This document shows positions 1-64,000 of a stretch of DNA of 64,000 nucleotides, piece after piece (positions within the stretch are counted from its first letter, which is position 1; every line of letters starts with the position of its first letter). The stretch is from an uncultured Ulvibacter sp. (GTDB lineage Bacteria > Bacteroidota > Bacteroidia > Flavobacteriales > Flavobacteriaceae). The stretch is taken from the NCBI GenBank assembly GCA_913063405.1, contig CAJXZB010000018.1:1-64000 (forward strand). The letters run 5' to 3'. The position numbers were made by a program, and so were the translations under genes. Under the pieces are notes generated by a model. The model was not told the origin of the DNA. It did no database searches and saw only the letters and a list, made by a program, of their open reading frames with translations.

Positions 1-143
1 GATTACAATCACTACAGACCGCACGAATCTCTGGGAAATATCCCCCAGTAGCGTATGCAAAAATTAATTCCAATGGAACTCTAGCCCCATTGGAATTAAA
101 AACCATAACTTTATGGAAGTTTTATCAATTTAAACAGTCCTAA
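1..143 (+). pseudogene. C-terminal remnant of an IS3-family transposase (integrase core)
   Basis: Frame 1 reads YNHYRPHESLGNIP, which matches the conserved end of IS3-type OrfB integrases (Y-x-x-x-RPH-x-x-LG). It hits TAG at 49-51. Adding one C to the C5 run at 42-46 restores PPVAYAK and carries the frame to TAA at 141-143. The gene enters from the left of the window, so only the tail is seen and element ends cannot be defined. The tail identity is clear; whether the break is real or a homopolymer miscall is open. Confidence 0.75.
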
Positions 144-611
144 TTAGGGGAAGCTTACAGAAGTTTAAGGAGTTTTTAATTTAATGTTGTTAAACAGCCC
201 AAATAATATGATTTCTCTCCCAAAGAAAGAATAATTCAAGTCTATCCTTAAAACATGTTGTTATGTCAATTACGCAAATAATAAAATCCTAAAAGACACT
301 TCATTTAGAAAATGAAATCACGCTCCCTTCAAAATAAGCCTTACGCTTTTTTGTAGTTTGCATTGTGGCTAAATTACATGGAACTTTATTGTAAATAAAA
401 CAACTCTTCTGTCAACTGCTTTTGTATTAGATTTTCCTTTTGACCTGCATCAATTATTTCAAGATTCTCAAGCAATTATTCTATTTGCCTTTCTTATTCC
501 CAAAGCAACAAGATAAGAATAGCAAAATATATTTAAAGAACATTATCTTATAAAAACAAAAAATAACCTGAACCTTTTTAAAATTAGAACGTCAATAGGG
601 TAGAAGACAGT
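144..611. other. Long non-coding stretch between the IS tail and the sigma factor
   Basis: No convincing gene is present. The first 30 or so bases after the transposase stop probably belong to the IS end. On the minus strand, about 386-476, there is a short open stretch of roughly 29 codons (ending LTEELFYLQ). It has no start codon and no recognisable family, and could be the tail of a decayed gene. The rest is A+T-rich and presumably carries the promoter of the sigma factor gene. Confidence 0.4.
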
Positions 612-1172
612 ATGACTAATAAGAATAAAATAGTTGACTCTTGGCTGGTATTGCAAACTCGATCGGGTAATAATAAAGCTATGGCACTTCTTGTAAAAAG
701 ATGGCATAAAAAGTTATGCAGGCAAGCATATTGGTATACTAAAGATTTAGACACCTCCAAAGATGTTGTTCAGGATTGTTGGCCAGTTATTATAAAGAAA
801 ATCGGTAGTTTAAAGGATGATTTGAGCTTTGGTAGCTGGGCCTTGTCAATAGTAACTAGAAAGTCGATTGACTTGCTTCGAAAGAACAATCGTGAAATTA
901 AAAATTTAGAAGAATATTATGATAACAATTCTATTACTCTTAATGACAATAACTTTGATGCTCATGAAAATTTAGAGGAAACTCTAAAAAAGGCAATCAA
1001 GAAACTTCCAGAGCGAAGTCGCATAGTGTTAAACCTCTTTTATCTAGAAGAAATATCGATAATGCAAGTAAGTAAAATTTTAAATGTTCCAGAGGGAACG
1101 ATTAAATCTCGCCTGTTCAATGCACGAGAAAAGCTAAAAACAATTTTAAAACAAAAGAATTATGAAAAATAA
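612..1172 (+). CDS. RNA polymerase sigma-70 factor, ECF subfamily
   Basis: A 186-residue group IV sigma factor that would direct RNA polymerase to a small regulon. Region 2 spans about residues 20-92, with the core-binding helix around KDVVQDCW and the segment SFGSWALSI typical of Bacteroidota ECF factors. Region 4 spans about 127-180, with LPERSRIVLNLFY and the helix-turn-helix ending VPEGTIKSRL. There is no extra C-terminal domain. The stop overlaps the next gene by 11 bases, which points to translational coupling with a membrane protein that may act as its anti-sigma partner. The trigger is unknown. Family certain; regulon not inferable. Confidence 0.93.
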   Translation: MTNKNKIVDSWLVLQTRSGNNKAMALLVKRWHKKLCRQAYWYTKDLDTSKDVVQDCWPVIIKKIGSLKDDLSFGSWALSIVTRKSIDLLRKNNREIKNLEEYYDNNSITLNDNNFDAHENLEETLKKAIKKLPERSRIVLNLFYLEEISIMQVSKILNVPEGTIKSRLFNAREKLKTILKQKNYEK

Positions 1173-1545
1173 CATGGAAGAAATAGATGAATTAATTAAA
1201 GAATCATTGACCAAAGAGGAGGCTGAGTTCTATGATTCTTTAGACGAGCAAAACCTACTTGAGATGGTAGGAGGTCTCTTCGTTACGAAAAACAGATGGC
1301 TTATAATTATGATGAATCTTGTACAGCTGATAAGTTTTATATTATTCATTTATTGTCTGGTTCAATTCTTAGATGCTGACGAGACAAATAAGCTCATTAA
1401 ATGGGGAGCTGGTGGTTTTGTGTTCTTATTGATGTCAAGTTACTTGAAGCTCTTTAGTTGGATGCAAATGGATAAAAACGCATTACTTCGAGAGATGAAA
1501 CGACTTGAGTTACAAGTTTCTTCAATCGCCTCAAAGAAGGGATGA
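1162..1545 (+). CDS. Small two-helix membrane protein, DUF6768-like, downstream of the sigma factor
   Basis: 127 residues: an acidic cytoplasmic N-terminus (about 1-43), two hydrophobic segments (about 45-70 and 78-98) and a basic, helical C-terminal tail. It resembles the DUF6768 proteins that follow ECF sigma genes in Flavobacteriia. It overlaps the sigma gene, so the two are almost certainly co-transcribed. By position it may restrain the sigma factor at the membrane. That is inference: no canonical zinc anti-sigma motif (HxxxCxxC) is present. The start used lies inside the sigma gene; a second Met three codons later (MEEIDELI) is equally possible. Confidence 0.75.
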   Translation: MKNNMEEIDELIKESLTKEEAEFYDSLDEQNLLEMVGGLFVTKNRWLIIMMNLVQLISFILFIYCLVQFLDADETNKLIKWGAGGFVFLLMSSYLKLFSWMQMDKNALLREMKRLELQVSSIASKKG

Positions 1546-1691
1546 TTTTTTGGACTGAATAGAAAAAAAAACTGACGAATATTTAGTAATTTGCGCTCAA
1601 GGATGATTTCTCTCCTCCGCTGAATTTTCGACGCTTCGAAAAAATAAAGGTATAGAAGGAATTTCAGAAATTAATTTTTAAATTTTATGTT

Positions 1692-2936
1692 ATGTCAGTA
1701 GCAGAAAAAACACAATCGCAAAAGGCGATTGATTTAGAGAACAATTACGGAGCGCACAATTACCACCCATTACCTGTAGTACTTGCTAGGGGAGAAGGTG
1801 TTTACGTTTGGGATGTTGAAGGAAAGAAATATTATGATTTTCTTTCTGCCTATTCCGCAGTTAACCAAGGGCATTGTCACCCTAAAATTGTAAACGCTGT
1901 TAAATCGCAGTCTGAAACTCTTGCCCTTACATCTCGAGCCTTCCATAATGATATGTTAGGTAAATATGAGAGATTTGCATGTGAATACTTTGGTTATAAT
2001 AAATTGTTGCCAATGAATACGGGTGCTGAAGCAGTTGAGACTGCGTTAAAGCTATGTAGAAAATGGGCATACGAAAAGAAAGGAATTTCAGAAAATCAAG
2101 CCGAGATAGTTGTTTGTGAGAATAATTTTCATGGAAGAACGACTACCATTATTTCTTTTTCGAATGATCCAGTAGCTCGTAAGAACTTTGGCCCTTATAC
2201 AAATGGATTTATTAAAATTGAGTACAACAATATTGAAGCTTTAGAGGCGATCCTAGCTTCAAACAGTAATATAGCTGGGTTTCTAGTAGAGCCAATTCAA
2301 GGAGAGGCTGGCGTTTATGTACCTTCTGAAGGATATCTTAGTAAAGCCAGAGCCTTATGCAAAAAACACAATGTTTTATTCATTGCAGATGAAGTACAGA
2401 CAGGTATTGCTAGAACAGGTAAACTACTTGCAATTGATCATGAAAATATCAAAGCAGATATTTTAATTTTAGGTAAGGCACTTAGTGGTGGAGCTTATCC
2501 TATTTCTGCTGTTTTGGCAGATGATCACATAATGGATGTTATTAAACCAGGAAATCATGGATCAACTTTTGGAGGAAACCCTGTAGCTGCGGCAGTTGCA
2601 ATGGCGGCATTGGAAGTGGTGAGAGATGAAAAACTTGCGGCTAATGCCGATCGCCTCGGAGGACTTTTCCGAAGTGAATTAGGAAAATATATTGAAACAA
2701 GTAATCTAACCTCCCAGGTACGAGGTAAAGGTCTGCTTAATGCTATTGTGATCAATGATTCTGAAGACAGTGATACGGCCTGGAATATTTGTTTAAGGCT
2801 TAGAGATAATGGTTTATTAGCAAAGCCTACACATGGTAATATAATTCGTTTTGCTCCACCACTGGTTATAAATGAAGAGCAGTTGTTAGATTGTGTGCGT
2901 ATTATAACAGAGACTTTAATTGAGTTTGAAGATTAA
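1692..2936 (+). CDS. rocD: Ornithine aminotransferase
   Basis: A 414-residue class III PLP aminotransferase that converts ornithine and 2-oxoglutarate to glutamate semialdehyde and glutamate, linking arginine breakdown to proline and glutamate. The cofactor lysine is K262 in [16 protein letters not shown], and the aspartate that contacts the PLP ring nitrogen is D233 in [14 protein letters not shown]. The early motif [17 protein letters not shown] is diagnostic of ornithine, rather than acetylornithine, aminotransferases. Length is normal. The likely start is the second ATG of ATGTTATG at 1692. It is followed 8 bases downstream by a small membrane protein gene that shares its terminator. Confidence 0.95.
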
Positions 2937-2944
2937 TCAATGTT

Positions 2945-3400
2945 ATGACGGAAAAGAATTCGCAGTTTGATAATTTTGAAATGCAGCTTACTACTTCCTC
3001 TAAAGAATATTTGGAATCTGCTGGAAAGTGGGCTTTTATTCTTGGTATAATTGGATTTGTAATGTCAGGATTAATGTTGATCGCTTCTATTTTTGTTGGA
3101 ATTGTATTTAGCGCTTTTTCTCCCGACGAATTTGGAGGTGCTTTTGGAGGTGCAATGCCACTTGGAGGCGGAACTATAGCGGCAATTTATGTTGTATTGG
3201 CTCTAATATATGGTGCCTTTTCGTATTTTTTATTCAATTTCGGAATGAAAATGAGACAAGCTAACCAAAAAAATGATGGAGGCATTTTAGAAAAAAGCCT
3301 GCATTCATTGATGCTTTTCTTTAAAATTTGGGGAATCATGACAATTGTATTACTTGGTATGTATATGATACTAATCTTTGGCATGTTGGCCTTTAGATAA
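2945..3400 (+). CDS. DUF5362-like membrane protein
   Basis: 151 residues with three hydrophobic segments (about 30-56, 76-99 and 126-149) and a Gly-rich loop after the first. The N-terminal stretch, with LESAGKWAFILGIIGF, matches the DUF5362 group found throughout Flavobacteriaceae. No enzymatic motif is visible and the function is unknown. It lies 8 bases after rocD and before a strong terminator, so it is probably the last gene of that transcript. Conservation beside rocD elsewhere would need a genome comparison. Confidence 0.8.
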   Translation: MTEKNSQFDNFEMQLTTSSKEYLESAGKWAFILGIIGFVMSGLMLIASIFVGIVFSAFSPDEFGGAFGGAMPLGGGTIAAIYVVLALIYGAFSYFLFNFGMKMRQANQKNDGGILEKSLHSLMLFFKIWGIMTIVLLGMYMILIFGMLAFR

Positions 3401-3434
3401 GAACTAATTTGGTAATTGAACACATTAAGTTGTT

Positions 3435-3468
3435 AAAAAAGCCTGCCTTTAAATATGGCAGGTTTTTT
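3435..3468 (+). terminator. Rho-independent terminator after rocD-DUF5362
   Basis: Inverted repeat CCTGCC (3442-3447) / GGCAGG (3457-3462) is flanked by A6 on the left and followed by T6, so it can work in both directions. Confidence 0.8.
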
Positions 3469-3616
3469 ATTGTCCAATATCTTCCTTTATAATATATAGT
3501 AGTTATGAGAAACTTTTGGACCAAATGAACATAAGTCTCACTAGAGAATTATAAAATTGAATCAAACGTTAGAGGATAGTAGTTCTGTTCAATTGTAGGA
3601 AATATTATATAAACTA

Positions 3617-3656
3617 AAAAAACCGTGATGCATTTCTGTCATCACGGTTTTTTTAG
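3617..3656. terminator. Bidirectional terminator before the T9SS protein
   Basis: A perfect 8-bp stem CCGTGATG (3624-3631) / CATCACGG (3641-3648) with a 9-base loop is bounded by an A-run on the left and a T-run on the right. It probably ends the minus-strand transcript of the large T9SS cargo gene. The interval 3469-3616 between the two terminators shows no gene. Confidence 0.8.
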
Positions 3657-3708
3657 TTTGTACATGTATTGAATGAAGGTCATCTTTTCAACCTTAAACT
3701 CATAAACT

Positions 3709-5610
3709 TTAGTTCCGTACTGTAATTTTATGATCTATAGTAACGCCTTCGTTAGTAATTAACATAACAAGATAAATACCTTCACTTAAATTTCCGGTAG
3801 GGAATGTAAGTCTAGTACTATTTCCAGGATTGGATTCACTAAAAACAAGTTTCCCAGACATATCAAAGATGTTGGCCGACTTGATCTCATAACCTTCTGG
3901 ATTTCCAACTTCTAACTGCTTAATAGGATTATTTTGGAATACATCAACAGATGCTAAGATTTCATCTTTCTTAGTTTGCAATGGAGAATCAGCTTGCATT
4001 TCACGGAAAGTTTTAAATACGATAAAGAATCGATTCTCATAAACGCCCGCGTCTAGCATCACTGATGCCTCATTAGGCCTCACTACCCCACCACCATTAG
4101 AAATTTGCTGAAACGTATGCTCTAAACTATCCCAAAGATAAGCTATGTTGTTATCAAATTCAATTTGCTCTACCACAGACATAATAACTTGACCCTGCTC
4201 TGCTAAGTTAAAAGATATTGGAATGTGTTTTTCTCTTCTGAATGGAAGTGTAGAAATTACACAAGGCTCGTTCACTAGCTCGAGTCCAACTGGCAAATAA
4301 GCTTCTGAAGTACCGTCCATTGGACTGCTAGCATCTAGACCACGATCAAATCCATCTGTACTATTTTCGGAAAAGGCCAGCAATACTTGTCTAGTGTTCG
4401 TTGTTCCAAAAGTTGTATTAATACGTAGTTGAGGAAGAATATTTCTAGAAAGGCTAGGAGAACCAATAGCTATAGGTCTTCCCGTTCCAGGGTCTATCAT
4501 GGTTTGTGTATCTCCTTGTAATCTATGCTCCGAATGGTTGGCAGTTCCTTCTTTAATATATCTTCTATGTGAGTTCTTTAATCGAACCGTTCCAGTTGCG
4601 GTGGCTTCAACAAGAAAACCTTGACCTATAGGGGCGAAGCGTCTGTTGTACATACCTGGTGTAACTGCTGTTGGATCTGGAACACCAGTACCACCTGCAT
4701 TATAAATTGAAAATGTTGGTACTGTATATAGTCCAGGCTCAAATCCAGGGTCAGTTGAAATACTATTTGGGTCGCTCAGTCCAGGAACCCAAGTTCCATA
4801 TCCTCCAGCGTTTTCAGTATAAAGATGAGAATCTTTGGTTTTATCCTCGTCCCAATATCTAAATTGCATAATCTCTGTATTGTCTGCATCCCAGAATACT
4901 CGATTAAGATCTAATGCAGATGGATAAGGATTACCCGTTAACGTCCACTCACCATTGAATACTTGAACGTCTATATTACCGTTATTTGGCCTTCCCCTAA
5001 AATCATACTCGTAACCAGTTACAGGAACTGGACTAGGGTCTACGCCTTTCATTGTAAAGCCCATTCCAGGAGCAACAGTGTTTGAACTACCGGCCCATAC
5101 ATAAGCAACTTCTTCCTCCATACCTCTTGGCTTTGTATATATCCAACGTTTAGAAATTTGCAATGAAGGGGAAGTAAAACCTTCGAAGGAAATTGTTGGA
5201 ATATTTTGTGTTCCTGCTGTAACTCCATCAATTTGATATAGTCGAGAAATTCCAAAATTCTTATTTCCAGCACCTCCAGCTCCAGTAGGTGTTATACTTA
5301 CAGGAGAACACCAGTAATTATATGTCCATTGGTCGGAGTCAGGGGCATTTTGATAAACAGAAAGCTTACCATTCCCACTATTATCACTACTTGATGCACC
5401 TTGAATTAACTGTGCTCCATCACGCAAGTAAATACTTGGTTTTAAAGTAGCTGTTGGGTTAGCCGTCATTTCAATATCCTGTTCTACAAATAGTATCTGA
5501 TCACTTACATAAATGTAAGAGTCAGTCGCACCATTTGGTTCAACAAAAAGTTGGGCTATTGCACCAAAGGAAGAAAGCAACAAGGCTACTAAAAGTAGTA
5601 GGTTTTTCAT
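3709..5610 (-). CDS. Large secreted protein with T9SS type A sorting domain
   Basis: 633 residues. It begins with a signal peptide (about 1-19, ending AIAQ) and ends with a type IX sorting domain over roughly the last 85 residues (NIFDMSGKLVF, LSEGIYLVML, DHKITVRN). It should therefore be exported through Sec, cross the outer membrane through the Por secretion system, and be cleaved and anchored. The middle is rich in Gly, Pro, Asn and Thr with short beta-type strands and no catalytic motif. It resembles hypothetical flavobacterial surface proteins of adhesin-like size. It is transcribed alone, with a bidirectional terminator at its 3' end. Export route confident; role unknown. Confidence 0.85.
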   Translation of the reverse strand: MKNLLLLVALLLSSFGAIAQLFVEPNGATDSYIYVSDQILFVEQDIEMTANPTATLKPSIYLRDGAQLIQGASSSDNSGNGKLSVYQNAPDSDQWTYNYWCSPVSITPTGAGGAGNKNFGISRLYQIDGVTAGTQNIPTISFEGFTSPSLQISKRWIYTKPRGMEEEVAYVWAGSSNTVAPGMGFTMKGVDPSPVPVTGYEYDFRGRPNNGNIDVQVFNGEWTLTGNPYPSALDLNRVFWDADNTEIMQFRYWDEDKTKDSHLYTENAGGYGTWVPGLSDPNSISTDPGFEPGLYTVPTFSIYNAGGTGVPDPTAVTPGMYNRRFAPIGQGFLVEATATGTVRLKNSHRRYIKEGTANHSEHRLQGDTQTMIDPGTGRPIAIGSPSLSRNILPQLRINTTFGTTNTRQVLLAFSENSTDGFDRGLDASSPMDGTSEAYLPVGLELVNEPCVISTLPFRREKHIPISFNLAEQGQVIMSVVEQIEFDNNIAYLWDSLEHTFQQISNGGGVVRPNEASVMLDAGVYENRFFIVFKTFREMQADSPLQTKKDEILASVDVFQNNPIKQLEVGNPEGYEIKSANIFDMSGKLVFSESNPGNSTRLTFPTGNLSEGIYLVMLITNEGVTIDHKITVRN

Positions 5611-5787
5611 AATTTATAGTTTATAAAATATCCCTTTTTGGGGTATAATGCTTATATTTCTGCACTACAAGATAAAAATATTTTTTGAATTAACGATATA
5701 ATTGTAGGAGAATAGGCGTTTTTCGCTTTTTAACCTACTATAAATTTAGGTGATGGAATTATTATAAACAAGAATAAAAAATGAATT

Positions 5788-6336
5788 ATGAAGGTTGGAG
5801 ATAGAGTTTCGGTATTGGATGATGTGATATCTGGAATAGTGCTGGAAATAGGAATAAAAAGGGTTCTGATTTCAACAGATGAGGGATTTGAAATGAAATT
5901 TGATACTACTGAATTGGTAGTAATGAGCGATGAAATATCAAAAAGAGAGTTTGTACCACAAAATATGTCACAAATTCTTTCAGAAAAGGAGGAAAAGAAA
6001 AGAGGGAAATTAACAATTGTCAAGGCAAAAGATAGAATGCAGCCTCCTATGGAAGTTGATTTGCATATTCATCAATTAGTATCAAAAAGCAAAGGAATGA
6101 GTAATTATGATATGCTTAGTATCCAAATCGACACTGCTAAAAGACAATTAGACTTTGCTATTAAAAAGAAAATACAAAGAGTGGTGTTTATTCATGGAAT
6201 AGGCGCTGGAGTGCTTCGAGCGGAGTTGGAGTATCTCTTTAGGCAGTATGAACATCTACAATATAGCGATGCTAATTTTCAAAAGTATGGGCGAGGTGCT
6301 ACCGAGGTGTATGTTTTTCAGAATAAGAAAAAATAA
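5788..6336 (+). CDS. DUF2027/Smr-domain protein
   Basis: 182 residues. The N-terminal ~50 residues (MKVGDRVSVLDDVISGIV) form a small KOW/Tudor-like barrel as in DUF2027 proteins. From about residue 90 there is an Smr domain with the hallmark DLHIHQL and the loop VFIHGIGAGVLR (HGxGxG-type). Smr domains act as nucleases, or bind stalled or collided ribosomes and DNA branches. This stand-alone form with a barrel is typical of Bacteroidota, where its role is not established. The start at 5788 is directly preceded by an A+T-rich leader. Convergent with the next gene, two bases apart. Confidence 0.88.
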   Translation: MKVGDRVSVLDDVISGIVLEIGIKRVLISTDEGFEMKFDTTELVVMSDEISKREFVPQNMSQILSEKEEKKRGKLTIVKAKDRMQPPMEVDLHIHQLVSKSKGMSNYDMLSIQIDTAKRQLDFAIKKKIQRVVFIHGIGAGVLRAELEYLFRQYEHLQYSDANFQKYGRGATEVYVFQNKKK

Positions 6337-6338
6337 CC

Positions 6339-7193
6339 TTACAACTCCGGTGTTATCGTAACGGTACCGGAACGAACATTCGCCTGTTTTCCTAAATCCA
6401 AGAACTCCTGCGTAATTTGCTCATTCGAATTCGTTAAAACCAGGTCATCAATCTGCAATTGAATATTACTACTTAAAGAATAACTATGCTCGCGATATTG
6501 GTTTATAGTAGTCTCAATGGTAATCATGTTATTTAGATAGTTGGGGACTCCATCTGTGGTATCGTTTGCAGGATTAAGGTCTCCATTCAGATCTTCGTTG
6601 CGAGTTAAAACACCATCATTATCATCGTCGCTATCAAGGTAGTCAGGAATACTATCGTCATCTGAGTTTGCAGGATTAGAAGGATCAGGCCCTAATTCAA
6701 CCGCTGTAGGGACATTATCACCATCATCATCAAAATCATAATAGTTAGGGATATCATCATTATCTGTATCCAAGGCTAGATCGACTTCTTCTATATTATC
6801 ATTATCATCCAGCGTTGTTTCAGTGACAATTGTAGCTATGCCAGAAGCTCCTAAATAGTCTATCGTAACCAAAGGTGTAGTTGGAGGGATGTCTGCGCAA
6901 AAATAGCTTGAAGAGATCGAACCTTCGTACTTTCGATAATTTATAAAATTCGATGATCCATCTAGGATATATGGGACAGTAGAACTTGTGAGAAATAATT
7001 CTTCCGCTGTTCCTAATCGCAGGGAAATACTTTCTTGGGCATCGTTGTTAATTTTAAAAAAAACGTAACTTCCAGCTTCGCCGCAGGTTTCAAGATCTGC
7101 CTCTTCAAAATCAAAGGAGGTTACAATTATATCGCCATCATCGCAACTAAATAGAAGGGCTAAAACACTAAAAATAAATAATAACTTTTTCAT
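6339..7193 (-). CDS. Lipoprotein with thrombospondin type 3-like calcium repeats
   Basis: 284 residues if started at the ATG whose complement lies at 7191-7193. That start gives a clean lipoprotein signal with LLFSC; an in-frame upstream Met (7232) would bury the signal. Residues about 140-215 contain Asp-rich repeats of the type [18 protein letters not shown] and [18 protein letters not shown], which are calcium-binding TSP3-like units. The rest has no recognised fold. Such proteins sit on the cell surface or in the periplasm. A possible FKBP-type partner domain is absent. Function unknown. Confidence 0.82.
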
Positions 7194-7273
7194 TCTTTTT
7201 ATGAAATTTCGCAATAGTACAAAGTAACGCAATTCTTTATAACTGAAATAGCATTCAAAAAATAATTAATATG

Positions 7274-7281
7274 TATTTTTG
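7274..7281 (+). promoter_or_regulatory. Bacteroidota -7 element of the cysteine desulfurase gene
   Basis: TATTTTTG is an exact match to TAnnTTTG, 6 bases before the ATG. A transcript starting about 7 bases downstream would be leaderless or nearly so. No clear -33 TTTG is seen. Confidence 0.5.
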
Positions 7282-7287
7282 CCACCT

Positions 7288-8436
7288 ATGAGAAAAGTTT
7301 ATTTTGATAATGCGGCCACAACGCAACTTAGAGATGAAGTAATTCATTGCATTGCTGAAACTTTAAAGAACGAATATGGAAACCCCTCATCTACACACTC
7401 TTATGGAAGGTCTTCTAAATCTTTACTTGAAAATGCAAGAAAGGAAATTGCTGGATATTTGAACGTTTCTGCATCCGAAATTATCTTTACATCTGGAGGT
7501 ACCGAAGCTGATAATTTAATTATAAATAGCTGCATTCGTGATTTGGGTGTGACTAGAATTGTTTCTAGTAAGATTGAGCATCACGCGGTCCTACACACTA
7601 TTGAAGAGTTAGAGAAAATGCATAATATTAAAGCTGATTATGTGGATATTGACGTTAGCGGACAAATAGATTATGAGCATTTGGAAAGGTTGCTATCAAA
7701 TTCTTCTGAGAAAACACTTGTCACATTAATGCATGTGAATAATGAAGTAGGGACAATTTTAGACCTAAAGAGGGTAGCTGAGCTTTGTAAAGCCAATGAT
7801 GCACTCTTTCATAGCGATACGGTCCAATCTGTGGGGCATTATGATCTTGATTTTTCAGAGATACCAATAGATTTTGCAGCTGCCGCAGCACATAAGTTTC
7901 ACGGACCAAAGGGCGCTGGCTTCGCCTTTATTAGAAAGACAAATAAGGTGCAACCTTTAATTTTTGGTGGAACACAGGAACGAGGGATGAGAGCTGGGAC
8001 GGAGGCTGTTCATACTATTGCCGGTATGGCCGAAGCACTTAAAATTTCTTATCAGAATTTAGATGAAGAAAAGGCCTATATCACGGATTTGAAGGGGTAT
8101 TTCAAGGAAGAAATATTAAAAGCTATTCCTCAGACAAAGTTTAACGGTTGTTGCAATGATGATTTAAAAAGTACGTATACAGTATTGAGTGTGTGTCTTC
8201 CTATTCCTCCCGAAAAGGCTCCTTTGTTGCTTTTTCAATTGGATTTAAACGGTATTGCCTGTTCAAAGGGAAGTGCCTGCCAGAGTGGAAGTTCTATGGG
8301 GTCACATGTATTAAGCGCAATACTTTCTGAGGAGGATTTACAAAAACCATCTATACGTTTCTCTTTTAGCATCTTTAATAGAAAGGATGAAGTGGATTAT
8401 GTAATAGCTTTTCTGAAAGACTTTATCGAAAATTAA
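7288..8436 (+). CDS. Cysteine desulfurase (IscS/NifS type)
   Basis: 382-residue class V PLP enzyme that takes sulfur from cysteine for Fe-S cluster and thiolation pathways. Visible features: the start MRKVYFDNAATTQ; substrate-binding FTSGGTEADN; the PLP lysine in AAAHKFHGPKGAGF; and the catalytic cysteine in SKGSACQSGS. The start at 7288 is chosen because homologues begin MxxVYFDNAATT; an in-frame TTG three codons upstream is less likely. No scaffold (IscU) or other suf/isc gene is adjacent, so it may serve as a stand-alone sulfur donor. It converges on the TonB receptor gene with a 4-base overlap. Confidence 0.93.
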   Translation: MRKVYFDNAATTQLRDEVIHCIAETLKNEYGNPSSTHSYGRSSKSLLENARKEIAGYLNVSASEIIFTSGGTEADNLIINSCIRDLGVTRIVSSKIEHHAVLHTIEELEKMHNIKADYVDIDVSGQIDYEHLERLLSNSSEKTLVTLMHVNNEVGTILDLKRVAELCKANDALFHSDTVQSVGHYDLDFSEIPIDFAAAAAHKFHGPKGAGFAFIRKTNKVQPLIFGGTQERGMRAGTEAVHTIAGMAEALKISYQNLDEEKAYITDLKGYFKEEILKAIPQTKFNGCCNDDLKSTYTVLSVCLPIPPEKAPLLLFQLDLNGIACSKGSACQSGSSMGSHVLSAILSEEDLQKPSIRFSFSIFNRKDEVDYVIAFLKDFIEN

Positions 8437-10895
8437 AATTTCATTGTTGCTCTAACATTAAATACACGAGGTGTCAAGAAGTTTGGTATCGAGTATTGTA
8501 CTTTCGTGTAAATATCTCTTACAAAAGTATTCGTAATTGAATTCTGAACGTCAAAAATGTTGAAAATTTCTGCGCCAATTGTCAATTCTCTAAAGACACT
8601 AAGCCAGCCACTTTCCCTAAGGTTATCCTGACCTACAATCACATAAGAAACTCCCAAATCGGCTCTTTTGTAGTCTGGTAAACGACGCTGATAATCATAT
8701 GGGTCTGCATAACTCGGTGAACCGCCAGGTAGACCGGTATTATATGTTAGATTAAGATAACCCTTAAGATTAGGTACAACTTTTACGTAATCTTGAATTA
8801 AAACACCAAACTTAAGCCGTTGGTCTGTGGGTCTAAAAATATACCCTCTGTTATCGATGTTTTCTTCAGTTTTAAGATAACCAAAACTCAACCAACTCTC
8901 GGTTCCAGTCACAAACTCACCCGCCATACGTACATCAATACCGTATGCATACGCTTCTGCGTTATTATTCGCACGATAACGTATACGAACATTTTCCAGA
9001 CTGTATGGGTTTACATCTGTAAGTTTCTTGTAGTATAATTCAGAATTAAGTGTAAATGGGCGACCCCATAAATCGAAACTATAATCATTACCTAAAACAA
9101 TATGAATCGATTGCTGTGCTTTTACATTAGGACGCACCGCTCCTGTAGAATCTCTCAATTCACGATAAAAGGGAGGTTGATGGTATAATCCACCAGAAAG
9201 TCTAAAAAGCATATCCATTTCCCACTTAGGCTTCAAGGTTACTTGAACTCTTGGGCTAAAAACTGTTTGAGAGGTACTTGTTATTCCTTTCCCGCTTACC
9301 CTCCAGTTGTGGGCTCTAACTCCTGCATTTACCCATAACTTACTGTTAGAAAGTTCTAATTGACGACTATATTGCGCGTAACCAGAAATTCGATTTATCT
9401 GAACGTCATTGGTAGCTCTAATTTCCGTAAAAGGAACAATAGGAGAGGTATATGGCTCATAAGGCTGGTTGTTGCCATAAATTCCAATAGGTGGTCGAAT
9501 TGAAAATCCAGCTGAATCAATAATTTCATATTCCTGAACTCTATCTCTAATATCCTCACGTGTGTATTTCAAACCATATTCAATGTTATTATCATCAATG
9601 CTAAGGTTACCTTTATGTTCAAGGTTCATAATCAGAGCATCCAGATCATTTCTAGCATGGGTAAGTTGTGAGCCAATTCCTTCGGTAAATTCAACCTCTC
9701 CTAAATCCTCATCACCAATATTGGTGTTTACTTCTCCAAGCCTGTATTCGGCCAAAATATCAAAGTGTTCTTGTTCTTGGGTTTGATAAATAGAACCAAT
9801 GAGTTTAGCGGTATAATTCTCGGACAGGACATATGTGCCTTTTAATGCACCAAAATAAGTGTCATATCGATCTTCTTCCTGCCCTTGGTAAAACACCAGT
9901 AGCGCTATTGGGTCTACTAGCGTTCCAAAGTTAGTTTGACGCGTCAACGGTTGGTAACTATAGTCATTAATAGATAGATTCCCTAGAAATCCTAATTCAA
10001 ACTTGTTATTAAACTTATAGGTGAGATAGGTTTGCGCATCGGCAAATGTAGGCTTAAAGTTAGTCTCGGTTTGTTTAGAATTAACAAACAGACTATTGTT
10101 TCTATATCTAAGACCAACGATACCTGTTAGTTTACCATCATTCGAAATTCCTTCGACTGCTGCACTAGCACCTAGCAAACTCAGGTCTAGGCTAGCTCCA
10201 AAATTAGTAGGTTTGCGATACGTAATATCTAAAACTGAGGATAGCTTATCTCCATATTTTGCTTGAAACCCTCCGGCAGAAAAATCAACATTAGACGTAA
10301 GGTCACTATTTACAAAACTTAATCCTTCTTGTTGTCCACTTCTAATTAAGAACGGACGATACACTTCAATTTCATTCACATAGACCAAGTTTTCATCGTA
10401 ATTACCTCCCCGAACGGCATATTGAGTACTTAACTCATTATTACCACTCACTCCTGGCAATGACTTTAGCAGATTTTCAACTCCTGCGTTTGCTCCAGGC
10501 ATTTTTCTAATGGTCTCTGGGCTTATTGTAGTTATACCTTCAACACGCTTGTTTCGTTTTGCTGAAAGCTCCACAACATCTATCTGTTCAACATCCAACT
10601 TAATTACTGGGTTAAATTCGTAATCGGCATTCGGCTTTAAGCTAATTGTAAGCTTGACATCCTTAAGGCCTACATACGAAAAAGTAATCGTAGTTTCTTC
10701 GTTAGAAGGTATTTCCAGCAGGTAGTATCCATTTAAATCAGATAGCACACCCTCAGACCCGTAGGTAATATTAGCCCCAGAAATGGGCTGATTTAATTCG
10801 TCAAGAAGAACTCCTCGAATCGTGGCTTTTTGGGCAAATAATGCACCAGTTGCGATAAAAAGGAAAAATAGTAGAGGTAGAGTTTTAGTTTTCAA
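8433..10895 (-). CDS. TonB-dependent outer-membrane receptor with carboxypeptidase-like N-domain
   Basis: 820 residues. Signal peptide (about 1-21), then a carboxypeptidase regulatory-like domain (about 23-105, with IRGVLLDELNQPISGANI and the LNGYYLLEIP strand), then a plug domain (about 125-230, with IRKMPGANAGVENLLKSLPG and YAVRGGNYDENLVYVNE). The remainder is an outer-membrane beta barrel ending in the aromatic-type strand VFNVRATMKF. It would import a large or scarce substrate using TonB energy. There is no SusD partner, so it is not a SusCD pair; siderophore, vitamin or peptide import are all possible. It follows the M23 peptidase gene by 9 bases. Confidence 0.92.
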   Translation of the reverse strand: MKTKTLPLLFFLFIATGALFAQKATIRGVLLDELNQPISGANITYGSEGVLSDLNGYYLLEIPSNEETTITFSYVGLKDVKLTISLKPNADYEFNPVIKLDVEQIDVVELSAKRNKRVEGITTISPETIRKMPGANAGVENLLKSLPGVSGNNELSTQYAVRGGNYDENLVYVNEIEVYRPFLIRSGQQEGLSFVNSDLTSNVDFSAGGFQAKYGDKLSSVLDITYRKPTNFGASLDLSLLGASAAVEGISNDGKLTGIVGLRYRNNSLFVNSKQTETNFKPTFADAQTYLTYKFNNKFELGFLGNLSINDYSYQPLTRQTNFGTLVDPIALLVFYQGQEEDRYDTYFGALKGTYVLSENYTAKLIGSIYQTQEQEHFDILAEYRLGEVNTNIGDEDLGEVEFTEGIGSQLTHARNDLDALIMNLEHKGNLSIDDNNIEYGLKYTREDIRDRVQEYEIIDSAGFSIRPPIGIYGNNQPYEPYTSPIVPFTEIRATNDVQINRISGYAQYSRQLELSNSKLWVNAGVRAHNWRVSGKGITSTSQTVFSPRVQVTLKPKWEMDMLFRLSGGLYHQPPFYRELRDSTGAVRPNVKAQQSIHIVLGNDYSFDLWGRPFTLNSELYYKKLTDVNPYSLENVRIRYRANNNAEAYAYGIDVRMAGEFVTGTESWLSFGYLKTEENIDNRGYIFRPTDQRLKFGVLIQDYVKVVPNLKGYLNLTYNTGLPGGSPSYADPYDYQRRLPDYKRADLGVSYVIVGQDNLRESGWLSVFRELTIGAEIFNIFDVQNSITNTFVRDIYTKVQYSIPNFLTPRVFNVRATMKF

Positions 10896-10904
10896 AAGCT
10901 GCTG

Positions 10905-12596
10905 TTATGTTTTTTTTCTGAAAAAGGTCGCTTCAAATGTAGCACTATTTCCCACATTATCTACAACAATTAATTTCAAATTATTATCCGTTTTTTCAAC
11001 TACGTGATCATCAAAATTATAAACCAAAACGTCTTTTTTGTAATTATATTCCATCAAAATGAACTTTCCGTTAATGGTGGCTCTGTATGAACTAATGCCG
11101 CTTAGTTCATCTTCGATCTTTATTCTTAAGGTCTTATTCTTACTTATCCACTTGTCCTGTTCAAAGTTTAATGGCTTTATGGAAGGAGCTGTGGTGTCAG
11201 CAACTAAGACATATTCACCAAAGGTTCTTGTTCTTGCGGATAGTCTGTCCTCTTTTCTTGTTGTTGTATTGTAATAAGGTTCCCCTTTATAATTTAACCT
11301 GCCTAGGAACAGTTTGTCTTTATCTTCGCCGTCATAACTTGAAGCATCAACACTTATGGTAATGTTCTTATGTATGGGAACAGTATCTTTGTGAAATCTT
11401 AAAGTATCTCCTTCTACACTAATATCCAAATAAACGTTTTCATACAAACTATTTGCAGGAATATAGATATTGAACTTACCTTTAGTAATTGACGTAGCTT
11501 GGGTTGAATATATATAATCATGGGTCTCTTTCAATGCCTTAGGTTCGACTATTTCCACTTTCTTCCCTTCAATTGGAATAGAGACGGTCACTTTGTTTTC
11601 CTTAAAGTCAGAAACTTCAATAGTATAAGTAGAGGTAAAGCCTTCTTCAACTGAAATATATCCGTCATCATTTTCCTGATAAATAATACTCAAGGGATTA
11701 TTACTTTCTCTAAATAGCTTCTGGATCCTACTTTTATTATTCTTGAAATATCCATAATCAATAAAACGATTTAGATACCGAGTTTCATCGAATGAGAATT
11801 TTTCAAAACGCAAATCAAATTTAGGTGCTCCATTGAAAGTAGTTTTTATTTGATAAACTCCGTTCATATTGGAAGCACCGTCTTGTTGGTCGTTTGTAGC
11901 TATTCCAAAGCCAATTTTACCATACGCAATAACATTCTCTGCCTTATAAGATCCGTCTTTCTGAAGTATAAGCCTAAGTTTGACTGGGCCTTGCGATTGA
12001 TTTATTTGAGCATCCTTGTCGGCCGGGTATGCAAATACTGTTTTTACAAGTGGTTTCTTAGTATCAGGAACTTCAATGCCAAACAGCATTGGATTCATTG
12101 GGCGAGAAGCCGCATCTCTTATTTCATAATGTAAATGTGGACCGCCGCTACTACCTGTATTCCCTGTATAGCCGATTAAATCGCCCTTAATAACAGGAAG
12201 CTCTGTGTTATCTGGAAAAAGCTCGATCACAAAACTTTCTTTATTGTATTGCTTCGTCTTCACATATTCTTGAATGTCTCCAGCGTAGTCCTTCAAGTGC
12301 GCATAAACGGTTGAGTATCCATTAGGATGTCTTAGATACAATGCCTTTCCATAGCCATAATGAGCCACCTTTATTCTTTTAACATAACCATCTGCTGATG
12401 CATATATGGGAATACCTTCTTTCTGTTGCGTTTTAATATCCAACCCACTGTGAAAGTGGTTACTTCGTAATTCTCCAAAACTCCCAGATAGAACCAAGGG
12501 GATTTCTAAAGGACTGCTAAAATAATTGATTGGAATTTCGTTTTGACTGTAGGCCGTTACTCCCAAAAAAAATAGCCCAAGAACAAGTTTATTCAT
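10905..12596 (-). CDS. M23-family metallopeptidase (secreted, LytM-like)
   Basis: 563 residues with a signal peptide (about 1-17) and an M23 domain at roughly 40-170. The zinc ligand motifs are FHSGLDI and GGPHLHYEIRD, and YGKALYLRHPNGYSTVYAH fits the typical strand between them. The remaining 390 residues are beta-rich, probably Ig-like, with no catalytic motif. It should cleave peptidoglycan cross-links or a periplasmic peptide. It sits upstream of, and almost touching, the TonB receptor gene in one transcript. Enzyme family certain; substrate not shown. Confidence 0.92.
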   Translation of the reverse strand: MNKLVLGLFFLGVTAYSQNEIPINYFSSPLEIPLVLSGSFGELRSNHFHSGLDIKTQQKEGIPIYASADGYVKRIKVAHYGYGKALYLRHPNGYSTVYAHLKDYAGDIQEYVKTKQYNKESFVIELFPDNTELPVIKGDLIGYTGNTGSSGGPHLHYEIRDAASRPMNPMLFGIEVPDTKKPLVKTVFAYPADKDAQINQSQGPVKLRLILQKDGSYKAENVIAYGKIGFGIATNDQQDGASNMNGVYQIKTTFNGAPKFDLRFEKFSFDETRYLNRFIDYGYFKNNKSRIQKLFRESNNPLSIIYQENDDGYISVEEGFTSTYTIEVSDFKENKVTVSIPIEGKKVEIVEPKALKETHDYIYSTQATSITKGKFNIYIPANSLYENVYLDISVEGDTLRFHKDTVPIHKNITISVDASSYDGEDKDKLFLGRLNYKGEPYYNTTTRKEDRLSARTRTFGEYVLVADTTAPSIKPLNFEQDKWISKNKTLRIKIEDELSGISSYRATINGKFILMEYNYKKDVLVYNFDDHVVEKTDNNLKLIVVDNVGNSATFEATFFRKKT

Positions 12597-12714
12597 AGTA
12601 CAAAATCAATAATAAGGTGAATAATAAATAAGGAGTGATGTACTTTTATTGTCATTAGAATTTCAATATTACAAAAAATTATAGAAAAGAGTTGGCTTAT
12701 TAGGGATGGTATGT

Positions 12715-12722
12715 TAACTTTG
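12715..12722 (+). promoter_or_regulatory. Promoter -7 element for the zapB-like/zapA genes
   Basis: TAACTTTG is an exact TAnnTTTG match 26 bases before the ATG. GTTG lies 20 bases upstream (12691-12694), close to the normal -33 spacing. Confidence 0.55.
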
Positions 12723-12748
12723 TAGGAGAAGTATTGATATAAATAGTA

Positions 12749-13039
12749 ATGAGCCAACTTTCAGAAATTGTTGATTCTCTTGAAAATAGAATTAGCAAAT
12801 TGCTTCACAGTCATCAAAAAATGAAGCAGGCTAATGCCAAATTGGAAGGTGATCTCTCTTTTTTGAAATCACAACATGATCAATTTCAGGTTGAAATTGA
12901 AGGTTGGAAAGAGAAATGTGACTCATTAAAATTAGCAAATTCAATGCTTGGCAGCGAAGAATACAAACGAGATACAAAGTTCAAAATAAATGCTCTTATT
13001 CGGGAAATTGATCAGTGCATTACCCAACTTTCCGAATAA
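12749..13039 (+). CDS. Coiled-coil protein, ZapB-like
   Basis: 96 residues, predicted to be one long coiled coil (about 5-70, heptad pattern with many K/E/Q) followed by a short helix. No enzymatic motif. It sits 9 bases upstream of zapA, which suggests a partner of the division ring similar in size and form to ZapB. That role is inferred from context and shape only. The start follows an exact promoter element. Confidence 0.75.
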   Translation: MSQLSEIVDSLENRISKLLHSHQKMKQANAKLEGDLSFLKSQHDQFQVEIEGWKEKCDSLKLANSMLGSEEYKRDTKFKINALIREIDQCITQLSE

Positions 13040-13048
13040 TTTAAAATA

Positions 13049-13339
13049 ATGTCAGACCAATTAAAAATAAAACTATCCATTGCAGACAGGGTTTACCCTT
13101 TAACGATTAACCCTACGCAAGAAGAGGGATTGAGGTTAGCAACGAAGAAGATAGAACAAATGATTAAGAGGTTTGAGAATAGTTATGCCGTGAGGGACAA
13201 ACAAGATGTACTAGCCATGTGCGCTTTACAGTTTGCCGCTCAGGTAGAGCAAAAAGAAATTGATAAAGAAACTGATAAACAGCAAGTTGAAGATAAGCTG
13301 CAAGCTTTGAATCAATTGCTGCAGGAACATCTATCATAA
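13049..13339 (+). CDS. zapA: Cell division protein ZapA
   Basis: 96-residue ZapA. The N-terminal globular part (LKIKLSIADRVYPLTI, then EEGLRLATKKIEQMIKRF) is followed by a coiled-coil tail. The central VLAMCALQFA segment is conserved in the family. It bundles FtsZ filaments at mid-cell. It is co-transcribed with the coiled-coil gene before it. The 6S RNA gene follows, an order also known from gammaproteobacteria (zapA-ssrS). Confidence 0.92.
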   Translation: MSDQLKIKLSIADRVYPLTINPTQEEGLRLATKKIEQMIKRFENSYAVRDKQDVLAMCALQFAAQVEQKEIDKETDKQQVEDKLQALNQLLQEHLS

Positions 13340-13364
13340 CGTTCTTTAAATTTAAAATGTTACT

Positions 13365-13524
13365 GCCTACATTAATATTTTTTTGGTAAACTCAACGTTA
13401 CATCTTTAAAAAGGGTGAGTTATAGTTGCAAAAGCGAGCCGTCTTTGAGCGGATACTTGACCAACTTAGTAGCCCTAAACTTGTTTTTAAGGAGTTTATT
13501 CAAAATACCATTATTAATGTAGGC
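13365..13524 (+). ncRNA. ssrS: 6S RNA (6S-Flavo type)
   Basis: About 160 nt closed by a perfect 12-bp stem: GCCTACATTAAT (13365-13376) pairs with ATTAATGTAGGC (13513-13524), followed by a T9 run that can terminate transcription. Inside, further pairs GGTA/TACC, AAACTC/GAGTTT and CTTTAAAAA/TTTTTAAGG build a long interrupted rod, the shape of 6S RNA that mimics an open promoter and binds RNA polymerase. Its place between zapA and rny supports the call. The TAAATTTA upstream (about 13347) is a near-consensus -7 element. Ends are approximate. The remaining bases to 13674 are an rny leader with a 15-base near-direct repeat (13586-13600 and 13651-13665). Confidence 0.83.
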
Positions 13525-13674
13525 TTTTTTTTTGAATGAAACTTAACTTTTGGAATACAATCTTCACTCGAGATATTGTAACCTAGTCTAGTTGAATTTT
13601 AGCTGTTTTAAAAGGGAGTCTTTTAATCAACCCTAGATTATTGTTTGATGGTCTAGTTAAATTTTTGAATTAAA

Positions 13675-15240
13675 ATGCACAATATAGTTTTACAAATTAT
13701 TATTGGAATTGTTGGTCTTGCAATTGGTTTTGCTATTGCCAAATATTTAGAGAAGAATAACGCCTCTCAGCTTACAAAATCTGCCAAGAAAAATGCCGCA
13801 TCTATATTAAAGTCGGCTAATTCTGAGGCTGAATCAATAAAGAAAGACAAAATGCTTCAAGCGAAGGAGAAGTTCATCGAATTGAAGTCTGAACACGAAA
13901 AGGTAATCTTGAATCGAGAGAAGAAAATGACAGAGGCCGAAAAGCGAACCCGCGATAAAGAATCTCAAATTTCAAGTGAGCTCGCCAAGTCTAAAAAACT
14001 GAATACAGATTTGGAGTCAAAGCATAAGAGTTACAATGACAAACTTTCTTTTTTAGAAAAGAAACAGAATGAGTTGGACAAAATGCATAGAAGTCAGATA
14101 GAGCAATTAGAAGTTATTTCAAGTCTTTCGGCAGATGATGCTAAGGCCCAACTTATGGAGAACCTTAAGGAGGAAGCTAAGTCAAGCGCTATGGCTTTTA
14201 TTCAAAATTCTGTAGAAGAGGCAAAAATGACGGCTCAACAAGAGGCCAAAAAGATTATTGTTACTACCATACAGCGAATTGGGACTGAAGAAGCTGTTGA
14301 GAACTGCGTGTCCGTGTTTAATCTTGAAAGCGATGACGTAAAGGGACGTATTATTGGTCGAGAAGGTCGAAATATTCGAGCAATTGAAGCCGCTACCGGA
14401 GTTGAGATTATTGTAGATGATACTCCAGATGCCATTATATTATCTTGTTTTGATTCTGTGCGTAGAGAGGTTGCTCGACTTTCATTGCATAAGTTAGTTA
14501 CAGACGGACGAATTCACCCAGCACGTATTGAGGAGATTGTTAGAAAGACCACTAAACAAATTGAAGAAGAAATTATTGAGGTAGGAAAGAGAACAATTAT
14601 CGATCTAGGTATTCACGGCTTACAGCCAGAACTTATTAAGGCCGTAGGACGAATGAAATATAGGTCTTCCTATGGACAGAATCTTTTACAACACTCTAGA
14701 GAAGTTGCAAAGCTATGTGGTGTTATGGCTTCGGAATTAGGTATAAATCCGAAATTGGCTAAGCGAGCTGGACTTTTACACGATATCGGTAAAGTCCCAG
14801 AAACAGAAACAGAAGTTCCTCATGCTATTCTAGGAATGCAATGGGCAGAAAAATATGGTGAGAAACCAGAGGTGTGTAATGCCATTGGTGCCCATCATGA
14901 CGAAATTGAAATGACTAGTTTATTATCTCCTATTGTGCAAGTTTGTGATGCTATTAGTGGAGCAAGACCTGGAGCAAGAAGGCAGGTATTGGATTCTTAT
15001 ATCCAACGATTAAAGGACCTTGAAGACATAGCCTTTGGTTTTAATGGTGTAAATAAAGCCTATGCAATACAAGCAGGACGTGAATTACGTGTAATGGTAG
15101 AGAGTGAAAAAGTCACTGACGAAAAAGCAGCGCAATTGTCATTTGAAATTTCTCAAAAAATACAAACGGATATGACCTATCCGGGGCAGGTAAAAGTTAC
15201 AGTAATTCGAGAAACTAGAGCAGTTAATATAGCTAAGTAG
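13675..15240 (+). CDS. rny: Ribonuclease Y
   Basis: 521 residues. An N-terminal membrane anchor (about 4-24) is followed by a long Lys/Glu coiled coil (about 30-165), a KH RNA-binding domain with [15 protein letters not shown], and an HD domain with catalytic H369-D370 in LLHDIGK and the GAHHDEIE motif. It is a membrane-bound endoribonuclease that starts mRNA decay. Length is normal. It is preceded by the 6S RNA gene and followed by a terminator, so it is probably a single-gene transcript. Confidence 0.96.
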
Positions 15241-15260
15241 TTTAACCAATACTATCAAAT

Positions 15261-15300
15261 ACAAAAGATCCACAACGAGATTTGTTGATCTTTTGTTTTA
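15261..15300. terminator. Terminator between rny and xerD
   Basis: Stem ACAAAAGATC...ACAA (15261-15275) / TTGT.GATCTTTTGT (15281-15295), followed by TTTT. It serves the convergent rny (+) and xerD (-) transcripts. Confidence 0.75.
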
Positions 15301-15317
15301 AATACAATACGGCACGA

Positions 15318-16214
15318 TTATTTTCTTGGGTGAAAATTATTGATTACCTCCGTAAGATGAGTTTTGTCTATGTGTGTATAAATTTCGGTCGTTGTGATGC
15401 TTTCATGCCCCAACATCTGTTGTATGGCTCTTAAATCCGCCCCATTCTCTAATAAATGTGTTGCAAAAGAATGTCTAAAAGTATGTGGACTTATTGTTTT
15501 CTGAATGCCTGCCTTCTCAGCCAGTTGTTTTATAATGGTAAAAATCATCGCTCGGGTCAACCCTTTTCCTCTTCGGTTTAGATATAATGTATCCCTAGCG
15601 TTAGGATCTATTTTTTGGTGTACCCTAATCTCTTTTTTGTACAAATTAATATACCTAATTGTCGTGCCGCTAATGGGTACAAAGCGCTGTTTATCTCCTT
15701 TACCAGTTACTTTAAGAAACCCTTCCTCAAAGAATAAATCCGAAATTTTTAAATTTATTAACTCTGAAACCCTAAGTCCACAACCGTATAATGTCTCCAG
15801 GATCGCGCGATTTCGTTCTCCTTGTGGGGTACTTAAGTCAATGGTAGAAATTAGCTTGTCTATTTCTTCGATGGAAAGAGTATCTGGTAGTTTTCTACCC
15901 ATTCTCGGACTTTCAATCAGTTCCATTGGGTTTGTCTTTCGGTATTCTTCAAAAATAAGGTAGCTAAAAAATCCTCGTAGGCCTGAAATAACTCTGCTTT
16001 GAGACCTCGGGTTTACCTCTTTAGCAATGTGGTAGATAAATTGCTGAAGGTTTTCTTCAGAAATGGAAATTGGAGAAATGACTATGGAGTTATGATCCAA
16101 CCAATTCACCAGTTTTTGAATATCCAAGGTATAACTCGCAACAGAATTTTGGGAAAGCCCACGTTCTATCCTAAGGTAGTTTTGATAATCTATAATAGCC
16201 TGTTTCCATTGCAT
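15318..16214 (-). CDS. xerD: Site-specific tyrosine recombinase XerD
   Basis: 298 residues, normal length. The N-terminal SAM-like core-binding domain (about 1-85) has FLRIERGLSxNS-type features (NYLRIERGLSQNS). The catalytic domain has the arginine in GLRVSELINL, the box HTFRHSFATHLL, LGHESITTTEIYTH and the nucleophilic tyrosine near residue 280. With XerC it resolves chromosome dimers at dif. No phage or integron context is present and the length is standard, so this is the housekeeping enzyme rather than an integrase. It is divergent from the downstream porin gene. Confidence 0.93.
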   Translation of the reverse strand: MQWKQAIIDYQNYLRIERGLSQNSVASYTLDIQKLVNWLDHNSIVISPISISEENLQQFIYHIAKEVNPRSQSRVISGLRGFFSYLIFEEYRKTNPMELIESPRMGRKLPDTLSIEEIDKLISTIDLSTPQGERNRAILETLYGCGLRVSELINLKISDLFFEEGFLKVTGKGDKQRFVPISGTTIRYINLYKKEIRVHQKIDPNARDTLYLNRRGKGLTRAMIFTIIKQLAEKAGIQKTISPHTFRHSFATHLLENGADLRAIQQMLGHESITTTEIYTHIDKTHLTEVINNFHPRK

Positions 16215-16288
16215 ACTGCTATATTAGTTAAATAGATTTGAAATAAAAACTAACCGCAGAATAAGTAATAATCTTTTTACGTTTTGGT

Positions 16289-16296
16289 TATATTTG
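16289..16296 (+). promoter_or_regulatory. -7 promoter element of the first beta-barrel gene
   Basis: TATATTTG is an exact TAnnTTTG match, 28 bases before the ATG at 16325. Confidence 0.5.
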
Positions 16297-16324
16297 ATGA
16301 GATTAATAACAAACAGAATTCGAT

Positions 16325-16861
16325 ATGAAAAAGTTAATTATTTTAGTATTTACAGTTCTATTAAGTGCTTTCAGTTTTGCTCAGGGCCTAGATTTTGGAG
16401 TAAAGGTGGGCGCAAATTTTTCTAATTTTTCAGACGCATCGAACGTTTCGAATAAAACTGGATTTCTAGGAGGGATCTTTGCCGCTGTGAAATTTAATGA
16501 TAAACTGGCTATACAACCTGAACTACTTTATTCTCAGCAAGGTGCTGAATTTGATGTGGGTAAAATTGATCTAAATTATGTGAATGTTCCCGTTATTATA
16601 AAATACTACCTTTTTCAAGGGTTTAATTTACAAGCTGGTCCACAGTTCGGTTTTGTCGTGGATGATAATGTTTCCAAAGTTTTTAATAATGTTGCTGAGG
16701 CAGAATCATTTGACCTTACGGGAGTTGTTGGCGTAGGATACGATCTTGCTTTAGGGTTGCGATTGGACGGTCGTTTTAATTTTGGATTGAGCAATACGTT
16801 TAGCCAAGGAAAAGGGAAGAATAGTGTATTTTCACTGGCACTAGGTTATTCTTTTCTGTAG
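16325..16861 (+). CDS. Small outer-membrane beta-barrel protein (PorT-like porin family)
   Basis: 178 residues. A signal peptide (about 1-19, ending FAQ) is followed by GLDFGVKVGANFSNF, an alternation of short amphipathic strands (IQPELLYSQQGAEF, LNYVNVPVIIKYY, NLQAGPQFGFVVD) and a terminal aromatic strand ending YSFL. This is the 8-strand barrel family common in Bacteroidota, with no known substrate. A related gene follows 166 bases downstream, probably by duplication. It has its own -7 element. Confidence 0.88.
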   Translation: MKKLIILVFTVLLSAFSFAQGLDFGVKVGANFSNFSDASNVSNKTGFLGGIFAAVKFNDKLAIQPELLYSQQGAEFDVGKIDLNYVNVPVIIKYYLFQGFNLQAGPQFGFVVDDNVSKVFNNVAEAESFDLTGVVGVGYDLALGLRLDGRFNFGLSNTFSQGKGKNSVFSLALGYSFL

Positions 16862-17027
16862 TTTGAAACCGATTGGAGCAAAAAGATTCATTCATGCAAC
16901 CGGAATAGGTTTTCGTTGTTGTTGATAATCAACATGTTAAATTGTTCTTAGTAAATTAGTGAAAAACCCTATTCTTAATGTTAGGTTAATTTTAGTAGTT
17001 TTACGCTATTAACTAAACACTTACATT

Positions 17028-17626
17028 ATGAAAAAAGTATTATTATTTGTTGCTGTAACAGCTTTGACTGTTTCAACTTCGTTTGCACAGGGAGAGGTGC
17101 GATTTGGTGTAAAAGGGGGTCTTAACTTAGCCTTTTTAGGGGGAGACAATTAGGGTTAGCCAGATTGGATTCTAGAACCAGTTTTCACATTGGAGTACTT
17201 GTTGAAGTTCCAATAACGGATAAACTTTCAGTACAACCAGAGGTGCTATATTCTTCGCAAGGAAGTAAGTTTAGTGGTGTCTTTACCTCAGGAGGTGACA
17301 ATCTAAAATTAGATTATGTAAATGTTCCAATCCTAGGAAAGTACCACATCATAGCCGGACTAAGTGCAGAACTCGGGCCAGTTATAGGTATCTTAGTGAA
17401 TGCAGATGATGGATTAGCAGATGTTGTTGAAGAAGATAAAGAGCGCTTTAAGAGTGTTGATATAGGTGTTGGAGTTGGCGCATCATATCGATTACCAATG
17501 GGTCTTTTTGGAAGTCTGCGTTATCAAAAAGGGGTGAGTAATATTAATGAAGACATTCTTAACTCTTCGGTTCAATATAAAAACCAGAATAATATATTCC
17601 AAGTATCCGCAGGATATACGTTTTAA
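17028..17626 (+). pseudogene. Second PorT-like beta-barrel gene, frameshifted near its start
   Basis: The gene starts at ATG 17028 with a good signal peptide (about 1-20, ending FAQ) and the family motif GVKGGLNLAFLGGDN. It then stops at TAG 17151-17153. The rest of the barrel (RLDSRTSFHIG, LSVQPEVLYSSQG, LDYVNVPILGKYH, final VSAGYTF) continues in the next frame to 17626. Adding one T near 17150 gives GGDNLGLARLDSRTS, exactly the family pattern. The protein would be about 199 residues, a close paralogue of the gene before it. Everything else in the gene is intact, so a base-calling error or a very recent mutation are the likely causes. Confidence 0.8.
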
Positions 17627-17645
17627 TATTTGATAGTTTTATTTA

Positions 17646-17675
17646 AGAGCGGAAGTATATCTTCCGCTTTTTTAT
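17646..17675 (+). terminator. Terminator after the second beta-barrel gene
   Basis: Perfect 7-bp stem GCGGAAG (17649-17655) / CTTCCGC (17661-17667) with a 5-base loop, followed by T6. Confidence 0.85.
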
Positions 17676-17691
17676 TTTATATCTTTATCGA

Positions 17692-18114
17692 ATGAAAATT
17701 ATCATCATCAACGGACCCAATTTAAACTTACTCGGTAAGCGTGAAAATGATATATACGGTGACGCGTCTTTCGTAGAGTTTTTTACACGACTTCAAAAGA
17801 AAAATGAATCCATTTCACTTTCTCAATTTCAATCTAATATTGAAGGAGAAATTATTGATAAACTTCAAGAAGTTGGATATTCTTACGATGGCATTATTCT
17901 TAATGCCGCCGCTTATACGCATACTTCAATTGGAATAGGGGATGTCGTTAAGGCGATTAGCACTCCTGTTGTTGAAGTTCATATTTCTAATACATTCGCT
18001 CGAGAGGAGTTTAGACACCATTCTTTTATCTCTCCAAGTGCAAAAGGAATAATCTTAGGGTTTGGTCTTCAAGGTTATGAGTTAGCCCTAAAAAGTTTTC
18101 TAATTTCTGAATAA
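17692..18114 (+). CDS. aroQ: 3-dehydroquinate dehydratase, type II
   Basis: 140 residues. It performs the third step of the shikimate pathway, trans-dehydration of 3-dehydroquinate. Diagnostic segments: NGPNLNLLGKRE at the start; SNIEGEIIDKLQ; NAAAYTHTSI; the catalytic-histidine region EVHISNTFAREEFRHHS; and the closing GFGLQGYELAL. It is a type II dodecameric enzyme by sequence. The start is directly after a T-rich near-consensus promoter (TATCTTTA). It converges on lpdA with a shared terminator. The xerD-aroQ neighbourhood is here interrupted by the two porin genes. Confidence 0.95.
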   Translation: MKIIIINGPNLNLLGKRENDIYGDASFVEFFTRLQKKNESISLSQFQSNIEGEIIDKLQEVGYSYDGIILNAAAYTHTSIGIGDVVKAISTPVVEVHISNTFAREEFRHHSFISPSAKGIILGFGLQGYELALKSFLISE

Positions 18115-18115
18115 A

Positions 18116-18145
18116 AAAACGCCCCAATTTTCTCAAGGCGTTTCA
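18116..18145. terminator. Shared terminator of aroQ and lpdA
   Basis: Stem AAACGCC (18117-18123) / GGCGTTT (18137-18143) with an A-run on the left, between two convergent genes. Confidence 0.65.
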
Positions 18146-18166
18146 AACTAATAATATTCTCTTTGT

Positions 18167-19543
18167 TTATAGATGAATCACTTCATCATAGGCATCGGCC
18201 ACAGCTTCCATTACCGCTTCACTCATTGTTGGATGTGGATGAATCGCTTTTAATACTTCGTGTCCAGTAGTTTCTAATTTTCTGCCAAGAACGGCTTCCG
18301 CAATCATATCTGTAACTCCCGCGCCAATCATATGACAACCTAACCATTCACCGTATTTGGCATCAAATATCACTTTTACAAAACCGTCTTTGGTTCCTGC
18401 TGCACTTGCTTTTCCACTCGCCGAGAAGGGAAATTTTCCAACTTTAAGGTCATATCCAGCTTCCTTTGCTTGTTTTTCGGTCATACCAACACTTGCAATT
18501 TCTGGAGTGGCATATGTACAGCCAGGAATGTTTCCGTAGTCAATTGCCTCTACCTGTATTCCTGCAATTTTTTCAACACAGGTGATTCCTTCAGCTGAAG
18601 CAACGTGTGCCAGTGCAGGACCAGGAACAACATCTCCAATGGCATAGTAACCCGGAATATTTGTTTGGTACCAATCATTCACCATTATTTTATTTTTGTC
18701 GATAACAATTCCAACATCTTCCAATCCAATGTTCTCTAGATTTGATGCGATTCCAACCGCAGAAAGAACTATATCTGCCTCAATCACTTCTTCTCCTTTT
18801 TTAGTTTTAACAGTTGCTTTAACCGTTTTTCCAGAGGTATCCACCGTTTCTACAGAAGAGCTCGTCATCACCTTTATTCCTGCTTTTTTGAATGAACGTT
18901 CAAATTGTTTTGAGACTTCTTCATCCTCTAATGGAACTAGATTTGGTAAAAATTCAACAATAGTTACATTGGTTCCCATCGCGTTATAAAAATGAGCAAA
19001 TTCAACTCCAATGGCACCACTTCCAACCACAATCATACTTTTAGGTTGGTTAGCTAATGTCAAAGCCTCACGGTACCCAATTACTTTCTTACCATCCTGT
19101 GGAAGGTTCGGCAATTCACGGGAACGCGCGCCTGTTGCTATTATGATATGATCTGCTGAATATTCTTTTCCATCGACATCAACTTTCTTTCCAGTTTTCA
19201 ACTTTCCGAAGCCATTAATTACATCGATTTTATTTTTCTTTAGTAAGAATTGAACACCCTTACTCATTCCATCAGCAACTCCGCGACTTCGTGCCACAAC
19301 TTTATCAAAATCTTTGTCCACATCTTTAACCGTTAAACCATAATCTTCAGCATGTTTTAAATAATCAAAAACCTGTGCGCTTTTCAGTAAAGCTTTTGTT
19401 GGGATACATCCCCAATTAAGGCAAACGCCTCCTAAGCTTTCTTTTTCTATAATAGCGGTCTTAAGACCCAACTGTGAAGCTCTAATGGCAGTTACATAAC
19501 CTCCCGGGCCACTTCCTAAAACTATAACATCGTATTTACTCAT
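18167..19543 (-). CDS. lpdA: Dihydrolipoyl dehydrogenase (E3)
   Basis: 458 residues. It re-oxidises lipoamide for pyruvate and 2-oxoglutarate dehydrogenase or glycine cleavage. FAD site VIVLGSGPGGYVTAIRAS, redox disulfide GGVCLNWGCIPTKA, NAD site VVGSGAIGVEFAHFY, second FAD motif GYYAIGDVV, and the catalytic dyad in AIHPHPTMSEAVME. Length normal, with no N-terminal lipoyl domain. It is monocistronic; no E1/E2 genes are nearby, as is common for the shared E3 in Bacteroidota. Confidence 0.96.
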   Translation of the reverse strand: MSKYDVIVLGSGPGGYVTAIRASQLGLKTAIIEKESLGGVCLNWGCIPTKALLKSAQVFDYLKHAEDYGLTVKDVDKDFDKVVARSRGVADGMSKGVQFLLKKNKIDVINGFGKLKTGKKVDVDGKEYSADHIIIATGARSRELPNLPQDGKKVIGYREALTLANQPKSMIVVGSGAIGVEFAHFYNAMGTNVTIVEFLPNLVPLEDEEVSKQFERSFKKAGIKVMTSSSVETVDTSGKTVKATVKTKKGEEVIEADIVLSAVGIASNLENIGLEDVGIVIDKNKIMVNDWYQTNIPGYYAIGDVVPGPALAHVASAEGITCVEKIAGIQVEAIDYGNIPGCTYATPEIASVGMTEKQAKEAGYDLKVGKFPFSASGKASAAGTKDGFVKVIFDAKYGEWLGCHMIGAGVTDMIAEAVLGRKLETTGHEVLKAIHPHPTMSEAVMEAVADAYDEVIHL

Positions 19544-19672
19544 TTCGCAGAATTATGTCTTTATAAATAAAGCAACGAAATTACAAAATGTATGTGTAAC
19601 GAAATAAAAAAGGTTCAAAAATCAGAGGCAAAATTTCATTTTATCATTAGGGTTCAATTCTTCCAAAAGTGT

Positions 19673-19891
19673 TTAGAGTTTCACCACTACATATCCATGT
19701 CTTGTTTTTCGATGGTATTTACCATTCCAAAAATAATAACGATTGCCGTTCATTCTTACGGTTCTATATTTCTTGGGAGTTTTTTTAACAACTACCACTT
19801 TTGTCGAAGGCTCCGGGGTTACTATTCTTGTAGCACAAGAGGAAAATAATACGATTGGAAATACTAAAAAGAAAAGATACTTTTTCATCAC
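19673..19891 (-). CDS. Very small lipoprotein with basic beta-rich tail
   Basis: 72 residues. The lipoprotein signal ends FSSCA (about residue 19) and is followed by a Lys/Arg/Tyr-rich tail with the pattern RTVRMNGNRYYFWNGKYHR, typical of small cell-envelope proteins with YxxxGxYY-type repeats. No function known. Two Met codons in a row leave the exact start open by one residue. It is transcribed alone on the minus strand. Confidence 0.7.
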   Translation of the reverse strand: MMKKYLFFLVFPIVLFSSCATRIVTPEPSTKVVVVKKTPKKYRTVRMNGNRYYFWNGKYHRKTRHGYVVVKL

Positions 19892-19957
19892 TATAAATTT
19901 TTAATGGTTTGATAGTATGACAAAAAAATATCTAGAAAGTTTAATTAATAGGAGTGT

Positions 19958-20443
19958 TTATTTACTACTTCCCTTCGGTATAAAGGTTAACGCAGCACCG
20001 TTGATGCAATGCCTTTTTCCTGTAGTCTCTTGAGGGCCATCGTTAAAAACATGCCCTAAATGTCCGCCACAAGTAGCGCAATGCTCTTCTGTACGTGCAT
20101 AACCCAGGATGTAATCTACATCAAAATCAACATTACCTTTAACTTCTTTGTCAAAACTAGGCCATCCAGTACCGCTATCAAACTTATGTCTGCTTTCAAA
20201 TAAAGGAGTTTCACAAGCTGCACACACATAAGTGCCAGCTTTATAAGTCTTATCTAACGGACTTGTAAATGGGCTTTCTGTGCCTGCCTCTCGCAATACG
20301 TAATACTGAGTTTCGCTAAGCTGTACTTGCCATTCGGCTTCTGTTTTCACAACTTTAAACTCTTTGGTAGTCTTTTTGTCTTGTGCTGAAGAGTTGCAAC
20401 TAAACAGTATCGAAAATAGAAGTAAGAGACTGATGTTTTTCAT
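19958..20443 (-). CDS. msrB: Peptide-methionine (R)-S-oxide reductase, lipoprotein form
   Basis: 161 residues. The catalytic cysteine lies in KRHCINGAALTF and the two zinc pairs are CAAC and CATC. GTGWPSFD and GHLGHVFNDGP are the substrate-binding motifs. It repairs methionine-R-sulfoxide in proteins. Unlike cytosolic MsrB it begins with a lipoprotein signal (ILFSCNSS), so it acts in the periplasm or at the envelope. Three bases separate it from the gene upstream, so it is probably co-transcribed with that lipoprotein. Confidence 0.94.
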   Translation of the reverse strand: MKNISLLLLFSILFSCNSSAQDKKTTKEFKVVKTEAEWQVQLSETQYYVLREAGTESPFTSPLDKTYKAGTYVCAACETPLFESRHKFDSGTGWPSFDKEVKGNVDFDVDYILGYARTEEHCATCGGHLGHVFNDGPQETTGKRHCINGAALTFIPKGSSK

Positions 20444-20446
20444 AAT

Positions 20447-20974
20447 TTAATCAATGGTTTCAATTTCAGTCGGATTAATTTGTAAACCTTGCAGTAAATC
20501 TTCCATAGTCAAATTAGAAGAGGCAAACTCGGCAGGAACAATTGCAACGCGAAAGGTTTGATTATTTAAAAAATTAGGATCATTCAATGTCGAAAGATCA
20601 AAATTACCATCTATTACAAATTGAATATCGAAAAATGTGTTATTGAAACTAAACTCGAAAAGGTCTCCAGTTCCATCTTGATAAAATATGCTTCTTGGTA
20701 AAGGATTCCAAATATCAACGGCTTCTCCGTTAACTATTTCCTGCCCTTCAAAACGGTAGGCTAATATCACGTCACTCTCAAAAACGTCTACAGGAAAAGA
20801 GGTAAATGGAGAAACAAATACACCAGACGGAGCATCGTATTGAAAATTCACGCTCGTTTCAAATACCTGCCCTAGTATATTTATCCCATCCTGCCCTGGA
20901 GGTCCTTGGTCTCCTTCACAAGATGAAAATAATACAGTAGAAGTTAATGCTAAAAATAAAAGGATCTGTTTCAT
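20447..20974 (-). CDS. Lipoprotein with short collagen-like start
   Basis: 175 residues. The lipoprotein signal has LFSSCEG, and the mature start GDQGPPGQDG is a short collagen-like stretch seen in a family of flavobacterial lipoproteins. The rest is beta-rich and acidic with no known motif. It is the first gene of a two-gene unit with msrB. Whether the pairing is functional (for example a client of methionine repair) is not shown; the mature protein has few Met residues. Confidence 0.78.
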   Translation of the reverse strand: MKQILLFLALTSTVLFSSCEGDQGPPGQDGINILGQVFETSVNFQYDAPSGVFVSPFTSFPVDVFESDVILAYRFEGQEIVNGEAVDIWNPLPRSIFYQDGTGDLFEFSFNNTFFDIQFVIDGNFDLSTLNDPNFLNNQTFRVAIVPAEFASSNLTMEDLLQGLQINPTEIETID

Positions 20975-21047
20975 AATTGTTTTTTCAAGTTATTATCAAA
21001 AGTCATTCCAGTTTTGAGTCACGCAACTGGCAAATAAATTTTGGCGT

Positions 21048-21055
21048 TATTTTTG
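21048..21055 (+). promoter_or_regulatory. -7 promoter element upstream of the M48 gene
   Basis: TATTTTTG is an exact TAnnTTTG match. It lies 105 bases before the ATG, so the transcript would have a leader of about 100 nt. Confidence 0.45.
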
Positions 21056-21159
21056 CACTTCTCAGCGAAAATAGTCCTTATGAAATTGGTTTTTTATATA
21101 TTTTATTGAAAACCGCAGATATATGTCTACTTTTATAATGTAATTAAAATTGAATCAAA

Positions 21160-21981
21160 ATGAAATTCAAAAAGACCCTCACTATTCTTTCAGTAATTGT
21201 AATGGTTGTAGCCTGTACGACCAATCCATTTACTGGAAAGCAGACACTGGCATTGGTGCCAAATTCACAAATTTTACCAATGGCATTTCAACAATATGAT
21301 CAGTTTTTAACTGAAAACAATGTAATTAAAGGCACCTCAGATGCCCGAATGATACAAAATGTAGGGCAGAAAATATCTACGGCTGCCGAACGGTATTTAA
21401 CAGCAAATGGATATGCTGGTTATCTAAAAGACTATCGTTGGGAGTACAACCTTGTAGAGGATCCTGCTGTTAATGCATGGTGCATGCCAGGAGGTAAGAT
21501 TGTTTTCTATACTGGAATTCTTCCAATCGCTGCTGGAGAAGCTGGAGTTGCGGCTATTATGGGACACGAGGTTGCACACGCTCTTGCAAATCACGGACAG
21601 CAACGTATGAGTGCTGGTCAATTACAGGCAATTGGTGCTGTTGCTGGGAATATAGCCCTGAGTAGAGACCCAAAAAATCAAGAGATATTTAACCAGGCAT
21701 ATGGTATTGGTAGTACCGTAGGTGTTATGTTACCTTTTAGTAGAGGTCACGAAACTGAATCTGACCGAATAGGTCTTACACTAATGGCAATTGCTGGTTA
21801 TGACCCTATTGTAGGTGCTGAGTTATGGCAACGTATGGCGCAAGCGGGTGGTGGAGCTCCGCCAGAATTTTTAAGCACGCACCCGTCAAATGAGACTAGA
21901 ATTAATAATATCACTATGTGGGCTCCAGAGGCAAGGGCGGAGGCAAGGAGGTTTGGAGTAACCAGCTTTAAAAAGAAATAA
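21160..21981 (+). CDS. M48-family zinc metallopeptidase, lipoprotein (LoiP/BepA-like)
   Basis: 273 residues. The lipoprotein signal ends VVACTT, followed by NPFTGKQ as in M48 lipoproteins of this type. The zinc site is H137-E138-x-x-H141 in GHEVAHALANHG, with the third ligand in HETESDRIGL. The closing STHPSNETRI is also characteristic. It should degrade misfolded envelope proteins or help outer-membrane assembly. No TPR domain is present, so it is nearer LoiP than full-length BepA. Single-gene transcript ending at a strong terminator. Confidence 0.92.
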   Translation: MKFKKTLTILSVIVMVVACTTNPFTGKQTLALVPNSQILPMAFQQYDQFLTENNVIKGTSDARMIQNVGQKISTAAERYLTANGYAGYLKDYRWEYNLVEDPAVNAWCMPGGKIVFYTGILPIAAGEAGVAAIMGHEVAHALANHGQQRMSAGQLQAIGAVAGNIALSRDPKNQEIFNQAYGIGSTVGVMLPFSRGHETESDRIGLTLMAIAGYDPIVGAELWQRMAQAGGGAPPEFLSTHPSNETRINNITMWAPEARAEARRFGVTSFKKK

Positions 21982-22006
21982 TATTCATATAATTTTAGTA
22001 CTTTAG

Positions 22007-22033
22007 AATCCCACTTAGCGGTGGGATTTTTTA
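22007..22033 (+). terminator. Terminator after the M48 peptidase gene
   Basis: Perfect 8-bp stem AATCCCAC (22007-22014) / GTGGGATT (22021-22028) with a 6-base loop, then TTTT. Confidence 0.85.
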
Positions 22034-22062
22034 GTTTAAAACTTTGACATAATACTATAACA

Positions 22063-23385
22063 ATGGTGGATAACTTACCAAAAGGGAGTAAAAAATTACT
22101 TAATGCTTGGGCATTTTATGATTGGGCAAATTCAGTGTATAGTTTGGTTATTGCTTCTGCAGTATTTCCAATATTTTATGGAGCCTTGACATTGGTCAAG
22201 GATGATAATGGAAAGATCATAAATGACACGGTTCAGTTTCTAGGGTTTGATTTTAATAACGATACTTTAATTAGTTTTGTTACGGCAGCCGCCTTCTTAG
22301 TTGTTTCAATACTAAGTCCTCTTCTAAGCGGTATTGCCGATTATGTGGGAAATAAGAAAGTTTTCTTGAAATTTTTCTGCTATCTAGGGGCGTTTTCCTG
22401 TATTGGTCTTTTTTGGTTCAGTATGGAGTTTCTTTGGTTCGGTTTGCTTTGTTATTTTTTAGCACTTATTGGATTTTGGGCGAGTTTGGTGTTCTATAAT
22501 TCTTATTTACCCGATATAGCGTTTAAGGATCAACAGGATAAAATAAGTGCGAAGGGCTATTCCTTAGGATATATTGGAAGTGTTCTTTTGCTTCTTATTT
22601 GTTTAGCAATGATACTTATGTATGAAACCTTCGGATTTGAGGATGAAGGATTTCCCACGCGTCTTTCGTTTGTTTTAACCGGTATTTGGTGGATTGGATT
22701 TAGTCAATACACCTACTATTACCTGCCGAAGGGAAATAAAAAAGAGAAATTCACCCGAAAGTTGTTTTTCAATGGTTTTAGGGAATTAAAGAAGATTTGG
22801 ATAGCCGTTAAAAATAATCTTTCGTTAAGAAGGTATCTGGGTGCTTTTTTTGTTTATAGTATGGCCGTTCAGACAATAATGTTGGTCGCTACATATTTTG
22901 GTATTGAAGAGTTGGAATGGGGCGATACAGATGCAACAACTGGATTGATCTTTAGTATTTTACTTATTCAATTGGTGGCTGTTTTGGGCGCTTTCCTTAC
23001 CTCTAGAGCTTCAGCAAAGTTTGGTAATATACAAACGCTTATAGTATTAAATCTGATATGGATTTGCATCTGTGTGTATGCTTATACGATTACGAGTCCA
23101 AATCAATTTTACATAACCGCCGCCTTTGTTGGTTTAATAATGGGGGGGATTCAATCACTTTCAAGATCTACATATTCTAAGTTAATTCCTGAAAACGCAA
23201 TAGATACGGCTTCCTACTTTAGTTTTTACGATGTTTCAGAAAAAATTGGAATTGTAATTGGAATGCTTAGTTATGGATATGTAGCGCAGGTAACCGGAAG
23301 TATTAGATATGCCATTCTATTTTTTGTACTGTTTTTTATAATAGGTGTAGTTTTATTGTTCAGAGTACCAAGAAATATGACTTAA
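22063..23385 (+). CDS. MFS transporter of the UMF1/Atg22 type
   Basis: 440 residues with about 12 hydrophobic helices. The start LLNAWAFYDWANSVYSLV and the loop GALTLV are hallmarks of the UMF1 (Atg22-like) branch of the major facilitator superfamily. LSPLLSGIADYVGNKK is the motif A region, and GGIQSLSRSTYSKLIPE marks the tenth-helix loop. Vacuolar Atg22 exports amino acids; substrates of bacterial members are not established. Transcribed between a terminator and the first gene of the lipoprotein array. Confidence 0.9.
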   Translation: MVDNLPKGSKKLLNAWAFYDWANSVYSLVIASAVFPIFYGALTLVKDDNGKIINDTVQFLGFDFNNDTLISFVTAAAFLVVSILSPLLSGIADYVGNKKVFLKFFCYLGAFSCIGLFWFSMEFLWFGLLCYFLALIGFWASLVFYNSYLPDIAFKDQQDKISAKGYSLGYIGSVLLLLICLAMILMYETFGFEDEGFPTRLSFVLTGIWWIGFSQYTYYYLPKGNKKEKFTRKLFFNGFRELKKIWIAVKNNLSLRRYLGAFFVYSMAVQTIMLVATYFGIEELEWGDTDATTGLIFSILLIQLVAVLGAFLTSRASAKFGNIQTLIVLNLIWICICVYAYTITSPNQFYITAAFVGLIMGGIQSLSRSTYSKLIPENAIDTASYFSFYDVSEKIGIVIGMLSYGYVAQVTGSIRYAILFFVLFFIIGVVLLFRVPRNMT

Positions 23386-23400
23386 TAGACAATTTTTCTT

Positions 23401-23408
23401 TATGTTTG
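23401..23408 (+). promoter_or_regulatory. -7 promoter element of array gene 1
   Basis: TATGTTTG is an exact TAnnTTTG match 27 bases before the ATG. The sequence that follows it (GTTATTAGAAAAGAAAA) recurs in similar form before array genes 2 and 3, so the promoter was duplicated with the gene. Confidence 0.55.
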
Positions 23409-23435
23409 CGTTATTAGAAAAGAAAACGGCTACTT

Positions 23436-24884
23436 ATGAAGAAAATTCAACTTTTAGGTGGGATGCTAATTGCCCTATTAGTATTCCAATTTACAGCTTG
23501 TAATAACGAGCCTGTATTGGGTAATGGAGGGTTTCCCATCCAAGGAGATCCAACCACCGCAGAAGAAGGGCAATTTAAGGCTCAGATTGATGGTGTAGAA
23601 TTTATCGCCAGTGTAGCTGAAGCTACCTTAACTACAGATAACGTGTTGGTAATTACTGGAACTAACGTTTTGACAAGCGAGAATATTACATTAATAGCTG
23701 AAGATGTAGTGGAAGCAGAGGTTTTTAACTTGATCTCTGGAAGTAATACCCAAAATTCAGGTACTTATCAAGTTGGAGCTACAGAACCTTACACTACTGC
23801 TAGTGTTGTTGGTGGTTCGGGACAATTGACAATTGCCGAATTAAATACCACAGATCTTACAATTACTGGAACCTTTAGTATTATTGGTAAAAGAGCACAA
23901 TTGGATGCCAATGGTGATCCGGTTTTAGACGGAAATGGAGACCCTGTTATTGAGACAGTTACTATTACCCCAGGTGTTTTTAACGCTATACCTTATATGA
24001 TTGACGACACCGGAGGCGGTGGTGGCGGAGGCGGCGGAGGCGGCGGAGGCGGCGGAGGCGGAGGCGGAGGCTCTGTTGATGAGTTTTATGCTTTGGTCGA
24101 TGGTGTTGAGTTTCCGGATAATATGATTGAAGCTACCGTAGTAGATGTTGGTGCAGAAAAGATGGTTAATATTATAGCTACAACTTCTTCAAATGCTAGA
24201 ATACGTATAGATTTACCTCTTTTCTTAGGAGAAGGTACGTTTCCAATGGAATCAATTTCTGATGGGACAAAGTTAATTTCACTCTATAATTCGAATACCG
24301 GAGGTGAAAATTTGACCTCAAATCCTGGAACAATTACAATTACCGAATTTGACACAGAGGAAGGATTAGTAATAGGTACTTTTAATTTCACTGGTTCAGA
24401 TCCTCTTGGAGGTGATCCAACATTGGTGGAAGTAACAGAAGGAAGTTTTACAGTTAATTTTGAAGGCATACCAGGAAGTGGACCTAGTCCATTTACTGCT
24501 GAAGTAGGTGGGGTGCTATATGAGCCAACCTCTGTAGACGTGCAACTTACGTTATTCAACAGCACAGAGATAGTTAATGTCAATGCAAGTACAGGTGACA
24601 ACCAAAACATATTGCTGGTGTTTCCAAAAGATATAATGATTGGCTCATACGACATGAGTGCTTTAGCGGTTGATGGTTCCGAAAAAATTGGACGATATAA
24701 CCCAGATACTGTTAGTGGAATGACTATCTATGGATCGGATCCAGGAACGCTTACAATTACTAGCTACGATACAACTACAGGTGAAATTGAGGGAACATTT
24801 ATGTTCACCGCGAAAGATGCTACTGGAACGGATCCAACAGAATTTGCGATTGCGAATGGGTCATTTGTAATTACACTTCCGTAG
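23436..24884 (+). CDS. Three-domain surface lipoprotein, array gene 1 (DUF6252-like)
   Basis: 482 residues. The lipoprotein signal ends FTACNN. Three related beta-rich domains follow (about 46-190, 216-345 and 355-482). Domains 2 and 3 start with a V(D/G)G(V/I) strand and end with GTLTIT or GTITIT, then a GxxxGTFxFTG strand, then VxxGSF. Between domains 1 and 2 lies a run of 20 glycines (about 193-212). The repeated strand pattern resembles DUF6252-type flavobacterial proteins, with no enzymatic motif, so a binding or structural role at the surface is likely. It is the best preserved member of a tandem set of four and the only one with the glycine linker. Confidence 0.82.
   Translation: MKKIQLLGGMLIALLVFQFTACNNEPVLGNGGFPIQGDPTTAEEGQFKAQIDGVEFIASVAEATLTTDNVLVITGTNVLTSENITLIAEDVVEAEVFNLISGSNTQNSGTYQVGATEPYTTASVVGGSGQLTIAELNTTDLTITGTFSIIGKRAQLDANGDPVLDGNGDPVIETVTITPGVFNAIPYMIDDTGGGGGGGGGGGGGGGGGGGGSVDEFYALVDGVEFPDNMIEATVVDVGAEKMVNIIATTSSNARIRIDLPLFLGEGTFPMESISDGTKLISLYNSNTGGENLTSNPGTITITEFDTEEGLVIGTFNFTGSDPLGGDPTLVEVTEGSFTVNFEGIPGSGPSPFTAEVGGVLYEPTSVDVQLTLFNSTEIVNVNASTGDNQNILLVFPKDIMIGSYDMSALAVDGSEKIGRYNPDTVSGMTIYGSDPGTLTITSYDTTTGEIEGTFMFTAKDATGTDPTEFAIANGSFVITLP
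24012..24071 (+). repeat. Trinucleotide/9-mer repeat coding for 20 glycines
   Basis: Twenty GGN codons, mostly GGA-GGC-GGC units, inside array gene 1. G+C far above the surroundings. All units are multiples of 3, so slippage would change linker length but not frame. Confidence 0.95.
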
Positions 24885-24936
24885 GAATAACTAATATACT
24901 GCCAATTGGCAGTTATAAGATATTAAGAATAGAGGT

Positions 24937-24968
24937 AGCATCTAAAGTTAATTTAGATGCTATTTTTT
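24937..24968 (+). terminator. Terminator after array gene 1
   Basis: Perfect 10-bp stem AGCATCTAAA (24937-24946) / TTTAGATGCT (24952-24961), followed by A and T7. A separate 16-base palindrome, ACTGCCAATTGGCAGT, lies just before it at 24898-24913. Confidence 0.85.
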
Positions 24969-24972
24969 TACT

Positions 24973-24980
24973 TAGCTTTG
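24973..24980 (+). promoter_or_regulatory. -7 promoter element of array gene 2
   Basis: TAGCTTTG is an exact TAnnTTTG match 26 bases before the ATG at 25007. It lies directly behind the previous terminator, so each array gene appears to be its own transcript. Confidence 0.55.
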
Positions 24981-25006
24981 TTATTGAAAAAGAAAAAAAC
25001 TTCGTT

Positions 25007-26503
25007 ATGAAGAAACTAAAATCAATGCGATGGGGTCTACTGGCATTTTTTATTCTGCAATGTATCGCCTGTGATGATGAACTTTTAACTGGACAGTTTA
25101 GTCAGGAAACTTGTTTCGATTCGGCAGAACCAAGTAAAATGCGGGCCAATATAGACGAGTTGATAGATTTTAATGTAGAAATTTTAGAATCTACAGATGA
25201 TACCTATAGCCTTAACGGAGGGTTTATGATTACACATGAAAATGGTTTTCAACATTTATATATAGGAGCATTAGATGATAATGACGGCATAATATCCATG
25301 GATATTACAAACCCAGAAGTTGGAGTTTTTGATTTAGGTACTTCAAATGAACATGGGTTTGTTGACAACGCAAATAACCATGAATTACTGGAGAGTTTCG
25401 GACTATATAATCCCTCGGGATCAGGATCAGGAGGGCAGATTGAACGTTCATACGTTTCCTATGCCGACCAAGGAGGTTCTGGTCAAGTTAAAATAACGGA
25501 ATTAGATTTGGTTAATCAATTGGTTTCCGGAACCTTCAGTTTTATAGGCAATAGGCTTCAAGTAGATCCTGTAAGTGGAGAGGTTATTTTGGATGGAAGC
25601 GGGAACTCCATAATGGAGACAATTGAAGTCTCTTGTGGTAATTTTAATTCCGTTCCATATACATTTTTGCTGTCCGGCGAAACGACTGGCCCTGTGTTTA
25701 ATGATTTTTACGCCGAAGTAAATAGTAATGAATTTATGGAAAATACAGTTACAGTGGAAAGAGTTACGGCCAATGGCTCTGCCATATTATATATAAAAGC
25801 AATTTCAATTTCAGGGAAACTTCTTCGAATTGATATTCCGAAGGATTTGGGCGAAGGGACGTTTCCTTTTGAACCTATTTCTGATGGTTCTAAGTTAACC
25901 GCTCTTTATAATAATAACAATGGTTCGGAAAGTTTAACAGCGAACCCAGGAACGATTACTATATCCAACTTTGACGTTGTAAACGGAGTAGTGGAGGCTA
26001 CTTTTTCATTTACTGGAACAGATCCTTTTGGAATTGACCCAAGAGTAGTGGAAGTGACCGAAGGGGAATTTAAGTTAAGTTTTGACCCAGGCGCAGGACC
26101 AGCTGATACGTTTGAAGCAACAGTGGATGGAGTAGCGTATGAACCGAATTCAATAATCGTTGCTAAATCCGAATTCCTTGGCGTTAATGTAATTACTATT
26201 TCTACACTGACTGAAGATAATCAATCGCTTGAATTGATATTCCCTAAAAGTATTGAAGTAGGCTCTTATGATATGGTTCCTAACGTAGTAATAGGAGATG
26301 AAAAAGTTGGACTATATAGTCCAGACGATGGTATTGTAACTTCTCTACGTTCAAATACTGGAACATTGACTGTTACAAGTTATAATACGATGACAGGTGA
26401 AATTGAAGGAACTTTTGAATTTGAAGCCACTGATATTTTTGGGCAAAATCCAAATGAATATTCGGTTACTAGTGGCCTGTTTTCTGTTGTAATTCCGGAT
26501 TAA
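25007..26503 (+). CDS. Three-domain surface lipoprotein, array gene 2
   Basis: 498 residues. The lipoprotein signal ends CIACDDELLTGQF, the start signature shared with genes 3 and 4. Domain 1 (about 45-215) carries the strand HENGFQHLYIGA and a short Gly/Ser loop. Domain 2 (about 225-350) has ISDGSKLTALYNNNNGSE, and domain 3 (about 365-498) has IEVGSYDMVPN, GLYSPD and GEIEGTFEFEATD. It is intact. Domains 2 and 3 are easily aligned with those of gene 1 by these motifs, while domain 1 is more like genes 3 and 4, so gene 1 has diverged most at its front. Probable surface-exposed or periplasmic binding protein; ligand unknown. Confidence 0.82.
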   Translation: MKKLKSMRWGLLAFFILQCIACDDELLTGQFSQETCFDSAEPSKMRANIDELIDFNVEILESTDDTYSLNGGFMITHENGFQHLYIGALDDNDGIISMDITNPEVGVFDLGTSNEHGFVDNANNHELLESFGLYNPSGSGSGGQIERSYVSYADQGGSGQVKITELDLVNQLVSGTFSFIGNRLQVDPVSGEVILDGSGNSIMETIEVSCGNFNSVPYTFLLSGETTGPVFNDFYAEVNSNEFMENTVTVERVTANGSAILYIKAISISGKLLRIDIPKDLGEGTFPFEPISDGSKLTALYNNNNGSESLTANPGTITISNFDVVNGVVEATFSFTGTDPFGIDPRVVEVTEGEFKLSFDPGAGPADTFEATVDGVAYEPNSIIVAKSEFLGVNVITISTLTEDNQSLELIFPKSIEVGSYDMVPNVVIGDEKVGLYSPDDGIVTSLRSNTGTLTVTSYNTMTGEIEGTFEFEATDIFGQNPNEYSVTSGLFSVVIPD

Positions 26504-26656
26504 TCGATACTATGACCTCTTAAATATTTTATTTCAATCTCGGGTTTTCTATGTTTTTTTCGCTATCCTTTCTGAAGCATTTTTTATCTATGTTGTAAAG
26601 TCGTTAAGCTAGACAATTAGATTACTGAATGCTTTGCTGAAAAAGAAAATTGTATT

Positions 26657-28111
26657 ATGAAAAAAATAAGTCTCATATTCTGGGCTGCGGGGCTATTTCT
26701 TATATGTCTATTTAGTAGCTGTGATGATGAAATCATAGAAGGTACCTTTATACAAGAAACGGACGTGTGTGTTGAAGGGGTGGAGGTTAGAGCACTGAAG
26801 GCTACAATAGACATCTTAGATTTTAAAGTCGAACTTGTAGAAACAAATGTTCGTTTAGTTATTCATGCGAACGGTTTTTATCATTTATTCATTGATGCAA
26901 CAAGTGAAGAGAATGGACAATTATTTATAAATATTAATACCCCAGAAATTGGTGTTTTTAATTTAGAAACTCCCAACGAATATGGTTTTGCATCGACATT
27001 TAATCATCATGAGGCTTTAACAAATTTTGCCTTTATTCACCTAATGGTCTTGGAGGGGCTGAGAGTCCATATGTGACTTTTATAGAAAATGGCGGTTCAG
27101 GTGAATTTGAAATAACCGCCTTAAATTTTGAAGAGAATTTTGTTTCTGGAACGTTTGGCTTTAGTGGTAAACGATTAAAGAGGGATCGAGAAACACTGGA
27201 ATTAGTGTTAGATGAAAATGGAAATACAATTATCGAATCATTGGAGATTTCCTGTGGTTTGATAAATGAAATTCCATTTGGAGATGGTGGTGGAGGAAAC
27301 GAACCAGCTTTTTTTAACTTGTTTTCAGCAGATGTGAATGGGATGGAATTTATGGATACTTCGGTTCGTGTGGGAAAAACTTTCGCTAGTGGGATTCAAG
27401 TAATTAATATTAATGCGACTTCCAATACAGGTAAACTAATTAGAATTGATATCCCTATAGATCAAGGAATAGGTACTTTTGATTTTGAACCAATTTCTGA
27501 TGGTTCAGCCTTGACGGCTATTTTTAACAATAATAATGGCGCCGAATCCCTAACCGCGAATCCCGGTAGTATTACCATCGTTGAATTCGATCAAGTGCTA
27601 GGCTATTTGGAAGGAACATTCTCGTTTACTGGTACAGATCCGTTTGAAAATGACTCGACTACGGTTGAGGTTACAAATGGTGAGTTTATGCTGAGTTTTT
27701 TGTAGGAACTGGACTTGCAGAGTATTTGATAGCGAGTGTGGACGGCATTGATTATGAAGGATTGGGTAATATATCGAAACAGTTTCAAATACACTAGGGG
27801 TCAATGTAGTTACAATTTCTTCTTTTGGTCCAAACAATAGTCTAGATTTAATATTCCCTAAAACTGTAGAGGTTGGATCTTATAATATGACTTCTAATAT
27901 TCTCACGGGAAATGAGAAAATTGGAATTTATGGCCCGGAATTAGGGTCCACAGGATTCCGGTCAACTTCTGGGACGTTGACTATTTTAAGTTATGATAGA
28001 ACAACCGGTGAGATCGAAGGAACTTTTGAGTTTGAAGCTGAAGATATCTTCGGACAGAATCCAGACCAATATTCTATTACAAACGGTAGGTTTTTAGTTC
28101 GAATTCCTTAA
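26657..28111 (+). pseudogene. Array gene 3: paralogous lipoprotein with three frameshifts
   Basis: Starts well with the signal ending FSSCDDEIIEGTF and follows gene 2 through all three domains to VRIP, but needs three frame changes. Adding a T at 27032-27034 gives FAFYSPNG. Adding a T to T6 at 27696-27701 gives SFFVGTGLAEY. Adding an A at 27777-27779 gives SKTVSNTLGVNV. The restored protein would be about 485 residues. All three are single missing bases in homopolymers, so either the gene is freshly decayed or the consensus is wrong here. No other disabling change is seen. It has a weaker promoter region (TGCTTTG) than genes 1 and 2. Confidence 0.8.
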
Positions 28112-28157
28112 ATCTGCAAAATCGGTATTTTTAATTCAGGTTCAAATGAAGTATGTT

Positions 28158-29620
28158 ATGAAAAAATTAGAACCCCTTGCGTGGGTTGTTGCTCTACTTT
28201 TTGTCTGTCTGTGTAGTAGCTGCGATGACGAACTTATTGAAGGTACGTTTCAAGATACGCTCTCTTGTCAAGATATGGCGGAGATTGGAGAGGTGAGAGC
28301 CATTTTGGTGGACACTCTAGACCTTGGAGATAGACTTTCGAGGAAACTTAGTCAATACAAAGGCCGAAATAGTTGTCCATCAAAATGGTTTCTACCATAT
28401 GAATATTTACGCACAACATGATGAATATGGGATCATATATTTAGGGGTCAATTATCCAGAGATTGGCCTATTTGACTTGACAACTCCAAATGAAGGGGGA
28501 TTGGTCTTCTCTGGAAATAATCATGTTGGTTTAATTAGCTATGGAATCTATGCTCAACCCGGTACCGATGCATTCTTCAATGAAGGATACTCTACTTTTG
28601 TTGATTATGGAGGTAACCGCGCTAGATTTTGAAGAAAACACTATCTCTGGTAACTTTAGTTTTGTTGCCAGTCGATCAAAGAAAGATCCAGACACTGGAG
28701 AGATTATTTTTAACGAAAATGGAGCCCCTGTAATCGAATCTGTAGAAATAGATTGTGGATATTTTAATGAAGTTACTATTGAACCTAAAGAGGAATCCGG
28801 CCAACCATTTTATTTTACCGAATTTTATGCTGAAGTCGATGGAGAGGAATTTTTGGAAAACTCCGTGATTGCCGGAGCTACAGTTATTGGTATTAATGAA
28901 TATGAAGTTATAAATATTGAGGCAATTACAATCTCTGGACAAGTTTTACGGATTGACACTCCTCTCGAACTAGAAGAAGGTACTTTCGCTTTTGAATCCA
29001 TTTCGGATGGAACAAAACTTACAGCCGTTTATAATGACAATAGTGGATCCGAAGCCTTAACAGCAAGCCCAGGTTCGATTGCTATAACTGAATTTGACAA
29101 GGTCCTCGGCCTAATAGACGCAAGTTTCTGGTTTACGGGAATTGATCCTTTTGGAAATGATCCTACAATTGTAGAAGTAACAAATGGATTATTAAGACTA
29201 AGTTTTGAATTTCCTAGTTCGAGTAATTATTTATCGGCAGAAGTTGATGGAATTGTTTATGAATCAAACTCCGTTTCCTTGCCCCAAACTACTAATCTTG
29301 GAGTAGATGTTGTTGCTATTACAACAACAGCACCCGATTTAAGTAAGATTGATCTAATAGTGCCAATAAATATTGAAGTGGGGTCTTATAATATGAGTCC
29401 GAACCTTATTACTGGTAATGAGAAAGTTGGATTATATAGCCCCGAAGAAGACGTTGTTACATCTCTTAGGTCAAGTTCTGGGACTTTAACTATCATTCGA
29501 AATAATATTTTAACTAGTGAGATTGAAGGAATCTTCGAGTTTTTGGTAACCGATGTCTTTGAACAAAACCCTTTGGAGTATAATATTACAAATGGAACCT
29601 TTTTAATTCAGCTATATTAG
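28158..29620 (+). pseudogene. Array gene 4: paralogous lipoprotein with frameshift and internal deletion
   Basis: The start used gives MKKLEPLAW and the lipoprotein signal CSSCDDELIEGTF; another ATG lies four codons upstream. The frame breaks at CC 28322-28323 (removing one C gives LDLEIDFRGN, as in the paralogues). It breaks again at 28609-28613, where the GGSG-type loop of the other copies is missing, as if lost between short GGAG repeats. Domains 2 and 3 are then open to 29620 with all family motifs. Unlike gene 3, the second lesion is not a homopolymer indel, so this copy is more likely a true pseudogene. Confidence 0.8.
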
Positions 29621-29634
29621 CCATTGTGGCTAAA

Positions 29635-29674
29635 TAAAAAAGCCTTCTCCACGACTGGAGAAAGCTTTTTTTAT
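29635..29674. terminator. Bidirectional terminator at the end of the array
   Basis: Stem AAAAAAGC-CTTCTCCA / TGGAGAA-AGCTTTTTT around a 4-base loop (CGAC at 29652-29655 or so). It serves array gene 4 (+) and the GIN-domain gene (-). Confidence 0.85.
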
Positions 29675-29688
29675 TTAAACTAGAATAA

Positions 29689-30417
29689 TTAATTTGATGA
29701 AATAGAACCCGATCCCAATACTTTAGTGTCGCTAGTTTCTGGGCTTCCTGAGTATTCAATATCTCCAGAACCATTAACTCTTGCTTTCAAACTTTTGGAA
29801 GCATTTACCTCTACATCCCCAGATCCAGAAACATAGGCCTGTGTGTTATTTGCCTTTAGGCTACCTCCCATAAAATTCCCACTACCGCTCACTTTTACCT
29901 CTAAATTATTTACACTTCCTGATAAAGTCATATCGCCAGATCCTGTTACTTTAGCGTCAACGGCGTTTCCTTCTACGTCAAGAATCACATCTCCCGACCC
30001 CGTAACAGAAACTGCAAAATCTTCGCTACTTATGGTGTCTCTAGAATCAACATCTCCAGACCCAACAAGAGATACCTTTGAAATATCTTGAAATGGTACG
30101 GTAACAAGAATTCCTTTTTTAGTTTTTATATTCACATTTTTCTTAACGCGTACTACTAGGACATCATCCTTTACTTCAATTATGAGGTATTCGTGTAAGT
30201 TATCATCTGCTTTTACGGTAATATTTCCTTCACTACCTTTTTCCAGATGAACATCCATAAAGCCAACTGCCTTAACGGCGTCATAAGACTGTGTACTTAC
30301 GGTTTTTGTGGTTATATTACCATTCCCCACTACTTTATGTCCCCATTGGGCATTACTTTCAGAAACTCCCAAAACAAATATTGTAATGGTTAATGTAAGT
30401 TTTACTATAGTATTCAT
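29689..30417 (-). CDS. Head GIN (DUF2807) domain protein
   Basis: 242 residues. Signal peptide (about 1-23, ending SNAQ). The rest is a right-handed beta-solenoid of short repeats of the type VTGSGDVxLxxxG / VSGSGNxxxxSLxA, the pattern of DUF2807 'putative auto-transporter adhesin, head GIN' proteins. The name refers to a GIN tripeptide motif, not to proven adhesion. Last gene of an operon headed by an ECF sigma factor, 52 bases after the DUF4097-like gene, so probably part of the sigma regulon or an effector of it. Confidence 0.88.
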   Translation of the reverse strand: MNTIVKLTLTITIFVLGVSESNAQWGHKVVGNGNITTKTVSTQSYDAVKAVGFMDVHLEKGSEGNITVKADDNLHEYLIIEVKDDVLVVRVKKNVNIKTKKGILVTVPFQDISKVSLVGSGDVDSRDTISSEDFAVSVTGSGDVILDVEGNAVDAKVTGSGDMTLSGSVNNLEVKVSGSGNFMGGSLKANNTQAYVSGSGDVEVNASKSLKARVNGSGDIEYSGSPETSDTKVLGSGSISSN

Positions 30418-30469
30418 TTTTTTTGTTTTTTTCAGAAGTTATTACAAACATTCTGATGGTTAATTATCT

Positions 30470-31555
30470 TTAGTATTTTATAAAAGTTACCCCTCCATAA
30501 TAGGAGCTAATTTTAATCAAGTTTCCAGAACCTTTTTCACCGTGGTATCCAGAATATTCTTTATGACTGCTTTGTTTATGGGTTTTTGTTACAGTAACGT
30601 TTTCTTCTCCATTAAAGCTAGCATATGAAAGGTCTAGGTAAAAATCGAAACTGTAACCACTTTCAAATCCAAGTTTTATTCCTGTATAGTTCCCATCGAT
30701 AGTCACGTCTTTTGCACTACTTGTAAGGCGCTCAACTTTAATGGACCCATAGTCTGTATTTAAACTTAACGAACCAGTAACGGCCCCTATTCTGTTTGTG
30801 ACATAGTCGCCACGCCCTTCAATATCATTTGCTTTGCCAATAATGACCTTCCCGTAGTCACAGTTATAATTTACATCATTGACTTCGATTAATTCAGATT
30901 TGGTATAATCCGCACTTAGTTCAATATCTCCACCTTTTTCAAGTGTAAAATAAGAATAATCTGCACTAATTTTTCCGCTCTTCATATAGGCTATTGTGGA
31001 TTTACTTGTATAATCAAAAGAAAGATAGTTGTTATCTGCCCGTAATTCCCCAATATGTAATTGTCCATAATCACAATTAATTTTGGCATTTCCATCTAAT
31101 TTGTCGATACTAATAGCTCCATAATCGTTATCAATATCAATAGAATTTGTTACAGGTAGTTTAATAGTGTAATTGACCTCAATATTAACCCCATTTGCAC
31201 CATGATTCCAGAATTTCCAGGAATCTTTTTTCTGATTAAAGATTGTCTTTGCAGTCACCAAGGACGGATTACTCGTAAAGTCCACTGTAATCTCCTCTAG
31301 TCTTTGCCTGACTTTTTCCTCATTATTTCCATTGGTCTTAATTTGCACCTCAATTACGGTACGATTCTCACTCCACGTAATTACATCTACATTTCCATAA
31401 CTGTTATCAACTTTTAAGCCGGCGTCACGGTTAACGGTAAACTCTTTTTTTATGGTTTTCTCTTTGGTATGCTTTCCTTTAAATTTATTGTGATTTGCGA
31501 CCGCTAAAGCTGGAAGCATTAAAAGGAGTATAAGTGTTTTAAATTGTAGTTTCAT
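30470..31555 (-). CDS. Secreted DUF4097-like beta-solenoid protein
   Basis: 361 residues. Signal peptide (about 1-20, ending AVAN). It is followed by a Lys-rich stretch and then repeated strands around D(Y/N)G motifs (NSYGNVDVITW, DNDYGAISIDKLDG, NCDYGQLHIGEL, NTDYGSIKVERL). This fits the beta-solenoid architecture of DUF4097 adhesin-like proteins. No catalytic residues. It overlaps the gene upstream by 17 bases and precedes a second beta-solenoid protein, so the operon exports two related envelope proteins under a sigma/anti-sigma pair. Confidence 0.85.
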   Translation of the reverse strand: MKLQFKTLILLLMLPALAVANHNKFKGKHTKEKTIKKEFTVNRDAGLKVDNSYGNVDVITWSENRTVIEVQIKTNGNNEEKVRQRLEEITVDFTSNPSLVTAKTIFNQKKDSWKFWNHGANGVNIEVNYTIKLPVTNSIDIDNDYGAISIDKLDGNAKINCDYGQLHIGELRADNNYLSFDYTSKSTIAYMKSGKISADYSYFTLEKGGDIELSADYTKSELIEVNDVNYNCDYGKVIIGKANDIEGRGDYVTNRIGAVTGSLSLNTDYGSIKVERLTSSAKDVTIDGNYTGIKLGFESGYSFDFYLDLSYASFNGEENVTVTKTHKQSSHKEYSGYHGEKGSGNLIKISSYYGGVTFIKY

Positions 31556-32084
31556 TTCTATAGGCTTTAAGTGTTTTAATTTCTTCTATTTTTTCGATTA
31601 CTTGTTCTAGGAGGTCAATCCTGTTTTGAAAGTTGGAAATCATAGCGTAGATCACACGCTTATCATTACTGCTTTCAGCTAAGGCCACCTTTAATCCCTC
31701 ATATTGCTTTTCTAGAACATCAATTTGTTCAAGAGCGTCATCAATCAAATCTTTGGCTTCAGGATTGTTAAGACTTTGAAGGGTCTGTAATTCTTTATTG
31801 ATGGTTTCGGTAAAAAATGATTCCGTTTCTTTCATTTCCGGAGAGACACTGGCCAAATCAGTTTCGACAGAATCTGACTTCAAAAATATAAATCCAACCG
31901 CTATCAACACTGCCACCGAAGCCGCAATTGAAAGCGGTTTCCACCACCCTAATTTTATTGGAGTCGGCTTCTCAGCGTCATTTAGTCTGTCTAAGAAACG
32001 CTTTTGATGTCCAGTAGGAGTTTCGTGTACATCAAAGCTTCCTTCTAGTTTCTCAAATAATTCATCTATTTTTTGCTCTTTCAT
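31539..32084 (-). CDS. Single-pass membrane protein, probable anti-sigma partner
   Basis: 181 residues. A cytoplasmic N-terminus of about 45 residues, one membrane helix (about 47-68, ending FIFLKSD), then a periplasmic coiled coil rich in E/L/K (about 85-175). It has no zinc anti-sigma box. Position (overlapping the sigma gene by 4 bases), topology and size suggest it sequesters the ECF sigma factor and senses the envelope through its outer coiled coil. That role is inferred from context only. Confidence 0.75.
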   Translation of the reverse strand: MKEQKIDELFEKLEGSFDVHETPTGHQKRFLDRLNDAEKPTPIKLGWWKPLSIAASVAVLIAVGFIFLKSDSVETDLASVSPEMKETESFFTETINKELQTLQSLNNPEAKDLIDDALEQIDVLEKQYEGLKVALAESSNDKRVIYAMISNFQNRIDLLEQVIEKIEEIKTLKAYRNETTI

Positions 32085-32638
32085 GTTGTTACAATTAATT
32101 TGTTTCGTAAACTTTCTTTAGCTCTGGAAATAAGGGTCCGACAATTGGCATAACTAATCTGAAGGATTTCACAAACTTCTTCATAATCATACCCTTCAAT
32201 TAAATGAAGAGTCAACGCCTGTCGGTAATTATCGTGTAAATTATCCATACACTTTAATACCTGTGCCGCCTTAGTGTTCGTATATTCATCTTCCGAAATA
32301 CCATCAAATGATGATTCTTCGACCTCTTCCTCAAGTCCATATTCTGGTAGCGCCACATATCGTTGAGACTTTTTGTATTGAGTGATAGAGTTATTGATAA
32401 CAATACGTTTTAACCAAGAACCAAAAGAAGCATCTCCTTTAAACATTTGTAATTTGTTAAATGCGGTTAGAAATGATTCTTGCATAATATCCTCTGCTTC
32501 TGCTGTATCTTTTACAATACGAACGGCAACATTATACATTGAACTCTGATAGCGATTATATACTTCCAATTGGGCTAACTGATTGCCCTTTTTACAAAGA
32601 ATTAGTAACGATTCAATATTTTGCTTGGTTAGTGTCAA
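32081..32638 (-). CDS. RNA polymerase sigma-70 factor, ECF subfamily
   Basis: 185 residues. Region 2 (about 20-90) contains VKDTAEAEDIMQESFLTAF and ASFGSWLKRIVIN; region 4 (about 125-180) contains the helix-turn-helix YEEVCEILQISYANCRTLI. It heads a minus-strand operon with a membrane partner and two exported beta-solenoid proteins. Upstream (to 32922) lies 284 bases shared with lon on the other strand, including a near-consensus TATCTTTA on the minus strand. Family certain. Confidence 0.93.
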   Translation of the reverse strand: MTLTKQNIESLLILCKKGNQLAQLEVYNRYQSSMYNVAVRIVKDTAEAEDIMQESFLTAFNKLQMFKGDASFGSWLKRIVINNSITQYKKSQRYVALPEYGLEEEVEESSFDGISEDEYTNTKAAQVLKCMDNLHDNYRQALTLHLIEGYDYEEVCEILQISYANCRTLISRAKESLRNKLIVTT

Positions 32639-32922
32639 AAAGAATGGTTGTTTGGTATAAAGATACTTGATGGGTCGGATTGTTACACTTGTTATAAAGT
32701 TTTTTTAAAATAACCATTATAAAAATTCGTTGAGAACGGCTGAAACAAGCAAATTTGACCAATATGGGCGGCATGGAAAGGTGGCATAAATCTTGAATTA
32801 TAGAAATATGAATGCGTACGAAACACTTATACCTGAGGCGTTTTCACAAAGAAAATAGGAAAATTTAAAAAAAAACATACAACGTGTCGTATTTTTTGTG
32901 ACACATTGTCTCAATAGAATAT

Positions 32923-35373
32923 ATGGCTAAATCAAAAGTTACATCAATAGACAGTTTGTCATTACAGGATTTAAAAGATGATGCAGAATTCATTCCCTTA
33001 ATGACGGCCGAAGATGAAGATGCAATGGATAAGGAAGTACTCCCAGAGATACTTCCTATTTTACCTTTACGAAATACCGTTTTATTTCCTGGTGTTGTGA
33101 TACCCATAACTGCGGGTCGAGATAAATCGATTAAACTGATTCATGAAACTAATAAGGGAAATAAAATTATTGGTGTCGTTTCACAAAAGGAAGAGGGTAA
33201 GGAGGAGCCTGGGATAGAAGATATAAATACAACGGGTACAGTTGCAAAGATACTCCGGGTTCTTAAAATGCCTGATGGAAACACAACGGTTATTATACAG
33301 GGAACAAAGCGCTTTAGGCTTACAGAGGTCATTACCACAGATCCTTATATGACAGCGACTATTGACGATGTTGCTGAAGCCAAGCCTGCTAAGTCCAGCC
33401 CAGAGTTCAAGGAGATAATAGCCTCTATTAGAGAGTTATCCTTGGAGATTATAAAAGACAGCCCCAACATTCCTTCTGAAGCCGCCTTCGCTATTAAGAA
33501 CATCAAGAGTGATTCTTTCCTTATCAATTTTGTCTCTTCAAACTTGAATATTTCGGTAAAAGAAAAACAAGTGCTATTAGAAATAAACGATCTTAAAGAT
33601 AGAGCTTTGGAGACGCTTCGGTATATGAATCTGGAGTTACAGAAGCTTTCGCTTAGAAATGATATTCAGTCAAAGGTTCACAGTGATATTAACCAGCAGC
33701 AGCGTGAGTATTTTTTGCATCAACAAATGAAGACCATCCAAGAAGAATTAGGAGGTTCAACTTCGGAAGAAGAAATTCAAGAGATGCGAGTTCGAGGTAA
33801 AAAGAAGAAATGGAATGAAGATGTGGAACGACATTTTGACAAGGAATTAAGTAAATTACAACGAATGAATCCGCAAGCCGCCGAATTTGGGATTCAAAGA
33901 AACTATTTGGACTTATTTTTGGATTTGCCTTGGAATGAATATAGCAAGGATAAATTCAACCTAAAACGTGCCAGAACTATTCTCGATCGCGACCATTTTG
34001 GTTTGGATGACGTAAAGAAGCGTATCATTGAGTATTTAGCCGTACTAAAGCTGAGGAACGATATGAAGTCACCAATAATCTGTCTTTATGGACCTCCGGG
34101 AGTTGGAAAGACTTCTTTAGGGAAATCTGTTGCCGAAGCTTTAGGTAGAGAATATGTAAGAATATCATTAGGTGGACTGAGTGATGAAGCGGAGATTCGC
34201 GGACATCGTAAAACTTATATTGGCGCAATGCCTGGCCGAATTATTAAAAGTTTAAAAAAAGCAAAAACTAGTAACCCCGTTTTTGTTTTAGATGAAATTG
34301 ATAAGCTTTCTATAGGAAATCAAGGAGATCCATCTTCGGCATTGCTTGAAGTATTGGACCCTGAACAGAACAATTCTTTCTACGATAACTTTTTAGAGAT
34401 AGGTTTCGATTTGTCTAAAGTAATGTTCATCGCTACTTCAAATAGTTTGAGTACCATTCAGCCAGCACTTCGAGATCGAATGGAAATAATTAACGTTTCT
34501 GGGTATACCATTGAGGAAAAAGTTGAAATAGCAAAACGTCATTTACTTCCGAAGCAGTTAAAAGAACATGGACTTACTAAAGAACATTTGCAAATTCGGA
34601 AGGCTCAATTAGAAAAGATAGTTGAGGGATATACGCGTGAAAGCGGTGTGCGTGGTCTTGAAAAGCAAATCGCTAAAATGGTGCGTTATGCAGCTATGAA
34701 AATAGCTATGGAGGAGGAGTATACTAAAAAAGTGACTAATGATATTGTGCTAGACGTATTAGGTGTGCCGAGATTAGAACGAGATAAGTATGAAAATAAT
34801 GATGTTGCAGGAGTTGTTACAGGTCTTGCCTGGACACGTGTGGGAGGTGATATCTTATTTATAGAATCTACGCTTTCTAAAGGGAAAGGTGCTTTAAATA
34901 TGACTGGAAACCTTGGAAAGGTAATGAAAGAGTCGGCAACCATAGCGATGGAATATATTAAGTCTAATGCGGAAATATTAGGAGTAGATCCTAATGTATT
35001 TGAAAACTATAATGTTCATATCCATGTACCCGAAGGGGCAACTCCAAAAGATGGACCGAGCGCAGGTATTACGATCCTTACATCTCTTGTTTCACTTTTT
35101 ACACAACGTAAAGTGAAAAAAAGTATCGCGATGACTGGTGAAATTACATTGAGAGGGAAGGTGTTGCCAGTGGGAGGTATTAAAGAGAAAATATTAGCGG
35201 CAAAACGAGCAAGAATCAAGGAAATATTGCTATGCGAAGACAATAAACGCGACATAGATGAAATAAAACCAGAATATTTAAAAGGCCTAAAGTTTCATTA
35301 TGTTAAAGAAATGAGTGATGTGTTGACTTTGGCTTTAACAAAGGATAAAGTTAAGAATGCCAAGAAGTTGTAG
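32923..35373 (+). CDS. lon: ATP-dependent Lon protease
   Basis: 816 residues, full length. N-terminal substrate domain (about 45-255, starting [15 protein letters not shown]), helical linker, AAA+ module with Walker [14 protein letters not shown] and Walker [10 protein letters not shown], and the protease domain with the catalytic dyad S713 ([10 protein letters not shown]) and K756 (GGIKEK). It degrades misfolded and regulatory proteins in the cytoplasm. It is divergent from the ECF operon. The long upstream interval has no heat-shock CIRCE element that I could see. Confidence 0.97.
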
Positions 35374-35385
35374 CTTTTGAATATA

Positions 35386-35426
35386 CAAGGAATAATTATA
35401 CCTCTACTACGAGCGGTTATTCCTTG
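35386..35426 (+). terminator. Inverted repeat after lon
   Basis: Perfect 10-bp arms CAAGGAATAA (35386-35395) / TTATTCCTTG (35417-35426) around a 21-base loop, but without a following T-run. It may be a weak terminator or an mRNA 3' stabiliser. Confidence 0.45.
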
Positions 35427-35514
35427 AAATATTCGGAGTCAATCATTTCTCACTCCGCCAAAAATAAATTATACTTGCATTCGTTTTAACTTCAGGAAAA
35501 GGTATATCGTCCCA

Positions 35515-36537
35515 ATGAACCAAAAGGTTTTTATTTTATTGGCCTCTCTAATGTTTACCGCGACTACGTTCGCACAGGTAGGTGGTCGGTCTACCTATCA
35601 ATTCCTAAGTCTTGTAAATTCTCCAAGACAGGCGGCTTTGGGAGGGAAAGTGATCACCAATTACGACTACGACCCCACTCAAGGTCTGTTTAATCCTGCA
35701 AGCATCAATCCAGAGATGGACAATCAGTTTTCCCTTAACTATACTAATTATATTGGTGATGTAAACTATGGAACGGCCGCTTATGCTTATTTGTGGGATA
35801 GACGTACTCAAGTACTTCATATGGGGGTTAATTATATCAATTACGGAAAGTTTGATGGATTTGATGAAAGTGGAGTTGCTACTGAAAGCTTCAGTGGGAG
35901 TGAGGTAGCATTGTCTGTTGGACATGCTAGAAATATCGCTTTTACTAATTTTCATGTAGGGGGTAACTTTAAAATTATTTCTTCAAAACTGGAATCCTAT
36001 TCTTCCTATGGTGTGGCTTTAGATGTAGGACTCATGTATATCTACGAAGATTGGGATCTACATGTTTCAGGTGTTGCAAGAAATATAGGAACTCAGATAA
36101 AACCTTATGAGACCCAGATTGAAAAATTACCTTTTGAGCTGATTTTTGGAATTTCCCAAACATTGCAAAATATACCTATTCGTTGGCATTTTACTTTAGA
36201 AAACATGCAACGCTGGAATATCGCTTTTGCCAACCCGAATCGCAGCGAGGTAGATCTTGAGGGAAATAGTACAGAAGAAAAAATTAACTTTATTGACAAC
36301 GCTTTTCGACATATGATTGTTGGAATCGAGATTTTCCCGGAAAGTGGTTTCAACCTTAGGTTGGGGTATAACCTGAGACGAGCGGAAGAACTGCGAATAG
36401 TTGAAAGAAGAGCTTTTGCGGGACTTAGTGCGGGGTTTTCGGTAAGATTTAATTATTTACGACTTAGCTATTCTTATTCCAAATTTAGTACAGCGGCTTC
36501 TTCGAGTTACTTTGGGGTAAATATAAATCTTCAGTAA
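35515..36537 (+). CDS. porQ: Type IX secretion system protein PorQ
   Basis: 340 residues. Signal peptide (about 1-20, ending FAQ), then VGGRSTYQFLSLVNSPRQAALGG, the family's signature start, and an outer-membrane beta barrel related to FadL/PorV. PorQ belongs to the attachment/shuttle part of the type IX system and helps with processing and surface attachment of cargo with C-terminal sorting domains, such as the T9SS proteins at 3.7 and 40.6 kb. Its stop overlaps the start of cmk by one base (TAATG), an arrangement common in Bacteroidota. Confidence 0.93.
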   Translation: MNQKVFILLASLMFTATTFAQVGGRSTYQFLSLVNSPRQAALGGKVITNYDYDPTQGLFNPASINPEMDNQFSLNYTNYIGDVNYGTAAYAYLWDRRTQVLHMGVNYINYGKFDGFDESGVATESFSGSEVALSVGHARNIAFTNFHVGGNFKIISSKLESYSSYGVALDVGLMYIYEDWDLHVSGVARNIGTQIKPYETQIEKLPFELIFGISQTLQNIPIRWHFTLENMQRWNIAFANPNRSEVDLEGNSTEEKINFIDNAFRHMIVGIEIFPESGFNLRLGYNLRRAEELRIVERRAFAGLSAGFSVRFNYLRLSYSYSKFSTAASSSYFGVNINLQ

Positions 36538-37229
36538 TGGCAAAAATTACTATTGCAATCGACGGTTATTCTTCTACAGGTAAAAGTACAGTTGCTAAGC
36601 AATTAGCAGATTGGTTGGAATATGTATATGTTGATACTGGAGCTATGTATCGCGCTATTGCTTTATTTGCTTTAAGAAAAGGCTTTATTTCTGAAGTTTC
36701 TTTTGCTTCGGATATACTAGTAGAGGAATTATCAAAAATTACACTTGAATTTAAGAAAAATAGTGATGGAAAGGCCGAAATCTATCTAAATGATGAGAAT
36801 ATTGAGAAGCAAATTCGCTCGATGGAGGTTTCAGAATTTGTTAGTCCCGTTGCTACTATTTCAGAAGTAAGAAAAAAACTTGTTGAACAGCAACAGAAAA
36901 TGGGTGAAGGGAAAGGCGTGGTTATGGACGGTCGTGATATTGGCACCGTTGTATTTCCTTCCGCAGAACTTAAAATATTTATGACCGCCTCTTCGAAAAC
37001 GCGTGCTATGCGCCGTTTTACAGAACTACAACAACGAGGAGATATGGTAACTTTTGAAGAAGTCTTTAAAAATGTGGAAGAACGTGATCATATTGACACC
37101 ACCAGAGAAGATTCACCTCTAAGAAAAGCATTGGATGCTATTGAGATTGATAATAGTGAAATGAATATAGAAGATCAATTTCATACCATTCTGCAATTGG
37201 CAAAGGATAGGATTGCGAGAAGGATTTAA
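36537..37229 (+). CDS. cmk: Cytidylate kinase
   Basis: 230 residues. It phosphorylates CMP and dCMP. P-loop DGYSSTGKSTVAKQLA, the nucleotide-monophosphate-binding DTGAMYRAIAL, and the DGRDIGTVVFP motif are all present. Length is normal. It is translationally coupled to porQ. In many bacteria cmk directly precedes rpsA; here a short minus-strand lipoprotein gene sits between. Confidence 0.95.
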   Translation: MAKITIAIDGYSSTGKSTVAKQLADWLEYVYVDTGAMYRAIALFALRKGFISEVSFASDILVEELSKITLEFKKNSDGKAEIYLNDENIEKQIRSMEVSEFVSPVATISEVRKKLVEQQQKMGEGKGVVMDGRDIGTVVFPSAELKIFMTASSKTRAMRRFTELQQRGDMVTFEEVFKNVEERDHIDTTREDSPLRKALDAIEIDNSEMNIEDQFHTILQLAKDRIARRI

Positions 37230-37666
37230 TCTACCTTGATAAAATTTAAAAGCTCTTTTCCGCTTTCATCATATAAATATAGCTGCAACTTTTCAATTTT
37301 ATAAGATCGTGTTTGGACAAGTGCCTTGCCATATTTGTACGCAAGCTTCATATCGGGGCAAGCCATCTTAGTTCCACCTAACGCTACGAAGTTTATTGAA
37401 CTGTTGTCAATATTTTCAATAGTTCCAAAGAGTTCGTTACAACTATCATTACCGCCAATGCGTTTTTCTTCAATAAATATTTCTAAAACAGGAATTCTCT
37501 TTTGACCACCAAACTCTGCTCTATTAATTTCTTCTCCATTAATCGAATTTAATGCCCAGATATCATGGAGTTTCGCAATTGAATCAACGGATTGTTCTGG
37601 CATTTTTTTATGAGAATTACAAGTGGTTACTAGCAAAATAAGACAAAGAAGTGTTGTTTTTATCAT
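37226..37666 (-). CDS. META-domain lipoprotein (HslJ-like)
   Basis: 146 residues. Signal with a cysteine near residue 16 (LLVTTCNSH), then the META domain: LHDIWALNSINGEEI, GGNDSCNELFG, the conserved TKMACPD, then a long strand ending LYLYDESGKELLNF. HslJ-like proteins are linked to novobiocin and heat response in E. coli; in Bacteroidota the role is unknown. It converges on cmk with a 4-base overlap. Confidence 0.83.
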   Translation of the reverse strand: MIKTTLLCLILLVTTCNSHKKMPEQSVDSIAKLHDIWALNSINGEEINRAEFGGQKRIPVLEIFIEEKRIGGNDSCNELFGTIENIDNSSINFVALGGTKMACPDMKLAYKYGKALVQTRSYKIEKLQLYLYDESGKELLNFIKVD

Positions 37667-37806
37667 CGAAAAACTTATATCTAGAATGAACTATAAATAT
37701 ACTAATTACTTTTCCGTTTTTTGAATACAAATTTACATTTTCAAAATTATCCAAGGATCTAACTTTCAAATGGTAAGATATTTTTATTGATCTCTTTAAA
37801 AAATTC

Positions 37807-37837
37807 TTTGAAAGTAGAAAGATAAACAGTATTTTTG
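37807..37837 (+). promoter_or_regulatory. Promoter of rpsA, full consensus
   Basis: TTTG at 37807-37810 (-33) and TATTTTTG at 37830-37837 (-7), separated by 19 bases. This is the best match to the Bacteroidota housekeeping promoter in the window. Confidence 0.85.
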
Positions 37838-37844
37838 CACCCCT

Positions 37845-38001
37845 TTTAACAACTAGACTGGATTAAAAAGGGATGAAGAACAAAATATAAAAACCCTTCT
37901 ATGGAATGGTTGTATTAAAATCCAGTAACACCATAGAATACAAAAACGTCCTCAAGAATTTCTTTAAACCACAATAGGGTTCTAAGGACGCAAATAACAA
38001 G
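37845..38001 (+). promoter_or_regulatory. Structured leader of rpsA mRNA
   Basis: About 157 nt between the predicted transcription start and the rpsA ATG, unusually long for this genome. It contains two pairings: CTATGG (37898-37903) / CCATAG (37930-37935) and CGTCCT (37946-37951) / AGGACG (37984-37989). The second ends 12 bases before the ATG. This is the shape of a ribosomal-protein autoregulatory leader, where S1 could bind its own mRNA. The role is inferred; no covariation was tested. The remaining bases 37667-37806 hold no gene. Confidence 0.5.
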
Positions 38002-39963
38002 ATGGCTGATAAAGCAAAAGAAGAAGCTGTAGCAGAAAAGAAAACTGCTGCTAAAGCGAAAAAAGAAACAGCGGCAAAGAAACCAGCAGCTGCAGCAAAA
38101 AAACCTGCTAAGGTAAGAGTTAAAAAGGTTGAAGAAATGGTAGAAGTTGCTGTTGAGGAAACGGCGACTCCCAAAGAGGAAAAACCAAAGGTTGAACTTT
38201 CTCTTAAAGAAAGTAATCCTGAAAAATTCTTAACAGATTTTAACTGGCACAACTACGAAGAGGGAATTGATCCTGTAGATGACGGTAAGTTAGAAGAGTT
38301 TGAAAAATTAGTAACTGAAAATTTCGTAGATACTTTAGATGATGAAGTAGTGGATGGTAAAGTTGTATTTCTTACAGACCGTGATGCTATTATCGATATC
38401 AATGCTAAATCTGAAGGTGTTGTATCATTAAACGAATTTCGCTATAACCCAGACCTTAAGGTTGGGGATACTGTAGAGGTTTTAATTGACGTACGTGAAG
38501 ATAGTACTGGCCAATTAATTCTTTCTCACCGTAAAGCAAGAACAATTAAAGCTTGGGAGCGTGTTAATGCTGCACATGATGAAGCAACAATTGTAAACGG
38601 TTTTGTGAAGTGCAGAACTAAAGGAGGGATGATTGTAGATGTATTTGGTATTGAAGCTTTCTTGCCAGGATCTCAGATTGATGTTAAACCAATCCGTGAT
38701 TACGATGTTTACGTTGGAAAAACAATGGAGTTTAAAGTTGTAAAAATTAATCACGAGTTTAAAAATGTAGTTGTTTCTCATAAAGCGCTTATCGAAGCAG
38801 ACATCGAAGAGCAGAAAAAAGAAATCATTGGTCAACTAGAAAAAGGTCAAGTACTAGAAGGTGTTGTGAAGAACATAACTTCTTATGGTGTATTTGTTGA
38901 CCTTGGAGGTGTAGATGGGTTGGTTCACATTACAGATCTTTCTTGGTCTCGTATCAACCACCCAAATGAAATAGTTGAGCTAGATCAAAAATTGAATGTC
39001 GTAATTCTTGACTTCGATGAGGACAAGACTCGTATTCAATTAGGCCTTAAGCAATTGAATGCTCATCCCTGGGATGCTTTAGGTGAAGAACTTAAAGTTG
39101 GTGATAAAGTAAAAGGTAAAGTAGTTGTTATTGCAGACTACGGTGCATTTATTGAAGTTGCTGAAGGTGTTGAGGGGCTTATTCACGTGAGCGAAATGTC
39201 TTGGTCAACGCACTTGCGTAGCGCTCAAGATTTTGTGAATGTTGGTGACGAGGTTGAAGCAGTAGTATTAACCATGGATCGTGAAGAACGAAAAATGTCT
39301 CTAGGTATCAAGCAAATGACACCAGACCCTTGGACAGATATTACGAAGAAATACCCAGTTGGTTCTAAACATAGCGGTATCGTTCGTAACTTCACTAATT
39401 TTGGTGTTTTTGTTGAGCTAGAAGAAGGAATCGATGGCCTTATTTACATAAGTGATCTTTCTTGGACTAAGAAAATAAAGCACCCTAGTGAATTCACAAA
39501 TATTAGTGACACATTAGAAGTTGTTGTATTAGAATTGGATGTTGAAGGACGTAAATTAAGTTTAGGTCATAAGCAAACAAAGGAAAATCCTTGGGATAAG
39601 TACGAAGCTGAGTTTGGTTTAGGAACGAAGCATACAGCTAAGATTGACGAGATGGTTGATAAAGGAGCAACGATTGCGTTTAACGAGGATATCACTGCCT
39701 TTGTTCCAATGCGTCACTTAGAAAAAGAGGATGGAACTAACCTAACTAAAGGTGAAGAAGCAGAATTCCAAATTATTGAATTCAATAAAGAATTCAAGAA
39801 AGTGGTAGCTTCTCATATGGCAATCCATAAAGAAGAAGAAGCGAAAATTGTAAAGCAAGCTGCTAAGAAGCAAGCTACACAAGCAGAAGAAGCAAAAACC
39901 ACTCTTGGTGATGCTAATTCAGCACTTCAAGCTCTTAAAGATAAAATGGACGGAAAAGCATAA
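38002..39963 (+). CDS. rpsA: 30S ribosomal protein S1
   Basis: 653 residues. An Ala/Lys-rich N-terminal extension (about 1-50) is followed by S1 domains, each with the KVxGKV/GVVKNIT-type strand and a GVDGLVHITDLSW or GVEGLIHVSEMSW core. At least five such repeats are visible (about 110-590). S1 brings mRNAs to the ribosome and matters especially in this phylum, which rarely uses Shine-Dalgarno sequences. The low-complexity, KKxAA-rich extension is typical of Bacteroidota S1. A strong promoter and leader lie upstream and a strong terminator downstream. Confidence 0.96.
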   Translation: MADKAKEEAVAEKKTAAKAKKETAAKKPAAAAKKPAKVRVKKVEEMVEVAVEETATPKEEKPKVELSLKESNPEKFLTDFNWHNYEEGIDPVDDGKLEEFEKLVTENFVDTLDDEVVDGKVVFLTDRDAIIDINAKSEGVVSLNEFRYNPDLKVGDTVEVLIDVREDSTGQLILSHRKARTIKAWERVNAAHDEATIVNGFVKCRTKGGMIVDVFGIEAFLPGSQIDVKPIRDYDVYVGKTMEFKVVKINHEFKNVVVSHKALIEADIEEQKKEIIGQLEKGQVLEGVVKNITSYGVFVDLGGVDGLVHITDLSWSRINHPNEIVELDQKLNVVILDFDEDKTRIQLGLKQLNAHPWDALGEELKVGDKVKGKVVVIADYGAFIEVAEGVEGLIHVSEMSWSTHLRSAQDFVNVGDEVEAVVLTMDREERKMSLGIKQMTPDPWTDITKKYPVGSKHSGIVRNFTNFGVFVELEEGIDGLIYISDLSWTKKIKHPSEFTNISDTLEVVVLELDVEGRKLSLGHKQTKENPWDKYEAEFGLGTKHTAKIDEMVDKGATIAFNEDITAFVPMRHLEKEDGTNLTKGEEAEFQIIEFNKEFKKVVASHMAIHKEEEAKIVKQAAKKQATQAEEAKTTLGDANSALQALKDKMDGKA

Positions 39964-40006
39964 TCCAGTTCCTATTAATATAGGAATCCAATTTATTTAT
40001 AAAGAA

Positions 40007-40034
40007 AAGCCTCTCGGAAACGAGAGGCTTTTTT
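40007..40034 (+). terminator. Terminator of rpsA
   Basis: Perfect 11-bp stem AAAGCCTCTCG / CGAGAGGCTTT with a GAAA tetraloop (40017-40020 or so), followed by T-run. The strongest terminator in the window. Confidence 0.92.
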
Positions 40035-40201
40035 ATTTGGACTGAGTTTCTCCCTACTATTACTTTGTACTCTATTCGATCATTTATCATAGTCCCTCTC
40101 ATTAAAGAAGTCTATATCTTCGATAATGTTCTCAAACAGCAACCCTGTCTATTTAAATTTATTTCCTAGAATCCTGTATTAAAAATTAGGGTATTTTAAT
40201 C

Positions 40202-40209
40202 TAAATTTG
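40202..40209 (+). promoter_or_regulatory. -7 promoter element of the propeptide-lipoprotein/subtilase pair
   Basis: TAAATTTG is an exact TAnnTTTG match. It lies 8 bases before ATG 40217 and 23 before ATG 40232. Confidence 0.5.
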
Positions 40210-40231
40210 TTATACTATGGTAAACCCTATT

Positions 40232-40555
40232 ATGAAAGCAAGATTTTCAACTCTAACTACATTGGTGATTGCCCTTATTTGCTTTAACTCTTGTAAGAAT
40301 TTGGATACTACACAGACTGAAGATAACTCAGACTTATTAGTACAAGTTTACGAAGAGGGTGCTATAAGTGCTTTAGAAGATACATATGGGGCATATGAAC
40401 TTCAGAAAGTGAAAATGGTAAGTAGATCTATGAATATTTACCTCTTTACTTTCAATTCTAAAAAAATTAGACAAAATGAGTTGATTCAATTATTAAAGAA
40501 TTCCGATTTAGTGAAAGAAGCTCAGTCAAATAAAAATGTTGAACCAAGAAATTAA
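40232..40555 (+). CDS. Lipoprotein resembling a free subtilase propeptide (putative protease inhibitor/chaperone)
   Basis: 107 residues from the ATG at 40232, which gives a clean lipoprotein signal ending CFNSCKN; an upstream ATG at 40217 is less likely. The mature part lines up by eye with the propeptide of the next gene over about 75 residues. It shares LVQVYEE (IVQLAEN there), VSRSMNIYLF (ISRPLNIWLL), and LLKNSDLVKEAQSNKNVEPR (LYRNENVLVAQKNHKVSSR). It contains no protease domain. It lies 7 bases before the subtilase and shares its promoter. The simplest reading is a membrane-anchored I9-like inhibitor or folding helper for that enzyme; this is inferred from similarity and position. Confidence 0.72.
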   Translation: MKARFSTLTTLVIALICFNSCKNLDTTQTEDNSDLLVQVYEEGAISALEDTYGAYELQKVKMVSRSMNIYLFTFNSKKIRQNELIQLLKNSDLVKEAQSNKNVEPRN

Positions 40556-40562
40556 TTCTATT

Positions 40563-42182
40563 ATGAAAAAGATACTACTACCAATCGTACTGCTTGCAAC
40601 CTTTTTTTGCCAGGCACAACAGCCCGAATATGTGAGGGACCAGGTAATCGTTCAATTGGCCGAAAATGTAGACACCAATTTGATCTCACAAGAAATTACA
40701 GATTTTAATATTACTGGGAGCAAGTTAATCTCCCGTCCATTAAATATATGGTTGTTGCAATTAGCGCCATCTGCTATAGACGAAACTATTGCTATACAAA
40801 AATTGTATAGAAATGAAAACGTATTAGTTGCTCAAAAAAACCATAAGGTAAGTTCACGTGCCACAGAGCCGGATGACCCTCTTTTCAATAGTCAATGGCA
40901 ATATAAACAAGCCAGCGATGGAGATATAGATGCAGACGAGGCTTGGGACATTACTACTGGAGGTACCACAATGAATGGTGATGTGATTGTCGCTGCTGCC
41001 TTAGATGATGGTATTGACTTGAATCACGAAGATTTTGAGGACAATCTATGGACCAATGAAAATGAGATACCAAATAATGATATCGATGACGACAATAATA
41101 ATTACGTAGACGATTATCAGGGTTGGAGTATTGTGACCGATGACGATAATATTTCTGGTGGAGGTCACGGAACACCTGTCGCAGGGATTATTGGCGCTAA
41201 AGGAAATAATGGTTTAGGTGTTTCTGGTGTAAATTGGGATGTAAAAGTGATGGTCATTAAAAATAATTTTAATACCAACGAGGCACAGGTTATTGAGGCG
41301 TATAGCTATGCGCTCGAAGCTAGAATGTTGTATAATGCTACTAATGGAGCCGAGGGGGCCTTTGTGGTTTCCACAAACGCTTCTTGGGGTATAGATTTTG
41401 GTGACCCTGCCGACGCACCATTGTGGTGCGGTTTGTACGACACCTTAGGAGAAAATGGTATTTTAAGTTGTGGGGCTACTATCAATGGTAATTTTAACGT
41501 AGATTTAGTGGGTGACCTGCCAACAGCTTGCCCGAGCGAATATTTAATTACGGTTACCAATATGGATATAACCGATATGAAAGTAACTCAAGCAGGATAT
41601 GGATTAGTAACTATCGATTTAGGAGCTCATGGAGCAAATGCATTTACCACTGCGGCTGGGAATGGATATGGAGGTTTTGGTGGTACATCTGGTGCGACCC
41701 CTCACGTTACAGGAGCAATAGCTCTTTTGTATTCTGCACCTTGTCAAAGTTTTGCAGATCTAGCGATTTCAGATCCGGCACAAGCAGCTAGAGACGTTAG
41801 AGACTATATTTTTGCTGGAGTAGATCCAAACCCTTCCCTGGATGGAATTACTACGACTGGAGGAAGACTTAACTTAAATAATGCCTTACTCGGTTTAATG
41901 GATGATTGTGTTATACTTTCAAATGGTGAATTCCAAAAACAAAACAATCCGTTTTCGTTACACCCTAATCCTTCAACACAATTTGTTCTCATACAGCATA
42001 ACGAAAACATTGCCGTAGCAGCCGTTGCTATATATAGTTTAGATGGCAAGATGGTTCAAGACCATACACAAGATTCAACAAACACATTAGATATAAGCAG
42101 TCTTGCGAATGGTATTTACGTTGTGCGTATATCATTTGAAGGTGATGCAAATGTGTATAACCAGAAGTTGATTAAAAAATAA
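40563..42182 (+). CDS. S8-family subtilisin-like peptidase with T9SS sorting domain
   Basis: 539 residues from ATG 40563, which leaves a normal signal peptide (about 1-18, ending CQAQ); an in-frame ATG 27 bases earlier lies inside the preceding gene. Propeptide about 22-98. Catalytic triad D148 (ALDDGID), H202 (GGHGTPVAG) and S376 (GGTSGATPH). The C-terminal ~75 residues form a type A sorting domain (LHPNPSTQF, IYSLDGKMV, LANGIYVVRI, YNQKLIKK). It should be exported by the type IX system with PorQ's help and act on extracellular protein. It ends at a long hairpin. Confidence 0.94.
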   Translation: MKKILLPIVLLATFFCQAQQPEYVRDQVIVQLAENVDTNLISQEITDFNITGSKLISRPLNIWLLQLAPSAIDETIAIQKLYRNENVLVAQKNHKVSSRATEPDDPLFNSQWQYKQASDGDIDADEAWDITTGGTTMNGDVIVAAALDDGIDLNHEDFEDNLWTNENEIPNNDIDDDNNNYVDDYQGWSIVTDDDNISGGGHGTPVAGIIGAKGNNGLGVSGVNWDVKVMVIKNNFNTNEAQVIEAYSYALEARMLYNATNGAEGAFVVSTNASWGIDFGDPADAPLWCGLYDTLGENGILSCGATINGNFNVDLVGDLPTACPSEYLITVTNMDITDMKVTQAGYGLVTIDLGAHGANAFTTAAGNGYGGFGGTSGATPHVTGAIALLYSAPCQSFADLAISDPAQAARDVRDYIFAGVDPNPSLDGITTTGGRLNLNNALLGLMDDCVILSNGEFQKQNNPFSLHPNPSTQFVLIQHNENIAVAAVAIYSLDGKMVQDHTQDSTNTLDISSLANGIYVVRISFEGDANVYNQKLIKK

Positions 42183-42200
42183 ATGATATAAGTTATTTTA

Positions 42201-42238
42201 TTAACAAACCTTCTCATTCTTATGGGAAGGTTTGTTAA
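42201..42238 (+). terminator. Terminator-like hairpin after the subtilase gene
   Basis: Perfect 13-bp arms TTAACAAACCTTC (42201-42213) / GAAGGTTTGTTAA (42226-42238) with a 12-base loop, followed by TTGC rather than a T-run. Between here and the pyrR promoter (42239-42415) I see no gene. Confidence 0.7.
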
Positions 42239-42415
42239 TTGCATTACACAGACGCAAACTAGGGCTCGGACGGCGTCGAACTTTCAGTATTAAACAGTTG
42301 TTCTACCTCAACCCTTGATGCTAGCTTCTCAATAATTAATGACATCGTTTTATGTAGTGGTATACGAGCTTAAAACAAAGCAGCCTTAAATATCGGCTTT
42401 TTCAACAAAAACTCT

Positions 42416-42423
42416 TAAATTTG
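42416..42423 (+). promoter_or_regulatory. -7 promoter element of the pyrR operon
   Basis: TAAATTTG is an exact TAnnTTTG match 27 bases before the pyrR ATG. No PyrR-binding attenuator is visible in this short leader. Confidence 0.5.
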
Positions 42424-42450
42424 TCTCCTGAATAGACATTCAGACTTCCT

Positions 42451-42990
42451 ATGAGCCAAAAAGTGTTATTGAACGCAACAGAAGTACACATAGCACTTCA
42501 ACGTTTGGCTTGCCAATTAATAGAAAATCATAACTCATTTACTAATACTGTTCTTATAGGCATACAGCCTAGAGGGATTTTTTTGGCTGAACGTTTAAAG
42601 TCAATTTTAGAGAAAGACTACAAATTAAAGAATATTCAACTCGGTTATTTAGACATTACATTTTATCGTGATGACTTCAGAAGAGGGGATAAGACTTTAG
42701 AAGCTAATACCACAAATATTAATTTCATTGTCGAGGACAAGAAAATTGTCTTCATTGATGATGTTTTATATACTGGGCGAAGTATACGTTCGGCCTTAAC
42801 GGCTATACAATCCTTTGGGCGTCCATTAGAAATAGAATTATTAACATTAATTGATCGTCGTTTTAGCAGGCATTTGCCCATTCAGCCAGATTATCGAGGA
42901 AGGCAAGTGGATGCAATTGGTGGTGAGAAAGTAAAAGTATGCTGGGAGGAAAAAGACGGTGAAGATGCGGTATACCTGGTAAATGAATAA
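42451..42990 (+). CDS. pyrR: Pyrimidine operon regulator / uracil phosphoribosyltransferase PyrR
   Basis: 179 residues. The PRPP-binding loop is VFIDDVLYTGRSIRSAL. IGIQPRGIFLAERL and LLTLIDRRFSRHLPIQPDYRG are family hallmarks. PyrR binds pyr mRNA in Firmicutes and also has uracil phosphoribosyltransferase activity; in Bacteroidota it may have only one role. It precedes pyrB by 26 bases in one unit, which ties it to pyrimidine synthesis. The leader shows no terminator/antiterminator pair. Confidence 0.94.
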   Translation: MSQKVLLNATEVHIALQRLACQLIENHNSFTNTVLIGIQPRGIFLAERLKSILEKDYKLKNIQLGYLDITFYRDDFRRGDKTLEANTTNINFIVEDKKIVFIDDVLYTGRSIRSALTAIQSFGRPLEIELLTLIDRRFSRHLPIQPDYRGRQVDAIGGEKVKVCWEEKDGEDAVYLVNE

Positions 42991-43016
42991 TAAGAATAGA
43001 GAATAAGTAAAACAAA

Positions 43017-43955
43017 ATGAGCGAGCTAAGTGTAAATCACTTATTAGGAATTAAATACATTACCGAGGCCGATATTCAACTCATCTTCGAAACGGCAGAT
43101 CATTTTAAAGAAGTGATTAACCGCTCAATAAAAAAGGTCCCTTCACTCCGTGATATTACCATAGCCAATCTTTTCTTTGAAAATAGCACAAGAACACGAC
43201 TTTCGTTCGAACTTGCTGAAAAGCGGCTTTCCGCAGACGTAATTAACTTTTCTGCAGCCTCTTCTTCAGTAAAAAAAGGAGAGACTCTTATAGATACCGT
43301 AAATAATATACTTTCAATGAAAGTGGATATGGTAGTGATGCGTCACCCAAATCCTGGAGCCGGAGTATTCCTAGCAAAACACGTAAATGCAAGTATTGTG
43401 AACGCTGGTGATGGGGTACACGAACATCCAACTCAAGCGCTGTTAGATTGTTATTCAATTAGAGAGAAATTGGGTGATGTAGCTGGAAAAAAGGTGGTGA
43501 TAGTGGGTGATATTTTGCATTCTAGAGTGGCATTGTCTAATATTTTTGCACTTCAAAAACTTGGAGCAGAAGTTAAAGTATGTGGCCCTAAAACATTATT
43601 ACCCAAGTATATAGAAAATATCGGCGTAAAAACAGAAGGGAGCTTGAGATCTGCCTTGGAATGGTGTGATGTTGCCAATATGCTTCGTGTACAAAATGAA
43701 AGAATGGACATAAGCTATTTTCCTACAACAAGAGAATATACTCAACAATTTGGAGTTAGTAAAGCGTTGTTGGATTCTCTGGATAAAGAGATTGTAGTAA
43801 TGCATCCTGGTCCAATAAATCGTGGAGTAGAAATAACAAGTGATGTTGCAGATAGCAAGCAAGCTATTATTCTAGATCAAGTTCAAAATGGGGTAGCGGT
43901 TCGTATGGCGGTGTTGTATTTGTTGGCTTCAAAAATAAAGCATAATGAGGATTGA
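43017..43955 (+). CDS. pyrB: Aspartate carbamoyltransferase, catalytic subunit
   Basis: 312 residues. Carbamoyl phosphate sites FENSTRTRLSFELAEKRL and SVKKGETLIDT, with HEHPTQALLDCYSI and VMHPGPINRGVEI as further active-site loops. It makes carbamoyl aspartate, the committed step of de novo pyrimidine synthesis. No pyrI follows, so it is a class without the regulatory chain. It overlaps the small gene after it by 11 bases. Confidence 0.96.
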   Translation: MSELSVNHLLGIKYITEADIQLIFETADHFKEVINRSIKKVPSLRDITIANLFFENSTRTRLSFELAEKRLSADVINFSAASSSVKKGETLIDTVNNILSMKVDMVVMRHPNPGAGVFLAKHVNASIVNAGDGVHEHPTQALLDCYSIREKLGDVAGKKVVIVGDILHSRVALSNIFALQKLGAEVKVCGPKTLLPKYIENIGVKTEGSLRSALEWCDVANMLRVQNERMDISYFPTTREYTQQFGVSKALLDSLDKEIVVMHPGPINRGVEITSDVADSKQAIILDQVQNGVAVRMAVLYLLASKIKHNED

Positions 43956-44280
43956 TAAAAAAGATACGTATACATTACTTGGGGATGAACGTGATGACGT
44001 AGTTAAATTTGCTAGTTTTTTGGATCGGATTGTTCCTCACAGATATGAGAAATTAAATTTGGTAGTTGATTTGTTAAAATATAAGAAGTTACAATTGTCG
44101 GAGTTATTATTATTTCTGAAGCTTTCCAATTATCAAAGATCTACGGGACACTCCTTCGTATTTATAAATGACGCAATGAGTATTGATGATATTCCAGAAG
44201 AAATGATTGTGGTTCCTACAATTGAAGAGGCTGGTGATATAATTGAAATGGAGGAAATAGAGCGCGATTTAGGCTTTTAG
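43945..44280 (+). CDS. Small acidic protein between pyrB and rnz
   Basis: 111 residues, one compact alpha/beta domain with no signal, membrane segment or catalytic motif (internal motif GHSFVFINDAMSIDDIPEE). It overlaps pyrB by 11 bases and lies 38 bases before ribonuclease Z. Related proteins occupy the same place in other Flavobacteriaceae and are sometimes misnamed 'ribonuclease Z' from that context. The sequence itself shows no metallo-beta-lactamase features. The fold is vaguely STAS-like in size; function unknown. Confidence 0.78.
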   Translation: MRIDKKDTYTLLGDERDDVVKFASFLDRIVPHRYEKLNLVVDLLKYKKLQLSELLLFLKLSNYQRSTGHSFVFINDAMSIDDIPEEMIVVPTIEEAGDIIEMEEIERDLGF

Positions 44281-44318
44281 AGTTTGATGCGCAATCATTT
44301 TCCAAATCTTAATTCTTT

Positions 44319-45224
44319 ATGAAACTAACTATCCTAGGTTGTCATTCTGCTACACCACGTTGGGATGCTCACCCTACGGCTCAGGTGTTAGAAGCTCGTG
44401 GTCATTTATTTCTAATAGACTGTGGAGAAGGTGCGCAGGTTCAGTTGCGAAGATATAAAGTCAAGTTTGCACGAATCAAGCACATATTCATTTCACATTT
44501 ACACGGGGATCATTTTTTTGGTTTAGTCGGACTCATTTCTACCTTCAGATTACTTGGGCGTGAGACGGAACTCCATATTTATGGCCCCAAAGGGATAAAA
44601 GAAGCTATTATTCTTCAATTGAAGTTAGGAAACTCTTGGACCAATTATCCGCTTCTTTTTCACGAATTGGACGATAAAGAACCTCAACTCCTATTCGAAG
44701 ACAATAAAATTTCGGTGACAACGATTCCTCTAAGACATCGGGTTTATACCAATGGATTTTTATTCAGGGAAAAAATAGGTGAGCGTAAACTAGATATTAA
44801 AGCGACGCAAGCGGCGGATGTGAGTATGAGCTATTATTCAAAAATAAAGCAGGGGTTTGATGTCAAAAATGAGGCGGGAGATTTAATTCCCAATGCACAA
44901 TTGACACTCGACCCTGAACCCTCTAAGTCATATGCTTTTTGCAGTGATACTGCTTACGAGCCAAATATTATTCCGCAGATAAAAGGTGTAACTACCTTAT
45001 ATCATGAATCCACCTTCTTGACCGAACATCAAGAACTTGCTGTAAAAACAAGGCATAGCACTGCTCTGGAAGCAGCAATGATTGCGAGAGATGCTAAGGT
45101 AGGAACACTCATTGTAGGACATTATTCGGGGAGGTATAATGACCTGGAGCTTTTCGGGAAAGAGGCCAATGAAGTATTTGATAATGTTGAGCTCGCAGAA
45201 GATGGGAAAGTGTTTTTACTTTAG
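44319..45224 (+). CDS. rnz: Ribonuclease Z (tRNA 3' endonuclease)
   Basis: 301 residues, of usual length. The zinc motif is FISHLHGDHFFGL. Further ligands are in AFCSDTAY and LIVGHYSGRY, and an exosite-type arm lies around 150-200 (KLDIKATQAADVSM). It cuts the 3' trailer of tRNA precursors lacking encoded CCA. It follows the small gene within the pyrB unit. Confidence 0.95.
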   Translation: MKLTILGCHSATPRWDAHPTAQVLEARGHLFLIDCGEGAQVQLRRYKVKFARIKHIFISHLHGDHFFGLVGLISTFRLLGRETELHIYGPKGIKEAIILQLKLGNSWTNYPLLFHELDDKEPQLLFEDNKISVTTIPLRHRVYTNGFLFREKIGERKLDIKATQAADVSMSYYSKIKQGFDVKNEAGDLIPNAQLTLDPEPSKSYAFCSDTAYEPNIIPQIKGVTTLYHESTFLTEHQELAVKTRHSTALEAAMIARDAKVGTLIVGHYSGRYNDLELFGKEANEVFDNVELAEDGKVFLL

Positions 45225-45313
45225 CGGATATCCAAAGTAATATTTAACCAAATTTAAAGAATATCTTATTTTTTAGGATTTCCAAAACTCGTAACTTGCA
45301 TTAAAGTAAAGCT

Positions 45314-45958
45314 ATGAAGGATAATCTGCATAAACATCGTAAATCTTATGAGAAGGGGGAACTTTCTAAAGCTTCGGTAGATGCGAATCCATTTCAGCAG
45401 TTTCGGTCTTGGTTTTATGAAACCAAAGAGTCTGGAGGTGTTGACGAGGTAAATGCTATGACCCTAATGACGATTGATGCAGAGGGTTTCCCAAGAGGAA
45501 GAGTGGTGTTATTGAAAAAATATGACGAATACGGATTTTATTTCTATACTAATTATAACAGTGAGAAGGGAAAATGTATCGATGCAAATAACAAAGTCTC
45601 CCTTTCTTTTTTTTGGCCTAATATGGAACGTCAAATAATTATTAAGGGACATGCTACAAAAACTTCAGAAGAAGATGCTACAAATTACTTTGATTCTCGT
45701 CCTAAGGGAAGTCAGTTAGGAGCTTTGGTTTCAGATCAGAGCTCAATTGTTAGCAGTAGAGAAATAATGGAAAAGAGATTAAAGGAACTAGAAAAGAAAT
45801 ATGATAATAAGGAAGTGCCAAAGCCAGCTTACTGGGGAGGATACATAGTAGCCCCCAATTCGTTCGAATTTTGGCAAGGACGTCCAAATAGATTACATGA
45901 TAGAATACAATATATTTTGACAGATAACGACTGGATAATTCAACGCGTACAACCCTAA
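45314..45958 (+). CDS. pdxH: Pyridoxamine 5'-phosphate oxidase
   Basis: 214 residues. FMN-binding RGRVVLLKKYDEYGFYFYTN and NYNSEKGKCID, substrate-binding QSSIVSSREIMEKRLKELE, and the C-terminal FWQGRPNRLHDRIQY motif with LxxIxRVQP (IIQRVQP) at the end. It oxidises PNP/PMP to PLP. First gene of a tight four-gene unit (5 bases to sixA). Confidence 0.96.
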   Translation: MKDNLHKHRKSYEKGELSKASVDANPFQQFRSWFYETKESGGVDEVNAMTLMTIDAEGFPRGRVVLLKKYDEYGFYFYTNYNSEKGKCIDANNKVSLSFFWPNMERQIIIKGHATKTSEEDATNYFDSRPKGSQLGALVSDQSSIVSSREIMEKRLKELEKKYDNKEVPKPAYWGGYIVAPNSFEFWQGRPNRLHDRIQYILTDNDWIIQRVQP

Positions 45959-45963
45959 GATTT

Positions 45964-46449
45964 ATGAAAACACTTTATATGGTGCGCCATGCCAAGTCAT
46001 CCTGGAAGTACGATGTTATTGATCACCAACGTCCATTAAAGACTAGAGGAGAAAATGATGCTCTCCTTGTTTCTGCACAAGTGAAGTTAGAGGTTAAGTC
46101 GCCGCAAAGGATTATAACTAGCGATGCAACTAGAGCCCTTTCCACTGCTAAATGCTTTAAGAAGGCATTTGATTTAAGTGATGAGGATTTCAGTACAAAT
46201 CACAACCTATACGATTTTGCCGGGCAAAACGTGATGAATATTATAAAAGGAATTGACAATTCTCTAGATTGTGTGATGATCGTTGGTCATAACCACGCGT
46301 TTACTTCGATTGCAAATATGCTTGGAAATAAGTATATTGATAACGTTGTCACCTGTGGTTTTTTAATGTTAGAGTTTGATGTGGATGACTGGAGAGAAAT
46401 TAGAAGTGGCAGGACGGTTAAGACTATATTTCCAAGAGATTTAAAATAA
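45964..46449 (+). CDS. sixA: Histidine phosphatase of the SixA type
   Basis: 161 residues. The catalytic motif is VRHAKSSW, and the second histidine is in MIVGHNHAFT. SixA acts on phosphohistidine proteins in E. coli; target here unknown. Its stop overlaps the start of ppk1 by one base (TAATG). The pairing with polyphosphate genes suggests a shared phosphate-related job, but this is inferred. Confidence 0.9.
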   Translation: MKTLYMVRHAKSSWKYDVIDHQRPLKTRGENDALLVSAQVKLEVKSPQRIITSDATRALSTAKCFKKAFDLSDEDFSTNHNLYDFAGQNVMNIIKGIDNSLDCVMIVGHNHAFTSIANMLGNKYIDNVVTCGFLMLEFDVDDWREIRSGRTVKTIFPRDLK

Positions 46450-48545
46450 TGACTGAGAAAATAGAAAGCAACATAGGTATTCAGAATCAATACAGAAACA
46501 GGGAATTAAGCTGGTTACAGTTTAATGCCCGTGTACTTCAGGAAGCTGAGGATACTTCAGTGCCACTTATAGAAAAACTTCGCTTTATAGGTATATTTTC
46601 TAACAACTTGGACGAATTTTTCAAGGTACGGTATGCTACTTTAAAACGGATTGTTGAAGCTGGAAAAGGAGGAAGAAGTTTTCTTGGTGGGGTTTCAGCT
46701 AAAGAATTAATGGTAGAAATTACTAAGACGGTAATTAATCAACAAAAAAATAGCCTTCGTATTTTAAGGGAAATCAATAAAGAGCTTGAAAAGGAAAATA
46801 TATTTATTATTGATGAAACCCAAGTAACCGAAGCCCAAGGAGAATTTATTTCAGATTACTTTATAGAAAAAGTAAGTCCCGCAATGGTCACTATTATGAT
46901 TGGTGAGCTTGAGAAATTTCCTAGTCTAAAAGATAGTGCCGCTTATTTGGCGGTAAAAATGGTAATGTCTAAGGAAGATGATACTTTTGAAACCAAAAAT
47001 AACTACGCATTGATTGAAATTCCTCGTTCGATTGATCGATTTGTTGTTCTTCCATCGGAAGGGGATAAACAGTTCATAATCATTTTGGATGATTTGATAC
47101 GATATTGCTTACACAATTTGTTCAATATTTTTAAGTATACTAGCATCTCGGCTCATATGATAAAGATTACGAGGGATGCAGAACTTGACATTGACAGTGA
47201 TTTGAGTAGAAGTTTTATTGAGAAAATTTCCAAAAGTGTGAAAGAGCGTAGTTCTGGCGATCCAGTACGATTTGTATACGATAAGAACATTGATGACGAA
47301 ACACTTCAGTTCTTATTGAATAAGATGGAAATTGATACAACGGATAGCCTTATACCAGGGGGGCGCTATCACAATAGAAGAGACTATATGAAGTTTCCAA
47401 GTTTGGGTAGACCAGATTTGCAGTATGAGTCTAAAGTGCCAGTTGCCATTTCTGGGCTGAGTTTACAAGGAAGTTTGTTTGATAAAATTGCGCAGAAAGA
47501 CTATCTGCTGCATGCTCCATATCAGACGTTTTCTTATATTGTTAAGTTCCTTAGAGAAGCGGCTTTAGATCCTAAAGTAAAATCAATAAAAATCACAATT
47601 TATCGTCTTGCCAAGGTTTCTCATATAGCCAGCTCATTGATTAATGCAGCAAAGAATGGAAAAGAGGTAACGGTGCAAATCGAATTACAAGCCCGCTTTG
47701 ATGAAGAGGCAAATATTAGTTATGCGGAACAAATGCAGAGCGAAGGAGTCAACTTAATTTTTGGCGTTTCTGGATTAAAGGTGCACTGTAAGACTTGTGT
47801 TGTTGAACGCATGGAAGGAAATAAAATACGCCGTTATGCTTTAGTTAGTACCGGAAATTTTAACGAGTCTGCAGCAAGAGTCTATACAGATTATACCTTA
47901 TTTACTTCCAATCAAAAGATATGCAAGGAAATTAATAAAGTATTCGACTTCTTTGAGGTAAACTATAAGATAAAAAAATACAATCATTTAATCGTTTCTC
48001 CACATTATACTCGTAACGTATTATATGGGTTAATCGATACCGAAATTGAGAACAAGAGGAATGGGATTTCTAGTGGAATACGATTGAAGTTAAATAGCCT
48101 CTCGGACTTTAAAGTGATCGACAAGTTATACGAAGCTAGCAGGGCAGGTGTTGAAGTTAAATTAATTGTTCGAGGGATTTGTTGTTTAATTCCAGGTGTA
48201 GAAGGAATGAGTGAGAATATTGAAATTATTAGTGTGGTGGACAAGTTCCTAGAACATCCGCGTCTATATATCTTTCAAAATGCTGGTAAACACAAGGTTT
48301 ATATTTCTTCTGCAGATTTTATGGGAAGAAATCTGGATAATCGGGTGGAAATTGCCTGTCCCATATATGATTCAGAAATAAAACAGGAGGTTCTAGAGAG
48401 CTTCGAAATAGGATGGAATGATAATGTGAAGGCAAGAGTTATTTCCAACCATAACGACAATGCATATAGAAAAAGTGAGGGACCTAAGATTCGTTCTCAA
48501 TTTATGATGTATGATTACTACTTAAATAAAATACAAGCAAAATAA
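46449..48545 (+). CDS. ppk1: Polyphosphate kinase 1
   Basis: 698 residues. The start RNRELSWLQFNARVLQEAED matches the PPK1 N domain. The autophosphorylated histidine lies in GLKVHCKTCVVER, and STGNFNESAARVYTDYTLFT is the second phospholipase-D-like motif. It builds polyphosphate from ATP. The upstream gene is a histidine phosphatase and the downstream gene (one base between) a polyphosphatase. Confidence 0.96.
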   Translation: MTEKIESNIGIQNQYRNRELSWLQFNARVLQEAEDTSVPLIEKLRFIGIFSNNLDEFFKVRYATLKRIVEAGKGGRSFLGGVSAKELMVEITKTVINQQKNSLRILREINKELEKENIFIIDETQVTEAQGEFISDYFIEKVSPAMVTIMIGELEKFPSLKDSAAYLAVKMVMSKEDDTFETKNNYALIEIPRSIDRFVVLPSEGDKQFIIILDDLIRYCLHNLFNIFKYTSISAHMIKITRDAELDIDSDLSRSFIEKISKSVKERSSGDPVRFVYDKNIDDETLQFLLNKMEIDTTDSLIPGGRYHNRRDYMKFPSLGRPDLQYESKVPVAISGLSLQGSLFDKIAQKDYLLHAPYQTFSYIVKFLREAALDPKVKSIKITIYRLAKVSHIASSLINAAKNGKEVTVQIELQARFDEEANISYAEQMQSEGVNLIFGVSGLKVHCKTCVVERMEGNKIRRYALVSTGNFNESAARVYTDYTLFTSNQKICKEINKVFDFFEVNYKIKKYNHLIVSPHYTRNVLYGLIDTEIENKRNGISSGIRLKLNSLSDFKVIDKLYEASRAGVEVKLIVRGICCLIPGVEGMSENIEIISVVDKFLEHPRLYIFQNAGKHKVYISSADFMGRNLDNRVEIACPIYDSEIKQEVLESFEIGWNDNVKARVISNHNDNAYRKSEGPKIRSQFMMYDYYLNKIQAK

Positions 48546-48546
48546 T

Positions 48547-49455
48547 TTGTTACATATTGAAAAATACGGTGCGATAGACATAGGTTCTAACGCTATTAGA
48601 CTCCTCGTTGCTACGGTAATTGAACAAGAGGGCAAAGACACACTTTTTAAAAAAACATCCTTAGTACGAGTTCCTATTCGTTTAGGGGCCGATGTTTTCG
48701 TAAAAGGGGAAATATCCTTGAAGAATGCTGCGAGAATGGTTGATGCGATGAATGCGTTCAGCTTATTGATGAATACCCATAACATAACTCGTTATAAGGC
48801 CTGTGCAACTTCGGCGATGCGTGAAGCCTCAAATGGAAGGGAGGTTGTCGAAATTATCGAATCTAAAACTGGCATTAAAATAGACATTATTGATGGTGAT
48901 GCTGAAGCTGCAATTATAGCGTCCACAGACCTAAGATCTTTGATTCAAAATGATAAAGTTTTTCTATATGTTGATGTTGGCGGTGGAAGCACAGAGTTAA
49001 CATTATTTGCAAATGGTCAAAAAATAGCTTCGCACTCTTTTAAGATAGGAACTGTTAGGATTATTAATGAGATGGTCGATGATATAATATGGGATCAAAT
49101 GGAACAATGGGTAAAACAAGAAACTAAACCATTTAAAAAAGTGGAAGTTATTGGTTCTGGTGGTAACATTAATAGTATTTTTAAAAATAGCGGAAAGAAA
49201 ATAGGAATGCCTTTAAGTTATTTTTACTTGGTGTCATTTTTTGAATTAGTAAAATCGTATTCCAATGAGGAGCGAATTACAGAAATGGATATGAACCCAG
49301 ATAGGGCAGATGTTATTGTTTCTGCTACTAGAATATACTTATCGGCAATGAAGTGGAGTAAATCCAAGAACATTTATGTGCCAAAGATTGGATTATCAGA
49401 TGGTATTATAAAGAGCCTTTATAATGAGAAGTTAGAGGAACAGTCTCAGTTTTAA
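48547..49455 (+). CDS. ppx: Ppx/GppA phosphatase (exopolyphosphatase)
   Basis: 302 residues. Starts with TTG in the order MLHIEKYGAIDIGSNAIRLL, the usual start of flavobacterial homologues; no nearer ATG exists. The phosphate-binding loops are DIGSNAIRL, YVDVGGGSTELTLF and IGSGGNINSI. It degrades polyphosphate from the end and may also act on pppGpp. It follows ppk1 by one base, so synthesis and breakdown of polyphosphate are made together. The last 50 bases overlap the convergent sterol-desaturase gene. Confidence 0.9.
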   Translation: MLHIEKYGAIDIGSNAIRLLVATVIEQEGKDTLFKKTSLVRVPIRLGADVFVKGEISLKNAARMVDAMNAFSLLMNTHNITRYKACATSAMREASNGREVVEIIESKTGIKIDIIDGDAEAAIIASTDLRSLIQNDKVFLYVDVGGGSTELTLFANGQKIASHSFKIGTVRIINEMVDDIIWDQMEQWVKQETKPFKKVEVIGSGGNINSIFKNSGKKIGMPLSYFYLVSFFELVKSYSNEERITEMDMNPDRADVIVSATRIYLSAMKWSKSKNIYVPKIGLSDGIIKSLYNEKLEEQSQF

Positions 49456-50377
49456 CATTGATTTCCTTGCTCAACCTTTTCCTCATTTGCTTAATAGTGA
49501 ACGTGCTGCCATCATGACTCCAACCTGGAGGTCCCAGAATATACATGAATTTATGATACCAGTTTTTGGATTTTTTTGTATCCTCCCAAATATCTTTATA
49601 CTCGTGAGTTAAGATTATCCATATGTTATAGGAGTTTGGCGGATGGGACACACCATATTCTATTTTAATGTCATCATCAAGTTCCTTCCAAGTCCCAAAT
49701 ATTTTGTCGAAAATATTTAAAAAACCTCCATGGTTTTTATCCATGTATTCGAGATTCTTTGCGTGATGTACTTGATGCATTGTGTGTGTGTTGAATATCT
49801 TTTCTATAATTCCCATTTTTGGAATATATACTGAATGCAATTGAAACTGCCATAAAGCCTCGATCCCAAGGCATACAACAAGCATTTCAGGAGGGAATCC
49901 AATTGAGCATATCCACATATAGAAAAAAGGCTTGTACAGAATTGTGAACCAGCCATTACGAACCGCAGTTCCAAGATTAAAATTACTTGAAGAATGATGC
50001 ACAATATGCGCTGCCCAAAGGAATCGAATCATATGATTCTGTCTATGAAACCAATAGTAGCTAAAATCATCTAATAACTGGCAAATAATCCAAACATACC
50101 AGGCATAACCAAAAGACTCCCAACCCATAATATTAGTTCTAATTCCATTAACTTCTGGGTTGAAAACCTCGTATATAAAGTTGAAAATTATAATCGCCGA
50201 AATTGTCTTTAACAGTGGTGCCAATAGAGCAGAACCTACACCAAAGGTTAAGCTGGAACGCAGGTCCCTCCATTTGTATAAACCTTTACGATCGTGCGTT
50301 TTGCTATATGTAAATTCGAGAAGAATAAAACCTAAAAAGCAGGGAACTCCGTATACGAGGGGGTTTGTAAAATCCAA
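49406..50377 (-). CDS. Sterol desaturase/fatty-acid hydroxylase family protein
   Basis: 323 residues with several membrane helices and the three histidine clusters of this di-iron superfamily: YWFHRQNHM, HIVHHSSSNFN and HTMHQVHHAKN. Bacterial members hydroxylate or desaturate lipids such as carotenoids or sphingolipids; the substrate cannot be read from sequence. The C-terminal 50 bases overlap ppx on the other strand. It is transcribed away from the RluA gene's end on the same strand, with a 117-base gap. Confidence 0.88.
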   Translation of the reverse strand: MDFTNPLVYGVPCFLGFILLEFTYSKTHDRKGLYKWRDLRSSLTFGVGSALLAPLLKTISAIIIFNFIYEVFNPEVNGIRTNIMGWESFGYAWYVWIICQLLDDFSYYWFHRQNHMIRFLWAAHIVHHSSSNFNLGTAVRNGWFTILYKPFFYMWICSIGFPPEMLVVCLGIEALWQFQLHSVYIPKMGIIEKIFNTHTMHQVHHAKNLEYMDKNHGGFLNIFDKIFGTWKELDDDIKIEYGVSHPPNSYNIWIILTHEYKDIWEDTKKSKNWYHKFMYILGPPGWSHDGSTFTIKQMRKRLSKEINVKTETVPLTSHYKGSL

Positions 50378-50494
50378 TCAGTTCTTTTTATAAGTAGCGA
50401 CAAGAATACTGCCAAAAATGTTGAGCGCAATATAAGTAAATAAATTTCCGCTTGGTATATGGAGTACAAAGTAAATCAAGTTATCTACGATCAA

Positions 50495-51366
50495 TTAAGA
50501 GACCTTGTTTGGAAATATCTTATCAAACTTTGCTGGAAGATCTAATTCTAAAGATATTATTTCCTTAGTAATTGGATGTTCAAATCTAAGGGCTGAGGCA
50601 CAAAGATATAGACCTTTTCCTCTTAATACTGAGCCCTCTATGCCATAAGTGGTATCTCCTAAGATGGGATTGCCAATACTTGAAAGGTGTATGCGCAGTT
50701 GATGCCGCCTCCCAGTTTCTGGGTACAATCGCACTAAATTTAAGTATTGATACTTTATTGATTGCTGCGTTTCTACAACCTCATACTTTGTAAGAGACTT
50801 TTTCCTATCGATTTCTGCTTCTATAATCCCATTTCTTGTCATTGCGCCAATAGCAATGGCATGATATATTTTAGAAATCTTTTTTTTTCAAACATATTTC
50901 CAAGGGCAACCAAGGACTTGCTCGACTTCGCTACAAGTAACAACCCGCTAGTTGGAAAATCCAAACGATGAGCGGGCTTTGGACTGGCGAGCATATCTGG
51001 TTGCGTACTCTTTTTTAGGTTAAAAGGAAGCGCGTGGATTATAGTTTTTAGTTTATTTCCACTTACTAAAATGCCGGGAGGCTTATTAATGACCGCTAAG
51101 AAATCATCTTCATAAACTACTTCTAATGTTAATTCAAATCGTCTTTTGTTAAGGCTTTCCTCAAATTCATAAAGGACTATTGCTTCCCCACCTGAGATAA
51201 AGGACGCGGTAGCCGCTGGAAATCCATTTATTGTAATGAGCCTTTTCTTAATAGTTTTTTTTAATGCGCTTTTAGTTAAAACTGAATTGAATATATTAAT
51301 TCCATAATCCTGAAAGCGAATAGGTTCTATTTGTAGAGGGACCTTATGAACTTCACGCTCCCTCAA
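50495..51366 (-). pseudogene. RluA-family pseudouridine synthase, frame broken in an A9 run
   Basis: The first part has an S4-like start (NSVLTKSALKKTIKKRLITI) and the catalytic motif PAHRLDFPTSGLLLVAKS with its aspartate, then stops early at 50839. The second part continues with YxLVRLYPETGRRHQLRIH and GDTTYG to 50495. Joining them by adding one A to the A9 run (complement of T9 at 50880-50888) gives FEKKKISKIYHAIAIG, the expected K-x-Y-x-A strand. The restored protein would be 290 residues. Real frameshift, slippage site or consensus error are all possible. The exact rRNA/tRNA target is not clear, so no symbol is given. Methyltransferase gene 1 base upstream. Confidence 0.85.
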
Positions 51367-51367
51367 A

Positions 51368-52132
51368 TCAAGGCTTAACCATTTTTTTGGCTATTATGAC
51401 ACTTTGTTTTGTTCTAGTAATGTGTTGGTGTGAAAAAACCTCTACGTTAAATCCAGCTCGCTCAAACAAACCTAAAAAGAACTTCTTTTCAAATCGTACT
51501 CTGTGCAATGTTCCTTTGGCTTCGCCTAAATAATTATCTGGATTGTCCTCAACATCAGGAACATCTTCTTCCACAAAAGCAGTCACATACAAGGTACTCT
51601 CATTCTTCATGGTCCTCTCAAACTCATTTAAATAATAGGAGACATCATCGGTCATCATATGTGAAAATACAGAATTGAGAAAGATTAGATCAAACTTGTT
51701 TGAGTCAAATGGAAGTGGAAGTAACTTTTCTGCAGTTTTATTATATCTAGCATTATGTGCGGCTACATGTCCGAAGTTAAACTCTGATCCATAGGGAGAA
51801 ATCCACTTTTTACACCAATTGATCGACTTAAGATGGGTGTCAATTCCATAGTAAGCGCCTAAATTGGTTCCAAGTGTCTTAAACCCATTCACTAATCGCG
51901 CTTGACCACAACCAAAATCCAATACAACCGAATCTTTATTGAACTGATAATGCTGTGAAAGGTGTACAATTTGATCTATTGCGGACTGGATATAAGTTTC
52001 GTTATTGGATAGCCCTTGATTTTCCCTGAAGGGAGGGAGGTACAGCTCATTGTACGCAACTGCCTTCATATGAGGATGGCCAAATAAAGTGATCTTAATA
52101 CGATTAACAATTCTCCTTACTAATTTTTTCAT
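51368..52132 (-). CDS. Class I SAM-dependent methyltransferase
   Basis: 254 residues. SAM-binding motif I is VVLDFGCGQARLVNGF, followed by YYGIDTHLKSI (post I) and FDLIFLNSVFSHM (motif IV region). An N-terminal helix of about 60 basic residues precedes the fold. It resembles small-molecule or lipid methyltransferases; the substrate is unknown. It belongs to the minus-strand run miaE-methyltransferase-RluA with gaps of 10 and 1 bases, so an RNA substrate is possible but unproven. Confidence 0.88.
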   Translation of the reverse strand: MKKLVRRIVNRIKITLFGHPHMKAVAYNELYLPPFRENQGLSNNETYIQSAIDQIVHLSQHYQFNKDSVVLDFGCGQARLVNGFKTLGTNLGAYYGIDTHLKSINWCKKWISPYGSEFNFGHVAAHNARYNKTAEKLLPLPFDSNKFDLIFLNSVFSHMMTDDVSYYLNEFERTMKNESTLYVTAFVEEDVPDVEDNPDNYLGEAKGTLHRVRFEKKFFLGLFERAGFNVEVFSHQHITRTKQSVIIAKKMVKP

Positions 52133-52142
52133 TCGAGTAGTT

Positions 52143-52724
52143 TTATCCGTGAATCTGTTCAGTTTTACTCAGGCCTTTCATCACATCAGCTTCAAAAGCC
52201 AATAATTCAGACCATTTATGATCCACTTCTTTTCGATCTCCATATTGTCTGGCAAAGCCCAAAAACATCGTGTAATGATTTGCTTCACTAATCATCAATT
52301 CTCGGTAGAACTCGGCTAATTCGTTATCTTTTAGTTCTTCACTTAATAGTCTAAAACGCTCACAACTTCGTGCTTCAATTAACGCAGCATACAACAGACG
52401 ATGCACTAACTGAACGGTTCTGCTACCTCCTTTGGGAAAAAACTTTACGATTTGAAGAACATACTCATCTTTTCGATCTCTCCCCATTAACCAGCCGCGC
52501 TCTATGATTATATCATGGACCATTTTAAAATGACTGATTTCCTCTTTTACTAGACTGATCATCTCCTGGACTAACTCTGTATATTCAGGAAAACTAACAA
52601 TTAGAGAAATAGCTGTTGATGCTGCCTTTTGTTCGCAGTATGCGTGATCTATTAGGATTTCCTTAAGGTTTTTTTCTACAATATTCACCCAGCGCGGGTC
52701 TGTAGGGAGTTTTAGTCCCAACAT
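52143..52724 (-). CDS. miaE: tRNA-(ms2io6A)-hydroxylase MiaE
   Basis: 193 residues if started at the Met giving MLGLKLPTDPRWVNI, the usual start; an upstream in-frame Met (52754) adds ten residues. It is a di-iron enzyme of the ferritin-like fold. Ligand motifs are VKEEISHF (E-x-x-H) and EARSCERF / SEANHYTMF (E-x-x-H). It hydroxylates 2-methylthio-N6-isopentenyladenosine at tRNA position 37. Directly after dnaX on the minus strand. Confidence 0.93.
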   Translation of the reverse strand: MLGLKLPTDPRWVNIVEKNLKEILIDHAYCEQKAASTAISLIVSFPEYTELVQEMISLVKEEISHFKMVHDIIIERGWLMGRDRKDEYVLQIVKFFPKGGSRTVQLVHRLLYAALIEARSCERFRLLSEELKDNELAEFYRELMISEANHYTMFLGFARQYGDRKEVDHKWSELLAFEADVMKGLSKTEQIHG

Positions 52725-52781
52725 CTTTATATTACTAGTATGGCTATAGCCCATAGGTATATTCGTCTTAAGATACTGAAT

Positions 52782-54580
52782 CTATATATCCAAATCAAAC
52801 TCTTTCCTCAAAGTGTCTATAAGGGGATTTTTTTCTTTTAGTTTTTCAAACTTTTCACGTGTTGTATAAGCGTAGCGCTTCACCGCTGTTTCATTGACTT
52901 CTATTGAAAGATTTATATCATAATTCTGAAGTTTCTTCCTCAAAAAACCAAGCAATTCATGTTTTGCGTACTCTACTTCCAGCTTGATAGTACTATTAGG
53001 AAATTCTAAATGGATTGTTGTCCCTTCTAATTTTGGGACACCCATCGATAAATGCGATAACAGATTAAATTTGCCTTCGCCCTCAACTATCGTCGCATAG
53101 TCTTTCCAAGCAGTTTGCATTTCTTCTTCACTGAACTCAGTAACTGGTAGGTTTTCTACATCTGGCTGACTAGCAACCAGTTCTTTCTTCATTTGCTGTT
53201 TTTTCTGAATACTTTTAAGAGATAAGGCTGAAACTTTTTTAGCATTTCGCTCGGCTAATATTTGTGGCCGTTCAATAACTTTCTCTTGTCCAATTAGGGT
53301 CGATATCTCTCCATCTGAATTATCTTCGGAAGACAGGTTCTCTGAAACTTGAGCTTCAGAAAGAGGTGCATTTTTAGGAACCGAATCTATTTCTGAAGAA
53401 CCCACAATTTTAGTGTTATCAACCGAGGAAGACACTTCAATTGCAATTTCCGAAGCAGATATCTCTGGGGTATTCTTAAAATGAGAGGGGGGTATTACGA
53501 ACCGACTAGGTTTTTTTTTTCAACCATAGCAGTTAGAGATGCCAGTTCCAATAAACACAGCTCTACTAAAAGGCGCTGATTACGGCTGGTTTTATATTTT
53601 AGATCGCAAGTGTTGGCTATATCAATACCAGAAATTAGAAACCTAACATTGGTTTTTCTAGATTGTTCAAAATACATCGTTTTCACTTGTTCACCAACTT
53701 CTAGTAAGGCAATGGTTTCTTCATTCTTGCACACCAACAAGTCTCTAAAATGTGAAGCTAACCCCATAATGAAGTGATGTCCATCAAACCCCTTTGCCAG
53801 AATCGCATTAAACGAAACTAAGGTCTTTGGAATGTTATTTTCTAGCAATAAATCTGTAATTTCAAAATAATAAGCGTAATCAAGAACATTCAGATTCTCT
53901 GTTACCGCTTCTCTGGTCATTGTTTTTCCAGAAAAACTTACAACTCTATCAAAAATTGAAAGAGCGTCGCGTAAGGCACCATCTGCCTTTTGAGCGATGA
54001 CATGCAATGCATCATCTTCTGCCTCAATTCCTTCGGATGTAGCTACATCTGCAAGATGTCCTTTGATATCGTTTACTGTAATTCGTCTAAAATCAAAAAT
54101 TTGACAACGAGAGAGTATCGTTGGAATTATCTTATGTTTTTCGGTGGTCGCCAAAATGAAAATCGCGTGTTTCGGCGGCTCCTCTAGTGTTTTCAGAAAA
54201 GCATTAAATGCTGCTGAGGACAACATATGTACCTCATCGATTATATAAACTTTATAATTTCCAACTTGAGGTGGAATGCGAACTTGATCGATCAAATTAC
54301 GAATGTCGTCCACGGAATTGTTGGATGCTGCATCTAGTTCAAAGATATTAAATGCGAAATCCTCATCCTTTTGCTCGGTACCATCTTGATTTATTTTCTT
54401 AGCTAGAATTCTTGCACATGTAGTTTTTCCAACACCACGAGGTCCTGTAAAAAGAAGGGCCTGTGCTAAATGATTATTCTCTATGGCATTTTCCAGTGTA
54501 TTGGTAATAGACTGCTGCCCAACCACGTCTTTAAACTGGGTTGGTCTGTATTTTCTAGCAGATACGATGAAGTGTTCCAT
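52782..54580 (-). CDS. dnaX: DNA polymerase III subunits gamma/tau; tau needs a frame change at A10
   Basis: The first open frame (54580 to 53495) encodes 361 residues: Walker A GPRGVGKTT (about 46-53), IIDEVHMLSSAAFNAFLK, sensor ATTEKHKIIPTILSRC, and clamp-loader domain III. It lacks the four zinc cysteines of E. coli DnaX, as lineage members often do. It then reads VEKKNLVGS and stops. The -1 frame runs on (VEKKKPSRF...) to 52782 with a Glu/Ser-rich hinge and the tau C-domain, for a total of 599 residues. The switch lies in A10 (T10 at 53511-53520), where the heptamer A AAA AAC at 53516-53510 is a canonical -1 slip site followed by a stop four codons later. This mirrors the gamma/tau recoding of E. 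coli and transcriptional slippage of Thermus. One missing A in the consensus would explain it equally. Confidence 0.9.
53510..53516 (-). promoter_or_regulatory. Candidate dnaX slippery heptamer A AAA AAC
   Basis: Within the A10 run, the zero-frame codons are GAA AAA AAA AAC and TAA follows four sense codons later (53497-53495). A -1 slip continues CCT AGT CGG, matching the tau frame. Downstream I see only weak pairings (for example CAGA/UCUG), so a strong stimulatory hairpin is not obvious. Confidence 0.55.
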
Positions 54581-54662
54581 AGGTATGAAACAAATATAAA
54601 GATGTACAATTAGTTTTTAAAAAATAGCCATCGCTATTTTACGATATTTATTAACATTGGTT

Positions 54663-54670
54663 TACTTTTG
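54663..54670 (+). promoter_or_regulatory. -7 promoter element of rnpB
   Basis: TACTTTTG is an exact TAnnTTTG match, ending 4 bases before the RNA 5' end. Confidence 0.65.
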
Positions 54671-54674
54671 TCAA

Positions 54675-54978
54675 AGCAGGCCGCCTTATCGCTTCGCCCT
54701 AGGCGAAGAGGAAAGTCCGGGCACCATAGGGAAGCATAGCGGTTAACAACCGTCGTCCGTCATTGACGGATAGGACAAGTGCAGCAGAAAGTATGTACAG
54801 GTAAGGCTGTAGTGAAACCAGGTAAACTCTATGCGGTGAAATGCCACGTAAACCTGTGTTCGAGGGTTCCCGCCCGATACAGGAGGGTAGGCAGATTGAA
54901 TATGTTGGTAACGGCATATCTAGATAAATGATAAGGCCCAATTTAATTTGGGAACAGAACCCGGCTTACAGGCCTGCT
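54675..54978 (+). ncRNA. rnpB: RNase P RNA
   Basis: About 304 nt. Universally conserved core segments are visible: GAGGAAAGTCCGGGC (54708-54722) near the 5' end, ACAGAACCCGGCTTAC (54955-54970) near the 3' end, and GTGAAA/GAAATGCCAC parts between. The ends AGCAGGCC (54675-54682) and GGCCTGCT (54971-54978) pair, followed by a T-run. It is the catalytic RNA that matures tRNA 5' ends. Bacterial type A-like layout. Confidence 0.96.
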
Positions 54979-55198
54979 TTTTATTTTGAGCAATATCGAA
55001 GTTTAATTCAACGTGCCAATTATACTAAGAGGGAGCTTTTCAATTGGTTTATTGATCCAATTAGCGCGCATCTTTAAAGATGCGGAAAATTTCGATTCAT
55101 CTTTTTATAAACTGTTCTGCCAATATAGCATTCTGATAAGAGATTTTTAAGTGGCGTACAACGGAAATCTCTAGGAGTGAGGTGTGAAATAAAAAACT
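54979..55198. other. Gap with two palindromes between rnpB and rsmD
   Basis: 220 bases without a gene. It holds AATTGG...CCAATT (about 55042-55062) and an 18-base perfect palindrome CGCATCTTTAAAGATGCG (55067-55084). The second has no T-run and could be a protein-binding site or a weak hairpin. Confidence 0.5.
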
Positions 55199-55732
55199 TT
55201 ATTCAAAGAAACTAAAGACGGATCCACCATATTTTCTCGCTTCTGCAAAATGAAAAATTTGTGACAAATCATTATGTTTTGTGTGTTCAAAAATTACCAT
55301 TCCATCTTCTTCTATTAGCCCATTTTTAAAGATGGTTGTAATTAATGTATCAAGCTGTTCAATTGTAAAGTCATAAGGCGGGTCGGCAAAAACTACATCA
55401 AAATTACCTGAACCAGCTTTGACATACTTGAAGACATCAGTTTTTACAGTCTTTATATTGAAGGAAAGCTCATCTGATACCTTCTGAATGAACTTTACGC
55501 ATCCAAAATCAGTATCTACACTTGTGATATCTGTACACCCTCGTGAACCAAATTCGTAGCTTATATTACCGGTGCCGGCAAATAGATCTAAGAATGCAAT
55601 TTGGTTAAAATCAACCCTATGATTAAGAATATTAAACAGGGCTTCTTTTGCAAAATCTGTGGTAGGCCTTACGGGAAGTGATTTAGGTGCTGTAAGTCTT
55701 TTACCCTTATAAATTCCTGAAATTATTCTCAT
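55199..55732 (-). CDS. rsmD: 16S rRNA (guanine966-N2)-methyltransferase
   Basis: 177 residues. SAM motif I FLDLFAGTGNISYEFGSRG, catalytic motif FADPPYDF (DPPY), start MRIISGIYKGKRL and RPTTDFAKEALFNIL typical of RsmD. It methylates 16S rRNA. It overlaps the gene upstream by 4 bases. Confidence 0.94.
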   Translation of the reverse strand: MRIISGIYKGKRLTAPKSLPVRPTTDFAKEALFNILNHRVDFNQIAFLDLFAGTGNISYEFGSRGCTDITSVDTDFGCVKFIQKVSDELSFNIKTVKTDVFKYVKAGSGNFDVVFADPPYDFTIEQLDTLITTIFKNGLIEEDGMVIFEHTKHNDLSQIFHFAEARKYGGSVFSFFE

Positions 55733-56541
55733 AACAGGGTATTGTTTATGAGAAAATCCTTGTGTGATGCTTCTAAAGTTAGAGAGGTTTGATTCTCCAC
55801 AAATTTAATCGTACGTATGTAGGTATAGAGAATTTCATAATTGGCATCTCCTTTTTCAATGTTTCCACAAAGAAATAGAGGAATAGTATCAGGGTTAAGT
55901 TTCAATTGCTCCATACAGAATAAAATATAGTAAATTAGGTCCTCAGGAGTTCTATAAGAAAACGTATTACACAGCTGGAGGCTACCATCTTTAATAATAA
56001 CGCAGTCTACCATTTTACCCTGGAGGTGTAGATACATCTTTGGTACAATAGAATGTCCTTCAATTTTTAAAACACCTTTTAAAAGAGACGTAACTCCATG
56101 ATAATATTGAAATGACCCATACTTTTCGAAGAAATAATTATTGATGTTGACAAATGGCACATAAACAACAACAATGTCTTGACTATCTATGATATCGTGG
56201 GCAACAAAGTCTGTCGAAAGAATTTTAGAATTAAACTTTAAGAATTCGCTAGCTCTAGACTCCTCGAAAAACGATAAAGGTACCGCTGCATGCATTTTTG
56301 TGGAATACACCACCAAGATTTCCTCAAATTCTAAACTAAGCTTCTCTGTCTTAGAAATTTCCTTTTCGATTTCAAATAATAACTCTTCGGGGGTAAGGGG
56401 ATCGGGATATTTGTTTTCAGAAAAGAAAAGCGTCGCTTTCGTTTCCAAATTTGCTATTAAAAAAGAAAGCCCAGTCAATGAAACTTGAATGGACAGTCTA
56501 GAGTTTATGCTTTGTACTTTACTGTTGAACTTTTCCGTCAT
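55729..56541 (-). CDS. DUF3822 family protein
   Basis: 270 residues from the Met giving MTEKFNSK (56541); an in-frame Met seven codons upstream exists but is less likely. The start LSIQVSLTGLSFLI and an actin/ASKHA-like strand pattern fit DUF3822, a flavobacterial family of unknown function. It lies between rsmD (4-base overlap) and a membrane-anchored protein (23-base overlap), a cluster conserved in the family. Confidence 0.82.
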   Translation of the reverse strand: MTEKFNSKVQSINSRLSIQVSLTGLSFLIANLETKATLFFSENKYPDPLTPEELLFEIEKEISKTEKLSLEFEEILVVYSTKMHAAVPLSFFEESRASEFLKFNSKILSTDFVAHDIIDSQDIVVVYVPFVNINNYFFEKYGSFQYYHGVTSLLKGVLKIEGHSIVPKMYLHLQGKMVDCVIIKDGSLQLCNTFSYRTPEDLIYYILFCMEQLKLNPDTIPLFLCGNIEKGDANYEILYTYIRTIKFVENQTSLTLEASHKDFLINNTLL

Positions 56542-57181
56542 ATATTTTTGGCCAGTTGCCACTGGTGTTTACCTCGATCATTGAGCCAACCTTTATGGAG
56601 GGTCCGTTAACACCTTCGACAGAAACAACTTGTTTTTCTTGGGCTAGTAAATCAGCATCCAATCCCTTCAATACAATATCCTTTGAAACCTTAGATTCGA
56701 ATACAGGGTAAATAGTTCCATTTTTTTCAATCGATCCTGCGGTCAATTCAAATTTAGCATCTACTCCTTCAATAGGGAGGTTCATCATTGTTTTATAACG
56801 ATCGGTTCCTTTATATATAGAGTCTTTAATGGCAGTAAAGCCTAAAGTGTCAATAATCACTGCGTCCAAATAATATCCCTCGTCTATTCCAAAAGCTTTA
56901 TTTTTGGCAACATCATCATACACTGTATCACGTCTAGAGACGATTGCAAATTGTGCAGTATCAATAAATCTCACCAAACTGTCAAAGCTTCCAGTATATT
57001 TACCCGTCAACTCTTTATGAGCTAATTCGGCAGCCTTGATATCTTTTAAATTCTTAATTACTTTGGTGTATCTAGCTTCCTTAACTTTATTAAATTCAAC
57101 TGGGCCATTAACGGAGCTATAAAGCTTCCATCCCAAGAAAATAATTAAAAGCCAAAGAAGTAATTGAAGAACTAATTTCAT
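56519..57181 (-). CDS. Membrane-anchored hypothetical protein
   Basis: 220 residues. One N-terminal membrane helix (about 2-22) without a cleavage site, a short basic helix (KVKEARYTKVIKNLKDIKAAE), then a beta-rich periplasmic domain (about 60-220). The layout resembles a pseudopilin-like anchor plus domain. No catalytic motif. It heads the unit with DUF3822 and rsmD. Function unknown. Confidence 0.78.
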   Translation of the reverse strand: MKLVLQLLLWLLIIFLGWKLYSSVNGPVEFNKVKEARYTKVIKNLKDIKAAELAHKELTGKYTGSFDSLVRFIDTAQFAIVSRRDTVYDDVAKNKAFGIDEGYYLDAVIIDTLGFTAIKDSIYKGTDRYKTMMNLPIEGVDAKFELTAGSIEKNGTIYPVFESKVSKDIVLKGLDADLLAQEKQVVSVEGVNGPSIKVGSMIEVNTSGNWPKIYDGKVQQ

Positions 57182-57307
57182 TATACGATAATTTAAGTGT
57201 TTTAAATACTATAAGGTCTATCGCAAATCTACAATTTTTTTTTGTTCGTTAAAGTATATTCTGAAAAAATCATGGCTATCTTTAAACCCTCAAGCTAGCA
57301 TAACCGC

Positions 57308-58735
57308 ATGGACATTTCACATTTTTATGGTCTTTTAAAATCGGATTTTCCCCATAATACTACTGCAAAACAAGATGTTGCACTGCAATTGCTTGCCAAA
57401 TTCGTGCTTGGAGAGTCAAAAAAGGAGGTGTTTCTACTCAAAGGATATGCAGGAACTGGAAAAACAACCACTATTGGAACCTTAGTTAAAAATTTATGGA
57501 AAGCAAAGAAGTCAGCTTTACTGCTTGCACCAACAGGCCGTGCCGCTAAGGTGATTAGCAATTATTCCAATATGGAGGCCTTTACGATCCATAAGAAAAT
57601 ATACTATCCGAAAAGTGAAAAAGGAGGAGGTGTTTCTTTTACATTGCAGACCAACAAACATCGAAACACTATTTTTATAGTAGATGAGGCATCAATGATT
57701 CCTGATATCGCCCAAGATTCTAAATTGTTTGAAAACGGTTCCTTACTCGATGATCTCATGCAGTACGTTTATAGCGGACATAACTGCAAATTATTGTTAA
57801 TTGGGGATACCGCTCAATTACCTCCAGTAAAATTGGAGATAAGTCCAGCCCTAGAGAAAGAGACGTTACAAAATTATTATGATAAAGATGTTATCGAATT
57901 GGAGCTTGATGATGTAGTGCGCCAGCAAAAGGACAGCGGGATACTTGTTAATGCAACAAAACTAAGAGAACGTTTGGAAGATGGTTTTCTGGAAGAGTTT
58001 AAGTTTTCCGAAGTTAATTACCCCGATGTGATACGTCCGGTAGATGGTCAGGAAATAATGGAGGCTATAAATGATAGCTATAGCGAATTAGGTAATGAAG
58101 ATACCGTAATCATAGTCCGCTCTAACAAACGTGCCAATCTTTACAATCAGAGTATCAGAAATCGGATTCTTTTTCAAGAAGAAGAACTCTCTGCGGGAGA
58201 TTATTTAATGGTAGTTAAAAATAACTATTTTTGGGTGAAAACTGAAAGTGAAGCTGGTTTTATTGCTAATGGGGATATTGTGCAGGTTCTTAAAATTAAT
58301 AGCTTTAAAGAGCTGTATGGTTTTAAATTTGCTGAAGTGGTAGTAAAAATGGTGGATTACCCAAAAATGCAGCCTTTTGAGACAGTCTTACTACTCGATA
58401 CGTTAACTTCGGAAACTCCCTCATTACCTTACGAGGACTCCAATAAACTCTACCAAGAAGTGATGAAGGACTACGCATCTGAAAAATCTAAATATAAAAA
58501 ATTTCTAGCTGTCAAGAAGAACAAATACTTTAATTCATTACAAGTAAAATTCTCTTATGCAATTACATGTCATAAGTCACAAGGTGGGCAATGGAATACT
58601 GTATTTGTAGAACAGCCATATTTGCCTAACGGAATTGATCGAGATTATCTGAGGTGGCTATATACAGCTATTACTAGGGCCAAAGAAAGGTTATACTTAA
58701 TTGGATTTAAGGATGACTTTTTTGTAGATTCGTAA
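57308..58735 (+). CDS. RecD-like superfamily 1 DNA helicase
   Basis: 475 residues. Walker A GYAGTGKTTTIGTL, Walker B FIVDEASMI, motif III LLIGDTAQLPPV, motif V SYAITCHKSQGGQW and motif VI WLYTAITRAKERLYLI are all present. It lacks the long N-terminal region of RecD2, so it is a short stand-alone form common in Bacteroidota. Likely a 5'-3' DNA helicase in repair; no RecB or RecC gene is adjacent. It is divergent from the hypothetical/DUF3822/rsmD unit. Confidence 0.9.
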   Translation: MDISHFYGLLKSDFPHNTTAKQDVALQLLAKFVLGESKKEVFLLKGYAGTGKTTTIGTLVKNLWKAKKSALLLAPTGRAAKVISNYSNMEAFTIHKKIYYPKSEKGGGVSFTLQTNKHRNTIFIVDEASMIPDIAQDSKLFENGSLLDDLMQYVYSGHNCKLLLIGDTAQLPPVKLEISPALEKETLQNYYDKDVIELELDDVVRQQKDSGILVNATKLRERLEDGFLEEFKFSEVNYPDVIRPVDGQEIMEAINDSYSELGNEDTVIIVRSNKRANLYNQSIRNRILFQEEELSAGDYLMVVKNNYFWVKTESEAGFIANGDIVQVLKINSFKELYGFKFAEVVVKMVDYPKMQPFETVLLLDTLTSETPSLPYEDSNKLYQEVMKDYASEKSKYKKFLAVKKNKYFNSLQVKFSYAITCHKSQGGQWNTVFVEQPYLPNGIDRDYLRWLYTAITRAKERLYLIGFKDDFFVDS

Positions 58736-58737
58736 CA

Positions 58738-59316
58738 ATGAATACCATAGAAGTTGTATTTAGTGTGTTTTTGGGAGTAGGATTAGCCGCTGCAGTCGGC
58801 TTTCGGGTTTTTCTCCCACTCTTGGTTCTTAGCATAGCAGGATTCTATGATTTTATCCCTCTTAATGAAAGTTGGGAATGGGCGGGAAGCCTTACCGCAG
58901 TTATTACTTTAGGAGTTGCAACACTTGTAGAGATATTTGGCTATTATATTCCTTGGTTTGATAATTTATTAGACACAATTGCAGTACCTCTTGCCGCAGC
59001 TGCAGGAACGGCTGTCATGATGGCCACGGTGAGTGATTTAAGCCCCGTAGTCACATGGGCTTTGGCAATTATAGCTGGAGGAGGAACCGCCACTGTGATT
59101 AAAGGTAGCTCTTCCGCACTTCGCCTCACTTCTTCAGCTACTACAGGAGGAATGGCAAATCCAGTAGTCGCAACTGTAGAAACAGGAAGTTCTACTGTAA
59201 TGTCCTTACTTTCAGTGTTTATAGCTCCATTGGCTTTTGGGCTGGTGTTACTCATACTCTTTGGAATTTTTAAATTTTATAAAAAGCTTCGTAAAAAAGA
59301 CCCTTCAAGTGCATAA
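58738..59316 (+). CDS. DUF4126 membrane protein
   Basis: 192 residues with about five hydrophobic segments. The start VFLGVGLAAAVGFRVFLPLL and the Gly/Ala-rich TSSATTGGMANPVVATVETG loop are signatures of DUF4126. No transport or enzymatic motif is certain. It follows the helicase by 2 bases and is probably co-transcribed with it. Confidence 0.86.
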   Translation: MNTIEVVFSVFLGVGLAAAVGFRVFLPLLVLSIAGFYDFIPLNESWEWAGSLTAVITLGVATLVEIFGYYIPWFDNLLDTIAVPLAAAAGTAVMMATVSDLSPVVTWALAIIAGGGTATVIKGSSSALRLTSSATTGGMANPVVATVETGSSTVMSLLSVFIAPLAFGLVLLILFGIFKFYKKLRKKDPSSA

Positions 59317-59443
59317 TCTTTTTATTTTTGACAGCTTTTAAGCTAATGCTAAGCTTTTTGCGACTTTAAGCATTATTTAAGTTAAAACTGGAAGCAACCA
59401 AACAAGTATAGAGACATCTTATAAAGAATTTCTAACCTCCACG

Positions 59444-61276
59444 ATGAAGATAATAGCAATGATCCCTGCGCGTTACGGCGCATCTAGATTTCCTGGTAAA
59501 TTAATGCAGGATCTTGGCGGAAAGCCAGTTATAGTTAGAACATACGAAGCCACAAAAGAAACCAATTTGTTTGACGAAGTATTCGTCGTTACAGATAGTG
59601 ATGTTATTTTTCAGGAAGTGGAACTTAATGGAGGAAAGGCCATTATGAGTAAGAAGGAGCATGACTGCGGAAGTGATCGTATCGCCGAAGCTGTAGAAGG
59701 TATGGAGGTTGATATTGTGGTGAATGTTCAAGGGGACGAACCATTTACTAGTAAAGAAGGACTAGAGCGTGTCTTAGATGTTTTTAAAGGCCCTGACGCC
59801 GATAAAATTGATTTGGCTTCCCTAATGACGGAAATTCATGATTGGAAGGAAATTAGTGACCCAAATTGCGTGAAAGTAATTGTGGATAAAGATAATTTTG
59901 CGCAATACTTTTCACGCTCGCCAATTCCATATCCCAGAGATAAAAATGCCGCTGTTCAATATTATAAACACAAAGGAATTTATGCGTTTAGAAAACAGGC
60001 AATTTTAGATTTTTATCATTTACCAATGCGTTCTTTAGAAGCTGCTGAAAAAATTGAATGTATTCGATATTTGGAATACGGAAAGAATATAAAAATGGCA
60101 ATTTCTAATACACAAGGAATTGAAATAGATACGCCAGAAGATTTGATACACGCAAACAAAATATTAAAAGAAGATAATAAGGTGGCAGTAAACAATAAAT
60201 ACAGAAACTTTCCAATGGTACCCAAAGTGGTATTTGGAGAGGGAAGTTTTGATCAACTTTCGTCAATTTTGGCGCCACAACGTGGGGATAAGGCTCCTTT
60301 TATTTTTTTAGTGGATGATGTTTTTAAAAATAATCAAGAGTTTATTGATAGAATTAATTTAAGATTTAACGATAAGTTATTGTTTATCTCTGCTGTTGAG
60401 GAACCTAAAACAACACAAGTAGATCAACTTGTAAAAGATATAAAAGCTGAATTCACTTATAAGCCCTCTGGAATTATTGGAATTGGTGGTGGTAGTTTAT
60501 TAGATTTAGCAAAGGCTGTTGCAATCATGTTAACAAACAAAGGAAGCGCAGCCGATTATCAAGGTTGGGATCTTGTCAAGAATAAGGCAGTTTATCACGT
60601 TGGAATTCCCACTATTTCTGGAACTGGAGCAGAAGTTTCTAGGACAACAATTCTTACGGGACCAGTAAGAAAACTAGGTATTAACAGTGATTTTACACCT
60701 TTTGACCAAGTTATATTAGACCCTGCTCTTACTATTGGAGTATCTAAAAATCAATGGTTCTATACAGGAATGGATTGTTATGTACATTGCGTAGAATCTC
60801 TTAATGGAACCTTTTTAAATGCTTTTAGTCAAAGTTACGGGGAGAAGGCATACGATTTATGCATGGAAATTTTCTTGAATGATGAAAAGATTTCTGATGT
60901 AGACTTGAGAGGCAAACTTATGATGGCCTCTTGGCACGGAGGAATGAGTATTGCCTATTCACAAGTTGGCGTAGCGCATGCGATGAGCTACGGATTGTCC
61001 TTCGTATTAGGCACCAAACACGGAGTTGGTAATTGCATCGTGTTTGATCATTTGGAAGAATTTTACCCAAAGGATGTTGTCTTATTTAAGAAGATGGTAA
61101 AAAAGTTTGATGTAGAAATTCCTCAAGGGCTTTGTAACGATCTTACAGATGATCAAATGAATACAATGATTGATGTGGCATTGAGTCTTGTACCTCTTTG
61201 GCAGAACGCTCTAGGCGATGATTGGGAAACCATTATGACTCGTGATCGATTAAAAGAATTATATTTGAAGATGTAG
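59444..61276 (+). CDS. Fusion of CMP-Kdo synthetase (KdsB) with a Kdo 8-oxidase-like Fe-alcohol dehydrogenase (KdnB)
   Basis: 610 residues in one unbroken frame. Residues 1-245 are a KdsB-type cytidylyltransferase ([49 protein letters not shown]). After a short linker, about 255-610 are an iron-dependent alcohol dehydrogenase with [19 protein letters not shown] and a full metal set D444, H448, H512 and H526. Its best analogue by layout is KdnB, which with KdnA converts Kdo to 8-amino-Kdo in Shewanella before KdsB makes CMP-Kdo8N. So this looks like a bifunctional enzyme for 8-modified Kdo in the LPS core. No KdnA aminotransferase is in the window. Confidence 0.82.
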
Positions 61277-61296
61277 TGTAACGCATTACATAGGCT

Positions 61297-61818
61297 ATGT
61301 ATATTACCAAATTCATTTTTCATAAACTGCTTGGATGGAAGATCGAAGGGGATTTCGATAGATCCATTAAAAAATCTGTGGTGATTGTTGCGCCGCATAC
61401 GAGTAATATAGATTTTATTATTTGCTCGTTCACCAGACGTATACTGAAAACTCAAATTAATTTTGTTGGCAAAAAAGCTTTGTTTGCTTGGCCCATAGGG
61501 TGGTATTTTCAATGGATGGGCGGCGAGCCTTTGGAGCGAAACAAATCTCAAAATAGGGTGGAAGCTACGGCTAAAGTTTTTGATAGCCTAGATGAGTTTC
61601 GACTTGCAATTGCTCCTGAGGGAACTCGCAGAAAAGTAGAATCTTGGAAAACAGGCTATTACTATATCGCCTTAAAAGCTAAAGTGCCTATTATTTCTGT
61701 GTCTCTTGATTATCCTAGTAAAACTATTTGTATTGGGAAGGAATTCTATCCTTCAGGTGATATAGATATCGACGAACCCAAACTAAGAGGGTTTTTTAAA
61801 GGTGCCAGAGGGCGTTAG
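61297..61818 (+). CDS. Lysophospholipid/1-acylglycerol-phosphate acyltransferase family protein
   Basis: 173 residues. HX4D motif APHTSNIDF, block with FQWMGGEPLERN, and EGTRRK (block III). Acts on glycerolipids at the inner membrane. It begins 20 bases after the KdsB fusion, so both probably serve envelope lipid or LPS supply. The family usually ends in a longer G-x-x-G-x-x-P tail; here GARGR is followed by TAG, then AGYS and another TAG five codons on, so it may be shortened by a late change. Confidence 0.85.
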   Translation: MYITKFIFHKLLGWKIEGDFDRSIKKSVVIVAPHTSNIDFIICSFTRRILKTQINFVGKKALFAWPIGWYFQWMGGEPLERNKSQNRVEATAKVFDSLDEFRLAIAPEGTRRKVESWKTGYYYIALKAKVPIISVSLDYPSKTICIGKEFYPSGDIDIDEPKLRGFFKGARGR

Positions 61819-61900
61819 GCTGGCTATTCTTAGGCAATTCTGTTAAAACGGTTAAGTATTATTACTCCGTAGACTCTTCCATCGTATGATATACATTTTG

Positions 61901-61955
61901 AATATCTCCTTTCAATAAAACCCATTGAATACGGATTTTATTGAAAGGAGATATT
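61901..61955. repeat. Perfect 20-bp inverted repeat with 15-base loop
   Basis: Arms at 61901-61920 and 61936-61955 are exact reverse complements (each contains ATCTCCTTTCAATAA or its complement). No T-run follows on either strand, so a classical terminator is unlikely. It lies in the decayed stretch after the acyltransferase, and could be a hairpin remnant of an element or a protein site. Confidence 0.85.
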
Positions 61956-62018
61956 ACTATTGGTTAATAAATTGAGGTTTTTTCATACTTTGACGTGTCT
62001 AATTGTTTATATAAGATC

Positions 62019-62439
62019 TTAAAATAACCTTCCATATTTAACAGGTTGTACAATGTAAGGCTTGTTTGTATCGATTTCTTTTTTATAAAAATCTCGACTA
62101 ACTGGATGGGCCTTAAATTCTTCTCTAGTGAATCCAAAAGCCATTAACTCGTTAAGCTATTGTTCATTGGCGCTTTTTTGATATGTTCTTGATTTGAATA
62201 TTGTTTCGGATCTCGCATTGAGGGTGTTATATTCCTTTCTAAACACATCGATATTCATATTTAATTGATCAGGAACTAGCCCCAAGAAGCAGGATAAGCT
62301 TTGTCTTGTTCATCTATTTTTATGATTCGCAAGTTTCCGTTTGTAAACCCGCTCAAATAAAATGTGGCTCGTATTCACAATCTATTTCAAATTGTGGAGG
62401 TTCTGGAACGAGGTCATATCCTTTTCTATATTTCTTCAT
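62019..62439 (-). pseudogene. Decayed hypothetical gene
   Basis: On the minus strand from ATG (complement at 62437-62439) the protein reads MKKYRKGYDLVPEPPQ, then shifts frame near 62361. It continues SGFTNGNLRIIKID, shifts again near 62285 and runs on (LNMNIDVFRKEYNTLNARS), meets an in-frame TAG near 62160, and ends LMAFGFTREEFKAHPVSR... to 62019. At least three lesions are present, so it is a true pseudogene. The family was not recognised. Confidence 0.6.
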
Positions 62440-62476
62440 GCTTCTTTCTTAGTGCTGTGGAATAACACACAGCTTG

Positions 62477-62935
62477 TTATGACCTGATAAATCTTTTTGT
62501 AATTGACTGACCATTCTTGTTTAGAATAACAAAGTATAAACCTGAAGATAATTCAGAAACATCTATTTCATTACTTGTGGTCCCCTGAAACGAGTAAATC
62601 TGAACTTCGTCTAAAGGGACGTCTGATGTGTAATGTTAAGTATGCTTTGAACTGGGTTAGGATAGAGAACTAAGTTTATTTTTTCTAAATCGACTGGTAA
62701 ATTATCTTTGGACAAAGTTAGCTTTTCTTTTAATAAATCTTCTGGAGTTAGATTGCCCGTTAGATTGGTAGGTTGTTTTTGGTAGTTGAATTGAACAATA
62801 CTCGTGTATTCTGGATCTCTTTTCTGAGTCTTAACTTCAGCCAATACACCCGAAATGGTACCTTCTATATCAACAATGTTCCAATATCTGTTGTACTGAT
62901 AGAAGTTCAGATTTGGTGTTCCAAATATTGCTTTT
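62477..62935 (-). pseudogene. C-terminal remnant of a T9SS type A cargo protein
   Basis: On the minus strand the tail LYPNPVQSILNIT is a type IX sorting domain. It needs removal of one CA at about 62631 to continue VPLDEVQIYSFQG, then LSSGLYFVILNKNG and ITKRFIRS to the stop. The upstream part (FGTPNLNFYQYNRYW) is open but has no good start. A 2-base indel and lack of a start mark it as a fragment. Confidence 0.75.
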
Positions 62936-63094
62936 TATGAAATTTGAAGAATTTAGAATATTTAATTAACTCGGAAAATATACAAGATTAAGGAATTATT
63001 CCATTGATGAAATATTCATTTTTTCTGTAATTGTTTAGAATAGCTTATAGGGTTTTTTCATTGTTGCCTGTTTAATAGTATAATGAACAGAGTT

Positions 63095-63187
63095 ATGAAA
63101 TCAATTAAAATTAAAATTTTTCTTATTTTAATACTGATATTGTTCCCTGTTGTAACCATATGTTTTGTAAGGTTTCTGTTTTCATAG
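63095..63187 (+). CDS. Possible 30-residue single-helix peptide
   Basis: An open frame of 30 codons (or 34 from ATG 63083) with one strongly hydrophobic helix (LILILILFPVVTICF) and basic ends. It could be a small membrane peptide or random A+T-rich sequence. It ends 29 bases before the Kelch-protein gene. No family recognised. Confidence 0.3.
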   Translation: MKSIKIKIFLILILILFPVVTICFVRFLFS

Positions 63188-63216
63188 CCTACAGAATAAA
63201 TAATCTAAAATGTGAT

Positions 63217-64000
63217 ATGTTTAATATAAAACTACTCTTTATTCTATTCTGTACTCAAACTATAATTGGCCAGCCTTGGGACCAATTATCAGATCTTCCT
63301 TCTCATATAAGAAGAGATCACCCTGCTACTTTTTCCAGTGGTGATTTTGGTTACTTATTAACTGGAAGTACTATCAGTTCAAGTAGTACTAAAGATTTTT
63401 ATAAATACAATTCTAATACTGATACTTGGACACAATTATCGGATTTTCCGGGAATGGCAAGAACACTTTCTTATGCAGTCGTTTCAGGAGATTTTGCGTA
63501 TATAGGATTTGGTAGTGGTACTGGAGGGTTTTTAAATGATTTGTGGGAATATGATATGGTAAATGACGTATGGAGTCAAAAAACAAGCTGCCCTTGTGTT
63601 GGAAGAGGACACCCCGCGTTTGTTGAATTAAATGGTAAAATTTATGTTGGCCTTGGAAGTGCAGCAACGGGGAATATAAGAGATTGGTGGGAATTTGATA
63701 TTGCTACGAATTCGTGGGCACAAAAGGCCGATTTTCTAGGGACCCCAAGACATCATCCTTATTATTTTACCGTTGGTAATTATACGTATGTTGGTTTTGG
63801 ACATGGAGGAGATATTTATAAAGATTTTTATCGATATGATCCTATTGCAGATGCTTGGATGCAACTAAATGATATTCCTGGGCAAGCAAGAGTAGCTGGA
63901 ACTCAGTTTAATTATCAAGATAAAGGTTATATTTTAAGCGGTGACGGAGAAAACCATAGTTATATGTCAACAGGTGAATTTTGGCAGTATTCACCGACAA
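63217..64000 (+). CDS. Kelch-repeat secreted protein, partial
   Basis: 261 codons are visible and the gene runs off the right edge. Signal peptide (about 1-19, ending IIGQ), then Kelch-type repeats of about 48 residues: YKYNSNTDTWTQLSDFP, WEYDMVNDVWSQKTSCP, WEFDIATNSWAQKADF and YRYDPIADAWMQLNDIP, each with an aromatic pair and a GxxxYVGxG strand. This forms a beta propeller. A T9SS sorting domain would be expected at the missing end, but it is not in the window. No enzymatic motif is seen. Confidence 0.88.
   Translation, partial: MFNIKLLFILFCTQTIIGQPWDQLSDLPSHIRRDHPATFSSGDFGYLLTGSTISSSSTKDFYKYNSNTDTWTQLSDFPGMARTLSYAVVSGDFAYIGFGSGTGGFLNDLWEYDMVNDVWSQKTSCPCVGRGHPAFVELNGKIYVGLGSAATGNIRDWWEFDIATNSWAQKADFLGTPRHHPYYFTVGNYTYVGFGHGGDIYKDFYRYDPIADAWMQLNDIPGQARVAGTQFNYQDKGYILSGDGENHSYMSTGEFWQYSPT

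Follow-up and report, generated by a model that had tools for sequence, protein, structure and literature searches.

A predicted lipoprotein homologous to the propeptide of the adjoining T9SS-type subtilase in an uncultured Ulvibacter sp.

Subtilase propeptides are described as possessing a C-terminal tail that reaches into the active-site groove (PMC6993865), and putative subtilases of the type IX secretion system (T9SS) are described as being inhibited by their own propeptide (PMC11982257). Propeptide-like proteins can also be encoded separately from an enzyme. SUB1-ProM is encoded beside SUB1 and is reported to be a potent and selective inhibitor of it, with POIA1, the yeast peptidase B inhibitor, Arabidopsis SPI-1 and TgMIC5 named in the same source as other stand-alone proteins of the I9 type (PMC6993865). 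Among Bacteroidota, the KLIKK proteases of T. forsythia, which are T9SS proteases, are all described as being preceded by small ORFs for predicted lipoproteins (PMC4404884), and the potempins are said to specifically inhibit the protease with which they are coexpressed, a statement for which the source cites data to be published (PMC7296668). The sequence-only reading of the locus described here had supposed that a pairing of a T9SS protease with a lipoprotein inhibitor might be undescribed, but these KLIKK proteases and potempins precede it (PMC4404884, PMC7296668).

The window analysed is a stretch of 64,000 nucleotides from an uncultured Ulvibacter sp. (contig CAJXZB010000018.1, positions 1 to 64,000 of the forward strand). 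A gene for a predicted lipoprotein of 107 aa (forward strand, ATG at 40232 to stop at 40555) was identified in it as a stand-alone propeptide homologue using ORF analysis, BLASTP and profile comparisons. Its stop lies 7 bases from the ATG of a downstream subtilase of 539 aa on the same strand (40563 to 42182), and these positions and sizes are the same as those first read from the sequence. The lipoprotein is encoded as a separate ORF that includes a signal peptide and ends in a stop of its own, and no larger enzyme precursor is cut to release it. The signal peptide and lipobox (40232 to 40294, forward strand) end in CFNS followed by Cys21, with a non-canonical Phe at the -3 position, and the Cys is present in all 16 lipoproteins gathered in this study; with these features the product is probably a bacterial lipoprotein. 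After Cys21 a short linker leads to the propeptide-like domain (residues 32-107, 40325 to 40552, forward strand), which has the element order strand-helix-strand-strand-helix-strand and ends one residue past a conserved Arg106. This domain was delimited with AlphaFold2, Foldseek, structural re-alignment and sequence alignment.

The signal for surface export of lipoproteins in Bacteroidota (LES) is described as K-(D/E)2, or a comparable stretch of acidic residues, following the Cys (PMC5080379). Residues +2 to +6 behind Cys21 are KNLDT, without a LES-like acidic run, and a LES-like motif behind the Cys was found in none of the 16 lipoproteins, with L118 possessing two consecutive acidic residues near it. 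This makes a periplasmic orientation more likely, and the lipoprotein probably faces the periplasm.

Upstream of the gene, TAAATTTG (40202 to 40209, forward strand), 30 bases 5' of the ATG, matches the pattern TAnnTTTG, which we take to be the -7 promoter consensus of Bacteroidota. As a sequence pattern, found within 120 bp upstream in just 3 of the 16 lipoprotein genes, it weakly suggests a candidate promoter. A second in-frame ATG lies at 40217, 15 bases 5' of that at 40232. The position of the pattern suggests a transcription start nearby, which would favour the ATG at 40232 over that at 40217.

The partner shows the traits of family S8, namely the subtilisin fold and catalytic Asp, His and Ser (Peptidase_S8, E 2.8e-26), and is a predicted T9SS cargo (Por_Secre_tail, E 1e-12). 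Its own propeptide (about residues 20-100, 40620 to 40862, forward strand) was assigned from a match to PF22148 (Fervidolysin_NPro-like) and from an element order as in the lipoprotein. PF22148 scored 19.1 bits on residues 17-93, below the cut-off of 21, and 22.6 bits on the same propeptide in the genome search. The catalytic domain (about residues 101-449, 40863 to 41909, forward strand) was assigned by structural match to deseasin MCP-01 (3vv3), with which the modelled domain aligns at Z 49.2, rmsd 1.5 and 34% identity. We take the catalytic triad, assigned from motifs, to be Asp148, His202 and Ser376; across 53 aligned sequences H202 and S376 are invariant and D148 is present in at least 90%. 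A T9SS type A sorting domain (41961 to 42179, forward strand) was identified by a match to a C-terminal sorting-tail profile. The window's genome was found to contain SprA_N matches as well as 138 T9SS sorting-tail matches at E up to 1e-3, and for this reason very likely possesses a T9SS.

The lipoprotein and the propeptide of its partner had previously been aligned by eye, and BLASTP bore this out with an ungapped alignment of 26% over 72 residues (E 5e-6, the value for one single comparison). The score of the window pair was reached by 0 of 2000 shuffles of the lipoprotein (z 8.6). When all 16 pairs were shuffled 2000 times, the score was never reached in 13 of them, and was reached by 1, 3 and 11 of the 2000 shuffles in L084, L093 and L118, respectively. 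A profile built from only three lipoproteins hit 12 subtilase propeptides of this and other genomes (E 5e-11 to 6e-7), and one built from eight hit subtilase-length ORFs at E <0.01 in 69 of 80 named loci. Comparison of 14 lipoproteins with 68 propeptides of unpaired subtilases using hhalign gave a probability of 99.4% and E 1.8e-21 over 76 columns. A chance alignment is ruled out by BLASTP, the three-lipoprotein profile, the shuffles and hhalign, and on these sequence comparisons the resemblance of the lipoprotein to its partner's propeptide is homology.

The ends of the two were also found to match, as had been claimed for them. Subtilase position 100 is the alignment partner of the last residue of the lipoprotein, and the mature chains of deseasin MCP-01 and thermitase, as present in their solved structures, begin to align at position 101, so that the lipoprotein ends at the predicted start of the mature enzyme. 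All 16 lipoproteins have their C-terminus 1-5 residues past the conserved Arg that aligns to the propeptide end. Pfam shows no peptidase domain in the lipoprotein, in agreement with the earlier statement that it has no catalytic domain. No match near a curated cut-off was obtained for it in Pfam or NCBIfam, and none of the Pfam propeptide models was listed at E up to 10.

AlphaFold2 modelling of 14 lipoproteins gave block means of pLDDT of 93-97 across residues 31-100. The model of the lipoprotein has the element order b-a-b-b-a-b, and the same order was found in residues 23-94 of the subtilase model, which supports the shared fold expected from the sequence-only reading. The top PDB match of the lipoprotein with Foldseek was the prodomain of PC1/3 complexed with furin (probability 1.00, E 0.014, rmsd 1.8, TM 0.80 by target); no match in this search was at E 0.001 or better. 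Structural re-alignment again placed the PC1/3 prodomain entry first (Z 8.7, rmsd 2.0, 67 residues); Boca/Mesd and ACT-type domains came within 1 Z of this entry, and the propeptides of subtilisins scored Z 6.9-7.5. The modelled fold is a common one that is not decisive alone, and it agrees with the homology seen in sequence. A sequence search of the PDB with the lipoprotein profile returned four matches at E up to 10, of which the best (E 0.14) is not meaningful and none is named potempin. The AlphaFold2 model of the subtilase was also considered as docking evidence; it aligned with propeptide-containing chains at rmsd of about 23-27 only, and as it does not reproduce the known docking of a propeptide, it was set aside as unusable and says nothing on binding.

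Sixteen distinct lipoprotein-subtilase pairs were gathered, two of them from the window's genome, where the second pair lies on another contig and has a subtilase 60% identical to the first. Searching 397 genomes of the family identified eight full-length lipoproteins in seven genomes, each adjoining a subtilase (a count that omits six weak partial matches in G409, G389, G359, G173, G156 and G134, E 6e-5 to 8e-4). The same genomes contain 16 subtilases of the subfamily (14 genomes, E up to 1e-40), eight with and eight without a lipoprotein; among the unpaired eight, that of G344 is distant and the contig of G202 starts 702 bp upstream of the gene. Neither the lipoprotein nor the subtilase was among the matches listed for G001 and G003, members of the window's genus. 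In a scan of named genomes, the lipoprotein was present at 13 of the best 80 of 151 subtilase relatives, including Marinirhabdus gelatinilytica, Altibacter sp. HG106, Aureisphaera galaxeae and an uncultured Dokdonia, and its absences (67 of 80) are upper bounds, some of the loci being incomplete. Five of these 13 pairs are on the same contigs as loci from the family search, which gives the total of 16. Homologues of the peptidase therefore have the lipoprotein nearby in 8 of 16 and 13 of 80 cases (the latter being the best of 151), in line with the idea of a recurring pair. L107 and the second ORF of L119 were left out as having no propeptide, and the partial subtilase of L099 was kept for its propeptide. 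A second small ORF at L137, tried as a further lipoprotein, proved to be a truncated tandem subtilase and was also left out.

Spacing between the two genes ranges from -4 to 18 bp in 13 Flavobacteriaceae-type pairs; it is 4 bp in L113, 7 bp in L118 and 62 bp in L111. L113, from a Saprospiraceae MAG, has a reversed order, with the lipoprotein 4 bp downstream of the subtilase. Nine pairs share a common site, where the gene in front of the pair is presumably an S1-like ribosomal gene; on all eight of the contigs that extend far enough, a gene that we take to be pyrR-like follows the pair. At a second common site, two pairs follow a gene whose product has Cys motifs of the ferredoxin type. L063 (G361:C7) at this second site has the subtilase without the lipoprotein, and a small hydrophobic ORF occupies the spot, as if the partner had been lost or replaced. 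In a search of the order (395 genomes), the window's own genome was the only one in which a full-length stand-alone lipoprotein was found; of the remaining matches two were subtilase propeptides, and the count omits five weak partial matches (G206, G698, G535, G593 and G492, E 4e-4 to 8e-4). A search with PF22148 of 178 genomes of the phylum gave one small frame (109 aa, with an internal stop) among the 28 matches listed, but as this model misses the window's lipoprotein, such a search says little on free-standing copies.

When the 16 lipoproteins were placed in a tree with 84 propeptides (89 columns, with many unresolved forks), 14 of them formed one starred clade (98/96), whereas L111 and L113 were placed among the propeptides on long branches; a single clade for all 16 was not rejected (p-AU 0.66). 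An independent origin of every lipoprotein is contradicted by this clade, which points to an old split from the propeptide, the 14 not being recent copies of their neighbours. Mean identity over 13 pairs was 0.45 for the lipoprotein, 0.46 for the propeptide and 0.78 for the catalytic domain. For these pairs, lipoprotein distances were correlated with propeptide distances (Mantel r 0.84, 0 of 2000 permutations) and with catalytic domain distances (Mantel r 0.76, 0 of 2000). The correlation is one of co-diversification, which co-inheritance alone would give as well. The lipoprotein gene is under purifying selection: of nine comparisons, two had unsaturated dS, and these gave dN/dS of 0.09 and 0.20. 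A mobile-element gene was also considered and discarded, as no relative was confirmed in viral contigs and no PHROG match was obtained.

Relatives were also identified further afield, some of them beside other classes of T9SS cargo, an extension that the sequence-only reading had not anticipated. A profile of the 16 lipoproteins searched against 395 genomes of the phylum found a solitary lipoprotein of 108 aa in G940 (L184:4299-4625), which matches PF22148 at 29.6 bits, above the cut-off of 21; the nearest S8 match on its contig lies more than 370 kb away, with other S8 matches in the genome. Among 170 genomes of the family of G894, recognised as Saprospiraceae from the presence of the L113 locus in its member G1264, matches at E up to 1e-5, subtilase propeptides included, were found in 140. 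From the upper ranked list 40 loci were chosen, 20 with short frames and 20 with frames of about 250 aa, and the class counts that follow cover these and four earlier loci (L181-L184). A partner on the same strand and no more than 250 bp away was found for 15 of 21 short lipoproteins, the 153-aa ORF of L233 being omitted as a truncated subtilase. This partner is an S8 peptidase in three cases (one of which, L215, is the L113 locus itself and so not independent of the profile), an M14 carboxypeptidase in five (L218, L222, L224, L226 and L229, the class being given by similarity to two members named by Pfam) and a large T9SS protein in which no peptidase domain is recognised in seven. In these seven (L221, L225, L227 and L231-L234) the lipoprotein lies directly upstream of a T9SS protein of 1000-1100 aa, and the three of these large proteins that were tested showed no Pfam domain besides the tail and weak SprB repeats.

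Proteins combining DUF6438 with the prodomain were found just downstream of M43 (pappalysin-type) metalloproteases in 12 of 22 cases (L237:2267-4340, L238, L239, L242, L245, L246, L248, L249, L252, L253, L181 and L182), most of these proteins having a lipobox-like Cys. DUF6438 was not mentioned in the open-licence papers searched. Three further loci came close: L235, with an M43 gene 346 bp away, L219, where unknown bases interrupt the subtilase frame, and L251, where a hidden ORF follows the M43 gene after 26 bp. At L183:5852-6550 a DUF6438 and propeptide-like lipoprotein has no adjoining protease, and the gene diverging from it is presumably Cas9-like. Partners of the M14, M43 and large classes showed no match to the prodomain profile at their N-termini (best E 0.18). 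A neighbour with a T9SS tail, on the same strand and no more than 350 bp away, was present for 28 of 39 propeptide-like small ORFs in the 40 loci but for 12 of the 197 others (Fisher p 3e-18), a contrast that is only indicative because the tail profile was built from 13 partner proteins and the loci are the top matches of one family. Ten of the 12 other ORFs adjoin the same cargo genes, and the 39 omit the 153-aa ORF of L233 and the ORF of L251, which is hidden beneath another. The adjacency to M14 and M43 enzymes suggests that one fold has been reused with unrelated protease clans. As a tentative idea, which we hold to be somewhat short of even odds, lipoproteins of the propeptide fold, derived from S8 propeptides and sometimes fused to DUF6438, might across the phylum be cargo-specific periplasmic gatekeepers of S8, M14, M43 and large T9SS cargo.

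For the lipoprotein of the window, we give slightly better than even odds to a role as a trans-acting, product-like inhibitor that guards the periplasm before the subtilase is exported. This is suggested by its end at about the point where the propeptide would be cut, its probable periplasmic side and the passage of the protease through the periplasm before export; since T9SS cargo takes this route, an exporter of potent proteases needs protection there. Lipoprotein and protease would probably be made from one transcript, after which the lipoprotein would be lipidated and kept on a membrane, facing the periplasm. Its ferredoxin-like domain would dock onto the catalytic domain, its free C-terminus lying in the active-site cleft and resembling a cleaved propeptide. 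The subtilase's own propeptide would guard each molecule until cut, and the lipoprotein would bind and silence those molecules whose propeptide was lost too early, until export by the T9SS separated and released the enzyme from its guard; an additional folding role may also exist. The sequence-only reading had suggested a membrane-anchored protein that keeps a T9SS-exported protease silent. Of this, the following are supported: a free homologue of the propeptide, a lipobox, a T9SS cargo as partner, a predicted fold shared by the two and conservation of the pair. The claim of an undescribed pair type is not supported, given the T. forsythia precedent. Against inhibition stand the propeptide that the subtilase already has in cis, and the lack of an adjoining lipoprotein at 8 of 16 subtilases (397 genomes) and 67 of 80 named loci. 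The non-canonical -3 Phe of the lipobox, the paired acidic residues of L118 and the failure of the subtilase model to reproduce propeptide docking also count against this reading. Furthermore, some relatives in Saprospiraceae lie beside large T9SS proteins in which no peptidase domain is recognised, and plain inhibition does not explain the lipoprotein there.

The lipoprotein may instead be a foldase in trans that aids folding or maturation of the subtilase in the periplasm, as Aeromonas ORF2 does for ASP, with inhibition as a side effect. Most subtilase propeptides are described as assisting folding (PMC6993865), ORF2 is described as both chaperone and temporary inhibitor of ASP (PMC5638518), and the lipoprotein and propeptide co-diversify. 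However, ASP is propeptide-deficient (a reference in PMC5638518) whereas all 16 paired subtilases keep their propeptide, and the unpaired relatives do without a lipoprotein, leaving a foldase rather unlikely in our judgement. An escort that recognises, delivers or holds T9SS cargo in the periplasm, whatever the activity of that cargo, would accommodate the contrast in T9SS-tailed neighbours and a range of partners comprising S8, M14, M43 and the large class without a recognised peptidase domain. Yet two lipoproteins were found in the window's genome against 138 sorting-tail matches, which indicates that the lipoprotein is no general export factor, and in the Flavobacteriaceae-type sample the partner is a subtilase in all eight cases; we regard an escort as distinctly unlikely. 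Membrane-anchored inhibitors of external proteases exist and would be a precedent for a shield directed at foreign or sibling proteases rather than at the partner enzyme. Such a shield is made very improbable by the lack of LES-like motifs in all 16 lipoproteins and by the tight linkage and co-divergence with the partner. A short gene that ends cleanly where the propeptide does would also fit a tandemly duplicated 5' end of the subtilase gene that is now decaying, but this is contradicted by the dN/dS values from the two scorable comparisons, the Cys and Arg conserved in all 16 and the starred clade of 14, and we give it hardly any credence.

The potempin fold is an OB-like beta barrel and not a propeptide. 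As with the potempins, whose partners comprise serine and metalloproteases, a small lipoprotein gene here lies directly upstream of a T9SS protease; the difference is that the lipoprotein here is a propeptide paralogue. The six T. forsythia ORFs are described as having no significant mutual sequence similarity (PMC4404884). With SUB1-ProM the lipoprotein has in common that it is a free propeptide-like protein whose gene adjoins that of a protease having its own propeptide, but SUB1-ProM, like the other I9-type proteins, is eukaryotic and no bacterial lipoprotein. According to the same source (PMC6993865), significant sequence similarity to propeptides is missing in POIA1, the yeast inhibitor and SPI-1, whereas the lipoprotein is significantly homologous to that of its partner. 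It would be a rare stand-alone propeptide-like protein clearly homologous to the propeptide of its partner, pointing to an origin by duplication and not convergence.

Among bacteria, ASP and ORF2 of Aeromonas sobria likewise form a two-gene subtilase system, in which the C-terminus of ORF2 is described as binding around the catalytic site (PMC5638518); there ASP has no propeptide and ORF2 lies downstream, whereas here the lipoprotein lies upstream and the subtilase propeptide is kept. PopD of Myxococcus xanthus similarly holds the secreted subtilisin-like PopC in a complex before secretion, but PopC is predicted to have no signal peptide, PopD is described as inhibiting secretion, and export requires a TonB-dependent transporter rather than a T9SS (PMC6434023). 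The C10 proteases of Bacteroides are also co-transcribed with small exported candidate inhibitors, Bti and Bfi, some of which are predicted lipoproteins; these differ in that C10 enzymes are cysteine proteases and Bti and Bfi are staphostatin-like (PMC3462683). No description of a lipoprotein paralogous to its partner's own propeptide was found in the open-licence literature searched. The arrangement is accordingly not wholly new: pairs of a lipoprotein inhibitor and a T9SS protease are known, and what is added is a propeptide paralogue as a predicted lipoprotein beside a protease that retains its own propeptide. In environmental Bacteroidota, a propeptide thus appears to have become a separate gene and a membrane-anchored partner, with the protease keeping its own copy.
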